Of a stretch of 64,000 nucleotides of DNA, positions 1 to 64,000 are shown one piece after another; positions within the stretch are counted from its first letter, which is position 1; each line of letters starts with the position of its first letter. The position numbers were made by a program, and so were the translations under genes. The notes under the pieces are model-generated. The model ran no database searches, was not told the origin of the DNA, and saw only the letters and a program-made list of their open reading frames with translations. Source of the stretch: Seiridium cupressi (lineage: Eukaryota; Ascomycota; Sordariomycetes; Amphisphaeriales; Sporocadaceae); the NCBI GenBank assembly GCA_036674765.1, contig JARVKI010000050.1, positions 186,001 to 250,000 of the forward strand, written 5' to 3'.

Positions 1-551
1 CGGTTATTGGAGGGGGTTGGGTCGCAAGTCATGAGGCCTCGCTGCAGCGAACACGATGAAGTCAAGTCAAGTCAAGGCGCAGCGTGGGGTCCAATGGGGC
101 TTGGCTAAACGTGGCTGGCGCTTCAGCCACAATACTTGTAGTCTATTGCCCCTGAATGGCCGCCCCAGTATGTCATCCTTAATATGCGGTTGACCACAAT
201 TCGTCTGAGAAAAATTTTCTCAGCCATTCTCGTTGGTGTCTCTTGAGAACGGTATACTGAGTGATTCAAAATCTCGCGTGTTATTTGATCAAATTGCCAG
301 AGGTTCATATATGAGTAGGTACTTCCATAAATTCGAACATGACAACCTTCACATGATTTTATTCGTACGAAACCTCAGGTAAGAAATCATTAACAACTCT
401 ATCACGTAATGGGCAGACAGCTCTGCATCTTTAGTGGTACAATGTTCCACCGACATATCAGCCCAGAAGAACGCCCTCGCTATGCCCTACCAACCAAAAG
501 TACATACTCTCGCCCTTTTCTAAACACAGGAGTCCCTCAAGTACCGTTTCT
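1..551. other. Intergenic, left edge
   Basis: No gene is supported here. This is the 3' flank of the minus-strand MFS gene. The only pattern seen is a short tandem repeat of GTCAA, three copies, at 61-75. Confidence 0.6.
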
Positions 552-2387
552 CTACGCCTTCGATGCTAGCGACCGTGGTCTCGACGCCCTCGTCCATGAC
601 TCCTTTGTATTGACTCTATCAATATCATAAGGATTTCCCTCATATCCGCTAAGAGAACGGTGTAACGCATTGCTGTGCGTACGATTAAGGGATGATCTTC
701 TCGAAGCATGAGTCGCAAGAGATCGAGACGGCGTCAGTGTGTCTCCCAATCCCTCCTGCGCTTCCTCCTCCTCCTCGGTGTCGTGGCTTTCCTGTTCATC
801 TAGATCCGCCTCTTCCTGTTCCTGTTGTTTCAACTTCCGCATGAACTCTTCGGACTCTGCAGCGAAATTGCAGCGCTTTCGGATCGCTGGGCCGTACTTA
901 TAGAACAGGAACGGGAAAGGCACGCATGCCAACGCCAGAAATGCAGGAATTGTCGATGCCCAGTGAATACCTAGATTCTGGTACATGTACGTCGTGAAGA
1001 GGGGGAAAGAAGCACCGAAAAGGGATCGCAAGACAGAATTAGCTGCCAGCACACTGGCAGCAAAGATTGTGTAGCTGTCGATAAGGTAATTCATGATACT
1101 TAAGAAGACGAGCACCATTCCGAACCCGAAGGGCACGCCGGCGGCGATGCTGGCCATCCAATGGATAGACGGGTAGTTGGTCCACGCAAACCAAAACAGG
1201 CCTATAGGAAGTGCAACAGAACCCACCATGGCAGGAGGAAGACGTGCTTCAGGTGGAGCAAAGCCGTTGTGCTCTTCCTCAGTTTTGATGTAACGCTTGT
1301 TGACCGGAATGTTGTAAGCAACAGCGAATAACATCCCTACTAGGATTCCAAGGAAGGAGAGACCACCAATACCCTGACTCCAGCCGCGGTTTTGCTGGTA
1401 GACGATAGGGAAAGCGGCAAACAGCATATAAAGTGTTCCATAGATGATTGCCATGTAGATGGACAGAAGGAGCACAATGGGCTCTTTGAGAAGCAAGACC
1501 CAGGGACGTGACAGAGCGGTCTTCAGTGACTGTCCCAAAGTAACTTTGCCGCGATCAGCATCAATCTGGCTGACGTAGTGCTTTCCAGTCATGTGGGTCA
1601 GCTTGGCCGCACGTCTGCGCAGAAGCACGGGAGCGTACGTCTCCGGTACGAAGAGCGTGCCACAGATCCAGAAGAGACCAGAGAAGGCAGCGAGAAAGCC
1701 CATCACCCAGCGCCATCCAGCACTCTCGCCTAGAAAGCCACCAATAATGGGTCCAAGAACGGGTCCTAGAAAAGGAGCCGCCGCAAATAGACTTGTTGCC
1801 AGTCCACGCTGAGCCGCGGGAAACATATCGGCAATAACACCTCCGGCGTTGGTTAGGGGCGACGAACCGAACGCTCCGGCGAAGAAGCGCAGGATGATCA
1901 GAGTCCAGGAATTCTGCGCACCCGCACAGCCAGCGTTGAAGGCCGTCAGTGCAGCGTATGTGCCGAAAAACAGAATCTGTCGCCCGAAAACCTCACTCAG
2001 CGGCGCCCATAGCAGTGGGCCCACGGCAAAACCAACGACGAAGAGCGATACGCCGAGCGTTGCCAGTTCCTGGCTGATGCCGAACTCCATAATAATTTGC
2101 TTCAGGCCACCGGTATAGGCGGAAGATACCAAAGCGACGGCCAGGGTCGACAACGCGACCATCAGTGTGATAAACCATTTCGTAGCCGTGCTAAAGCCCA
2201 TTGGATTCCGCGGGTCGTGGGGTATCCATGATATTCTATAGGGATCTTCTTCTGTGCCGGAACCAGAGTAGGGGTGTTTAAGCACAGCGTCCGTGACGCC
2301 GGCCTGGTCGCATACGACCCTCCAGAAAGGGATTCTGCGCGTCTCCGGAGCTTCGATTTTCTCCTTCTCACCTGACTTTTTTGCCAT
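552..2387 (-). CDS. MFS transporter, DHA1 (drug:H+ antiporter) type
   Basis: A 611-residue polytopic membrane protein read from one uninterrupted exon. Visible family marks are the pre-TM1 segment with WIPHDPRNP (about 53-62) and the DHA1 motif-A region GPLLWAPLSEVFGRQ (about 123-137), followed by a series of hydrophobic helices consistent with 12 TM segments. The start MAKKSGEKEK gives a charged cytoplasmic N-terminus of normal length. The C-terminal tail from about 510 is acidic and then Ser/Arg-rich (EQEEADLDEQE, DTEEEEEAQE), probably a cytosolic regulatory tail. By family it would be a proton-coupled plasma-membrane exporter of drugs or small cations such as polyamines; the substrate cannot be read from sequence. 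It points away from the tRNA gene and has no clear partner gene. Confidence 0.9.
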   Translation of the reverse strand: MAKKSGEKEKIEAPETRRIPFWRVVCDQAGVTDAVLKHPYSGSGTEEDPYRISWIPHDPRNPMGFSTATKWFITLMVALSTLAVALVSSAYTGGLKQIIMEFGISQELATLGVSLFVVGFAVGPLLWAPLSEVFGRQILFFGTYAALTAFNAGCAGAQNSWTLIILRFFAGAFGSSPLTNAGGVIADMFPAAQRGLATSLFAAAPFLGPVLGPIIGGFLGESAGWRWVMGFLAAFSGLFWICGTLFVPETYAPVLLRRRAAKLTHMTGKHYVSQIDADRGKVTLGQSLKTALSRPWVLLLKEPIVLLLSIYMAIIYGTLYMLFAAFPIVYQQNRGWSQGIGGLSFLGILVGMLFAVAYNIPVNKRYIKTEEEHNGFAPPEARLPPAMVGSVALPIGLFWFAWTNYPSIHWMASIAAGVPFGFGMVLVFLSIMNYLIDSYTIFAASVLAANSVLRSLFGASFPLFTTYMYQNLGIHWASTIPAFLALACVPFPFLFYKYGPAIRKRCNFAAESEEFMRKLKQQEQEEADLDEQESHDTEEEEEAQEGLGDTLTPSRSLATHASRRSSLNRTHSNALHRSLSGYEGNPYDIDRVNTKESWTRASRPRSLASKA

Positions 2388-3347
2388 GGTGACGGAAGCG
2401 AAGTGCTTCTGCCTCGTCGTATTACGATTAGTTGATTCGATGGGAGAGAGCGGGTTATAGTAGAGGGTAAAATATAGCCTGGTTGAGGAGCTTGATTGTT
2501 GTGGGATGAATGCGATCTACAGTGGTCGGACGCAGTTGTCAAGGGGCGTGCGAAAGATATACCAAAAGGAAATGAATGGAATGTAGGCAGGACGCTCGGA
2601 CTGGCATAAAATCTGAATTAGCAACCGATTAGTGACCCTCCGACGGAAGGAAATAGCATCATGAGTCCGACCATCCAGAAATTTTCTTGACGGTGTCGGC
2701 TTTAGGATTTCGTGTAATTTGACTCAAATCTCCTTCCATAACGCTGATGCTAACGTCATCGTCACGGCTAACGGGGCCTCCGGGATGAATTTTATGAAAA
2801 TGCACATACCAATCCGCGCTTATTTCTTAGCGTCGGGCTACTAGCGGGAATGGGCCGAGGCTCGCGGTCGCATCCGCAAAAAGAAACCAGTATACTGGGA
2901 ACTGGTAAAATCGTGCAAAAAAATTCCTTTCAACGCAGGTTATCTCTGGATGTTTTCAGTCGTCTTATAATATCAAGATCCATCTTTGCATGACTTTCTG
3001 GCGCTCCAATCCCTTGAACCAACCTCTCGGTCCCAAAGCAGGAAGCGGCGGAGGCGCTATGACGAGACCCGATTGTCTGTTTTGCGCGAATGTGGCACTA
3101 AAACAAGGCGGGCCCAGCTATTAATCCCTGACCATGCATCCGTCAGCCCGTCAGCCGTCAGCGCGCAGGCTCCATAGACGGAATACAGCTCTGATCCGAA
3201 CTCCGTACACCATCCATCGGTCCACTAGGCAACCAGCTTTTTCACTATCCAGCTTGTCAGAATCCTTTATCTCTTACCCAATTCTTTTCTCCACTTGTTT
3301 TACTACATTTTCTGTATATGATTATACGGATGTGATTTCAACCAATA
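2388..3347. other. Intergenic between MFS gene and tRNA-Phe
   Basis: No coding gene is supported. It should hold the promoter of the minus-strand MFS gene and the 5' flank of the tRNA gene. Short open frames near 2986-3385 lack domain or codon support. Confidence 0.5.
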
Positions 3348-3493
3348 GCGGGGATAGCTCAGTTGGGAGAGCGCCAGGTGAGTAACCAAACCGAACAATC
3401 CACTATTAATCCATTCACTAACAATCCCAAAGACTGAAGTCAAACATCAGTTCTTAAATCTGGAGGTCATGTGTTCGATCCACATTCACCGCA
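3348..3493 (+). tRNA. tRNA-Phe(GAA) gene with two insertions
   Basis: Removing two inserts leaves an exact 73-nt tRNA. The acceptor strand is GCGGGGA (3348-3354), pairing with TCACCGC except for one G:A mismatch at 5:68. The D arm is GCTC/GAGC, the anticodon stem is CCAGA/TCTGG with loop CTGAAGA (anticodon GAA), the T arm is ATGTG/CACAT with loop TTCGATC, and the discriminator is A. The core closely matches known fungal tRNA-Phe. The A box is about 3355-3366, the B box GTTCGATCC is 3473-3481, and a TTTTT Pol III stop lies at 3503-3507. The insert at 3440-3457 (18 nt) sits at the canonical 37/38 position and contains TTC, which can pair with the anticodon. The other insert, 3378-3432, splits the anticodon stem between positions 30 and 31 and is annotated separately. 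It may be a functional gene with unprecedented processing or a recently interrupted pseudogene. Confidence 0.88.
3378..3432 (+). other. Spliceosomal-type intron inside tRNA-Phe
   Basis: A 55-nt insert with a GTGAGT 5' end, the branch-like motif CACTAAC ending at 3422, and AAAG at the 3' end, about 10 nt beyond the branch motif. Size and signals match the mRNA introns elsewhere in this window (45-72 nt). It is not at the position cut by the eukaryotic tRNA splicing endonuclease. The boundaries are fixed by restoring CCAG+A of the anticodon stem. That this is an intron rather than a random insertion is inference from the signals. Confidence 0.7.
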
Positions 3494-5720
3494 ATCAATC
3501 ACTTTTTGCCTCTTGTCAGTGTCTGGTTAGGATTCGAATATGTAGGTATTGATTGTTGCTTTTTGCGCTGAGGAGAAAACCACATGGGCACGTGGATTAC
3601 TGGTATGCGTCATGCCGGTTATGCCGGTCACATGATTGCGAAACTGGTCAACTTGAATTCATGCTTTTGTTTTTGCTTTCCGCCTTCGGCCGAACCATGA
3701 ACAGGAATCCCGGCACACGAGAGACTACCGGTATCGGCATTTCTAATCAGCATGTGCAGACCTCAAGGTTTGTTCGATCTTGGTAGCAACAATCAGATCC
3801 CTGCCTCGGCTGGGGATGCAGATTCGTGGAGATGCTGTAAGCTGAGTGAATACCGATGCAGCCGGGATTAAAACATCTCACCATAGATCGTCCAGCTCCC
3901 CCCGCTCACTGCAGATCAATCTGATGCCGACATCCTGGGTTATCTAAATATCGAGATTTATGTACCCTGGCTGAACAGGCTTAAAAATAGGCCTTTTATA
4001 TGCTGATGCCATTTGATGAGCGCGATTTGTAGTGCAGATTACTGGCGGGAGCCTGGGAGAATCTCTACCTTTCACATGAGCTTTGTCGTAAGATTAAAGC
4101 GCCAATTTTAAGTGGCTGCCATCGAACATGATACAAGTAGGAATTTCAATTTCCAACTACGCAATGGGTCAAATCGATATGCTTGCAGCCAGACGCACGA
4201 ATATTGTTCCTTATAGACCGGTGCCGCTCTAGATCTGTATCGCTTGTGGGCGACTTTTGGTCTGTTCCGAGAAAATATGATGTATATGCAATACTCTTTC
4301 TCCTTGACACAATCCAACCGCTCATGCAAGCAAGAAAACACAGCTGACCATCTTTAATGGCTTTGCATCGGAAAGATCGGCAAGTACTAGGCTAGCTATA
4401 AATCTAAGGCCTGTCTACGACTTTTTTCTTTCTTTGTCCTAGTCTGGAAGGTTATGCTCACCGGCAACGGTCAGGAGAAAAGTCAACCAACGCGATGGCC
4501 ACTACAGGTGGCGTTTGTTTTTATGTTCATAGAGACAATCGTAGATAGGGTTTTGTGAGTCACACCCATAGCATTCTCATCAGGTCAATCGATGAGAAAG
4601 CTACATGCATTTATTGTATGCTATCTAGTCGCTCTGTATTTCTGGATAGATTATGATCTCTTTATAAGAGTTATAGTAACCCAATTTCTAAATATCACCT
4701 TTTGGGGTAGTGTAATGCTATCAGTGACGGTGGCTGTGGTGTTTTGACCCCCTCTATAGTTCCAGTTGGGGTTCTATACTCAGCATTAACGCCGCGATCC
4801 GTGCTAAGAATTTGTTGCCTTGAATGGCAGTTTCTTGCTCAAGATGAAACGCAGTCCTGCGGCAGATTCTTCTACCTTCGTCGGTAGGCTTGCCGGATTA
4901 CGTATCATTTGATTAGGAAACCATGTATTCTGATCCGAACATTGGTTAGTCAGCTATGTTTCTTTTGTCGTCGAACGAAGACATTCGCCGTCGACCAGAC
5001 TGGCGACGTATCACAGCAGATGTGTTCGATCAGCAAGAGAAGCGAAAGGCAGTGAAGGACAGAGGGCAAATAAGGTTTGCGACATGTGGTCTTTGCTAAG
5101 CATGTAAAATTTGATCAACACGACACAAGGTAACACAAAATCGCAAAAGAACCGTGCAGTTGACATCATGAGTGAACGACAGGTATGGAACAAGATAGGC
5201 ACACCATGGCGCCTTTGCCAGATCCTGGATTGGGCGCTATAACCCATGCGGGCAGCGGGGTAGTAGCATTCGCAGGGGCTGAGGGCGCATATTGTCACCC
5301 AATCCGAGCTGCAGCGGAGCATTGGAGATTGATCGGCTCTTGGACCTGCCCTGACCAAGATCACTTCATTGCTGCCACCTTCCGTCTTGGACCTAGCTCC
5401 ACCAGAGCTTCGCTCAAAAGATGGCTTCAGGGCCCCGGCTAGGCAAGTGCTGTGCCGTTAATTCTGTCGTCGCCAACGCACATCGCTCGTTCAAGACCTC
5501 CGTTATACAGGCATCTTACAGTGGTCCTGGACAGCCTGGCGCCGAAGGTGTGTTGTATCGACAAGCAAGGCGGTCGATCGCAGGTGTTGTAGCATTGAGC
5601 ATTGCTTAAAACCGTGGATACCCTCTACAGGTGAGTCGTCCCTCGCGTGAATCAGGAGCCTTGATCTTGTTGCTTGTTTGGAATCTTGGCAGTATCCATA
5701 CTCTATATCGATATATCGCC
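3494..5720. other. Intergenic, 2.2 kb
   Basis: No gene supported on either strand. The open frames are short, overlap one another and show no recognizable domain. The T run at 3503-3507 is the tRNA terminator. The right end should contain the promoter and leader of the S28 peptidase. Confidence 0.5.
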
Positions 5721-7721
5721 ATGGTCCGCTACTGGTTCGGAGCGGGCTTGCTCTCGCTGCCGTTGCTGGCCCAAGCTATCCAGCCGCGTCTGGGCTCGCC
5801 AACACTGCCCGTTAGCAAATTGCGACAGCAGGTAATATTAGCCCCGTCACCTATCGCGCACCGGTTGGCGAGCTGTACGCTGACTATGTGACCAAAGGCA
5901 CAGTCTTTCGATGGGCTTTCTATAGAAGAGGTCGCCGCCGCCGCCGCTACCTACCCCGCCTACAACCTGTCCACGCCCGTTGACCATTTCCACAATGACT
6001 CTAAATACGAACCTCACTCAGATGGCTTCTTCGACAACCGATACTGGTTCGACGCACAATACTACAAGCCGGGCGGTCCTGTCATTGTCCTAGCTTCTGG
6101 TGAGACTTCTGGTACCGATCGTTTCCCCTACCTACAAAAGGGTGTAGTGGCCCAGATAGCCAATGCGACCAATGGCATCGGTGTTATCCTAGAGCATCGC
6201 TATTATGGCAGCAGTTGGCCGGTCCCAGACCTGAGCACGGAGAACCTGCGTTTCCTTACGACCGACCAGGCGTTGGCAGATGCCGTCTACTTTGCACAAA
6301 ACGTCAAGTTCCCAGGGCTAGAGGAGTACGACCTCACATCCAACAGTACCGCCTATATCGCATACGGTGGATCTTACGCCGGCGCATTTGTTGCGATTCT
6401 GCGCAAGTTGTATCCAGATGTGTACTTCGGGGCCATCTCCTCGTCTGGCGTCACTGAAGCGATCTATGATTACTGGGAGTATTTGGAGGCCGCTCGCATT
6501 TACGGACCCAAGGCCGGTATCGAGGCCACCCAGAAGGTCATCAATGTTGTCGACAACATCCTCATTGGCAAGAATGGCACCGAGTACCCCCAGCAACTGA
6601 AGGAGGTCTTTGGCCTAGGCGGTGTGACGAATGATGGAGACTTTGCCAACGCGCTGGCCAGCGGAATTTATGCTCTGCAGAGCTATAATTGGGATCCCAC
6701 GCAGAGCTCCGACGAGTTCTTCACGTACAACGCTATCGTGGGTAACGACTCTGTCGTTTATCCCAGCACCGAGTCTCTGAGGTCTACCGTCGAGGAGCTC
6801 ATCGAAGTAGGCGGTCGGGGCAACGAGACGAATACACTGTCAAACCACTTCTTGAACTATATCGGCTACGTTCGAGGTACGTCAGCGGCCAGCTGCACGG
6901 AAGAGGACCAGAATGTCTGTTTTGGAACAAGCGACTCGGAGTTCTACGCTCAGGTTGATCCTTCCCAGACGTGGAAATCGTGGCCATATCAGTATTGCAC
7001 TGAGTAAGTTTGTTGCCAATGTCTCATACAAATTGCTGCCTTGTACATGTCGAAGGAACCGCTAGACAAGCGTCTTGGGGCAGCTGTCATATGTGTACCT
7101 GATACATCAGATTTGTGTAACGTGTATGGTTGGACTGTTGCTGACCATACCCAGATGGGGTTTTCTCCAAACTGGAAGCGGTACTCCACCTGATCAATTG
7201 CCTTTGATTTCGCGGACCATCGATATCCCTTACAGTGCCCAGATTTGTGTAGAATCCTTCAACATCACAACTCCTTCGGATGTCGAGGTTATCAACAAGT
7301 ATGGCGGGTTCAACCTTAGTTATCCTCGTTTGGCTTTCATCGACGGGGAATGGGATCCATGGCGCGCTGCCACACCTCATGCTATTCACCTCCCGGTGCG
7401 ACCTGACACCATCAGCGAGCCGTTCAGACTGATTCCCAAGGCTGTCCATCATTGGGACGAAAATGGTCTCTTTGCCAACGAGACCACGCCGGAGCTGCCA
7501 CCCCCATCTGTCAAGGAGGTCCAAGAATATGAAGTGGAGTTCGTCACCGAGTGGCTCAAGGACTGGAAGGCAGAGAAGAGTACGAACCTTGGACAACCAT
7601 GATTCCCTAGACCGCCACGACGGATGCTTGGGGTTTGAAGTTACTAACAGATCTTGCAGATATCAATAAGGATGAGATGGAGGATTCCATCCATGGCTTT
7701 TACAAGCAGTACTACTATTAA
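5721..7721 (+). CDS. Serine peptidase, family S28 (prolyl carboxypeptidase-like)
   Basis: Four exons: 5721-5831, 5904-7003, 7155-7579, 7660-7721; 565 residues. The introns are 72, 151 and 80 nt, with GTAATA, GTAAGT and GTACGA donors. The start MVRYWFGAGLLSLPLLAQA gives a clear signal peptide. S28 landmarks are NRYWFDAQYY, EHRYYGSSWP, the nucleophile motif GGSYAG (Ser about 194), the CTEWGFLQTG segment restored across intron 2, the Asp in EWDPW (about 471) and the His in HHWDENG (about 502-503). Several NxS/T sites suggest glycosylation. By family it is a secreted or vacuolar exo- or endopeptidase cleaving after proline, active at acid pH. The last intron, joining ...AEK to NINKDEMED, is the least certain, but it uses a TACTAAC branch and ends on a natural stop. 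Confidence 0.92.
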
Positions 7722-8610
7722 ACTTACAATCTCGAAACCATTCATTGCTCCAACTGACGCGCAAAGTCGAAAGCAGAAGATGCAATCTGTAATACTGTCG
7801 CGCGGCTCTCTAGTCGAAGTAACGTGTTTTTAAACTAACGAACACTTTTGAAATGTAACATCCCAACGACTCGTTGGGTCTAGGGTATGCAACTAATCTT
7901 AGATTCTGTGGGGGTTGTCGTCATGTCATCCGGGTACAAACCGAGACTATGTTTGTGTTTCTTCTAGAACTCTCGGCGAACGTCACTTTTACTCTTATGT
8001 CAGCCGAAGATATGGCTAGAAACAAAGCTGACTGTATGCCCGAGAAGCTTGAGGGCCAATCGGCATCGGTTGTTGAAGTTTGGCGGAAACACGGAAGTCG
8101 CACGGCGTCCTACGAGTCCGAACGGCACTTTAGCAGCCCTAGATCGAAGTTTTAGCTTCGGTAGTCTGGCGTGCTTGCTTTGGGGTCATACCAATTCCGG
8201 GACAGTAGGACGCCTCTAGCACCGGTCTGTCCGTTCGGCTTGCGCTAGACTCAGGCCACTGTCCGCCTGTGGAGAGCTTCGACCTTCGGGAGCCTACAAG
8301 TCCCCGATCCCGCTAGCACAACGCCAAGGTCAGTCCGTAAGATTGAAATCGAGTTGGGGCGGAGCATGAAATATTCACATTCCACATAGCTTTGCCTTAG
8401 CCGTTGGTGTTGACTTTGTGTTATATTAGTGACTATGCTCTCACGTCTCGCTCATCGTTTTATTTCCTTTCTCTTCATTCACACTTTCAGATACCCCCCA
8501 AACACTATAATCAGCATTGACGTCCTTTTACTATAAACAATACCAGTTCGGAACCTCTTTATCATTATCAGACCGAAAAGTGCTTATACAGGAAGCAAAA
8601 TTACTCCACA
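7722..8610. other. Intergenic; ABC transporter promoter and leader
   Basis: No gene supported. A pyrimidine-rich stretch at about 8456-8490 resembles a fungal core promoter or leader just upstream of the ABC gene. A small perfect stem (CGAAG/CTTCG) lies at about 8145-8161; its role is unknown. Confidence 0.45.
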
Positions 8611-11600
8611 ATGTCGCTGCGACGGGCCAGTCGGGGGCAAATCTCGGACAGCGCTAGCTCGACCGAGTTCGACAGCCAGGAAGACTTGCAAAGAGTCGCT
8701 TCCATCATTGAGGAAAATGAGAGAATTGAACTACACAGGCTGGCCACTTCTCTTTCAAGACGCCAGTCAGATGCGAGGTCACCAGGTATTCGAAGAGCCT
8801 CCACGGGGCTGGGCCGAATTGCGAGCATAGCAGAAGATGATCCAAGACTTCGCCCCGACAGCAAAGATTTTGATCTTTCAAGATGGCTGAAGAGAGTCCT
8901 TCGCGAAGTGCAGTCTGAAGGTGTCACCCTGAAACGGACGGGCATTGCTTATCAAAACCTCAATGTCTCTGGATCTGCATCTGCTTTGCAACTTCAGTCC
9001 ACCGTTGGGAGCATGTTGACTGCACCGTTGCGGCCGGGCGAGATGTTCAGCTTCGGGAAGAATGAACCTAAGCAAATCCTTCGGAATTTTGATGGCTTGG
9101 TGAAGAGCGGAGAGCTTCTCATAGTGCTCGGGCGACCGGGCTCGGGGTGTTCGACACTACTAAAAACCATGACCGGGCAATTACATGGCTTGTCTGTCGA
9201 CCAGAAGTCTTCTGTCAGCTACGATGGTATCTCACAGAAGGTCATGATGAAAGAGTTTAAAGGAGAAACTCCTTACAACCAAGAGGTTCGTGCCATGATC
9301 ACCACCCTCTCTGAATACTATACTGACTTCGAGCACTATAGGTTGATAAGCATTTCCCGCATCTCACGGTCGGCCAGACGATGGAGTTTGCCGCCCTTGC
9401 GAGAATGCCCTCCAACACTCATGCGAACATGACGCGGAATGAGAGATCTAAGCTAGGAGCTCAAGTAGTCATGGCCGTATGCGGTTTAAGCCACACGTAC
9501 AATACAAAGGTTGGAAACGACTTCGTGAGAGGAGTATCCGGTGGGGAGCGCAAACGTGTCAGTATCGCAGAGATGATTTTGGCCGGCTCTCCACTAGCCG
9601 CATGGGACAACAGGTGAGCAGTTTGCCGCCGAATTCTCTTTGACGCTCGCTGACAATATTTAGCACGCGGGGTCTTGATTCTGCTACAGCGCTGAAGTTT
9701 GTTCAAACGTTACGACTTGGTGCTGACTTATGCGACACAACCGGGGCTGTTGCAATCTACCAGGCTAGTCAGGCAATCTATGACCTGTTCGACAAGGCTA
9801 CGGTTTTGTACGAAGGACGACAGATCTACTTCGGCCCTGCTCGCAATGCCAGAGCCTTCTTTGAGAAGCAGGGTTGGCTTTGCCCTCCACGCCAGACAAC
9901 CGGTGATTTCCTCACCTCGATCACAAATGCCTCAGAGAGGACGGCACGTCCAGGAATGGAAGAGAGTGTGCCACGGACGCCCGACGAATTTGAACGTTAC
10001 TGGCGCCAGTCTCCCGAGTTTCAAGCCTTGCAAAAGCAAATTACGCAGTACCAAGAGCAGCACCCTATGGATAAAGCAGGCCACAGCCTCTCGCTCCTCC
10101 GCCAACAGAAGAACGCTAGCCAAGCAAAACATGTTCGGCCGAAATCACCCTATCTCATCAGCGTGCCGATGCAAATAGCCCTCAACACAAAGAGGGCATA
10201 CCAGCGGATATGGGGCGATAGGTCGGCGCTGACGACGACACTAGTATCACAGATCATCATCGCGCTCATTGTGGGATCTGTATTCTACGGAACTCCAGAC
10301 GCATCGGCTGGCTTCCAGTCGAAGGCTTCCGCGATTTTCCTTGCCGTCCTGGTCAACGGCCTCGCGACGATTTCCGAAATCATTAATCTATACGACCAAC
10401 GGCCAATTGTCGAGAAACAGGTCTCGTATGCCTTCTATCACCCTTCAACGGAAGCTATAGCTGGAATTGTGTCCGACATACCTATCAAATTTGCTCAGGC
10501 AACACTATTCAACATAATCTTTTACTTTATGGTTGGGCTAGGACGTACACCTTCACAATTCTTTCTCTTCTTCCTCATCACGTATATTTGCACCTTCGCC
10601 ATGGCTGGGATTTTCAGAACAATGGCCGCTATCACCAAGACGGCCTCTCAAGCATTGGCGCTGGCGGGAGTTCTCATTCTCGCTCTTGTTATCTATACTG
10701 GCTTTACCATCTCAGTGCCATTGATGCATCCTTGGTTCTCTTGGATTCGGTTCCTGAACCCGCTGTTCTGGGGTTTCGAAATTCTCATGGCCAACGAGTT
10801 CCACGGCAGAAACTTTGTGTGTTCAGGTATTGTTCCGGCCTATTCGCCTCTGGTCGGCGACTCCTGGATCTGTTCTACCGTCGGCGCGGTAGCCGGACAA
10901 GACTTTGTCAGTGGAGATGCCTATATCGCTGCCAGTTATCAGTACTACTACTCCCATGTCTGGCGCAACTTTGGTATTATCCTTGCATTCCTGATCTTCT
11001 TCATGGCTCTTTATTTCGTTGCCTCCGAGCTCAACTCCTCCACCAGCAGCACCGCTGAAGCGCTTGTGTACCAGCGTGGCCATGTCCCGGCTCATCTGAG
11101 GAAAGGTGCTGGTGGTAGTGCAGTGGACGAAGAAATGGCAGCAGCACCCGAAACCGGGGCTGAGGCGGACACTGGCGATATGAGAGCGATCGAACCACAG
11201 ACGGACATCTTTACTTGGCAAGACGTGGTCTATGATATTGAGATCAAAGGAGAGCCTAGACGATTGCTAGACCATGTCTCGGGATGGGTGAAACCGGGCA
11301 CTCTCACGGCTCTAATGGGAGTGAGCGGTGCTGGTAAGACGACGCTGCTCGATGTTTTGGCCCAGAGGACGACTATGGGTGTCATTACTGGTGGCATGTT
11401 TGTCAATGGGAAACCTTTAGATGCTGGATTTCAACGTAGCACGGGCTACGTCCAACAACAAGGTAAGTGGACCTCTGAATTTTGTGGTACGCCAAGAATA
11501 CTAATGGTGTTGTAGATCTGCATCTAGAGACGGCCACTGTCCGTGAGAGTTTACGTTTCAGTGCTATGCTTCGTCAGCCCAAGTCGGTCAGCAAACAGGA

Positions 11601-13218
11601 AAAGTTTGACTATGTCGAGGAAGTCATCAAATTGCTCAACATGGAGTCATTCGCGGATGCAGTTGTTGGCGTTCCTGGCGAGGGACTGAACGTTGAGCAG
11701 CGAAAACTCCTTACTATCGGTGTTGAGCTCGCGGCGAAGCCCAAGCTTCTGCTGTTCCTCGACGAGCCAACTAGCGGTCTTGATTCACAGAGCTCGTGGG
11801 CTATCTGCTCGTTCCTTCGCAAGCTTGCTGACGCAGGACAAGCTGTTCTGTGCACTGTGCATCAGCCGAGCGCCCTGCTGTTCCAACAATTTGACCGTCT
11901 GTTGTTCTTGGCTCGGGGTGGAAAGACGGTGTATTTCGGCGATATTGGACAGAACTCCCGAACGCTGCTAGACTACTTCGAGTCGAATGGAGCCAGGAGG
12001 TGCGACGATGAAGAAAACCCGGCTGAGTACATGCTGGAAATTGTCAACAACAGCCAAGACAGTCAAGGTCGAGACTGGCATTCAGCTTGGACGGCCAGTG
12101 CTGAAAGCCAGGCGGTCCAAACGGAGATCGGGAGAATCCACTCCGCAAAGCAGAAAGAGTCCATCGCAGGAGGAGCCGAGGCAGGGGTGCACAGTGAATT
12201 CGCGATGCCTTTCGGCGCTCAGTTGTCCGAGGTCACTGTTCGCGTGTTTCAACAGTATTGGCGCACGCCGAGCTACATCGCTTCGAAGTGCTTTTTAGCT
12301 ATCGCGGCCGGCCTTTTTGTTGGCTTTTCCTTTTTCCAGGCCAGCACGAGCTTAGCAGGCATGCAGACCGTGGTGTTCGCTTCTTTCATGTTGACCACGA
12401 TATTCAGTTCTGTCGTGCAGGGCATCCAGCCAGTTTTCGTTACTCAGCGATCGCTCTACGAGGTGCGCGAGCGGCCGTCCAAAGCTTACTCCTGGCAAGT
12501 CTTCCTTATCGCCAACGTCGTCGTGGAGATTCCGTGGCAGGTCCTCATGGGGATTCTCACGTACGCGTGCTTCTACTATCCCGTGGCTGGTATTCAAAGT
12601 TCGGAGCGACAGGGTCTCACCCTCCTCTTTTGCATTCAGCTGTTCATTTACGCGGCAACATTTGCACAGATGACTGTGGCGGCGCTGAGGGATGCACAGA
12701 CGGCAGGTGCCATTGTCACCCTTCTGACTATGATGAGCTTGATCTTTTGCGGTGCTCTGCAGTCGCCGACAGCACTCCCGGGCTTCTGGATCTTCATGTA
12801 CCGTGTTTCCCCCTTCACCTATTGGATCGACGGCATGATTTCAACCCAGCTACACGACCGTCAGGTAGTTTGCACCGCTAGCGAAACATCCGTCTTCGAC
12901 CCGCCATCCGGCCAAACCTGTGGCCAATACCTGGCCGCGTATCTGCAAGAAGCACCGGGAACGCTGCAGAACCCCGACGACAGTTCGCAATGCAGATACT
13001 GTTCCATTTCGGTTGCCGATCAATTCCTCGCGGGCAATGGTATGTCCTGGGACCACAGGTGGCGCAACTTTGGCATCATGTGGGCGTTTGTCTTTTTCAA
13101 TGTCGCCATCGCTGTGTTGACTTACTATCTCTTCCGCGTGCATCGTTGGAATACGGGCTCGATCAGCTTGAAGAAAAACAAAAGCAAAACAAAGGATACG
13201 ACACAACAGAAGTCTTAG
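8611..13218 (+). CDS. PDR-type (ABCG full-size) ABC transporter
   Basis: Four exons: 8611-9285, 9342-9613, 9664-11462, 11516-13218; 1482 residues, the usual length of Pdr5/Cdr1-class pumps. Order is NBD1-TMD1-NBD2-TMD2. NBD1 has the PDR-type Walker [10 protein letters not shown] (about 174-182), signature [10 protein letters not shown] (about 290) and degenerate Walker B ending [11 protein letters not shown], restored across intron 2. NBD2 has Walker [10 protein letters not shown] (about 868), the altered signature LNVEQRKLL and Walker [14 protein letters not shown] (about 990). This asymmetry of the two ATP sites is normal for the family. The introns are 56, 50 and 53 nt; intron 1 has a weaker GTTCGT donor, but removing it restores the conserved segment [13 protein letters not shown]. 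It would be a plasma-membrane exporter of hydrophobic compounds, including toxins or azoles; the substrate is not deducible. Confidence 0.95.
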
Positions 13219-16200
13219 AAGTTGACTTCCTAAGCGACATTTAAATCACGATTTCCATAGAATGATAGAATAATAGAATTTCGATAGATCTAAAGTATAC
13301 GCTTTGCCACTCTGTGGTCTCGGTAGAACGACCTCGGCTGTCGAATTCCTCAACTGATCATTCATGGGTTGGATTTCTAAGCCGTCTCGGTAGCAGATCT
13401 GAATTGCTTTTCATATAATGCTATACCAAACTAGATTGACGGCATGCAGCTGAAACACGCGTCACCCGGAGGATCGAAGGGCCGCGCGATCCGGTGGAGA
13501 GAAGAAAGACGAGGTTAATGCCAGAATCCAATAGGTATCACAAGATCCCCCGGCCGGATGAACCAAGATGTCGGGCTGTGAATGCGGCGTCGCTCAATGT
13601 TCCGCAGCGCCCGTTGAGACTAGGATACATGCTGCCGGGGTCTATGGTGGGGTTTAGATGCTTGCTTCTGTTTCTGCGAGATCTTATCTGATGAATCATC
13701 TCTCTGCAGAAGCTCATTCAGACGAGTTCATCGTCCTAAAAAGATGATTTTCTCCAAAGCCGTTCCCTGCTGCAATCACCCCTCCCGCGGCGTGAAGTTT
13801 GTTTTCTGCTTCGTTTTTCTGCGTGGTAACAAGCACCACCCTCGCGCAAAAGCAAAAAAGAAAAATATCCCACATGGATGAGTAATCGAGTGAAGTCTGA
13901 GTGGCCCGATCCAAGCTCGATGTTTTCGACATATGAATCATATGTGCAACTGATAGCGATAGTCGCAGTCATGTCATGATTGAGAATTTTAACTCCTCCA
14001 TCACTTCTACAACCACGAAGAATCCTGCAAGCTAGAATCGTCTCCAGATATCCCAGACGTGTAAGAGCTCTCATCAATCGCGTGGGGGGTTGGCGCCCTT
14101 GGGCCTTGAGCTCTAGAGAGTAATTCCATTTGTATAAGCTGCCATTTATGGTCGACGCGCACCTGCTTCGCTGTCTAGCCGCTCCAATCACTACACTAAC
14201 CTAGCACTAGGAGATACTGGAACACTATACTGTATCCGCAGCGATTGCTACGCTAACTGTCACATGACGCGTTCAGATATGCAAGGCGCTGGCGGGTCAA
14301 TGTTGGGCAGCGATGGGACAACTAGAATTGCTTTCGCAACGGATTTCTCTGGGTATTAGGAATGCAAATGGGTACCTTTGCACTCGCTCGACGAAGGCTA
14401 GTGGGAAAGAATTGTGGAATGGTGGACGTGCCGTCTGCAAGATACAGAGTAAGCTCAGTCTGGAGCCAAGTCGTCTCCAGCGCAAACCCATCCAGTATTC
14501 CAAAGTTTGTTATTCCAGCCATTAACCCTGCGGGTAGACAGGACAAGCTTCTCGACGGCAGGATGGTTGAAGTACCAGCCGTCTTTTCGCTATGGCGATA
14601 CAAGAGACGGTGTTCGAACATCGTGGGCAGCTATTTGGGACTCTGATGGCTCGGATCGGCGTCTGATATGGATGTCATATTCCGGCGTCTATGTGACGGA
14701 TCATACTGGTTCCCCCACGAGTCGGCCGGGTTGCCTCGTTCGGTGCGTGGCTCTACCAGCACCGGAGCCCCGGCCTTGTCGTTGCAATTATTTAAACTTT
14801 CGGCCATCCCTGTGAACGCGGCTTGCTAGCGTCCCGGGTTGCCTTGCCCGCCTAGGTGACATGAAGCATTACGACTGCTGTCTCGAAGTACTCAAATGTT
14901 GATTCTGCTTACCTCGATCCCGTCAGCTTGTAGACCCCTGCTCGACTAAGAGGAGCATTGGCACAAAGACATTCGAGCCGATGGATTCCATACTGAAGAT
15001 ATAGGAGAACGCAATGAACCCGCAGCAAAAGACTATAAGTACCTTTCGGGCTTGCTGAACTCTTGCAGCATTGTCACGGCACTTGATGGAACACGACTCA
15101 GCACGCCTGTCCGTCAACCAGACGTGTTGCACAGATCGGTCCCATATCTCAATTAAGCTTCAGTCATGACAGATCATCAAAACTTTAAATGTATGGGAGG
15201 GTTCGCTACCCCGGCCACCGCTGATACTCGCATGTCCCGGACGCTTGATATGAAGGCCCCTCGCCTGAACCGAGCCGACTCGAGTAACGAGCGCGAGAAA
15301 GCGTCCGGAGGAAGTGCTCCCCATGCCAGGTCGCCTGACAGTAGCGCACACCACAGCCAACACACGCGGCAGAGCTCAACGAGGACTCATTATGAAGGGT
15401 ACGTCTTTTTTGATTCCTGTCGCAGATTTCGAGTCATGGCACGAGGGCTTACAGTATCGCAGCGGTACCCCCGAGAAACCACCTCGCTGGTATACTTGTT
15501 TTCATGACGCCCGCCAAGCCATATCCCAGCAGGCCCTGAGCCAACGTCGTCTCGCTCTATTCGTTGATGAGCCCGTTCACGAAGCACCAATCTCCAGTCA
15601 ATTAGTCGAGAGCATCTATGGCGATCGTACAGAGGAATTAATATCTGGGTTTCCAGTCCCTTGTGCCGCAAGTTTGACCATAACATTGTCAATTGTGGAT
15701 CCCAAGGAGGATCAGAAGTCGGGGTGAGCTAGGCTCATGGTGGATCGGCCAAGGACTACGGCAGAGTGAACAGAGGCTTCTCATTCCTCATCAAAGGATG
15801 TCTTGTTCCTCGATGCCACTTCTTGGTGTCGGTCATCATCTGTCCCCTGCTGTTTCGTGTTACACTTGCTCGCTCTCCTCCAGGCTGCTCCTGTTCATAC
15901 AAACGTCTTCCTGCCATGCCAGAAATATTTGCAGACTCAGAGGTGACAAGATACTGCAAAGCTTACAGCTGTGACTCAACCACCCGCCATGCCAAAAATA
16001 AGCAAACTTTTTCTCCCAAGATCCGAGCTTGGTCGTGGAAGGGGTATTTGACGGATCCGTTGCATATTACATTCTCAACGCTCCGTTGATTCTGTGGTAT
16101 GTTCCTGCAGGTCTTTTTGACGGACTAGAGGACGTTCGACATCGGCACGACACGAACTAATCTTGGCGTTTCAGACGTTTAGCTACTATTTTGGATTGCT

Positions 16201-17190
16201 TGAGGGACTAAAGATGCCAAGAAAGAAGCTGAGGATGAGCCGTGCCGTTAGAGAGAAGCCAGAGACAGCCACAGTATGCGTGATGTGCATTGGTGACGCT
16301 CGATAACATTGGTGGAAGCGTGATCGATTTCGCAGTGGGATCTGCTCGCAAACAACCCTGCGCCTTTATAAGACATCTTTCAAGATATGCGATAGCGTGA
16401 AGCAACTCAACCAGTGGTAAAATCCTCTGCGCTATACCGTGACATCTCTTGAGGCGGACTTTTGGCTATGAAATGCAGAGAGTCGCTATTTTCCAGATTT
16501 CGTTTGCTTGACAGCAGCCATGTATGACGATATATACCTGAAACAAAACGAGCTATATAAAAGGTAATGACTGCTAGTCTTAGGGTCTTGGCAAAGTGCA
16601 AACGCAATCCCATCAGGGTAACCGTTTGATTGTCATTGTGCCTTGGAATTGAGCTCATTTTCAATTAGACATCCCAGACGGAGCTGAGTTATATCGCTGG
16701 AGATGTAGCACTCCAGTAGTCTAGGATTTGGCCCGAGGGTTGCAGATAGAATGGTTAGAGGCGGGTTCGTTCTTTAGTGATTAGGTTTGTTCAGGTTGAA
16801 GGGATGTTGGATTGGAAAGCGAAGTTGAATTTTCGACATATTCATTGTACTTGCCGAAAAACTCCTTGTAAACTCTGGCAACAGCTCAGTCCTAGAATTT
16901 ACTGGCCCCGCAGTAAGTGGGGATGCCGGCTTTTAGTCCTTGATCGTTCAACCGCGACCTGTGTTTGACCAACAGTTAGAAGAGAATTTGGGATCTGAAT
17001 TTCATCTAAGCACTTTCTCGGCCATGTCGTGTTCCACCTGGCTGTATGTATATCTATGGGTCTGGTTGTTTGCGGTAACACCAACGATGTAAAAGAAGAC
17101 CTTCACATGCTCATATCGTCATTATATGTCATGTTTAGTATGTAACATTTAGATCGCTCTATTAGGTTATTTGTCTAGGTCTTTCTAGCT
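13219..17190. other. Gene-poor interval, 4.0 kb
   Basis: No gene can be supported. Several overlapping frames exist (for example around 14300-14650, 15166-15730 and 15766-16090), but none joins into a plausible spliced model and none shows a domain I recognize. The frame around 15390-15727 reads the most protein-like and could be a relic of a decayed gene. Confidence 0.45.
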
Positions 17191-18534
17191 TTAAACCATT
17201 GTATCAGGCCCTGCTGTGGGCATATCGGCGTGCGAAACACGAAAGGAAACAGATGTCCGTCTAAATGAATGCTGATGCAATAGCGGAGGAGGGCTCAACC
17301 GGTTACCCTCTTCTATCGAGGGACTCGCAGTAATAGTCGTCCGAACACTGCTTGTTTCCGTGGCGAGCGATAACTCAAATGCACCCTCCGGCATGTTGGG
17401 CTTGTCATCGAGTGCTTTCCATCCACTCAACGCCGGGCTTCCGATGGGCGGAGATTTTTGCAGCTTCTTTGTCTCTCTATTGGTCCCATGGAAAATCGAG
17501 CCGCTTCGCCCTCGAGAGTGGGCTGGTCGGCTGTGATGCTGCGGCAAGGTACCAGTCGCGTGGCTGCCACTCTTGGTCACCACCAAGATCTTCAATTTCC
17601 GAAATAGCGGTTTCAACGTTGCAAGAGATGATGCAGTCAGGCCCAAGCCGATTTCCACAGTGCTCCATATGGCCAAGTCGGTGAAGTTGTAAAGATAGTC
17701 AGGATTTGAAAGCAGCTGTTTGGCGTAAGGTATCCGGACAACGGTAGCCATCGATGCACTAGGAACAAATCAGTACTCGGCCATCTCTGAATCGCCTGCA
17801 TGATTGATACTCACATTGATCCCAGTGCCAAGACACAAGAGACGGAGATCTTCGACCGTCGGTCCATTTTCGCGTTCCAGACGATCGAGACTGGGAGAAG
17901 CGCCAAGATCCAATCGGAGACTACGCTAATCACGAACGAGATGTAGGTTGGGATCGTTGCCAGTGCTTTTCCATTGCATGTACCCGTGACTGGTCGGTTC
18001 GGGTCATAGCGATACCAGTAGAACTCCACCGGCTGGCACTGGTATATAACGATGAAAACGTAGAATGCGGTGTATAGTGCCGAGACGACTAGCATCGTCC
18101 AGAGTGTGATGCATTGCCACTTCTTGCCAACGCAGAGTCGTAGAAGCAAGAGGCCAGCGATGAACTTGACCAAAACTGCAATGATGACATATGCCACCTG
18201 GCCGGCCCATTTGTAAAACAATGCTTTGGGGTGGTTATCGAGTGGTACGTCCGAGATGTGTGCACCGAGTCCGTAGTGAACGCCGAGTAAGGAGAATGTC
18301 GAATATGCCGTGTATATCATCTGGGCCGGTGTAAGTGAGACAGGCCTTGGCTGAGTGTGGGAGGCTCGGGCACTAAGTACGAACCAAAGTGACTATAGCC
18401 AGCCAATCTTCTGCATAGAAACGCCGAAGTAAAAACCCCATGGTATAGCATCGCAAGCAGACTGAAATCCAGCACAGCGCAAGCAACACGATTGTCACAA
18501 CCGCCAGCTCCGGACCCCGGTCTTCCAACGTCAT
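17191..18534 (-). CDS. Integral membrane protein with fungal rhodopsin domain
   Basis: Three exons on the minus strand: 18534-18385, 18320-17815, 17758-17191; 407 residues. The introns are 64 nt (GTTCGT donor) and 56 nt (GTGAGT donor, TACTGAT branch). The protein carries the seven-helix domain common in fungal SAT4/PTH11-like membrane proteins: RRFYAEDWLAIVTL in exon 1, the YQCQPVEFYW loop, and the typical end ALGSIASMATVVRIPY followed by YLYNFTDLAIWSTVEIGLGL. The last 120 residues form a Ser/Pro-rich cytosolic tail. By family it is a plasma-membrane protein of unsettled function, sometimes receptor-like; nothing in the sequence supports retinal binding. The first ATG after an upstream in-frame stop was chosen as the start. 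Confidence 0.88.
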
Positions 18535-19543
18535 ATCGTCCCGTCGTGTGTTCTCAATTGCGTGTTTGCCCGTCTTCGTGATGCGTCAAGTTACTCCCCG
18601 TGTTGGTCCATCGCCGATACCGTATGAAGGTTCAAGTGTGTGGCTACACCAGTCGCCCGGGCCTTGTCGTTTGTCCGAGTCTAAATCGTCGCAAGAAAAG
18701 GCAAATTCAAAAGAAAGCATACTGCCAGCGCGCTCACTTGCTCTTTAAGCCCGCGTTGGACAGAAGCTCTCGAAGCTCGTTCCATATGCACGTTGGCGGT
18801 GCTGTCAAGTGACTAATTCTAGTAGAGGCAGCCAACCATGAGCGGCAGTGCAGGTATCACAGGGGTGCAAGCCCACAGTGGCGGGTAGTTAATGCTCAGG
18901 GCCCCACACTCAAGTTGTGCCATCCTGGTTACACAGCGACTATTCGCCCGGCCCGCTAGCGATCGCATTGAATGGGAAGGCCTGGACGGTCACCAATTTT
19001 CTCATTGGTCGGTGAACGCCCCAATCGGTTCCCTCAACTGGCCTCAATCTGGCTGACCCGATCATGTTGGTTAGCAGAGCCCCCGCCGTGTCCTGGTCCT
19101 GGGGGATAACAGCCGATTATATAAGTAGACCTGCCAAAGGGATAGGCTTGGTTAGGTGGTAGCGGGGCGCGCCGTCGTAAGTGCCAACTACCAACAATTG
19201 CCTCTATTTTGCCAACAACGGTTTTGCCTATTCGTGGTCTTGGCGAATGACGGTAGTGGCGATTGCGTTTCCATCTGTGAGGACAGTCACAGATGGTTGC
19301 AAGGAAGTATGTAGAAGATCCAAGCATAGGAGGTGGCTGGTAGTTGTCGGACAGGCTTGCTTGCTTCCGAACGCTGTTATGTAACTATATGTATGGAAAG
19401 ATCGCTCAAGCGTCTGTGCGGACGTGCATAAATACATTTCATTCACTATGAGTGCATAGCTGACTTACCCGGAAAATCGCTCTTGTGCCTACCTACCCAT
19501 GCAGAACAAAAACGTTGACGAACTATGCGCAATGGCCAGTCTG
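18535..19543. other. Intergenic, 1.0 kb
   Basis: No gene supported. It should contain the promoter of the minus-strand rhodopsin-domain gene and the 3' flank of the minus-strand 2EXR gene. Confidence 0.5.
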
Positions 19544-20290
19544 TCAGAGATGGAAATCTAAATTGAGGACCACCTTGACCGAGACGAAGTGGAGTCTCTG
19601 AAGTGCACCAACCAGCCCTCTGAACTGGCGGATATACCCTATGCTTCTCGATGCATCGTTCGCAAATGCAGTCAGACCATATTCCATTTCCTGGTCGATG
19701 ACCACGAATCCGTACTCATCCCGACGTCGCATACGCCACAGGTGCTCGCTTCCCTTTCGTGGGTTGACAACAATGTATAGAGTCCGTAGAGAATCGAAGA
19801 AGGGCAGAAATCGTGTCTCCGCAAGCCCAAGATCACCAGGCGTGATATGGATCGCCAGGTGTTCGATAGCGCCAGCCCAAGCCGGCGTGGTCATGATCTC
19901 GAAGGGGTCACCGAAGCACATTGGCCCTAGATAGACGACGTCTTGCTCCCAATTGACGTAGGCAAGAGCGACTGACTGACATGGCCGAGCCTGTGTGCCC
20001 CAACGCTTGTACCGTGCGATGAGAGCATCATTTGAAGTCGACATGGATGCATTCGCTGTCGAATATGTCGTGGATCTCTGTTTCTCGTATTCGGTGGCGA
20101 CCCGATGAGCCTCGCCGGTAATCCTGGTATCCCAGGACATCGAGAAGGTCCTGTGCTTGTATGTCTGCCGTCTTGGGCACACCTCTAGGATGCCATGGAC
20201 GCGTGGCGATTGGAAATAGTCCAGCCAGATATGCCTGCGCAGTTCTGGAGGCAGTCTAGGGAACGATCTGAACTCGCATGGCTGACCCAT
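19544..20290 (-). CDS. 2EXR domain-containing protein
   Basis: A single exon of 248 residues. The N-terminus FRSFPRLPPELRRHIWLDYF (about 7-26) matches the opening of the 2EXR domain, an F-box-like motif found in large numbers in filamentous ascomycetes. The later segments HLAIHITP and FFDSLRTLYIVVNP are the usual continuation of these proteins. The function of the family is unknown; F-box resemblance suggests protein-protein contacts, but this is inference. No signal peptide or membrane segment is seen. The start is the ATG directly before the domain, giving no room for a longer N-terminus. Confidence 0.8.
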   Translation of the reverse strand: MGQPCEFRSFPRLPPELRRHIWLDYFQSPRVHGILEVCPRRQTYKHRTFSMSWDTRITGEAHRVATEYEKQRSTTYSTANASMSTSNDALIARYKRWGTQARPCQSVALAYVNWEQDVVYLGPMCFGDPFEIMTTPAWAGAIEHLAIHITPGDLGLAETRFLPFFDSLRTLYIVVNPRKGSEHLWRMRRRDEYGFVVIDQEMEYGLTAFANDASRSIGYIRQFRGLVGALQRLHFVSVKVVLNLDFHL

Positions 20291-20828
20291 GACTTACCTC
20301 GATTTTTGTATTTTTATTTATTTTCCTTCCATCTCAGTAAGGCGAGAAAAATATGAAGTGTGGAGGAATTGTCAAGTGAGCTCCCAATCAACACCAAAAC
20401 AACGTTCTGATAAAGAGAATGAATGTCAAGCGATTTTGCGATTGTTACCGCGCTGGTGCCTGGAGCAGTATCACGTGACTGCATCTCAATAATGGTTAGC
20501 ATTAGAGAGGGTGCGCGTATAAGAATTTGATGGGGTAGTCTCCAAACAAAACAGCTCCAGAACTTTTATCTGCTGAGGCTAATGGCTTATATAAGTGTTG
20601 GCGTGTGATTGTGAGCGCCAGGTGTGGTTTGATTTAGCGATTTCAATCAATTAGTTAACATTCTACGCCAAAATGAGTTGCGCCGCTGCGCTAGCGCTAG
20701 TATCCATCATATGTAAGCAGAAGAAGAGGGGCTTGCTTACGATCCTCACTGAGCATACACTTGGCTTTATGCATCTTCACTCACTCCCACCTTAACAAGG
20801 AAGCAATTTGTTTGAGTACCACGGAGTC
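20291..20828. other. Intergenic, divergent promoters
   Basis: This lies between the 2EXR gene (-) and the hydrolase (+), so it should hold both promoters. TATATAAG at 20588-20595, about 235 nt before the hydrolase start, is a possible TATA box. Nothing else stands out. Confidence 0.4.
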
Positions 20829-21664
20829 ATGTTTCCCTCCAAGCCCGTCATTCTCTTCACCCACGGTGCTTACCATCCGCCGGCGTGTTATAGAGGTCTG
20901 ACGACGAAGCTCGAGGCTGCAGGCTTCGAAGTTGTGGCGCCACGACTCGCATCTTTGGGGCAGGGTGTAGTCGGGATAACCTTGGAGAACGATGCCGCCG
21001 TGATTCGAGGAGTAGCCGAGAGCCTGTTCGAGTCTGGCAAAGAGGTGGTGCTTGTTGGGCACTCATATGGTGGCCTCGTCAGTGCGATTGTAGCCAAAGG
21101 ACGGAGCGTGGCAGAGCTCAAGGCGCAGAGAAAACAAGGCGGCCTAAAGGGAGTCGTCTATCTTAGTGGGACGCTCGTCAAGCAAGGGAGTATTGTAATG
21201 GATGCCTGTAACGAAAGCTTGGCTACGCCTCCTGATGTCGCGGACATCTTTGATATCCAAGGAGAAGAAGGGAAGGTATGTCCACGCACATTAAGAGTCT
21301 TCCAGACGCTCACCATCTGACTCGCTACCTTAAGGTCTCAGCCTCGCTGAAGAACAACGAGACTACCAAGCGATACTATTTTTACCCCTCTCCGAAAGAA
21401 GAGACCGAAAAGACATTTGCTCTGTTGGAGCCGCATTGCTCGGACGTGTTTTATACACCATCACCTAGCTCACCATCTGATGTCGCTGCACCCCAAACCT
21501 ACGTCATTGCGGAACAGGATAATGCAGTTTTGTTGAAAGTCCAGGAGCAAATCGTAGCTGATGCGGGAATGAAGGCTGTTAGGCTGCCGGACACGGGGCA
21601 TGCTTCTTTTCTTACTTACCCGCAACGTGTCGCTGATGTGATTGTTGAAGTAGCTCTGGCATAG
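20829..21664 (+). CDS. Alpha/beta hydrolase
   Basis: Two exons, 20829-21275 and 21335-21664, joined in phase 0 by a 59-nt intron (GTATGT donor, TTAAG acceptor); 258 residues. The fold is clear: VILFTHGAYHPPACY as oxyanion strand and loop, nucleophile elbow GHSYGG (Ser about 79), a likely acid in AEQDNAV (Asp about 211) and His in DTGHASFL (about 238). There is no signal peptide, so it is probably cytosolic. It resembles the small plant-esterase-like hydrolases common in fungi. The substrate is unknown; esterase or lactonase activity are both possible. An in-frame ATG 21 nt upstream (20808) would add seven residues; the chosen start begins right before the first beta strand. Confidence 0.85.
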
Positions 21665-22157
21665 CTAATCAGGGCACTTAGTAGAATTTCGATCTAAATA
21701 AAAAGGGATTGGATTTGTTTGTGCATATCTAATTGTAACACTGTAAAAATCAAGATGCGATATCTAGGAAGAATATGTTTCTTTGAGATGGGGAATTGTA
21801 CCCTGATGAACTGTGCAACGAACGTGTCAAATCCTCTCTCTCTTAATAAATGGCACATGCAGGTTCAACCATTCTAGGAAACACACCATTAGCCTTCGGC
21901 AGTCGATTTTGACATGAAACAGATACCACTAAGAAATCAGCGGTAAAACGACGACCAAAGTTTATGATGATCCATTCGGTCCCTCGGGTTCCAACATGTC
22001 TGTGTGCTTCAATGGAATGAAATGAAAGGAAATACTGTAGTTGAGTGCTATAGAAATTGGAAAACAGTATCGAAACCAAGCCGTTACTAACATCATTAAT
22101 CCGTGGGGTGGAATGATCTGACCCTTTGCAGTGCTAGCCTGTTCCGATTACTGCAAG
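21665..22157. other. Intergenic, convergent 3' ends
   Basis: The region lies between the ends of the hydrolase (+) and the hypothetical gene (-). It is AT-rich with no supported gene; it probably holds both 3' UTRs. Confidence 0.5.
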
Positions 22158-23219
22158 TTAGTTTGCAGCATTTGTTTTGTCCAAGTACTGCTCGCTCGTC
22201 TCAGAGAATGCCTTCCAAGTCATGACCGCAACATAATATGTCCTTTGGGGCTCGAGCCTTGATGCGTTGAAAGAGCCCATAGACCGCCTGCGTCGAAGCG
22301 GAAACTGGCTATCGTCTTTCAAATCTGCCGCGCCCTCCCAGTAACTCTCCACAACATCGCCGGTTTTGATCAGGGCAGCGTCTCGGCCAACGAGCGGAAA
22401 AATCCAGTGCTGGGCTCTATCTAGAACCTTCTCCAACTGCTCCTTCTTTACGGCATCGGTCTCAAACTCTATTTCGAGCCTCTGCAGACCTGGTATCTGT
22501 CCGACCTGCCATCCCCAAGTACCATTGACCATGCGGCGTCTCAACTCCTCAGGTGGCAGCATGAGCGGCTCGGCAAGCATGGCTTGGTGTGACGTCCGTC
22601 CATCGAGCCAGGGGCAAATTCCAAGCCGATCCAATGACTCGACTGGCGATTCCCAAGACCACCAATCCGAATGTCGGAAAGTCAAGCGGAGATTTTTCGT
22701 GGCAAAATTCCACGGGTGCAGGTTCGGTTGGATGCCTATACGCTCGAGATAAACTTGTTGCGCGAAGATGTGGACATGCTGCACCGCCTGCTTCTGTTCC
22801 GGCGAAAGCGAGTCCTGCCACTGGTCCCACTGCACCATGCCATTGGTGGCACTTCGCATCATGCGCCACGGCCCGCCGAGAATCCAGAAGTGATGGGTCG
22901 CCTGAGCGACGGGCATCAACCGCGTCTCTCGAAAGATGAGTTTGCATGACAGGAGCAGCGAAATCGTGGTTTTGGGGTGATGTTGCATATAAGGCCGGCA
23001 ATATACACGATTGTTTCCATAGGGTTGATATGGGTCTGGAGTCAGCGCATACTCAAATATTAAATTGCGGATTTCAGGTGGAAATATGGTGAAGAGCACG
23101 CAGTCTGACTGCTCTGCCGCGTTGCTGAAGTCGATCTGGGCGGGGGATGATCTCGAAAACCTAGAACCGTTTCTGGAGTCATTGCTGATGCGAATGCGGT
23201 GCCTGGAAGCGGAGGCCAT
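22158..23219 (-). CDS. Hypothetical protein with F-box-like 'PPEIRNLIFEYAL' domain
   Basis: A single exon of 353 residues. After a Ser/Arg-rich N-terminus of about 40 residues comes FTIFPPEIRNLIFEYALTPDP, the opening of a fungal domain of unknown function (DUF7730-like), followed by ISLLLSCKLIFRETRLMPVAQATHHF, where the family typically has a conserved Cys-rich/Arg helix. Trp-rich segments (HSDWWSWESP, WGWQVGQIPGLQRLEIEF) follow. There are no transmembrane segments. The function of the family is not established. It is similar in plan, but not obviously homologous, to the 2EXR protein 2 kb away. Confidence 0.72.
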   Translation of the reverse strand: MASASRHRIRISNDSRNGSRFSRSSPAQIDFSNAAEQSDCVLFTIFPPEIRNLIFEYALTPDPYQPYGNNRVYCRPYMQHHPKTTISLLLSCKLIFRETRLMPVAQATHHFWILGGPWRMMRSATNGMVQWDQWQDSLSPEQKQAVQHVHIFAQQVYLERIGIQPNLHPWNFATKNLRLTFRHSDWWSWESPVESLDRLGICPWLDGRTSHQAMLAEPLMLPPEELRRRMVNGTWGWQVGQIPGLQRLEIEFETDAVKKEQLEKVLDRAQHWIFPLVGRDAALIKTGDVVESYWEGAADLKDDSQFPLRRRRSMGSFNASRLEPQRTYYVAVMTWKAFSETSEQYLDKTNAAN

Positions 23220-23874
23220 TGCTCAGGTCCGAATCTCAGAGTTTAGATGCTCGAATTTGACAAAGCAACAAGAATTTCAATCCGCACAGAGAGTGATTGA
23301 AGGCTGAAGTTATATTCATCTGAGAAGTGGATGGCGGCTGCCTAGCGCTTATGAAGCGGGGCAGCAGCACTGAAGCTAATGTACATACTGTACCTGGCGC
23401 AGTCACGACAGGTGGGGCTATAACACTGCCGCCTTTACAAGTGTACAAGGCACATCCACGATTTTATATTGCAATAGCTCAACTCGTGGAAACTACCGTT
23501 CCGCAAAGCTTCAACAGCCTGCCTAATCCGTCAAATTTCTTCACTGGTTGCCCGAGACGCACAGGCGACGAGTCGAATTATTAGCATGGAGTCCAGTTCA
23601 GTAAGTTCACAGTTCCAGGTTCCGGGGTTTGGAAAAGACCTAGACTTATTCCAGCAACTTTCTAAGCCAGTAAAGAGAATATGTGTGTTATATTCGTCTA
23701 TCTCAGCGTACTATAAATAGGCATCATTCTAAAGCTCAGACCACCGTACGGGAAAAACCCGGACCGGGGGGTCCCAGGGGGAAATTGCCGTCAGCTTTAA
23801 CCACAGAAAACCGACATTCCTTAATATTTTTAGTCCTTAACTATAAAATCCTCAATAATAACTACGGGCGCTTG
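23220..23874. other. Intergenic, left of tRNA-related element
   Basis: No gene supported. It holds the promoter of the minus-strand hypothetical gene. At about 23763-23776 there is a GC-rich inverted repeat (GGACC...GGTCC), next to the structured element to its right. Confidence 0.4.
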
Positions 23875-24056
23875 TCTTTCCCTAGGGCTGGGCCTCGTGG
23901 CCCGGGGAAAGAGTGGACTCTCGCAAGAGAGGGATGGAGCTGCCGGACTCGAACCGACGACCTCTACTCCGATAAGGATGCTCGCGGCTGCTGGTAGCCG
24001 CTCACCGCCTTTTCGGGCAGGGGTTGCCAGGTGCTCAACCATTGCACCAAGCTCCT
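23875..24056 (-). ncRNA. tRNA-related, structured Pol III-type element (SINE-like)
   Basis: On the minus strand a tRNA-like head spans 24056-23934. The acceptor strand AGGAGCT pairs with AGCTCCA over 6 bp, the D arm is GTGC/GCAC, and the T arm GTCGG/CCGGC has loop TTCGAGT. The B box GGTTCGAGTCC (23955-23945) and A box TGGTGCAATGG (24049-24039) match consensus. No normal anticodon arm can be formed: about 50 extra nt, including a GCGGCT/AGCCGC hairpin, sit where it should be. Downstream on the same strand, 23912-23875 folds into an 8-bp outer stem (TCTTTCCC/GGGAAAGA) around a GGGCC/GGCCC hairpin. A T4 tract follows at about 23845-23848. It could be a SINE, a tRNA pseudogene with a large intron, or a distinct small RNA. 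Confidence 0.5.
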
Positions 24057-26272
24057 GTAAAGGGAATAAAATTTGGTATAACAAGTAGTTAAGAAAATTT
24101 ACCCAGTGATGATCTTATGGCTCAAAACAACACGATTACTCTTAAAAATGGGTGAACTAGGTCTTTATAGACACAGATTTCGAAGTTGAAAGGTTTTCCA
24201 CGCAGGGGCTATAGAGGTGCAGAAACAAGGGCACCAATATCTCAAACTACACTATGACTGGGCAGGTTTGCCAGTATTGCGATGTTGTCCTACTGGAACT
24301 AACCATATTTTCACACATGAGAGCCATATCATTCTTACTATAGAAGCTAAGACTAAGAGGGTCATTATGATATTATCTATGAAGTGATGTTTACGCCAAT
24401 GCTATATAACCCAATGATAAGAACGTTTGGAGGAGGGCAATATGGGCGGTAAAACGTATATTGGTGATCCTGAAGGATGGACGAGAAGCTGAAGCTGGAG
24501 GAGCTGGAGCTGGAGGTGAACCTATCTACTGCTGGGTGACCCACGCTGCCGGTGGCAGAGTACTGCCAGGCGGTGTGGGGTATACATCAACGTTAATGAG
24601 CATCTTTCAGATACTTGAAAGTGGGAAAGGGAGGGATAAACAGGATCCAGTTCGAAGAATCCAAAATCTTCGATTGGCCTGTTACCGGCTCTATTTTCCT
24701 TCAGCTGTGTCACTAGAAGCGTTGGCCATATCTGAGTATAACACCGAGTGTTTGCGCCTACCGACTCAGATTAGCGAATCTATGCTAACTGTGCAAACCA
24801 TGGTCCGGCTGCCATCGGCAATGGAATCACTGCAGGATTCTGGCACTGTTGTACTGACAGGGGTTACTTGTGAAGCCGAAGACAGCACCGACAAGTCCCA
24901 TATGATTCGTAATATCACTCACTGTACTGCCCAGCTTAACCAAGACTTATCCGACTCAACGAATCTTGAAATTCCTGAGCTCAATATAAAATATTGATAA
25001 TCTAGAACTATATAGGATAGATATGGCCGAGATTTGTTTATTTCAGCCCCGAGTGATCGCTGGCACTGTCCGCACATCTTCTGTTAATCAACGGCTTCCC
25101 CGCCACATTCATGAATGCACAGTAGGGTGCCGCTGAGTAGGCCTTCGACGATACCACCTGAGGCACATCAAAAGTCCAGGCTTCAATTGCGACAGTAACG
25201 CACCCCGTCCCAATACAGCATGCAAGAAGATGGCAGACCAACTGTTTGCTTGCCCACGAAACTGGTAACTGGTCGTTTGTCGAGCTCAGCGTACATTGTA
25301 CATACAGACGACAACGGGCACTGGGCCCTGCGCGTATTTATATGATGCTTCCAAACCCATCGACATTGATACAAAGCTCGTCCGTCTGGAAATTAATTCC
25401 ACGCAAGTATAGCTATTGAAGGGGCATTCGGAGCTAGATGGTATCATCATCCAACAAAATTTACTGCTATAGATTGGTCACTCAACATAGTGGCGGCCTG
25501 GCGATGCGAGGAGCCGCTAAGCACTGCCTGGCAGCTTTTCAACAAACCAAATGTTTCAAATACAATGTCAAATGCTGCCTTACAGGTTCTTTGGCAAGTT
25601 CATCGCGTCGAACGTCTGCTGCCTCCCGTAATACAAGGCGATTGGTACGAGGTTCTACAACGTCTTCAGCGCAGCATAGGTCCGTTAAGCAGTATGGGAT
25701 AACTACTCACGGAAGCTAGCTGACATGCAATTCGCTGTTTTGAAACAATCCTTCCAGCTCAACGGCTGGATGGTTACCGAGCTGATCAGATATTAAAAAT
25801 GCAATTAACAAGCGAGTCCGACTTGTTCGTAAAGAACAGGCTGATGGACACCCACAATCCCGTCGCGCCGGCCGAGACGAATGACGGAATGGAAAGCTCC
25901 TGGTTTGTCTATCGGCGCTCCAATTGGCCTTGCTGCCCGCCATGATGATTATCCTGGTCTCCAACCTTACTCTGATTCGTACGTGCTACATATCCCTGCT
26001 CTGCAGACTCCAGCCCGTCAGCATGGTCATCGTGGGGGCCAAAATGAGGCTCTAACTATCATCTGCTAAGACACTGACAGATATTGCGCTGAGAAGGTTC
26101 ATACCGTGATATGAAATGAACGTGCCTTGATATCTTTCGCTTGAGCTGGCTTTGTAGTTCTCAGCTGCTGCGTGTTACCCGTGTTTTCTCTTGTTTTCCT
26201 ACTTAAATCCGGCTGGGCAGCTCTTGTCATTCGTTCTCGACTCGATGTACATCAAAATTACCCACTCGGATC
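24057..26272. other. Intergenic, 2.2 kb
   Basis: No gene I can support. One frame at 24461-24997 is open for 178 codons, but it begins in a short Gly/Ala/Glu-coding repeat (about 24483-24520), has no recognizable domain and no flanking exons. The right end holds the promoter of the CorA-like gene. Confidence 0.45.
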
Positions 26273-29200
26273 ATGGCGGCTCATACTTCATCGCCCAGCA
26301 CGGGCGTGGGGACCCAGGACCAGGTAGATCCAGTGTTACGCCGCGACAGAGCTATCGACACGAGCTATTCAGGAGAAGGCTGCAGCGACGTTGACTATGC
26401 CGATCAACCATGGTATCGTTACAAGGATGCTACGAAATCCTATTTGAGCGTCCGACTATCGCAGCAAGACGACTTCTTGAGGCTTGTAGATGCAAAGGTG
26501 AAGATACGCGTTCAACACGAGATTGATCGTATAGAACAAGCCAAGAACGACTTTATGATGCAATCTGAGAAGAAAGCCCTCGTGGAAGACTTGCAAAGCT
26601 ACAAGCAGCAATGGAAGGAGAGAGTTGTCGCAGAACTGCCCCAGATCCGGCGCGACCGTGAAAAGCAATTGAAGAAGACTATCAAATCTGGATATAGGGA
26701 CCAGTTGCGGGACTGGGATCATAAGCACCTCACGCGCCTCGAGCCACCAAAGAGCGCCCGGGGACCCGATGCACGAACTAACAGGGGCAGACGTCCTTCT
26801 ATACTGTCGCGGGCTCGTAATGCGGCTCGACAACCACGCCAGCGATCCGAACCGCCCATTGGCGAAGCGCAGGTGGGACACCCATCTACCGGCTCCTCAA
26901 AAGGGCACGTTGAACCTTACTATGGTTTCAAGGCTGGAGCGATGTATTTTCGAAGGGCTCCAGATGGAACTTTAGTCGGAGACAAATCAGACGACTCACG
27001 CTATATAGGCAATTTTCCGAATCAGAAATTGCCAATGAAGGATATCTTGGAGAAGTCGGGTGACAATCCCTTGACCCAAGCATGCCCCGAGAACACTGTC
27101 CGTTATTTCCATTTCCCGAGCAACAATATGGAGTGGATTGAGGTAAGACAATCTTTGCCATATAGTCTAGGGATCTGCAGTTAGCTAATACTACCTAATT
27201 AGCAAGCCATCGCGAGATATTATGAGGGAAAGGACCGACGTCCGAAAGATGGCCACAGACTCCTAGCGAGAGAAAACTGGCAGGGTCAGATGCACGGCAG
27301 TGGACCAACAGGCAGGACCCCAAATACTCAAGAGGTCATGAGGACTTTGAATCCAGCCGAAGCCCCAACGCTGGACACTCGTCGTGGAGGACCAGTTCAC
27401 TCTAGGCATATGAGATCTAAATGCTCTCTGATTCCTCGAGGTAAGAATTCATCATGAAACAATCAATCACTTCGTGCTTATAATTTCATAGAAGCCGGAC
27501 CAAAATACCATCGAAGTGTATCGGCCTCGATACTAGAAACCAGCCCGAAGACCCTAAAGAAAACTGGCTCCATGGCTCTCCCACTAAAGGAGAAGAATGT
27601 CGCGCTATTTGTAGGTGCTCATAATGCATGCATCATGTACTTGTATGACAATTCGTGAATTCTTACTGAACAATTTCAAGCTACCATACCTGCACTGGGA
27701 GACAAGTAGTCGCCGGGCGAAGATGGTGAAGGTTATAAATCATGTCATGGGTGTTGAGTCCCGCTCGAGTCAAAACAGGCACACATTTTACCAAACCGTC
27801 CGCGACCTGTCGAAGTCCAAGAACAGGAAGGCTTTTGAGGAAACCCAACAGAAAGAGACTAAACCTATCCTAACGCGCAGGTAAGTTCGGGTGCAGACAA
27901 CGTCGCTTCATCTTACTGACACTTAGTTTAGGCAACTGCTAGGCAGGTACCTTATGACGCTTGCAAGAATAGCAGAAGAGATGGATTACGAAGCGGACGA
28001 GATGCTGCTTAGAGAGAACGTTGATCGTAAACCGCCTCTGCACATCCGTCGCACACTGGATCAATATTACTTCCTCACCCTGGATAACACCTCCGAGCGA
28101 GACAGGGATCAAGTGGTCTATCGAGGCACTATCTCGAGGAGCCTGAGTACTCGAGTCGTTATGGTTGACCAACTTTGGTTATGGATATTAGATGATAGTG
28201 AGTCAATATTTCCTTGTCCACACTTTGCTGGTATTAATCAATCTAGATACCATTATCACCTCATTCCCGCGACGGTGGGGTCGGAATAAGCCAGATCCCT
28301 CCGGCGTACACAAAAGCTTGAGGGAAAGGCTCGCTCCCAATACTGAAGTGATCAAATCGATACATCATCTCGGTAGGCTTTCATGAGACCATTGAGTGCC
28401 AAGCCATTGCTGACTAGGTCCATACGTTACAGCGCTGATCATCGTGGATCAATGCTCGCGAGTCTTCTTTGACAGGACCAAACCTCTGGATCAGCGACCG
28501 GAGGTGATGGACTTATTCGCATCCGCGATTGGCAATGTGGTATGTCAGCTGCTTGAGATCTTGTGTACTGAAAGACAATTAATACTCTCAGACTGAGCAT
28601 ACAAGAATCGCGTATGACAACTTTTGGCGGCACACGGCACTAGATTCGCAGAATATGATACCTACCCAGAACGAAAGTGTCCGACACAAGTACCTTGACA
28701 TAAATCCGGAGGGCGTCATACTCAAAGAAGCCCAAGACATCGCCGAAGAGCTTATGATCATGAAGCGAGTCTATAATGAACAGCTCAGAGTGGTGAAAGA
28801 TTTTACGCGACATCTGACCCATCCCCATGGGAAACATGCGGCATTGACGGGCGACGCAATATTGATCAACAAGTTAATTTCCGAGCTCAGAAAAGTGACG
28901 CTCCCAGAGGCTGATGATGATGAGAACGAGACTGTCGATCTAGAAGCTCAATTCCATGAAGAATCTGTACACGAAGCGCATATTCTCATGGAGCTAATTC
29001 AAGCGCGCCAGGCTGAGATTGTGGATCTCGAAGAAGCCGCTCTGAGGGCTTGCGGCCAGGTAAGTACCTTCGCATGTTATGCTGTGTGATACACGCTAAA
29101 CGCTCCTTGTAGCTTGAAGGTCTTCTCTCCCTCAAACAACAACAGGCATCCATAGTCGAAGCGAGAGCCGCACTTCAGAGAGCGGATGAGAGTGTCAAGC

Positions 29201-29868
29201 AAGGTCGGACAATACAAGCATTCACAATCGTCACAATAATCTTTGTAAGCTCTGATACTAGCTGGGAATTGACGAAGGCTACTTGCTGATAAAACTTGTA
29301 CTGTCACAGCTCCCTCTTGGTTTCTTCGCGACCTTTTTCGGTATGAACAACTGGGAGATCAACCAGGCTGCATGGATGAGCCTGAGCGAGCAGCTTAAAT
29401 GGATGCGTAAGTCTATCGTATATCTCCACTTGTCAAGCTATATAACTGACCAATTTACCGTTAGTCGGAGGCTCTACTATCATCATCTTCCTTTCCGTGT
29501 CCCTAGCCTTTGGCTCTTGGCTTCGCGTAGTTCTCCGACTGATGTTCAAAGTGCCGTTGGCACTCTTACTTGAATGGACAAACACCAAAGAATGGTGGAA
29601 GACTAGCATGTGGAACCATGCAAACCTCGAAAGGAAGAGTACGAGTATGCTTGAAGCAGCTTCTAGGCGAAGACAGGAGAAGGAGGCCAAGGAGAGGAAA
29701 GCTAAGCTCAAGGTGGGCCAGTCCACACGGAAAGACGGTGGCCGGCCAGGAAGCAGCACTTCTGAGACCGGTGATGCAGGTACGGAAGAGAAGAAAATTA
29801 GGCTCCGAAGGATATTTGGGCATCGGGATGGTGAGGCCGATGGGAAAGCTCACAACAGCCCTGTATAG
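26273..29868 (+). CDS. CorA-like (MIT superfamily) membrane protein
   Basis: Eleven exons: 26273-27142, 27203-27440, 27492-27610, 27681-27880, 27932-28197, 28247-28372, 28418-28539, 28592-29059, 29113-29244, 29310-29406, 29465-29868; 1013 residues in frame throughout. All ten introns are 45-70 nt with GT...AG ends. The first about 240 residues are soluble and helical (QLSQQDDF... to RARNAARQPRQ). The middle carries the family segments LPYLHWET, RTLDQYYFLTLDNTSERDRDQVVYRGT and MVDQLWLWILDD. The C-terminus has a long coiled coil, then TM1 ending FFATFFGMN with the CorA selectivity motif GMN (about 858-860), TM2 STIIIFLSVSLAFGSW, and a basic tail. Known CorA proteins are pentameric divalent-cation channels. 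Transport by this large fungal subfamily is inferred, supported by the intact GMN. Confidence 0.88.
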
Positions 29869-30372
29869 ATTACTGCTGAGTTCTTAACCTGATTCAATAA
29901 TAAAGCAACATGTGAAATATCCTACATGTCGGTGACTTTGCGCATTTCCTTCAAGCCGCATGTTCTGCCAGGGGCATCGTCAGCGCTCAAGCCCCAAGCC
30001 GAAGCCGAAGCCGCTCATGCGTTAGCAAGCTCAAGTCGAGGCACGAGGAGTTTCCTACATGTATTCTCACAATTTTATTCCATTCTAATCCGCGAAGCCG
30101 ACCAAGGCTTGCAAATCACACGTGGAGGAACTTCCATCATTGGTAACCATCCCCAATTATGAGTGGTCCTGTGCTTGGTTCTCATGTTGTGCAGCCATTA
30201 TGTCACACTGCCGGCCATATGCCCACTTGCTGTGCGACGATATTGCAACAAATCTTCTGCACGGCCGGGATTGGGCTATCCCAAATTCTGGACATTTCTG
30301 TGCATTATAAATGCTTGTGAATATATGTCTATTGACGAATCGTCCAGCTATTCGTGAATGTTAGTACGATCC
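29869..30372. other. Intergenic, convergent 3' ends
   Basis: Between the CorA-like gene (+) and the M16 peptidase (-). It includes an AAGCCG-type triplication near 29995-30015. No gene supported. Confidence 0.5.
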
Positions 30373-33300
30373 TCATTCCTCATCTTCCTCCGAGTCATAA
30401 GATCCTTCTGAATCTTGTGAATTATCCTCATCCTCGTCTTCGTCATCATCTTCACCTTCTTCCGCGCCAGCCTCGAGACCATAGGCATCATGGAAGTCTG
30501 CTAGCTGTTTGACTTGGGTTTGGTAGCCCATATCCTGTAACTCTTTCTGTAGATTCTAGAAACCACGTTAGTACACATGCTCATATGTAATGCTGAAATT
30601 GGGGTATTCACCTCGACCATGATGGGCGCACAGCAGACCACGACATTGCTTTTACCCGGCTCGAAGAGAGGAAGCAGATACTCCTTCATTGCATGTTTGA
30701 TCTGGTCTACAGTCACATCGCGGACCTTGGCTAGCAGTTTGGCGTTGAAGTCCGGCTCCAGACCTCTTACGGCGCTGACGATATAGTTCTGGGTTGCAGC
30801 TGACGCCATCGTAGCTTGCTCATCCGCCATATTCATGACTATTTGGCTGATGGCACCTTCGATCATGGGCTTCTCGAATGGAACGGTGCCATTTGCAAGA
30901 GCGGCAATAGCGTCTCTGGCTGCGGCAATCGCCTTGGAAGCCATGGGCGAACGGTAAACCTTGAAGTGGACGTAGCCTCCATCAACCTCTTTGGCGAAGT
31001 AAACGCCGTACGCAAGGCCATTGCCTCGGACAGCGGTCCATAACGGGCCTTCGACAGTCTCGAGGTACTGGGCAGCGACGAGAAGGGAAGGCACCATGGG
31101 GTCCGAGAATGAGGTGATACCCTTGCTCGAACTCACCGAGAATGATGAGTCGATGGTGGTCATCGGGAGAATGATGGCTCCAACGTTGCCGGGATTCTTG
31201 CCTTCTTCATTGAGCAATGTGTGAGGCTTGACAATGGGCTTGATGGTATCCGACTTGACGTCGAGCGACTTTGCAAGCGCGTCCCAGGTCTTGACGGGAT
31301 TCGGCAATTTTGAATTAGCAATATCGGCTGTGACGAGGACGCGAATATTAGCAAAGGTGAACAATGACTTTCGTACTGCCTCGAACCATGAGACTACTGT
31401 GTCGGGATCCTTATCCAGAAGCTTCTTCAGGCGTTTGAGATAGACAGCCTTCACAAGCGTGCGCTTGGCTACGAGCATCGCCGAGGGCTCATTGTGAATA
31501 GCCATTTCGACCTCGTTGGCCATGGTTCGACCGTCTCGCTTGGCTTCAGGAATATCTGCCAGTTGTTTGCTGATTGCTGCCTTCAGACGAGTTACATCGA
31601 AAACACTATCGAACATCATGGTCTTGAACCTATCCACGGCTGTTTCGTACTTCTCAGGCTCGACCTGCATTCGAAGAGTGATGCTTTCAGTATCGCCTAA
31701 ACGATTGCCAGACTCGATGCTGTATTGGATAGTATCCTTCTCAAGGTCCATGACAACTTGTTCAAAACCCACTTGTTTTCCATCTCGATTGATGGGCGTA
31801 TTGAAGAAGTTGTCGCTGAAAAGCGGCATCAATGGCTTGTACTTGAGAGGAACATCCGAAGTACCAATGTGCAACGTGATGTGCACAAAGTTGGTTGGCA
31901 CACTCTCGAATTGCACGAATAGGGGTGCGCCAGGCTCAGCAGTCTCGATGACCTTCTGTGCAGCGTTAGAAGGCAGACCAAGTTTCCTTGCCAAACCAGA
32001 TCTCGCTGTCAGTGATTCGATAAAGTGTATCGTGTCTGTTGCCGGCACGGGCCATTTCTCGAGAACTGCGTCTGGAATCTCGACATCGTTCTGCTTCTTG
32101 GCATCCTCTAAGAGTTTCCGGCGCTGCTCCAGCCCTTCCGGTCCGAGCTCTTCTTTTCTCTTCTCGATTCTTGCGACCTCTTTGGCTTTCTGCTCGTCGG
32201 CCAATTTTTGCGATGGTTTGCCCAGGACAGAAATGTGGTGTGCGTCAACCAACCACTTCTTGAGGAACGTCTTCCACTGATTTTCTGTCCATTTCTCCAG
32301 CTTGTCATATTCTTCGAGGCTTCCCAGCTCTTTCAGCGTCGAGCCACTTCGATCACCAAAGAGATAAGTGGTAATAATGTTGTTAGACCAATATGACTCG
32401 GAACCTTCTCCTTGAGCTTTGACTTGTCTTCGCTCACGCTTTATACAGTCGAGGAGATAGTTCAGATCAAGCGGCTTTTCAAGGACTTCCTTGATTAAAG
32501 TGATTAGACGCTGCTCCACAAAAGCGAGCTTCTCGGTTGCGACACCGGTAGGCTGGAACCATATAACACTGTTCGGACGCGAGTCCAACCAGTAGCCGAC
32601 TGAGCTCGCCAGTGCCTCCCTCTCGACCAACACATTCTCCAACACAGCCACTGATGAACCACAGAGGTAGGTGAGCAGAATATTCAGTGCCGTAGACTGC
32701 AACGTATCAGAGCAATCGGGTCCGAAGAATGCGATAATGATATCTCCAGTTGATTCGTCTTCTTCAGGAAACTCGACAGTCTCCACAACAGTCTCTTTGA
32801 GTGGTGGAGGCTGTGCCGAATCGATCCATGGTCGCCTAAAAGCTTCTCCTAGGGCCGGGATATCATCCTTAACGCTCTCCTCAAAGCTGTCGAGGATTTG
32901 AAGAAGGTTCTGGTGATCGACTTCACCAACGATGATGATGCACATATTGCGCGGCTGGTACATCTCCTTGTGGAAATCTCTTATTCTTTCCGGAGATAAG
33001 ACACGTAAAGCATCCATCATGCCACCTGTCTCATATCGAAATCCAACGTTCTCAGGATATAGCAAATGTCGCGCCTTAATGTCCATAAGTTCACTGCTGG
33101 TGTACTGGACGCCCTGCATCTCTGAGTAAACCACACCGGCATCGTTGCCCTCTCCATCGATGTGGTGCACTTCAGTGAGGCATGCGGCATCGGTCATGGT
33201 TGGCACAATCAGATGCTCCAAGTAGACCGGCAACGTTTGCGCAAAGCCCTCCCACCCGGCTGTCTCGAGAGTATACGCCGTGTGATCGGTGGCTGTCCAG

Positions 33301-33590
33301 GCGTTCGTGCCGCCGTAAGCTCTCGATGCCAATTTATCGAGAAGTCCCTTATACTGATAGCTTCTTGAGCCCATGAAAACGAGATGCTCAAGCGTGTGCG
33401 GTGACCCTGAGTCGTCAAAAATCTCCGTGGCCAAGGTGAAGTAGCCGTTGATCTTTGGCCCCTTGCGATCAACGACGATGACCTGCATACCACTCCTCTC
33501 GGACTCATACTGCGTGATACTTGTTGGTGCATAGTCCGCATCAAAGCTTTGAAGCTTTCGAAACTTCGGTGTCTGAATTTGTGACCCCAT
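30373..33590 (-). CDS. M16 (insulysin-type) metallopeptidase, Sdd3/YOL098C-like
   Basis: Two exons, 33590-30612 and 30555-30373, joined in phase 0 by a 56-nt intron with GTGAAT donor and a perfect TACTAAC branch; 1053 residues. The inverted zinc motif HTLEH lies at about 65-69, and the downstream acidic region GVVYSEMQGVQ supplies the third ligand expected in the family. Four M16 subdomains fit the length, as in the cytosolic yeast protein YOL098C, whose substrate is not known. There is no targeting peptide, so cytosolic location is likely. A charged helical linker (KAKEVARIEKRKEELGPEGL) separates the halves. The second exon adds a strongly acidic tail rich in Asp and Glu. Without the intron the frame would end in an unrelated sequence after PIMVE, so the spliced form is preferred. 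Confidence 0.92.
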
Positions 33591-35021
33591 TGTGTGTTGC
33601 TGTCGACTGGGGAAGAATGCACCCAGGTTGCTATAATCGTTAGTCTAGTGCCATAGAAGGGTTATACGAAAAGACTATTCATGAGTTCGGAGCAGGGTAT
33701 AACAGTCCGCACAATGTCATTGGACTGGTAGTGGCGATGGGGTAAAGCACGGGGCTAGTCCGGGCCTGCCCAAGATGTTGACATGTTTTTAAGGCACGAT
33801 GGGCGATATTGCAAAGCACAAGTCCGGTGCTTGCCATTGTGCTTTGACCGGGGTATTCATAAAGGCGGAGAAGAAACCGATATAAAATTCGGAGACATAC
33901 CCAATATGATGGTGAATTTGCTGGTACAGGACGCCTACGATAGCAACCAAACTGGCGAAAAGAGTTGCTAGGAACAATTGCTTTCGCCCAGTCATGACAT
34001 GGGGGTGTAAAATGGAAATTGCCAGCAAAGGCCCCAAGCTCACAGGTCGGCCATGATGATGTTGGAAGGACTTGGATCACATCAAGTGATGCGAGGGCAG
34101 GTAGATGGGGGAGGTGTCGGGCGTAGGCGTTGGGCCGGGGATCTTTAGACTTCTCAGTCTGACATACCGTATCTGATGTGGGCGCACTGCAGCAGGCCAA
34201 TAAGGAACGAGTCTCGTGACTAGATGGATTCTAGTCAGAGAAGAAGTTTTCCGCAGATGGCTCAGACTGCTTCTAGCAGCACGGAGCAACAGGGACGACA
34301 GCTTGACAATCGGTGTCTGGCTGGAGGTACGGTAGGGTAGGGCGATAGATGCGATTTGCTTCAGGCTGATGCAGTGACATGGAGGAGACAACTGTTTATG
34401 AGACTGTCCAAAATGCAGTGCTGTGCAATACAGTACAGTATATGCAACCCAATGAAACAAAGACGCAACGGGACAAGGCAGTCAGACTTTAGCCTTGCCG
34501 GTAAACCTGGCATATACTGGGGCGCAAGGAGAGGACTGCAGACTGGTGATGTCTCTGGACCCCTCCATCTCCGTGCCGCAATCTCACTCTTCAGTGACCG
34601 CGTCTGAGTCAAGCTCCCCCACAGAGCCCGCAGACCCCCTAGTGCTAGCGTCTGATTGGCCCACGAGCTCAGCAAGCATGTCATCAGCCTTGCATGTTGT
34701 GGTAGCACGTTTAGGTACAGCTGTACTCTGGCTTTCAAGCTCCGTGGCAGCTACAGCCAATGTCGGCCTACAAGGAAGCGCAACGAGCTTTCCTTCGCCT
34801 ATGGACTTTGACCTTACGATATCACGACGACACGAAAACACCACGTCTCTTGGTTGGCTTTGTCAGACGATCTACTTCTCTGTGATGCGCTTCACTTGAA
34901 GCTTCAATCTCCCAATCGCAAGCTCTTTCTACACCCGAACTTGCGATCTGGCAGCACTCTACAGCCGCCAACTCTTTGACTCTGCAGCAAAGCCGTGGTC
35001 CGGGGAATTTGATTGCAGGAG
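33591..35021. other. Intergenic, divergent promoters, 1.4 kb
   Basis: It separates the M16 peptidase (-) and the ZW10-like gene (+), so both promoters should lie here. Open frames at 33679-34460 and 34495-34899 have no domain and overlap on both strands; I do not call them. Confidence 0.5.
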
Positions 35022-37763
35022 ATGGCTGGCTCGGAAGCTGCTGTAGTTGGGCGCGCTCTAGTAGATTTTGCGCTTGAAGGAGTCTTCCCCGAGGAAGAGA
35101 TCTCTTCAAGCCATGTTGGCGCGCAGGATTTCGGTCCGGCTCTGGAGTCTTTAGCAGCCGCAAAGTCGAAGCTTGAAGTGTGTGCTCGATCCTTCTCATC
35201 TTGTGTAGTGCTCCTCAACTTACCACTCTTAGTCCGAGATACACGTAATAAACGAAGAAACAGCTCCCGACGTCCAATCATGGGTCACGAATGCCAAAAC
35301 TGTGGAAGACGATATCAACCGATCGCGAAGCTTAGCCAACGAGATTGTGCGACGATCCGAAGCCCCAGAAGTGTCGGGACAGACGTTGAAAGAGGCCGAG
35401 GAAAAGGTCCAGTTCCTCCGGCGCGAAGCGGCCTATAATCGCCAGGTCCACGGGGCTTTAACAAGCATCAAGCGTGTCAACCAGCTGCTTGACCAAGTCG
35501 AGAAGGCCAGGGATGAGCGTAAAGTGCTTGACTCTCTACACCTATTGGAGAAGTCATGGTCTGCAATCGATGAGATACCTGCCAGCAAATCATGTCGGGT
35601 TATGAGAATACTAGATATGCGCGCCTTCGAGCTGAAGTCGGCCGTGCATGATGTGTTCGATCACGTTTGGAACTCCCTGGTACAGATCGATGTGGAGAAA
35701 GGACAGCTCAGGATTCATCAAACGGGACAAGGTAGGCGCAGAGTCCGTTCCAATTGGGCATTTGCTAATCGAGGACAAGAGGATTCAATGAGCCTTGCCG
35801 AAGCGTTGATTGGCCTTAAGGCATATAAGGAGGTCGGTCAGAGAATGGCATTACTGTGGCACAGCGTAGACGATGCGATTGTGAGGTCACGAACTAATGC
35901 CGAGAGTCCTTCCCTGCCAGGGATCACGGTCCAAGATGTAGGTTCCCGCATGTTACAATTACAGACATTTACTGATGTATATAGTCTACCTTGTCTCTGG
36001 ATGGTCAAGCAGATCGCAGCATATCTTCACTATTTTTAGATTTGGAGCGTATCATGCGCTATCTCTCGGAGCGACTACCAGACGACCTAGTCCAGTCGTT
36101 GTCTAATGTAATGATGCCAGATCTCATTCCTCGCATCAAATCAGTATGGCTCGTCTCTGTGGTTCCAGCATCGTTGAAGGAGATAGATGAATTCGAAGGA
36201 ATACTTCAAACAGTGAGGAGATTCTGTGACTCCTTGAGGGCATTAAACTATACAGGCTTCGAGGAGCTAGACGACTGGGTTGACAGTGCACCGCGAGTCT
36301 GGCTTACGAAACGCAAAGAAACCGCCCTTGACACCGTTCGGACGAAACTTGCACAAGGTCTTGGGACACCTACGGAGGTGGAGCGTGTTGAAACTCAGCG
36401 AGTGTCCAGGACCGAAGGTGCCGAGCTTGCGGCAAATGGTGCCCCGGCTGGTCGTGACGACGAGGACTGGGGTGCTGCCTGGGATGATGGCGGGGATGAA
36501 GTAGAGGAAGAGGCTAGCCAGAATGGTCTTGCCAATGCAGCGAGAGGTGGTAATGAGGAGGACGGTGCAGATGGTGCAGACGCTTGGGGTTGGGGCGATG
36601 ACGATATTGCAGAAGAGCACTCTGCACCAACAACAGCGCCTCCAGTGACAGAACCATCAGCAGATGACGGAGTGGACGATTGGGGTGCTTGGGGCGACGA
36701 TACCGCGGACCAGCCTACTCGTCATCCAGCACCGCAACATCCCGGCCCGCGGTCGCAGACACGGGAGATGACCTTGAAAGAGACCTACAAGATTTCCTCA
36801 ATGCCTGAACCTGTCCTAGCATTGATACTAGCCATTTTGGAAGACGCAGCGTTCTTGGTTGGGTGAGTGCTCCTTCTTCCATTTGCTTGCTGATTGTCCG
36901 TTAACCCCCACAGCTCCGAGGGCAATCCAGTTGCTGCGGCAGCTGCAGGTCTCTTCGGTCTCCCAACATTCATCCTCGCCATGTTCCGAGCCATCTCGCC
37001 CCATTATTACGCTCTAGATCTTTCTGGTGGCGGCAACATGTTTCTATACAACGATGTCACTTACTTGTCCGAGCGCCTCACCGAGCTAACAGCGTCTTGG
37101 AAAGGCCGTGATGATATTACAACCCGAGCTGTTCATATGCTGCGGTTAGATAACGACATCAAAACTCTGAAGGCGTTTGCAGCTCGCGCTTATTCCTCGG
37201 AAATGACCACTCAACGCACAATTATCCGCGATCTACTAGGCGGCGTACAGAACGTGCTCCAACAAGATGGAGACCCGTCTGATTTGACGATGCAAGTCGA
37301 TGCGGCGACGTCGAGAATTCGTGCTGTGGGTACCACCTGGAATACCATTCTCTCCAAGTCAGCCTGGTGTCAAGCCGTTGGTTCCTTGGTCGACAGCCTA
37401 GCTGCAAAAATAGTGTCAGATGTTATGGACTTGTCAGGTATTGGCCAAGACGAAGCGTACAATATCGCTAATCTGATCGCGAAAATCACGGAGTTGGATG
37501 ACTTATTCCTGCCCCACGGTCCTGGTTCGAATGAGGTTCCTACCACTAGCCAGTATGCAGAAAATTGGCTGCGCCTTAAGTTCCTCTCCGAATTCCTACA
37601 GAGCAACCTAAACGAGGTCAAGTATCTTTGGATGGAGAGTGACCTGAGCCTTTACTTCACGGTTGATGAAGTAATTGATCTGATTGGGCTGAGCTTTGCG
37701 GATAGTCCAAGAACAAGAGAAATCACCAAGGAGATTAGACACAACCCGCAGCCCAGAATGTGA
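35022..37763 (+). CDS. ZW10/Dsl1-family vesicle-tethering protein
   Basis: Four exons: 35022-35177, 35233-35937, 35985-36862, 36914-37763; 862 residues. The introns are 55, 47 and 51 nt. The N-terminal half is helical (LKEAEEKVQFLRREAAYNRQVHGAL, VNQLLDQVEKAR) as in ZW10. The C-terminal half has the ZW10/Dsl1 pattern YKISSMPEPVLALILAILED and AISPHYYALDLSGGGNMFLYND. Between them, at about 440-520, is an acidic linker with three Trp motifs: DEDWGAAWDD, AWGWGDDD and DDWGAWGDD. In yeast Dsl1 such Trp-acidic motifs bind COPI coat subunits, so a role in Golgi-to-ER retrograde tethering at the ER is the best inference; a kinetochore role as in animals is less likely. A 48-nt in-frame segment in exon 2 (35732-35779) has full intron signals; if spliced the protein is 846 residues. 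Confidence 0.85.
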
Positions 37764-38114
37764 GGGAAAATAATATACCGCGGACTTGGCTGCAAGAATA
37801 ACGAGCTACTTCTGCAAGTTTAAACAAGCAAACGTCATACAAACAATTACTATACGAAATGGTGGATTTGCTTCTCCCCGACAACTGATGGAACACACCG
37901 CAGCTGATTGATAGATGCGCGCACTTCTATGTCATCATTGTTACCCATCCTTCGATGCCATAAATTCGCAATAGGTGTGTTATATTGCCATTGTTCTAGA
38001 AACTCATGGCTTTGTCTCATCGAAAGCATTGTATTTTGACAAAATATTTGTGCTTTCATGTCCACTGGCTAATCAGGCTTTATTCACCAGTTGACGGAAC
38101 CTATAAATATTCAC
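37764..38114. other. Intergenic
   Basis: A short gap between two plus-strand genes: 3' flank of the ZW10-like gene and promoter of the RING-like gene. No gene supported. Confidence 0.5.
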
Positions 38115-39119
38115 ATGTTGAAAGCGATGATGCCAACCGTATCGCGCAAAATTGGTCAGGACATTCAGCTTCACTTCACCATGGGCTTTCAGTCGTATTT
38201 GGCACGATTCGTCACCTGGGAGCGGCCAGAAAATGGTTACAACAAGAATCTCTTGCGCTCAGATCCTGTCGAAAATACACTTAGTGAAACCCACGAAACA
38301 GCAGCTTTCCTCGAATTTCCGAATATCAGCAACTGGCTTGACGCACAAGGTGACCCTGATCAAGTCCCGCTCGATGTCGGCTGTTCTTTGTGCGACCACC
38401 TCCTCGATATTTCGGCAAGTGCCGGACAGCAGGACCTCGAGGAAACAATCGTCCTCGAGTGCGGACATCTCACTGGCAAGCTCTGCTTTGCAAGGTATTC
38501 CAGCATGCTAATACGACGAGGTGATCGACTCTCCTGTCCCACATGCCACAAAATCCTGATCTGTTCGGGCTGTGAACAGTCTTTGAGGCCAGCGGAGTTG
38601 CCATCAGTGAAGTGGCGCATTGAGAATGGGGAATTCAACCCCCTCGAGACACTCAAGCAACATGTACCTGTTACGGGGACAGAGCGAGCGAAGATGGACG
38701 AACCACTCTGTTCCAAATGCTTCAGAAATAAGGTGCTAGAACGTGTCTGCCGATCCCCTGCACCATATTGTTATGATGAACAAAAATTCGAGTTGCTTTG
38801 TCTGAGGCAGTGCCGGGACATTATTGAGATGATCTACCCGCCACTCTCACGACAGCGATTTGACGATGACGAGAGATCGCTGCTGCTTGCCCGTGGAATG
38901 CTCCTACACGAGATGACTAGCGGTGATTTTCAGGAACTGCAAAAAACTCACTTCCTCCTTCAAACAATAGACTGGCAAGCCGGATATAGTCTACAAACTA
39001 GCCAAGAGTTTCTCAAGAACAAGGTAAGAAATTCTATGGAGATTGTGCTGGACTCAGTCTATGATCATCATAACTGGAGTGTATATACCAAGGAAGATGA
39101 GGACCTTGTACCGGAATGA
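38115..39119 (+). CDS. RING-like zinc-binding protein
   Basis: A single exon of 334 residues from the ATG at 38115. A Cys/His set fits a RING-type variant: CSLC, then after a long loop LECGHLTGKLCF, then LSCPTCHKIL and a nearby ICSGC. Farther on are LCSKC and CYDE. The spacing between the first Cys pair and CGH is longer than in a standard RING, so an E3 ligase role is plausible but not secure. The C-terminal third is helical (LLLARGMLLHEMTSGDFQELQ) and ends in an acidic stretch. The frame is open upstream to a TTG at 38091; ATGs at 38115, 38127, 38130 and 38181 are all possible starts, and a missing upstream exon cannot be excluded. I do not recognize the full-length family. Confidence 0.65.
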   Translation: MLKAMMPTVSRKIGQDIQLHFTMGFQSYLARFVTWERPENGYNKNLLRSDPVENTLSETHETAAFLEFPNISNWLDAQGDPDQVPLDVGCSLCDHLLDISASAGQQDLEETIVLECGHLTGKLCFARYSSMLIRRGDRLSCPTCHKILICSGCEQSLRPAELPSVKWRIENGEFNPLETLKQHVPVTGTERAKMDEPLCSKCFRNKVLERVCRSPAPYCYDEQKFELLCLRQCRDIIEMIYPPLSRQRFDDDERSLLLARGMLLHEMTSGDFQELQKTHFLLQTIDWQAGYSLQTSQEFLKNKVRNSMEIVLDSVYDHHNWSVYTKEDEDLVPE

Positions 39120-39510
39120 TTCCGACAAGAGTTGGTGAAAGGGGAGTACGAGGCGGGGTTCTCAGATAGTTCTGACTACCAAATGTACATGCAGCACTGA
39201 GATATGTGACTTCTTCCGTCCCTAGAGTGTCATGCAACTGAAAGATAGAGAAATATGTCTCTCGCAGAGTTCATGTTACTTGAAATGATGGAAAAAAAAA
39301 ATGACATTGAACCTCCCAGACAGTAATTATTTCAACGATAATATGAATATTTTGAAAACCTGTTCCTCATTAATATGTGCCGTCTCTTATTCACCATCAT
39401 AGCGAGTTCGTAGTTGTAATATAATCATCGATTAATTCATACAAGTAGGAGAATTATCAACCGTCCCAGAACTAGCTACCAAGTTCATATTGTATTGCCT
39501 ACTCAGCAAT
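39120..39510. other. Intergenic, convergent 3' ends
   Basis: An AT-rich gap between the RING-like gene (+) and the disordered-protein gene (-), including a run of nine A at about 39292-39300. No gene supported. Confidence 0.5.
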
Positions 39511-41310
39511 TCAGTCATCTTCGGAGCCTGAATCTACCACAAACTCATCACTCTTAGGTGGTTTGACCGTAACCTTTTTCGCTGTGCCTTTTGATGAACG
39601 CACAGACCACGTGGGGTGGATCAGTGGGGTTCTTAGTCAGGCCTTCACGGCAGCAGAGGGGAGCTTCCTTCTTCATCATCATCCTAACGGAGGACCTCAA
39701 TATACGGATTTCTCCCCATATTGCCGTCCATCACCTTTCTTGGGTGCAGACTTCGTCGTGCGCTTTCGGGCTGGTGGCGCTTTCCCTTTTGCAGCAGATT
39801 TCTTTGCCTTTGGTTCCTTCTTCGGCTTGGGCGGTTTCGTGTCAGCCTTGACTACTCTGATCTTCTTCTCGGGTGGCGCTCCAGTCTCAACGTCACCGCC
39901 GACCTCGCTGCCACCCTCTCGACCTTTCCGGACGCGGCCCGCGTTTGCATTTAGGAGTGGTGGCAGAGGTTTGCCTTTGGCATCGACCTGCACCTTGGAG
40001 ATCTTGCTTTTCTTTTTGAGTCGGTCTGGTTCAGATTCCCATTCTATTTCATAGTCTTGCGCCTTTCGTTTTCCGGTCGCATCTTGCTTGAGCACAATGG
40101 CCGGGCGTTTCTTCTTTGATGTGTGATTTGAGATGGAGCTTGGGACGGTGGGAAGAGGCTTGCGAACTTTTGGCTTAGGTTCTTCTACTTTAGACGGGCC
40201 GTCATCAACTTGGCTTTCGATCTCTTCGTCTATGTTGTGCTGGATCTCGGGGCCTGTAACAGTCTTGGTGGCAGTTCGTGCCTCAGCCTTGGGAGAGTCG
40301 CTACCATTGACTACTAGAGCCCCTTCATCTTTGGGACTTCCTACTTCTTCTAGTTGTGGTCTCTCGTGTTCCAATTGCTCCAAGCCGACATTGCTAGATG
40401 CATAAGTGGCCTCTCTGACGTTGTCATCGGGCATCTCTGAGTTTGGTCGAATCGAGTCAGTTTTCAACCCACTTTCTTCGAGCACCTGAGACTCTCCCTT
40501 AGGATCACCGGAAGTCTCGGGGCTTTGAACGAATTCCGAGACGATCTGTGTCTGTTTGAGATCGTTTGAGACGGATTCACTGCTCTTTGGCTCCTCTTCA
40601 GTAGGCAACTCGCGCACGATAGCAGATGGGATGTTTTGAGGCTCTTTCTCCTGAGAAGCATTTGCAACGTTGTTTCCAGTAGCCTTCGGTGATTCTGCGT
40701 CCTCCAGGTTGTCTTCCCCTTCAAATAAATCATCCATGGGCTCGTCTCGATCTCGGGTATCTAGTGTTTTAGTTGCAGCAATGGAGCCTACCGAAGTGCT
40801 TTCAGTCCGGTGCTGCGTCACTGAGGCATGCTCGTCCGTTTCGGCATCTTTAATGTGCGAGTCGTTGGCTTCGCCCGATTTTTCCTCGAGCTCAATACCG
40901 TTCTCGGGATTTTTGGGTTTATTAAGTTCAGAAAGTCCGGGAATGGAAGCTGGTTTCTCAGGGTCGACGGAAGGTAGTCCTTCCTTGTCGCTGACCAAGC
41001 CATCTGTCGGCGTACCGTGACCACTTTGGGCCAATTTCTTCTCTATGAAATGCTCATTTGGCTCTGGTAACCCAGTCGATGCCCCGACAAGTAGTCCTTT
41101 CTCGTCAATTGTGATACTCTGGATATCGTCGGCGAGTGGCGGAAGATGACGTTCAAAGTATTGACCCTCATCCCCGTCAGCCTGACCAATAAGATCTATC
41201 GGCCCTTCGATATGGATTGTTCGGCCCTGTTCATAATTGAAAAGAGACACCCTCGCACGGCCAATAGCGTCGGCCGTGGCCGTTGTAAGTCGCTGCCACT
41301 GATGGGACAT
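39511..41310 (-). CDS. Disordered, Lys/Pro-rich basic protein of unknown function
   Basis: The first exon starts at 41310. About 80 N-terminal residues look ordered (RARVSLFNYEQGRTIHIEGPIDLIGQ). Then come roughly 300 acidic low-complexity residues rich in Glu, Ser and Pro, and a strongly basic end (KKKRPAIVLKQ, RLKKKSKISKV, KPPKPKKEPKAKKSAAKGK) typical of DNA- or RNA-binding tails. Unspliced, the frame stops at 39697. A second piece, 39587-39511, reads KGTAKKVTVKPPKSDEFVVD and an acidic stop-proximal end that suits the protein, so I propose an intron 39734-39588 (147 nt, GTGATG donor, AAAAG acceptor). That intron is longer than most here and the junction is uncertain. Nuclear location is inferred from composition. 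I do not recognize the family. Confidence 0.6.
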
Positions 41311-41811
41311 GATATCAATCGTTTGCAGAGACTCGGTGTTAAATTCGACTCAGAGTTGGCAATCTCTAAAAACCGTGGTCAGTAGAATAATGCTTAATGC
41401 GACTTAATGTTGTCAGTTGAGAGCTGATGGATTCCGAAAGCAGCCAAGAGATGACCTTCATTGTTCCGAGATAAGCGTCTTTGTTTTGGAATGACTACAT
41501 CGATTTCTCTTGTGTCACAATTAGGTTTCTGTTCAGCATGACTACACTGGCTGCTTGCACAAAGGGAATTGTGTGACAAGGCGATTTTCTACAACCGGGT
41601 TTTGCAATTATAGCCTAGGATGCATCTGCACGCACAAGTCGCATAGCGTTCTGACCCGAAACCCTCCTATAATGGACAATATCCATTGTCAATAGACTGC
41701 CACACCTCGAGCTCGATCAGCCTGCTAATGAGTTTGTTGACGTAAATAGCGCTATAAATATTGTAGCACTATCTTGAGATGGCCTATTGTAAGTTTGATG
41801 GCTGAATGAGC
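41311..41811. other. Intergenic
   Basis: The region holds the promoter of the disordered-protein gene (-) and the 3' flank of the GFA gene (-). No gene supported. Confidence 0.5.
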
Positions 41812-42399
41812 TCAATTCTCCTGTGATGTCCTGTCTGTCCCCTTTGCAGGCGTCTCCCAAGCCTCGAGGTTTTTCAGCCAATTTTCCATGGTCGGGTTTG
41901 GGATGTCCTTGGGATTGAATAACCCTAGAATCATGAAGTCAGTAACTTGTTTTCGTATGCATTCATTCTCGTTTAAATAACGCTTACCAGCTTTTAGATT
42001 TGTCATATCAGAATCCTTAAGCTGTCTTATCCAAATCCCTGTTCCGCATTCGTCACACCAAGCTCGCTCCATATCGTTTCCGCTATCAGCCTTCAGAACG
42101 AAGACACGTGGTTGGGGACCATGGCTTTCAATGTCATCGGTCTTGACTAACAGGTGAGCTGAATGCCTGGATAAGTATTAGAGCTTGCTTCAACCAACAA
42201 CAAGTAGTGGTTGATTACATCGCGCCGGCCCACTTGCGACAGTCCAAGCAATCTTGTATTAGGTATCCATCATCAGTGGTTAGATGTGACCTAGAAGCAG
42301 TTGGAGAACTTACGGCACCAAGTTCATCGCTGTTGGCCTAGGCCGAATAGTATAACTATGGCGTCCGCAGTTACAACTTCCTGTGATTGAATCCGTCAT
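41812..42399 (-). CDS. GFA/CENP-V-domain zinc protein (atypical first intron)
   Basis: Four exons on the minus strand. Exon 1 is 42399-42314 (MTDSITGSCNCGRHSYTI), exon 2 ends at 42219, exon 3 is 42166-41988 and exon 4 is 41924-41812; introns 2 and 3 are 52 and 63 nt. Zinc-binding Cys motifs of the GFA domain are present in order: GSCNCG, DCLDCRKWAGA and WCDECGTGIW. The first junction is a problem. The expected 61-nt intron (GTAAGT at 42313 to ACAAG at 42253) shifts the frame by one. Only a 23-nt removal (42313-42291, GTAAGT...TCTAG) keeps the frame, giving 149 residues. Either a tiny intron or a frameshifted gene is implied. Family members include glutathione-dependent formaldehyde-activating enzymes; most fungal ones have no assigned substrate. 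Confidence 0.75.
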
Positions 42400-43028
42400 G
42401 CTGCCGATCGCGATAATATCCCGGTGGAAATAGACGTTCGATGTATGTCCTAATTGAAAGAGAAACCAACCTGGAGTTCTTTGATCCGCCAGATACAAAA
42501 GCACATTAGCTCCTCGGAGCGCGAGTGGCCAAGTAAATATGACGTCAACACCCAAGTCCGTCTTAGACACAAGCGATACCACGGATTAGAACGAAAACAA
42601 AACGTGAGGCCCAACATGTGATGACAAGGAGTCATTAATATTCCACCATTATCCATACATTTCACATGTGATTTAATGGGTAAGAATAGTATGTAACCAA
42701 CTCATTTATTGTCCGTGCTAACTGGGGAAGTTTAACACTATTACAAGTAATTACTAAAGTCCGGCGTATAACCAGATTGAGCCAACATATCCGTTCCTGC
42801 TTTCCAGGTGTACACAAACGCGATGTGCATTATGAGAACAGAACGGTAATCCCATAGAGGCCAAACGAAGTGAAGTACTCAGACGGGGGTTCCAGCTAGC
42901 TTCTAAAACCCTCGAATCCGAGCCGCCAATGCTGACAGTCCAACCATAATCCTTTCCACCAAAGAAGCTCCGAGTAGTCGGTTCGGGAAGACTGTTTGAA
43001 TGGCGGTGTTCATGGCATTGCGACCTCT
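42400..43028. other. Intergenic
   Basis: The region holds the promoter of the GFA gene (-) and the 3' flank of the small secreted protein gene (-). No gene supported. Confidence 0.5.
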
Positions 43029-43704
43029 CTATGAGAAGTAGGTATATCTGATGTCATCCAGGAAGGTAGCGCCGCCCAGGTCAGGGTGCTGAGCCCTGTC
43101 AAGGAAGGCTGTCAAGAATCGGACAGAGTCGATCCCCTGCCAGGAGCTATCCAGTTGGAGCTGGACCATCGAAGCGCCTTGGCTAACCGTGGGGCGGTAG
43201 TCGAATTTCTGTCCTGCAACCTTGGTGCCGTTCGCGTAGCCTGCGATGGCGATTGTGCAGTTACCGGCGAAGTTACCAATGATGCAGCCGTAGTAGAAAG
43301 ATTGCAGACTGAAGGTGCCCGATGATCCCCTGTACTTGCTGGTGATGTAAGGGTAATCGTCATCCAGCCTGTCGAGGTTACCATAGGCGAGGACGTTGGG
43401 GTTGGAGTGGGCATTCACAGCCTGAAGAGGGCTGTTATTGTCGAAGATCTCGGCAAGACCTGGGCAGTGGATCGTTAGCAATGGCCAAAAGTCAAGCCAC
43501 AGCTCATGAAGCTGCTGATTCAAGTGGCCTCGTACCAATGCCCTTGTAGTACAGGCCTCTGTTAGGACCGAAACTGGCATTGACCAGGTTCAAGCGTACA
43601 CCGTCGGACTGATCAAAGTTGGTCAAGCCACGCTTCTCAATCTCGGCAGGACTCGCCGAGACGAGAGAGGCAACTGCGGCCGTGAGAGCTACGAGGAACT
43701 TCAT
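43029..43704 (-). CDS. Small secreted protein
   Basis: Two exons, 43704-43536 and 43459-43029, joined in phase 1 by a 76-nt intron (GTACGA donor, TGCTAAC branch, CCCAG acceptor); 199 residues. The N-terminus MKFLVALTAAVASLVSASPA is a textbook signal peptide, followed by a Kex2-type Lys-Arg at 24-25, so a short propeptide may be removed in the Golgi. The mature part is rich in alternating hydrophobic and polar residues (SGTFSLQSFYYGC, VQLQLDSSW, IDSVRFLTAF), suggesting a beta-sandwich. It has a single Cys pair (YYGC, NCTI) and NxS/T sites. I do not recognize a catalytic motif. A cell-wall-associated or effector-like role is possible but is inference only. Confidence 0.8.
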
Positions 43705-45378
43705 GATTACTAGGAGTAATGAGTGGTGGTTGGAATAGATTGCTTTCCGAGGCTGCGGATTCAGAGATTGTAAAAATCAGAAAAATGAATGACTGAGAGA
43801 CTTGGGCTTGTTGATACGTGTGGAATTGTTGGTGAGAATCAACTGGTATTAAATAGGCGGCCTCAAAGAGCTCAGATGGCATTGGCCGCAAAAACACCAA
43901 CTCCCGCGTCTCATCATAATTACGACTCCAGGCAATAAGGTTGCAAAATATTGAATCTTGCCGACATTATAATGTTGAATTCAGCATGCCTGGAGCCAGA
44001 GTTTTGGATCTGTCATATTCAGCACAACAGACATAATTCTCACGTCTTGCCCTGTGTAGTTTATTGCCACTATTAGCTACTGGACGTGTCCAATTGCCTT
44101 ATCAAACTGCGGCCTTCCAGACAGAATAAGAGGTTACTAGCTAAATTTTATTACCGGAACTGTAGTATACATTCTTCAGCTGAGTGTCTCATACTTGCTA
44201 TGTTGAGATATGATTGGACAGAGATGGGATGGGTTCATTTCCAATTTTCTTTTCACGCGCCAGCGGCGCATCTTGAGAAGCGCCTGATTCCGGCGGCAGG
44301 AATGGAGCAGTGTGGCTCTGTTCAATTAGGTTCGGTAACAGAGCATGTGGCGGTGAGTTGTGAAGATTCAAGGGATACCGTGTTCCACGTTGCAATGTCA
44401 GATCTGGGCCTGCATTAGCGTCTTTGTCTGAAAGATTGAAGTGTCTAACTAGACTAGAAAGCAAAACGATAGAAGTATACCGTAAGTAGAACTGAGTAGG
44501 ATAGCATTCCAGTATATGAGAAAAGCTCCACGCACAGCCTTTGAGTTACGTTCTTTGCACTTCACAGACTCGCTTTTCTTAGCTGGTCTATGAGTAATAG
44601 GGAGTAAAGACTCCATTCGACCGTTATGGTGGCGCTTAAATTTCATTGAGGCTGTCTTTTGGGAGCGAAGCAGGTTCCCCTGCCAAGAGAAACTTAATCT
44701 GAGCCGAGAACACTGGATCATTCGGGATTTTGAAAGTCCGATTGTAATACAGTGAGTTCTACCGTCAATGTTTGTGCTACGAGGTCAATGGTGCACTTCT
44801 GTAGCTAACCGTCAGTAGAACTGCCTTTTTTGAAAATGGAATCTGGACTTCTTCAAAAGTTTCCAGCGTGCCGCGATGCCGTCGAACCGCGTCTTCTACA
44901 CTTTTGGCCTCCCTGAACTCAATATGCCGGCATCAGCAATGAGGCGTCTGGTCACGCGACCAGGAGTACAACAGTAAACCATGGATGACCTTGTTGAGAA
45001 CATTAATGCCTCGGCTGTCTTCTATTCAGTTCGTCGTACCAAAATACGTGGCAAAAGCACAGAGCCGTAAGAAAGGCGCTACAGACGTTGCAGGTACTCG
45101 AGATTTGGTTGTGTTCTATCAGCAATGGCACTCCAGTGTCGACCATCAAGGTACGCGATGTCAGAGGCTCTCCAGTCTCTCCAGTCTCTCCAGTCCCCAC
45201 ACGGCCACGAGCTATGTAATAGCCCCACTACAGCTTCAAGCCCACTGTTTACTTCAGGATTTTTGCTGCCCCAATGCGATCAGTAGGCGCTGCCTGAGCT
45301 TCATCAATGAGACACTCGACAAGGTTCCCCCTTTAATTACCAAGCCCACGATATTGAAGACAAACCCGAGCACATGAG
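43705..45378. other. Intergenic, divergent promoters, 1.7 kb
   Basis: It separates the secreted-protein gene (-) and the F-box gene (+). A perfect 3 x 9-nt tandem repeat of CTCTCCAGT lies at 45168-45194, within about 210 nt of the F-box start. The frame at 44985-45377 is open but runs straight into the F-box start and shows no domain; I treat it as leader. Confidence 0.5.
43847..43857 (-). promoter_or_regulatory. Possible TATA box of the secreted-protein gene
   Basis: On the minus strand the sequence CCTATTTAATA lies about 145 nt before the ATG. The spacing suits a fungal TATA element with a leader of about 100 nt. This rests on motif and position only. Confidence 0.35.
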
Positions 45379-47018
45379 ATGGATCCATTGTCGGTGCTTC
45401 CTGCGGAAATCGTGCTGCGGGTCCTAGACTTCGCCTGCCTAGACAGCCTAGCCGGTTTGACCCGCCTCAACCAAGCGTGGCATCGATTCATCGATGCCAC
45501 TCACCCAGATGCTATATACGCGGCCAAGCTGCCCAACGTTGCCAGCTTGCGAGAGCCTCGCGAATATTTCAAGGACCTGAAGTCGTTCGCCAGATACGGT
45601 GAGGATGTTGAGTCTTGGAAGGATGCGTGCCGGCGACAGACCTTGCTTGCTAGGAATTGGAATGATGAGCGCCCCGTCACGACCGAGTCCATCATCCGAT
45701 TCGAGGCCGCCAACCACTTTGTGTGGAGGTTTAAGCCTGACTTCAAGCGCCGACTGATCATCTCAACGAGCCAGTCGGGCGGCCTTTTTGTGACCGACAT
45801 GGACACCGGTCGTCCATTATGGTCGCTACTGCGCAACGAAGGCGTGCGAGAGTTTGCACACCTGGAATACCAGGACGGCGTTGCTGTTTGGGATAGATTC
45901 GGGAACACCCTAGAAGTCTGGAAAACTGATCTTCCTGGTCTTCCTAGAGGTCACTTTCGAAACGTCGGTCTTTTACATCACGAAGCAGAAACCCGTGGCT
46001 TTCAACTATCCTACACCACCATATGTGTGGCTTCCACCGACGGGCACGGATTCGTGTATGATGTGCTACCCGGCGACGTATCTCCTACATTGCGGACTCA
46101 TCTTGAAATCCAGCAGGGTGCTATTGGACATCTCGATCAAAGCGAGCACGCAGTCATGTATTCTATGGGCACCGAAGGGTACCATTTCTTCGAGAAAACT
46201 TCAGGTACATTGATGGGGCACATCCGACCTCACCTAGTGGATCCCTTCAAGGTCTTCCATGTCAACCACCCTGTGGCTCCCTCCTCGGACTTTGCTCTCA
46301 GTCAGTCGTATCACATCTCTTGATTACTTTTGGTGATAGCTGACACTTTGCAGTACGCCGCGAGATCCTTAGACTTGTACCTCCCAACGATGAGGACCAA
46401 GGTCCTTTTCCGCCGAAGAATCCGAAGAAGGACAGGTTGACGCCATGTCATGTTCTTCCTGGCCCGCTCAGATCTGGCCAGGCTGTGCCAATCGCTATCC
46501 ATACCCCGCCACTCGTGAATGATGACTGGGGCGCGGGCATGTTGAATGGCAAGACCATGGTTGGAGTGTCGCGAGGCGGGCGAGTTATTGTTTGCGCCGA
46601 CTGGGAGCGCGCCTTTCGTAGTGAGGCTGATTTTGCTGCCGTAACGGCTATTATTGAATGCGAGTCTGGCGATGGTGCTGACTTTGACCTTGGTGGGTGG
46701 TTATCGATACACGAGACTCCCGCCGGGAAACGGGTCATTTTTGAAATCAAGCATAGAATATACATACTACCGCTCGGCCCTGAGGGAGATGTAAGCACGA
46801 CATTGCCCGTCCTGGTTGCCACTACTAGTTTGCCATCTCTTGGCGTGCCGGTCAGTTTTATGGGCGTCTACGATGACTGCATTATGAGTACATTCACTAT
46901 GGTCAGGCCTGAGGTGGATGCTCGCGAAGTGCCAAATGAGAATGGCGAAGAGGCTGCGACCTGGCGAATTACTCCTACCAAAATCATCAGAGTATTGAGT
47001 TTTGCCCCAGAGTTCTGA
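45379..47018 (+). CDS. F-box protein
   Basis: Two exons, 45379-46300 and 46354-47018, joined in phase 1 by a 53-nt intron (GTCAGT donor, GCTGAC branch, TGCAG acceptor); 528 residues. An F-box opens the protein: LSVLPAEIVLRVLDFACLDSLAGL (about 4-27), then LTRLNQAWHRFID. The rest reads as repeated short beta strands (GLFVTDMDTGRPLWSLL, GVAVWDRFGNTLEVWK, RGGRVIVCADWERAF) that suggest a beta-propeller-like substrate-binding part, although no canonical WD repeat is seen. By family it would be the substrate adaptor of an SCF ubiquitin ligase, binding Skp1 through the F-box; the target is unknown. Confidence 0.88.
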
Positions 47019-47327
47019 TGGCCTGATCTGGATGGTCAATCATCCTTGAGCACTATTTCCAGCCTTCGCCCTAGTTTTAGCCATAATACGGATACAGATA
47101 GGTGATTCATTATAGCAACCTAAAAAAGAAACTCATGATGATTGCGTGAGAGGAAAAAGCCCAGGCCTGCTGTGTTGTAACCCGACGATTCGCTCACTCA
47201 ACTCCGATTCCTAACCATTATCGCAGTAAACTCCACCTCCAGGCAATAAGCGCAACAAAACAAGTTCGTAATCAATGTGTACAGTGCTAATATTCCGCGA
47301 TGCGGGATGCCCAAAGGAATATATTGT
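47019..47327. other. Intergenic, convergent 3' ends
   Basis: A short gap between the F-box gene (+) and the M28 protease (-). It probably holds both 3' UTRs; no gene supported. Confidence 0.5.
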
Positions 47328-50285
47328 TCATACGCTGTATGACTTGTTACCGTAGACAAGCCCAGGGCCCAATTTAGTAATTGCCACCCAGTCAGGGGCA
47401 TACTGCAGCGCTTGGTCAAGGGCAGGGATAGTGCCCTGTTGATTGGCGTCATCCCACTTGCAAAACACTTCAATGTCAATTTTTCCACTGACATTCGTTT
47501 CTTTCGACCACTCGATATTTACAGCCCATGGTTTGCTCCAATCGCGACGATAGAGCAGGATGCTGTCCAAGCCCTCTTTAGGAACTGCACCGAAACGATC
47601 ATCTTGTGGGCTACTTCCTGACACCAAGAATTTGGCGACCGGCTTCGAGAAGCGTACGCCACAAGTCCTTGTTTCGACGCCGTCAAGCTGGAAGTACAGC
47701 TTGTTAGAGTATCGCGAGGCGTTAAATTTGACCCAGTCAACGAGTTTCTTCTCATGGCCGCCGACTTTGGGGAGCACGCTTGACGCGTCGTAGGTGCAGT
47801 AACCCATATCGGGCCTGTCGGATGCCTTAGTCTCGCATGTGATCTCTCTGTCCATAGCGGACGGTATCGAAGCCAATGCTTGCCGCACGTATTTCTCGGC
47901 CCCCATGAAGTGGGCGAAAGACTCTCCAGTGTCGAGGTTGATATCTTGTGCAAAGTAAATCTTATATCGACTTGAGACGTTGAAGGGGAAAGCGACGAGG
48001 TTATATATAAGTGTAGCAGCAAATATGACAAGGAGGACAAGAGGGATATGATGGGTAACCCGATGCACAAAAGGGGTAATGGGTAGGACCAGGAGGATGC
48101 TGACGATGGCCACAAGGAGATAAGGAACCAGGGTGTTACTGCCGTCGGCACCGGTTTCCTTCACGGACGCAACGAGCTCAAGGCCCAGTTGGCCGAACAG
48201 CATGAGAAAGAACGGTCCGAGGAGAAGGAACTGGAAGAACCACAACCAACTTGGAAGCTTTCCTGACCATACCTGCTCATGACCAAATGGTTGGCTCGCG
48301 GGGTCTTCTCCTGGCGCCGTCTTATCTATTATAGCAGTTGTTGAACGTCGATAACCTGTACCGAACGTGAAAGAGCGATTCTTATTGCTGTTTCCACCGA
48401 TCAATGGGCGTGTCTCATCGGGCTCTTCCTCTTGTTCATCCTCATTGGCGCCATTCTCGGCAGCAGCTGCCTCGTTGACACTGTCTTCGGGTGGTACCTG
48501 TTCCGGATGGTCATCCACATTTACGTTTGCTGATCCCTCGGTGTCGTGGTCGCCTTGTGCCTTTTGAGCGAACGTAGTCTTCTTTGGCAAACGGAATTGC
48601 TCGAATAGACTGAGTAGGGAAGCCAGAAAAACTGCAAGTTGGAAAAACACGAAAGGGTAGCCGGCCGCAATGTGGAAGCGATCTTCGAAGACAGTCACTG
48701 CTACAAGGACAGCCCATGTCATGATGAAAAGCCAAAAGAAAGCGTAGCCTCGATGAAGAGCGCTGGCTCGGACGAAATTGGCCCCTGCCATAATGACCCA
48801 GAAGGCAAAGTAGAAGAGTGCCAACATCATGGCCCATACAGTATACTCGTAGCTGTAAATGATGAAGGGGTTGATCTTTCTGACCAGGTAGGCTGCTGCG
48901 ACAACTAGAGCCCCTGCAACTACCAGAGCAAAAGGGAATCTGATAAGGCCTCTATAACCACCGAGCGATATTGGCTCAGCGCCAGATTCTTCTTCCCGGG
49001 TAGACTTTGAAGAAAAGAAGTAAAATTTGTCGCTTCGAGATAGAATGAATACGAACAATGTCAGTATTAGAGGAGTTGCGATCAAGAAGCTCAGAGATAG
49101 GGCAAACAGGTCGTGAAGACCAAGGAGAATGAAGGCTTTCCCAAAGAGATCAAACCATACACCGTCGGTTGGTGCCCCATTGTCAATCTTCTTTCGGTTT
49201 CCGTCGGGTCGCTTCCCAATAAAGGTATCTCCAGTATCTCCAGAAAGCCTCTTCATAGTATGTACAGAGTGTGACAGCATGTGCCATAGGCTGTCTATAG
49301 ACGTATGGCGAGTGTCATCCTGATTAGTATGGTAACGCGCGCGTGGCCGATAAAAGGCGAGATCCAGTCCACGCATGCCATATATATCATGAAAGATTGA
49401 GTAGTCAGTTCCGCTTCGGATGACTCCGAGTCCCCAAGCATCAGAGGAGACTACCGAGCCAAATGGGTTTGGGCCTCCTTGGTAGGCATGGGTCACCTCA
49501 GCATCAGTCGTCCTGAAGAGATTTGCTTTGCCTCCAGCTGCAGCTCCCTCGAGGTTCAAAAAGACATGACAAAATGGCATGAGAGGATGGTTACCAAAGG
49601 CGCGGGAGCCCCAAAGCCAGTCCTCCTCGTTGTTGTTCAGCAGAGCGACAATGCCTTTCTGCGGCTGATTGGCGGGTAACGAGAAGTACTTGATGAGCTG
49701 GAGGACAGATACGACAGCCATGCCATCATCCGTGGCACCATATCCTGTCGAGACAGAATCGAAGTGAGCGTTCACAAGGGCACCCCCCTTGCCTATAATC
49801 TTGTCTGCATGAGCGTCGTCCTCCCACCACTTCGCGGCGGGGTCATCTTTGCCACGGATATAGACCATAATATTGTTGCCCTCGAAATAGGTGCCGATCG
49901 TCTTGGGTTGGAAGTCCGGGCCCTGTAAGGGCTTCGGAGCCCTCTCCTCGCCAAACACAGTGACATTGCTAACATTGTCGTCAAAGACAACGAAGTTCTG
50001 CTCACTGGCGTTGCTTCCCGCCTTGATCTCGTGTATTCGCTGGAGTAGCCAGGTGCGGACAGCATCGTTCTCTCGACTGTTGTAGGGGTGGTAGGCTCGG
50101 GCAAGAGTGGTGAGATCGGACCAAGCTTCGGCAAGATTGAGCCCAGTCTCGATTCTCTCGGGCGACGGTGCTGTAGGAACGGTTTCGTGAATGATAAGCA
50201 GAGGAATGAGCAGAGCAAGGTACACAATTGTGGTCCAGAAGGTGACTTGGGCAGGCCGAAAGGCGATAGGATTGGGTACACCCAT
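47328..50285 (-). CDS. pff1: Vacuolar membrane protease, family M28 (Pff1-like)
   Basis: A single exon of 985 residues. TM1 (VTFWTTIVYLALLIPLLII) is followed by a lumenal M28 peptidase domain with the zinc ligands and catalytic residues in order: AHFDSV (His174, Asp176), GYGATDDG (Asp186/187), NNNEEDW (Glu220, Glu221) and NLEGAAAGG (Glu246), plus YHTNQDD near 340. About eight further TM helices follow, with an acidic cytosolic loop (EDEQEEEPDETRPL) between them, then a lumenal beta-rich C-terminus. This is the architecture of yeast Pff1, a multispanning vacuolar metalloprotease. The start MGVPNPIAFRP places TM1 at the usual distance. Length and motifs look intact. Confidence 0.95.
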   Translation of the reverse strand: MGVPNPIAFRPAQVTFWTTIVYLALLIPLLIIHETVPTAPSPERIETGLNLAEAWSDLTTLARAYHPYNSRENDAVRTWLLQRIHEIKAGSNASEQNFVVFDDNVSNVTVFGEERAPKPLQGPDFQPKTIGTYFEGNNIMVYIRGKDDPAAKWWEDDAHADKIIGKGGALVNAHFDSVSTGYGATDDGMAVVSVLQLIKYFSLPANQPQKGIVALLNNNEEDWLWGSRAFGNHPLMPFCHVFLNLEGAAAGGKANLFRTTDAEVTHAYQGGPNPFGSVVSSDAWGLGVIRSGTDYSIFHDIYGMRGLDLAFYRPRARYHTNQDDTRHTSIDSLWHMLSHSVHTMKRLSGDTGDTFIGKRPDGNRKKIDNGAPTDGVWFDLFGKAFILLGLHDLFALSLSFLIATPLILTLFVFILSRSDKFYFFSSKSTREEESGAEPISLGGYRGLIRFPFALVVAGALVVAAAYLVRKINPFIIYSYEYTVWAMMLALFYFAFWVIMAGANFVRASALHRGYAFFWLFIMTWAVLVAVTVFEDRFHIAAGYPFVFFQLAVFLASLLSLFEQFRLPKKTTFAQKAQGDHDTEGSANVNVDDHPEQVPPEDSVNEAAAAENGANEDEQEEEPDETRPLIGGNSNKNRSFTFGTGYRRSTTAIIDKTAPGEDPASQPFGHEQVWSGKLPSWLWFFQFLLLGPFFLMLFGQLGLELVASVKETGADGSNTLVPYLLVAIVSILLVLPITPFVHRVTHHIPLVLLVIFAATLIYNLVAFPFNVSSRYKIYFAQDINLDTGESFAHFMGAEKYVRQALASIPSAMDREITCETKASDRPDMGYCTYDASSVLPKVGGHEKKLVDWVKFNASRYSNKLYFQLDGVETRTCGVRFSKPVAKFLVSGSSPQDDRFGAVPKEGLDSILLYRRDWSKPWAVNIEWSKETNVSGKIDIEVFCKWDDANQQGTIPALDQALQYAPDWVAITKLGPGLVYGNKSYSV

Positions 50286-51685
50286 GTTGGCGTCTTAGGA
50301 GAGAAGAGGAAGCAATGATGCTAGAGGGATGGCCATTAGTGGCACCTCAATGCCAATTCAAAGATGCTCAGAGGTGACCAGACAGCATCATCGTACTCTC
50401 CAAAGTTGGATATCGTTGCGGGTCGCTGCTGCAACCTTGGAACCTAGCTGCGGACTGAGGGGCAGTTGAAGCCGCCTAAAGCCGCTGGAGGAGGAAAGTC
50501 GAACTGGAGCTTGGGCCCACGACCACCAGCCGAGGTGCATTAGCACTAACGTTACTTAGTTAGAGGGCAGCAGACCCTTGCCATGTTGCAATGGATCTTG
50601 CAGGCGCACATGGGCGAACCTAAACCGAACCGAACCCAGGAAACAGAGGTCAAAAGGCACAGCTCCGGTGACAGCTGAGCCACGTTTACGTTACAAACTA
50701 GAAGGACTGGGATAGACGGCGTGTATTATGGTGTCTCCCAAATATAGATTCCAATTCTACATTGTTGGCAACCTCATCAATTGGTCTATATAATGCACTG
50801 CTTCGTTTACTCCGCAGCACATCAAGCCCGTATTCTCAGGTCGCGAACCTACCTACATTAGACTGTCTTTTATTTTATCTCTTGCCGTAGAAGTAGACCT
50901 TACACCGTCAGAGTACAAACCTTGAGTTCTTCTCAAAGATTTTTGAGATATTCATGACATCTTCGATTTTACTGCATACTCGTTATTACCATATTTCGAT
51001 TATTGATGTATTTCTTTAACTGTGGCCTGTGAACTGACGTGTATAGTTTCTTGCGGAACTCTTGTGCCGCATGCAGGACTTGATTCGAAACATATGCAAC
51101 GATAGATCAATCAAGTGCAGCATTATATAAAAGGCTATGTTTATCCAGTTCCATCCACTGCATTGGAAGAAACGCCCTTTTTCGTGCATGAGATGATATG
51201 GGCGTTATTTATGATCGTATGGAGGAACTCGATACCTAGGGCGTGTTCCCCTCCCCAGAACATTATCTTCATAAATCCGTGTCTCTACTTGTTGCCAATG
51301 CGCCATAATTAGTCAATATCCATACTCCTATTCAAGGCGATTCGAGCAGGGGCAATTCTACTCGAGAACATAAAGAGGGAGATATCAGATGTCGTGTACT
51401 GCGATAAATAGGATAACTGATTGTAAACCAACAGACTGTGCCACTTAGTTGCAGCTGGTGCCTGGCGCTAGATGAACGTCATCCACCATCAATCCAACCT
51501 GCATACTACAATGCAGGTTAGACAACAAACAAATAAAATGATTCAATCTTTTGCGGACCATCTCAAATAAAGTTTGATTTCGTTTTCATTACATCCTCTA
51601 CCCAAGTCCTCGAGTATTACATCTGTGGCGGGCCCAGTGTTACCATTCGTACAAATCCATTAGATCAGGTTCAGGTGCAATCAGG
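50286..51685. other. Intergenic, divergent promoters, 1.4 kb
   Basis: Between the Pff1-like gene (-) and the RING-YEATS gene (+). No gene supported. The part just upstream of 50600 is GC-rich and the remainder AT-rich. Confidence 0.5.
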
Positions 51686-52663
51686 ATGAGCTCTTCTACC
51701 AAACATGACTCCAGAGCCGCGAGGAGGGCACGACGCTCTCAATTGGCACAAGAGAGCCACCACGGTTCTTCACGTCCCGATTCCAATGTAGTCCCTCGAA
51801 GCCTCGCTCGGCAAGAGCCCGGACAGCCCAATTCGGAGGACGTGAACGAGGACGACTTATGTCCCATCTGTCGTCTTCTCCTCCATGAACCTGTAACCAC
51901 GACTTGTAACCATACTCTATGCAAATTCTGTATGGCACAGTGGGCATCTGTTTCGCTCGCAGCGCCCATGACTATTGTGGACGTGGACGAAGAGCCTGTT
52001 GACTTTGACGCCGTCTCGGAGCTCGAAGCGCGCTGTCCCATGTGCCGGACCATGACTACTGCAGCGTTCAACCCGCAGCTATCGCAGGATCTCAAGGCCA
52101 AGTACCCGGTGACACATGCCGAGAGAGAAGTGGAAGCTCAAGCGGATGGTGAAGGCTTAGGTGGTGACGCCATTCAAACGATGACCGTGTATATTGGCAA
52201 TCGACACACCTTCGTTGAGCCCAGCTCAGACTCGCCACACAACCAACACGAGTGGACCTTTTTCGTACGGCCAAGCAGAACTGACATCATCGAAGAAGTA
52301 CACATCTTCTTACACCCAACATTCCGGCAGAATCGCGTTGTCCGGCAGCGGCCACCTTACCAAATCACAAGATTAGGCTGGGGCGTGTTCACGATTACTG
52401 CATCTGTCGTTCTGAAGGCTGGGTATTCGTGGGTTTCAGACGATGCACAGGACTCCCCAGATGGTGCTGCGAAAGGCGTCCTTCCGCTGGAGTGGATGTT
52501 GGACTTTGATGGTTTTGGAGGAAAGGGGAGCATGGGCAGATGTCGCTTAAAGGTCAAGAACGATCGCGATTGGGAGGGCGTAAGTGATGAGGAGGAAAGA
52601 GATCAGAGGGAATGGGGAAGGATGGTAAGACAATATGAACGAGATGGCAGATACGAGCCTTAA
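51686..52663 (+). CDS. RING finger-YEATS domain fusion protein
   Basis: A single exon of 325 residues. After a basic N-terminus comes a C3HC4 RING: Cys59, Cys62, Cys74, His76, Cys79, Cys82, then a 34-residue acidic insert and Cys117, Cys120. From about 165 a YEATS domain follows: YIGNRHTFVEP, HEWTFFVRPS, VHIFLHPTF (about 196-203), PPYQITRLGWGVFTI and VLPLEWMLDFDGFGG. The HPTF and GWG segments correspond to the acyl-lysine binding pocket of AF9 and Taf14, with Thr where Ser is common. The combination suggests an E3 ligase recruited to acetylated or crotonylated histones; that role is inferred from the domains, and I recall no characterized member. The C-terminus is a charged helix. It is nuclear by inference. 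Confidence 0.9.
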   Translation: MSSSTKHDSRAARRARRSQLAQESHHGSSRPDSNVVPRSLARQEPGQPNSEDVNEDDLCPICRLLLHEPVTTTCNHTLCKFCMAQWASVSLAAPMTIVDVDEEPVDFDAVSELEARCPMCRTMTTAAFNPQLSQDLKAKYPVTHAEREVEAQADGEGLGGDAIQTMTVYIGNRHTFVEPSSDSPHNQHEWTFFVRPSRTDIIEEVHIFLHPTFRQNRVVRQRPPYQITRLGWGVFTITASVVLKAGYSWVSDDAQDSPDGAAKGVLPLEWMLDFDGFGGKGSMGRCRLKVKNDRDWEGVSDEEERDQREWGRMVRQYERDGRYEP

Positions 52664-52839
52664 GGGCAATGGGAGCCAGCTTTCAATGCATCTTATTCAT
52701 CCGAAAACAACATCAGTCCTATTAAAGATAAATCATCACAACTTCATCTAAGCTATCACTCGGCAGATACGTCGATCCATGAACATCATACTGCGGGACA
52801 AGTCATCTTGTTCGCTTCACAAGATCCGAAGACTCTTAC

Positions 52840-53622
52840 TCAGTCGAAAATACCAAAACTCCAATCCCTCACTGCGGTGTTTTTCGGTCGACTGTCACGA
52901 GCTATGTCGACTTTTCGCATGTCTGTACCGTAAGGGTTTGCAGTCGCGTTCTTGCTCGATGGTCCTCCCGCCTTGTATTCCATCAGCACACCAGTTGTCT
53001 TCTCGCCAAAGATTTGTCGACGCTTTAATACAGCCTCCCGAAACAGCTTAAGTAACTCTTGACTCAGCATTGCCATCTCTTTCTCGGCCTTCTCGTATTG
53101 CTTTTCGAACTCTGCCTCAAAAGCGTCTTTGTCTTCGAGCTTCAGTGAGCTAACCGCATCTTCAGATCTCGTGAGTGTATCAACAATCCGATTTGTGAGC
53201 TCACGATACTCCATTCGCATTGGCGCCTTGTCGTTCTCCTGTCTCTTATTAGTGGTGGCGCCAGAATTTTCGAAGATGCTTGGAATTGAGAGTTCGCTGC
53301 TCACTAATTTGATCGCTGCAGCAGACGATTCAGGTGCAGGGCTTTCAAAGTCCAATGTGCAAGAGGATTCCCGCGAAAATGGAGTCTCTGTGTCATGATG
53401 GCCGTCCGAATCGTCGTCCATGTTGATGGCAGTGTCCTTGGTGGCGCCTTCAGTCAAGTTTGTGATAATGCGCGGAGTACCCAGGTGACAGGAGCTTTGC
53501 AGAGCGGTATTTCCGTGGGCGCATACGGGTAATATTTGATTAGGACGAAGACCTGAAAGGTTGCCTGTCGTTACGTGATACCTTTTATATTGATAGGTGT
53601 TTGGCGGAGCCATGGTTGTCAT
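52840..53622 (-). CDS. Hypothetical coiled-coil protein
   Basis: A single exon of 260 residues. The first 130 residues are polar and probably disordered (DDDSDGHHDTETPFSRESS). Residues 130-215 are helical with coiled-coil character (YRELTNRIVDTLTRSEDAV, EKQYEKAEKEMAMLSQELLKLFREAVLKRR). The C-terminus is basic and ends DWSFGIFD. No enzyme motif, signal peptide or TM segment. I do not recognize the family. It ends 176 nt from the RING-YEATS stop in convergent orientation, so the two 3' UTRs probably overlap or abut. Confidence 0.65.
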   Translation of the reverse strand: MTTMAPPNTYQYKRYHVTTGNLSGLRPNQILPVCAHGNTALQSSCHLGTPRIITNLTEGATKDTAINMDDDSDGHHDTETPFSRESSCTLDFESPAPESSAAAIKLVSSELSIPSIFENSGATTNKRQENDKAPMRMEYRELTNRIVDTLTRSEDAVSSLKLEDKDAFEAEFEKQYEKAEKEMAMLSQELLKLFREAVLKRRQIFGEKTTGVLMEYKAGGPSSKNATANPYGTDMRKVDIARDSRPKNTAVRDWSFGIFD

Positions 53623-54603
53623 GCCCAGAGTGGTTTGGGTTAGGGGGCATGTTTAGAGGTCTTCTGTTTGACTCAAAAATAATATTCGGGGCGGCACTTA
53701 TATAGTCGGCAACCTATGCGAAATCTGAGGCTGATGTGATTCGCAGCCATGTCAGGCAGGTATGATACTCTTCGCCAATTGACCAAGGCTGGCGTGCGTG
53801 CTCGTCTTAACGGACTACGGAGATTCAACAAGCGATAAACCGTTGAATTTTCTATGCTCAAAAGCGATGCCGGGAAGTAATTATAATATTGTTTGGTTTG
53901 CAGACAACCTCCCAGCATAAGCTCCAGTATTTATCGTCTCGGCTGCATTGTTCTATGAGGGACGGATACGCCCACCATGGAGATCTGTTCTGACGCGTCT
54001 TGGCAGATACCTCAGAAAGTCAATAGTCGTGAATAGAACAGTGGAATGCACCAAGTGCCTAGGGTACGGCGCTTGGACTACTTGCACCTCGATAAAAAAA
54101 ATTTTCTTTATAAACTAGGTATACACTGGTTACATTGCAGCTCAATATCAAGGAAGCATTACTGAATATGCCTTGAGAAGAGGCGTCCGGTGCATTTATC
54201 AATTCAAAGAAGATCTTGTCCATACCTACTTCGAACTATATTTCGCCAAAAGCAGAAGTCCATAAGGGAATCGTGTTTCAGATCCAATGTACCTAGGGAG
54301 TAATCATCTCAAGTGGGCGGATGGGAAGCCTGCCTACAGAGTGGACCACATGTTCAATAGAAAAACGCCGTCATCAGGAAAGCGTGAATGGCCCGGCAGT
54401 TCGGGCACTACATACACTAGTGGTCAACGTTAAATGTCGTCACCTGGAGCACTTTAACGCCTAGATCGGAGTCACCTGATTTGGCGTTTTTAGGAAGTCG
54501 CGTCTTTTTCTCTTTGTTCCGCAAAGCTTCAGAAGCGTGTCTTGGCCACTTTTCCTGGCTCAATATTTTTCACGTTGTTCATTACTCTTGAAAATCCCAG
54601 AAA
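53623..54603. other. Intergenic, divergent promoters
   Basis: Between the coiled-coil gene (-) and the BRCT gene (+). No gene supported. An A/T block lies at about 54093-54113. Confidence 0.5.
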
Positions 54604-57600
54604 ATGGCGCGGACGCGGGAATCGGTCAAGCAAGCCGAGGAACAAGCCTACGCTGGCGAGAATGAGAGTCAAGACTCGCAATGGATCATGGATCAATATC
54701 ATCTCATGTATGGAGTTGGCATTGTAAGAACCCTACGATTACTGTCGTATGCCATTCCACCTATAACCAAGAGCTTACTGTACTCGATAGCTGAGCTCAT
54801 CTCCCCCGCCGACTGAATTGCAGCTGACGGCTAATGGCTGTTTGCCAGTTACGCGAAGCCGTAGGTTTGATACATTATATATATATCTATTTGCTTCTCA
54901 TGCAACAAAAAGCTAATTGAGATACAGGAGGGTTGAATTCGAGGGCCGACTCGGGCCGCTCGAAAGCAGCCAAAGAGGTACGTAAGGCGCTGATCCGATC
55001 CGATCTGATTTGATCTGCGCTAGGATGGCACTGACAGCAACCCCACAGCTTAACGAGCCGCCCAAAGACGCGTTGAAGCCGAAAACGCGTATCAATCCAG
55101 TTCCTGTGCCAGCATCACAACAAGCTTCAAAGCACAGCTCCGCCGCACCTCGGTCTTCCTTGACGTGGGAGCCTGATGGAAAGCAGGTGCCACTGCCCAC
55201 ATCCCAACATGGTCATGTTGCCATCGAGGCCCCGAGTCCTTTGATAAGAGACGATGTTTTACCACAAGTCCCACGATCCACAGCGCCACTCAAGTGGGAC
55301 AAGAAGATGGATGGTTCCATGTCCGAGTCGCCGACTCAATCCAATGACGGCAGAAGCTACGAACAGTATCGAGAAAATGTCGATCGTCCCCTTAATTCCT
55401 CGCAGCCAGCGGGGGAGAAAGACCATGTTGCCCAATTTGACCGGCCTTCGCAGCTATCAGCAGCTAGCAGCTCTCACGAACAACGATTTTTACACGAAGA
55501 CGAGACTGGAGCTGTGAAGTTCGACTGGCATCCGCCTGAAGGCGATAGTGATGGAGATGAATTCGAAGAGAACAATGCTACGACCGACCCGCCGTTTCCG
55601 ACGTCGCAACCAGCAGCTACTTCGCAGCTCAGCGCTGTCGTAGCAGCTGCTGGTCGGCATAGTATGCCGGCCTCAACTATGCCACCTCCCGAGACGCCGA
55701 CGGTAGCCCACAGACTATTCTCAAGAGATGCGGCCCCTGGTAACGTCATGGCAGCATCACAGCTGTTCATGCAAACGCAATTCACATCTGGTGTTAAAAA
55801 ACTAGCTTCGCCGACATCTTCGCGCCCGTCCCCCAATATCCTCGAGCACAATACGATATCCCCAAATAACCGATCATCGCCCTTGAAAGACCGTGGGCTA
55901 CGTACTTCGCCAATTCAAGGTTTCTCTACCAGCCCTATTGCTGCAGCTCCAGCTACATCTTCCAAAGTAGTGGAGCAACAGCACCCGGAGACTGAGACCA
56001 TCCCAGGATCTCCGGCTGTGGTACAATCAAGGCAGAGAACTCGGCGGGACCCTATCGGCGATTATGCACCAATTCGGAATTCCGCGACCTCAGACCCAGG
56101 TCTTAATACAGAAATAGGGGTTCAGACAGACTCAGACAGTGACGAGTCTCAAGAGCGTCGACGTCTCGTGAAGCTGAAGCAGGAAAGAGCGAACAGGTCT
56201 TTGACCAGTATAAGTTTTCCGCGCAAGGACAAAAGAGAAAAGGTTGAGGTTCCTTCCACGAATCATAAGACGCAAAAAGGCTTAACTCAATCTACTGCTT
56301 CAGCTCTCTCCTCTCCAGATGACTACGTGGCTCAATGCCATGGAAAGCCAGACACTACGGACAATGACGAGTCGCAAGAAACCGTGGCAGATTCTCAAGA
56401 GGCGGGCGCCACAAATGGTGTTGTTATACATCCTATCATATCTAGCTCTGATGTCAAGGGAACACATGGTATGCACACACAGGTTGTCACGCAGCCGGAA
56501 CTTCCTGTTGGTCCTCGGAGGAGCAACGAGACGACTGGAAGTAAGGAAACAATTCCCGAGACAAGCCCGGCTGGAAATCGACGATCAAGCAGGAAGGCCA
56601 AGACTTCCCTTGGGAGGACTGTGGTGACGCAACAGCCTTTCCGTTCCTCGGGAAGAATTGCTCCAGCCGACCGTCCGAGCTCTGATGAGACGAGGGTACT
56701 TCCCTCTTCACCTCCCGTACCGGTTCCAATCGTAGTGTCCTCACAGAAATCCCGTCGCTCTGCAAGGTTAGGGATTGCCGCCACGCCGGTCACCTCTTCG
56801 ACTAGTCCCACTCTAGAGCAACCAGCCAGCACGTCCTCCACCTTAACTGTGCTTACTGAGACTCCACGTATCTCGTCCAGCGCTACACCAAACACGGAGC
56901 CAGCCGAGCAAGATCCTGTGCAGGATGAAACATCTTCGCCGGTAGTTAATATAACTACGGTGTCGTCGCCAGCGGCTGCCAAGAATCTCCGCCAAAAGCC
57001 CTCCAAACTAAAGACATATTCGTCACCTAGAGTGCGAGGTAGTGACCGTCCACACAAGACTACGCGCCACCCGTCTGTCTCTACCGATGAATTGGCTCTG
57101 TCTACGCCAACATCTGCTCCCAGAAGTCGCCCGTCTCGGTCTTTTGCCCGCAAGTCAACAACAAGTCTGGACAGCCGGCGGCCACCGTCGAGTGCTGGTA
57201 TATTCTATGGCATGACCTTCGCAACTTCGTTCCAGGCCGAAGGGGACAAGAAATCGGTGGAGAAGATGATTGTTTCGGCTGGCGGTACTATAATCTCTAG
57301 AGGCTTTGACGAACTTGTCGAAGTCCCGCCGCTGGAGTCGAATAAGAAGCCTGGTTTAAGGAGCGGGCAAAATACCGGCTTTGCCGCCCTTATCACTGAT
57401 ACGCATTCAAGAAAGCCGAAATATATGCAGGCGCTCGCTCTAGGATTGCCATGTTTGTCATGGAAATGGATTTCAAGTTGCATCCGGGGTAATGCAATAG
57501 TGGACTGGTCAACCTATCTACTTTGCGCTGGCCAAAGCCAAGTACTGGGCGCTATTCGCTCGAGAACGCTCGAATCATATGACGCGACTGACGTGAATAT

Positions 57601-58021
57601 TGAGGACGTTATCGAAAAGCGGTCACGACTGCTTAGGAATGCCCAAATTCTTCTCGTGATGAAAAGGTCAAAGAAGGAAGAGGAGAAACGCATGCAGTAC
57701 GTTTTCCTAGCGCAAGTACTAGGAGCCTCCGTGTTACGGGTCAGCACTCTAGATGAGGCAAGGACAGTGCTCAGAAAGAAGGAGGAGTTGGGCGAGTCCT
57801 TCGATTGGGTTTACGTTGATGGGCATCAAGTGGACGCTGACAAGATCCTCTTTGGTCAAGGCCAGCCCATTTCGAAGAAGAGAAAGAGGCAAAGCACTAC
57901 TGACAGTTCGGACGATCCAGCTCCAAAACGAATCAGGACTATGACTGATGAATTGGTCGTTCAGAGCCTGATTCTAGGGAGATTGGTTGGGGATGGAGAA
58001 ATGGAAGACGCAGTTCCCTAA
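54604..58021 (+). CDS. Rad9/Crb2 (53BP1-like) checkpoint adaptor with C-terminal BRCTs
   Basis: Four exons: 54604-54723, 54791-54860, 54928-54977, 55049-58021; introns 67, 67 and 71 nt; 1070 residues in frame. The N-terminus MARTRESVKQAEEQ leads to ESQDSQW and, across intron 1, GVGILSSPPPTELQLTANG, where SQ and SP sites are typical of Rad9/Crb2. About 700 disordered residues follow with many SQ/TQ sites (DESQE, ADSQE), the expected targets of Tel1/Mec1 kinases. A tandem BRCT region starts near 790: IFYGMTFATSFQ, IVSAGGTIISRGF, then CLSWKWISSCIRGN, and the second repeat around ILLVMKRSKKEEEK and FDWVYVDG. It would bridge damaged chromatin to the effector kinase Rad53/Cds1. I could not see a clear Tudor domain. 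The two small exons are chosen by phase and splice signals and are less certain than the rest. Confidence 0.85.
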
Positions 58022-61000
58022 TATTAGAGCTTCGAGACCACCTTTCACGGTATGTGGCTTCGACGGACACCATTCTTGCGCTGTTATCACTTGGACTTCT
58101 TCTTGTCAGGGTTGGAGTCGGGGCAAGAAAAAGTACCACTCTTCTTTAAGAGTAAGGATCATGATGTTGTATTTTATCAGCTGATACCAACAGGACCAAA
58201 ACTGGTCTTGTAGCACTGTATGCATATATAGGCGACTGAGCCTGGATGCTCACCTAATCGAGCGTTTTGACATGATCTGTACCGACTGTATCGTGATATT
58301 GATGCGTAGCTCCGCATACATCGTTACCTCGGAAGACTTCCAAAGCACTACTCACATTATACGAGACGAGCTGACCGTCCATAGAAGCTCAAACTTTCCG
58401 CTTCCATGAAAGCTTTTGCAACATGAAGTCATGCATTTTCCGGCTCGGGCCTGTAGATTCTAGGTGAGGGGTCTTAAGATTCAAGTCGTACTATGGCAAC
58501 ATCATTCTCCCATCTAACCAGAGTCAGTATTATACAATCGCAATATAGAAGTCGGGGCTTTCCCCGGAAGCTACCAGCAGAACCACAGACTATTGAATAA
58601 TAAATTCCGCGGCAAGCTCCATCCTCGAACAAGTCATGACAACTGCCGGATACGCTAGAATAAGAATATTGATTTTATGGTTACAACTATCCGAGCGGGC
58701 GCCAGTGCCAATAATTAGGGTAGCGTACTTGACTGGCGACTAGGCGACTGGTCAATGGCAGATTGCAACGATGAGGGATTAAGACAAGCAAAGATAAGAA
58801 TCGGGACTATGCCTCCATTAAGGACAGGTGGGATTGAGGTAGCTCCGGCTTGATTTGTATCGGTCGAGCAGAAATAGAGCGCAAGTTTACCAAAGGAAGG
58901 CGCCAACGACCCTCACGATGCTGTGCTGGGACAAGCGTGGTGGGAGAGGGCTAGACTAGTGCCTTGATTTCTTGCTGACCTCCCGCATGTCGCCAAGGCC
59001 GCCGCGTCGCCGCGTCCAGAGCCGGCAGTTACAGAGATTTAACCAAGCTGCCAAGGTCACGACGCGAGCACTCTATGCGAGGGTACACCTCTGCCGAAGC
59101 GCCGAAGCGCCGTTGGATTCGCTTCCTGGTGGAGAGGGGGTTCCGTAGCGGGAAGGACGCAGTTCCGCTGGAAGGAGGGTCCATGTTGCAGAGCTCTTAA
59201 TCCCCCGGAGTCGAGCAAGAAAGAGGACTCCAGGAGGGGCGGAGATCGAGATCTTCAGAGACGATCGGGGGTTTTGCCTACTTAAAACACCCTTACGTTT
59301 AGACGGTACCCTATGATCAGGCCACAGAATGACTGGGAAACCTTGGAAAAGTTGGCATTTGGCGCCGGTGCTTGAACCTTAGACTCTGCCGGGCTTAGGG
59401 CCAGGAACCCGTGTGGCCACCGCATTGCATCCGCCGCCGGAGGAGCATCGTCCAGGGGCAAGGAGGAAAAGTTGGAACGACACACGAATTGGTGCCACGA
59501 CTCGAGTCTCACAACCTCGAAAATTCTACTTCGTCAACAAGATCACCACAATACTTTCCAAAAGCGCCACCCAAACCTGGCTAAACCAGGATTGGGATGT
59601 GAATTACAACGTCGTATTGAGTCGCATGACCGAGTTTTCGGGAACAGTCTAAAATCGAAACGGAGTATGAAGTCATCCCGTCCTGATGACCAGCGCTAAG
59701 ATCGTTTGTCCCACGTCGATGGACTATAAACGCTATATTATCGGTTCGAAGCGCAAAGCTTACTTCTAGCAGCCCCCAGAAGCAAAAAAATTCGCGATTT
59801 GTTGACGTGGGTATCTAGGACTAAGCAACAATGACACACGCCCAACAATGCACCGTCTAGGTCCGGCGCTATAACGACTCACCCGTTGGATCAGTCGAAG
59901 CAATCCCCTAACCTAGGTAGTTCCAGAGCATTCTCTAGTGCCTCCTCTACACGGGCTGTAGGGTGATTGCGCAAGCGGGTCACTTCATATGGGCCGCAAG
60001 ACGGATGTGCTTGTGCAAACAGGTGGCCCGGGTCGCAAGAACGTTGAAGCTCCATCGCGAACCGCATTCAAACGGTGGACCAGTTCTTCGAAGCGGGGCG
60101 GACTATACTCAAGCAGCAGCCGGGAGTTCCGGTCTTTCTGTGGCCTTCTAGTGGCTGTCTGTTGCGGGTATTATAGCCCACAAGCATCGTGGGATTCTTG
60201 AGATGGATGATATGTACATATGTACGACAATGCCCTAGCGCTGTCCTCTTATGGGGCACTCTTGCGCGTTCTTACAGTAGCTCCGCCGGCGGGGTGAACT
60301 GATAGATAGGACGTTGTCTTCCGCCCATGACAAAAACCCCGGCTCGCAAGGCTGGGATATGAGCGGCCATTTCCAAGGCCTCAGAACTGTGTTGCATTCG
60401 CAGGCGCAGATGGGGGATGCTTGTGTGACTGCGCATGAAACCTGCAGGCTGCATTTCTTGACTACCGCGTTACTGCTGCAAGGTTGACATGGAGAGAGCT
60501 GTTCGAGCTCTTCGAGCCTTGTGACAGCTTGTTTGCTTGCCAACTTGATCGTATATTGTGGTTGCCGGCACGGCTAGAAATTGACGTGCCACGGATGCTT
60601 GGTCTCCGCTGTAGAGTGCGCCCCTGGATAACAACACATCTTGGAGACTGAGATGCAACAGGTTTAGAGGTCGTGCAAGTGCTCACGAACAAAATGAGAG
60701 TCTGGTGGGAAAGGTCAAGCTACAGAGACAAGCTTGCGAACTTGGCCTTCCCGGTCCTAGTGGTCTATAATTGAGTTTCGATATAGCTGTTAGCTAAGCA
60801 GAATCTGGATGCGTAGATTTCCTTGGTTTCCATTTCGAGTAATATAATGGTTTGATATACAGGCCCTCCCTGTTTTGAAGCTGCAGTGACGTGGAGAAAG
60901 GCGCCGGGTGCCAGGGGTGCAAGCTTGAATTCCTTGCCATGGATGGCGGTAAGAACGATGGATTTGTGACGCGACAAGAATGCATCAAACAAAAGCAATG

Positions 61001-64000
61001 TTGAGTCCAATATGAGTAAGGTAGATATGGTGCCGGCAGATGTGATCCTTGAGGTTCATTCATAAACCTGGCAGGAATATTGCCAGAACGCAGGCCGTTG
61101 AAAAGTCCCAGGCTGCCCGCAGCTGAATACGTAGTTGAGCTGACTGGCGTTTTCACCACCTGTTGGTGAAGTTGGGTTAGACCATTCCGGCGTGGCATCT
61201 TAGGATTCGGTCGCTCCTCCCGGCCTTATAAGTGCCTAATATCTCGAGCTTACCTTCACGACTGGTGCGTCAAACCGACTGCTCCCATAAGACCACATCT
61301 GCGTCCAGACGATTCACAGCTGACTGTAGAGATAGTTCTACCACTCTATTACGCCCGGAGCAATATTCGCGCGATTGAAGCCAGCATCACAGTCCAATTC
61401 AGAATCAGCCTCCCCCACACTCCAAGATTCAATCTCAAGTCAACACGGCCATATTTTATTATTCTATATTTATCCCTTGGTCTAGTAGCCTATGGACCTT
61501 TGACTCTTTGATCTTCAGCCTCTTTGAACCCTGAATCTCAGATATCAACTCGGTCGTATGTCCGCCGGTCAGAGAGTCTGGAAAAGTGGATAAAGGTGCG
61601 TTGCTGATCTCTCTCGTAATCGCGGGGTCCTCTTTCAAGGGTCTTTCGTCTTTGGCTCTTCACCCTGCCAATGATCACATCATAGCCCTCTCACCTTGAG
61701 TTGCCGCTGGATGCGATGAATCGCCACGACGCCGTCACAACGCGACTCAATTCAAACACCAGATGATGAGACGTGAAAGTGCCTGAACTCTCGGGCCGGC
61801 TTGAGAGCACAAGTGTGTCAAGGTCATGTCGGACACTAAATGCCGGGAATGAAGAAGTCACTCGGTCGGGGCTAACAAAAGACAACGGCAGACCAAAGGG
61901 GCAACCAGGTCATTGGCAGATAGTATATGCACCTATATCTTTGGAGAAAACAAGCTGCAGGCTATCAGCTGCAAGCATCGGCACAGACACAACCCGCAAG
62001 CGCCAGAGAGCAATTGGCAAATCGGAAATGCCATAGCGCCCACGAAGACATTCCAACATTCCCATCCGCGCGCAGACATACCGTTGCTATCGCCTGGACC
62101 CCGCCCGCTATCACGCCCTGGTCTCACACCAGCCCACTCGACTTATTTGCATAAGCTCACCAAAAGGCCCGAGGCGGAAGGCAAGCGTGCCTCGGACAGT
62201 CGTGCTGCATTCATACTGCTGCTACATTGCAGTGTGTTGCCGGCCCAAAGGCAGGCTTTGAAGTTCCAAGTCCCAGCCGTCCAAGACCAAAGTGAAAGCC
62301 AACAAACTTTGGCCACTCAATTGATCCAGTCGCCGGTCCGCGCAACTCGGCGAAGTAGTCGGGCGAGGGATCATATATGCTACACTACAGTATCGGTTGC
62401 ACCCCGCGCACGCCATCTCCCACGCGCCTCTGTCACCATCGCCGTCAGTTTTGTGATCATCACCTAGTTCACCAAGCTCCTGCCCAATTTTAATTTCAGG
62501 CTCTTGCAAGCTTGCGAAATTCAGGGTCTTCTCGCTCTGCACCCGTCGCTCCCCCTGCGACAATCCAATCCCCGTCGCAATACCCCGTTTTGTCGTCAGC
62601 CAACCCGGTGCTGCCCTGTGCGTCTCCGTAGTCCATATTAAGCAGCCAACGATCCAAGCAGCAAGCCTGGGTGATCGACTCTGTGAATGGCCCCGCACCG
62701 GCTGCCAGAGCACCTATTCAACGTCACAATACCGAAATCGTGTTGATCTTGGATATGAACGGCATAGTTTTACAACCGACTATTACATCAACAACAAGCC
62801 CATCTCGAGCGTTCATTGGCCGGCCACCGGTTTCCTGCCCAGTGGGTTCTTCTCGAGTTCAAGAATCCACCGTCGCCCTCACCGGCATCTCCACACATCA
62901 ATCGCGCGCCTGGAGCAGTTCGCTCAGCTCAGCCTCTCTGCCTCTCCCTTTAATAGGTGCCACTTGCGCATCCCGTTGCATTGGCTCGTAGCTATCTTAG
63001 CGCTACGGCCTCGCGGCAAGCACTTAGACGACACGAGGAGACTGCAGACCATCACGAACTCACCAGTGCAACCAAGCGCACCGTAACCTTCCATTGGCAT
63101 TGGATTGTCAAGGTTCTCTGCTCGACGCCGATACGCGGTCTCAAGTTGAGGCGGCGGGCTCACCACTTGATTATCTCGGACCCCACACCTCCGAGGGACT
63201 ACTTCACCTGCGCTGCCGCCATAATCCCAGATCCGGAGACTGTGCTGGCTCATTAGCACCCCGAACACCTCGAACCTTTTCTTGTTCGTCGAGGGAGATC
63301 GTGAAGCATCCAAGCACTCGGGATTTATTAGCCCTTGCGCCAGGCTACTTGACTAGATCCTCAACCCAAGGAACTTCTCCACTGTTGCGAGCGACGCTAG
63401 CAGTGGAAACGCGCTTTCGTCGCTGGCATTCCCAGGCATTTCTCTCGCTTTAGTCCACTTGCAAGCCTATCGCTCAGCTGCGTCTCGGGCCCGCATCAGC
63501 CCACCTTGCTCGGCGACAAAAAAGAAGTAAGAGAGAGCATCATCCATGCAACGTTAGCAGCCGGCATCCTCAGCTCTCCTCAAAACCAAGCTCTCAGCCA
63601 CGACCTTATTTTCGAACCTTTTTTATTTATCTTGGATTTTTGACATTGATGCACGAACAGCACTGATTAACGACCATCGACACATCGTTATTTAGTTGCT
63701 GTCGATTCTCCTGCCGCTGCTGTCGCTCGCTCACTGCACTGCTGCCAGCATCGCCTGGTTCGCGCAGGCCCTGCCGACTCATTTTCGCTGGGCCCGGACG
63801 CTATTGATTTCACTCCAATTTGCAGCGTTATCTCACACAACCGTCACCCGCTTACAGCTCACGCCAGCGATCACCATCTCGCTGCTAGACGCTTGTGTCC
63901 GAGCCCGACTCCTGCAGCCCTGAACCTAACAAAGACGGAGCCAACCACAAACAAACACCAAATAATTGCCGCTCCTACCTTGTCACATTTCCCCTCACCA
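58022..64000. other. Gene-free right end, 6.0 kb, with probable long leader
   Basis: No coding gene can be supported on either strand. Open frames are short and overlapping. From about 62400 to the window edge the plus strand becomes rich in C and CT tracts, with many short frames beginning in ATG and ending quickly (for example at 63650), which resembles the long, uORF-bearing 5' leader or promoter of a plus-strand gene starting beyond the window. A short direct repeat, GCCGAAGC, lies at about 59094-59109. No repeat of transposon size was recognized. Confidence 0.4.

What the first reader, a model, noticed from the sequence alone, without database searches (positions are those of the whole stretch)
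3348..3493. tRNA-Phe gene interrupted by a spliceosomal-type intron in the anticodon stem
Seen: removing 3378-3432 and 3440-3457 leaves a perfect 73-nt tRNA-Phe(GAA), with intact A and B boxes and a T5 terminator. The second insert is the ordinary 37/38 tRNA intron. The first, between positions 30 and 31, has the hallmarks of an mRNA intron of this genome: GTGAGT, CACTAAC, AG about 10 nt later, and 55 nt in length. Known: eukaryotic tRNA introns are cut at 37/38 by the tRNA splicing endonuclease, and Pol III transcripts are not normally spliced by the spliceosome. Inference: this is either a Pol II-read tRNA spliced in two ways, an intron gained in a tRNA gene, or an interrupted pseudogene. 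I know of no established example of the first two in fungi.
Basis: partly seen in the sequence, partly recalled or inferred. Interest (0 to 1): 0.87.

Follow-up and report, generated by a model that had tools for sequence, protein, structure and literature searches.

The report
Spliceosomal-type introns inside tRNA genes
In this fungus several transfer-RNA genes are interrupted by what look like ordinary messenger-RNA introns as well as by the usual tRNA intron, so making these tRNAs would seem to need two splicing machineries that are normally kept apart.

Summary
The window gene is tRNA-Phe(GAA) with a 55-nt GT-AG insert at 30/31 and an 18-nt intron at 37/38. One correction: the acceptor stem has a G5:A68 mismatch, so the tRNA is not perfect. 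The genome (45.4 Mb, Seiridium-like) holds at least eight tRNA genes with nine such inserts, 49-60 nt, each GT...AG with a CTAAC-like branch site: Phe(GAA) x2, Pro(AGG) x3, Pro(CGG) x1 (two inserts), Met(CAT), Lys(TTT). They lie at 26/27, 27/28, 30/31, 46/47 and 53/54. Insert-free paralogues exist for Phe, Pro(AGG) and Met. Between the two Phe copies all 6 differences lie in the insert, none in the other 91 nt. Two intron-bearing Pro(AGG) bodies differ by four complete base-pair swaps. None of the nine forms a full bulge-helix-bulge (best 3 of 4 central pairs), and none contains TTTT. Best reading: real U2-type introns in working Pol III tRNA genes, removed by the spliceosome, with the 37/38 intron left to the tRNA endonuclease. 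Splicing is inferred; no RNA data were available. The main rival, dead copies, fits the Pro(CGG) gene but fits the Phe and Pro(AGG) pairs poorly.

The parts
3348..3377 (+). tRNA-Phe(GAA) exon 1 (positions 1-30), with A box TAGCTCAGTTGG at 3355-3366
   Evidence: identical in the C9, C28 and C50 copies
3378..3432 (+). 55-nt mRNA-type insert at 30/31: 5' splice site GTGAGT 3378-3383, branch site CACTAAC 3416-3422 (A at 3421), 3' splice site AAG 3430-3432; longest T run 2
   Evidence: absent from the C9 copy; differs from the C28 insert at 6 sites, GTGAGT, CTAAC and final AG kept
3433..3439 (+). tRNA-Phe exon 2 (positions 31-37, anticodon GAA)
3440..3457 (+). 18-nt canonical 37/38 tRNA intron; does not begin GT or end AG
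   Evidence: 37/38 introns also in the C9, C28 and C2 tRNA-Phe genes
3458..3493 (+). tRNA-Phe exon 3 (positions 38-73), with B box TGTTCGATCCA at 3472-3482
3503..3507 (+). T5 run, Pol III terminator-like, starting at the 10th base after the gene
3339..3347 (+). 5' leader CAACCAATA, shared with the C28 copy; leaders with CAA are common before this genome's tRNA genes
   Evidence: background 38% of 25-base stretches

Best explanation
These are U2-type spliceosomal introns lying inside functional nuclear tRNA genes. Pol III reads the gene from its internal A and B boxes to the downstream T run (inferred). The major spliceosome removes the GT-AG insert from the precursor in the nucleus (inferred). 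The tRNA splicing endonuclease and ligase remove the 37/38 intron separately (inferred from its canonical place). The presence, position, splice signals and exon constraint are shown from sequence; the splicing is not shown.
For: (1) Nine inserts in eight genes all begin GT and end AG, at boundaries set by the cloverleaf (shifts 0 to -2 possible) and, for Phe, Pro(AGG) and Met, by insert-free paralogues. The 37/38 introns of the same eight genes do so in 0 of 8. (2) Seven of the nine have CTAAC, the branch A lying 11-15 nt from the 3' end in the six measured; the two in Pro(CGG) have CTGAC and TTAAC. Lengths are 49-60 nt. (3) Phe C50 against C28: 6 differences in 55 insert nt, 0 in 91 others (Fisher P 0.0024), while an ungapped comparison of flanks gives 64% over 100 nt upstream and 30% downstream. 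Pro C38a against C59: 16 changed columns of 62 in the insert, 0 of 71 exon nt (P 1.5e-6); their 37/38 introns differ at 2 of 18. (4) The two intron-bearing Pro(AGG) bodies differ at 9 sites, 8 of them forming four complete pair swaps, with the insert at the same 26/27 site. (5) No TTTT in 9 of 9 inserts and no TTT in 8 of 9; on 7 inserts that I took as independent, absence of TTT exceeds shuffles at P 0.014, absence of TTTT does not (P 0.35). (6) A run of 4 or more T starts within 17 nt of the gene in 8 of 8. (7) None of the nine has the full central helix of a bulge-helix-bulge: 0-2 of 4 pairs in eight, 3 of 4 in C38b.
Against: No RNA evidence of any kind. Insert-free copies exist for Phe, Pro(AGG) and Met, and an ordinary gene for Pro(CGG), so the cell need not depend on the interrupted ones. 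Exon identity between paralogues could come from gene conversion. The Phe body has an acceptor mismatch. The Pro(CGG) gene C46 has lost the conserved D-loop GG and may be dead. The Met and first Pro(CGG) donors are weak, GTTCGT and GTTTGT. The bulge-helix-bulge test separates poorly here, since true 37/38 introns gave only 1-2 of 4 pairs.
Confidence: 0.7

Rival explanations
1. Dead copies: mRNA-type introns landed in surplus tRNA genes and silenced them; mature tRNA comes only from the insert-free paralogues.
For: Insert-free paralogues exist for Phe, Pro(AGG) and Met, and an ordinary Pro(CGG) gene exists. C46 has a damaged D loop. A decayed Phe fragment that keeps an insert 3' end lies at C9:176737.
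Against: Phe and Pro(AGG) pairs keep all exon bases while their inserts diverge. Four compensated pairs separate intron-bearing Pro(AGG) bodies. Donor, CTAAC and AG are kept in diverged inserts. The decayed fragment shows what loss of constraint looks like: exon substitutions, a 4-nt insertion in an exon and no 5' half.
Confidence: 0.17
2. The inserts are extra tRNA-endonuclease introns at odd positions, as in the Guillardia nucleomorph, Cyanidioschyzon and Crenarchaeota.
For: Positions 30/31 and 45/46 are among those known in archaea, and odd-position introns occur in some algae (PMC4090602, passages). C. merolae introns reach 11-69 nt with up to three per gene, and many Guillardia odd introns form no defined bulge-helix-bulge (PMC3978253, passages), so length and a missing motif do not exclude this. 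One insert, C38b, has 3 of 4 central pairs.
Against: GT-AG ends in 9 of 9 against 0 of 8 for the 37/38 introns of the same genes, and CTAAC-like branch sites. No insert has all four central pairs.
Confidence: 0.05
3. Same introns and same spliceosome, but the precursor that is spliced is a Pol II read-through transcript, not the Pol III transcript.
For: Most spliceosomal substrates are Pol II transcripts (general knowledge, no call).
Against: Leader, A and B boxes, T run and scarcity of TTT fit Pol III. The window gene lies between an MFS transporter frame at 552-2516 and a carboxypeptidase frame starting at 5892; no host transcript is evident, though none was searched for beyond reading frames. 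S. pombe U6, a Pol III RNA, is spliced (PMC10484740, passages).
Confidence: 0.08

Closest known systems
mRNA-type intron of U6 snRNA in Schizosaccharomyces pombe
   Same: A spliceosomal intron in a Pol III-made small RNA of a fungus (PMC10484740, passages).
   Different: That intron lies near U6's catalytic nucleotides and is thought to come from reverse splicing. Here tRNA genes for four amino acids are hit at five positions, each together with a separate 37/38 intron.
Spliceosomal introns in rDNA of lichen-forming ascomycetes
   Same: Spliceosomal introns in a structural RNA not made by Pol II, removed in vivo (PMC8527467, passages).
   Different: That RNA is a Pol I product. The word tRNA was not found in the main text of that paper.
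Odd-position tRNA introns of the Guillardia theta nucleomorph and Cyanidioschyzon merolae
   Same: Eukaryotic tRNA genes with more than one intron, some away from 37/38; C. merolae introns are 11-69 nt (PMC4090602 and PMC3978253, passages).
   Different: C. merolae introns rely on bulge-helix-bulge motifs; Guillardia odd inserts are 3-24 nt and many lack a defined motif. The present inserts carry the splice signals of mRNA introns.
Canonical eukaryotic 37/38 tRNA intron
   Same: Each of the eight genes also has one.
   Different: Different place and no GT-AG ends. The tRNAscan-SE 2.0 paper says that eukaryotic tRNA genes are limited to one intron (PMC8450103, passages).

Membership tests
U2-type spliceosomal intron | GT at the 5' end and AG at the 3' end | tested here: met
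   9 of 9 inserts; boundaries set by tRNA structure and, for Phe, Pro(AGG) and Met, by insert-free paralogues
U2-type spliceosomal intron | fungal donor consensus (GTRNGY, recalled) | tested here: met
   7 of 9: GTGAGT x2, GTAAGC x4, GTAAGT x1; not met by GTTCGT in Met and GTTTGT in Pro(CGG)
U2-type spliceosomal intron | branch site CTRAY near the 3' end (consensus recalled) | tested here: met
   CTAAC in 7 of 9, CTGAC in 1, TTAAC in 1, which is off consensus. Pro C38a and C59 were found by a CTAAC search and are biased for it
U2-type spliceosomal intron | removed through a lariat by the spliceosome | not testable with these tools
   no RNA data
functional nuclear tRNA gene | cloverleaf after removal of both inserts | tested here: met
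   all stems closed but for G5:A68 in Phe (also in the insert-free copy), T:T in the Met anticodon stem (also in insert-free Met C20) and T:T in the Pro D stem (also in the insert-free Pro(AGG) body)
functional nuclear tRNA gene | A box, B box and T-run terminator | tested here: met
   T run starting within 17 nt in 8 of 8; no internal TTTT in 7 of 8, the eighth (Lys) having it at its TTT anticodon; boxes read by eye; the D-loop GG is altered in C46
functional nuclear tRNA gene | mature tRNA made and charged | not testable with these tools
   no RNA data
tRNA-endonuclease intron of bulge-helix-bulge type | central 4-bp helix between two 3-nt bulges | tested here: not met
   0-2 of 4 pairs in eight inserts and 3 of 4 in C38b, at every permitted boundary; the true 37/38 introns tested gave only 1-2, so the test has little power here
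self-splicing group I or II intron | ribozyme core of some hundreds of nt (recalled) | tested here: not met
   inserts are 49-60 nt

The most novel reading that the evidence does not exclude
A fungal lineage in which nuclear tRNAs for phenylalanine, proline, methionine and lysine are partly made from Pol III transcripts that must pass through both the spliceosome and the tRNA splicing endonuclease, with introns gained repeatedly at different tRNA positions.
Probability: 0.62. Interest if true: 0.93.

Novelty: new variant of a known kind. Interest (0 to 1): 0.86.

Why it matters
A 2026 review treats tRNA splicing as independent of the spliceosome (PMC13149111, passages). If these introns are spliced, the spliceosome accepts very short tRNA precursors (genes of 144-194 nt), apparently without Pol II coupling, and part of this fungus's tRNA supply depends on it. 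The insert-free and insert-bearing twin genes make polymerase coupling, splice-site choice and intron gain directly testable. It would also mean that tRNA gene finders can miss such genes: ARAGORN and Rfam missed the window gene.

Tried and rejected
Considered and rejected: assembly error (two intron-bearing Phe loci with different flanks, six further loci); self-splicing introns (too short); a shared mobile intron family (Phe and Pro(AGG) inserts share a short stretch, best P 0.003 before correction for 36 pairs: a lead only); endonuclease introns.

ARAGORN with introns allowed is of no use as a judge here: with the insert removed it named Pro(AGG) twice and Phe C2 rightly, but Phe C50 and C28 as Tyr, Met as His, Lys as Glu, and even the insert-free Phe C9 as Asn; unspliced it named only Met C13 and Phe C2 as expected.

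Led nowhere: viral-contig scan for the Phe exon-donor junction (5 hits, none a tRNA by eye); 29 hits, 2 real, 15 fetched and read as no tRNA, 1 a chance overlap with an ordinary tRNA (C39), the other 11 judged by the matched letters only; 23 hits, 4 real, 19 judged by letters; 20 hits, none taken as a tRNA; seven were fetched, the rest judged by letters; 25 hits, none taken as a tRNA; 2 fetched, the rest judged by letters. These searches assume CTAAC or CTGAC and certain spacings, so other cases can be missed; the Pro(CGG) gene C46 was. No relatives of this genome are held. rRNA introns, the lichen precedent, could not be tested: the search was unanswered. Predicted mRNA introns of the window were not validated against proteins, so 'like this genome's mRNA introns' rests on recalled fungal consensus plus a few candidates.

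Full report
Observation. The window gene is tRNA-Phe(GAA), exons 3348-3377, 3433-3439 and 3458-3493, with a 55-nt insert at 30/31 and an 18-nt insert at 37/38. After removal of both, 73 nt remain with D, anticodon and T stems fully paired; the acceptor stem has 6 of 7 pairs, G5 facing A68. ARAGORN with bacterial settings and Rfam at gathering cut-offs miss the gene.

Copies in the same genome. The 16-nt 5' end occurs three times. C9:176481 has the same 73-nt body and a 37/38 intron but not the 55-nt insert; C28:413189 and the window copy C50 have it. Thus an insert-free twin fixes the boundaries. C50 and C28 differ at 6 of 146 positions, all inside the insert and none in its donor, CTAAC or final AG; an ungapped comparison of flanks gives 64% over 100 nt upstream and 30% downstream. 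Fisher P for insert against the rest is 0.0024. A fourth gene, C2:364528, is an ordinary tRNA-Phe with another body.

Other tRNA genes. RF00005 gave 66 matches, of which 18, by my count, lie on contig C174, probably the mitochondrial genome. Only 63 of 1321 candidates were scored, so the list is incomplete. Of the other 48, two carry an extra insert: Met(CAT) C13:124207-124363 (52 nt, GTTCGT...TACTAAC...TAG) and Lys(TTT) C26:60226-60383 (59 nt, GTAAGC...GACTAAC...CAG), both at 46/47; the remaining matches are at most 101 nt long and I took them as having at most a 37/38 intron. A search for CTAAC + AG + T loop found two Pro(AGG) genes, C38:299609 and C59:114257, with 60- and 59-nt inserts at 26/27. 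A search with the Pro 5' half (13 places) then gave C16:21694, the same Pro(AGG) body without the insert; C38:309569, another Pro(AGG) body with a 55-nt insert at the same 26/27 place; C46:111935, a Pro(CGG) gene with two GT-AG inserts (27/28 and 53/54); and C3, an ordinary Pro(CGG). Searches (10 places; 12 places) gave two Met(CAT) genes, C20 and C185, without the insert. In all: eight genes, nine inserts. By my hand count about 79 nuclear tRNA genes were seen, not a random set. The closest to an even sample is B box GTTCGANYC plus T4 on contigs C1 to C14, the listed part (288 + 139 hits in all, only the first places listed). It holds 23 recognisable tRNA genes, 10 known before and 13, of which one (Met C13) has such an insert. 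For those 13, 46 stretches were fetched; 14 passed my stem and A-box filter and one (L171) was dropped as no tRNA. Listed hits with less than 12 nt between T loop and T run were not fetched, and genes with TTCAA loops or distant T runs are outside this sample.

What the inserts are. All nine begin GT and end AG, at ends that the tRNA fixes up to shifts of 0 to -2. Seven have CTAAC, one CTGAC, one TTAAC. The 37/38 introns of the same eight genes have GT-AG ends in 0 of 8. The bulge-helix-bulge test gave 0-2 of 4 central pairs in eight inserts and 3 of 4 in C38b; none has all four. The test is weak, since the five true 37/38 introns tried gave 1-2. Longest T run is 2 in eight inserts and 3 in one; shuffling seven inserts that I took as independent gives P 0.014 for lack of TTT, but 0.35 for lack of TTTT. 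Of eleven motif-defined mRNA intron candidates of the window, two (18%) lack TTT. The 37/38 introns of the eight genes have no TTT either.

Are the genes alive? For: exon invariance with diverging inserts in Phe and Pro(AGG), and four complete base-pair swaps between two intron-bearing Pro(AGG) bodies. If their 26/27 introns are one and the same gain, the body evolved under selection while interrupted; beyond the splice signals the two inserts are not detectably alike, so this homology rests on position. A fragment at C9:176737 that keeps an insert 3' end has lost its 5' half and has substitutions and a 4-nt insertion in its exons: that is what decay looks like. Against: insert-free or ordinary genes for Phe, Pro(AGG), Pro(CGG) and Met exist; gene conversion could keep exons alike; C46 has lost the D-loop GG. 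For Lys(TTT) no insert-free copy was seen, but C41:354628 may also read TTT, and the search was not complete.

Mechanism. CAA in the last 25 leader bases (7 of 8 interrupted and 13 of 15 ordinary genes, against 38% of 25-base stretches of the window), T runs starting within 17 nt of the 3' end in 8 of 8, no internal TTTT in 7 of 8 (the eighth is the Lys anticodon) and A and B boxes by eye point to Pol III. I infer spliceosomal removal in the nucleus and endonuclease removal of the 37/38 intron. The insert-free twins of Phe and Pro keep their 37/38 intron; if they arose by loss through a spliced RNA, that RNA had lost the GT-AG insert first. This is a speculation; gain into insert-free genes is as good.

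Organism. A window protein (ORF 47328-50294, minus strand) is 97% identical to a Seiridium cardinale protein and 76% to one of Truncatella, so the genome is Seiridium or very near it. This rests on one protein.

Literature. Ten searches of open-licence PubMed Central papers showed no title or abstract start reporting spliceosomal introns in tRNA genes. Some lists were cut (one search showed 20 of 580, 20 of 30, 15 of 25), and subscription papers were not searched. Seen as passages only: PMC12730881, PMC11782384, PMC3978253, PMC10484740, PMC4090602, PMC8450103, PMC8527467, PMC13149111. The closest precedents are the U6 intron of S. pombe and the rDNA introns of lichens.

Rfam with permissive filters on 14 loci detects the insert-free Phe and Met genes, the ordinary Phe C2, and the interrupted Met and Lys genes, and none of the interrupted Phe or Pro genes; it also misses the insert-free Pro(AGG) and ordinary Pro(CGG) genes, so its silence on Pro is no evidence.

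Changes after re-checking: the bulge-helix-bulge test was extended to all nine inserts, which raised the best score from 2 to 3 of 4; facts on Guillardia and C. merolae that soften that argument were added.

Noticed in passing
L136 (G000:C2:634290-634560): A 158-nt tRNA-like stretch with matching acceptor and T stems but a very long middle that I could not parse into known arms and introns; no GT-AG insert was evident by eye.
   Followed up: partly
L001, G000:C9:176737 onward: A decayed 3' piece of a tRNA-Phe gene that keeps the end of the mRNA-type insert lies under 200 bases downstream of the insert-free tRNA-Phe copy.
   Followed up: partly
L106, G000:C46:111935-112128: Pro(CGG) gene with three inserts; the second GT-AG insert sits at 53/54 at the edge of the T loop and so splits the B box, whose sequence is largely restored by the AG at the insert's end.
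   Followed up: partly
L048 bases 1608-1692 (near G000:C13:124607): A second tRNA gene on the opposite strand lies about 240 bases from the interrupted Met gene (51.9 bits; also L166).
   Followed up: no
window 8521-13218: PDR-type ABC transporter domains spread over three reading frames, with short intron candidates between the second and third.
   Followed up: no
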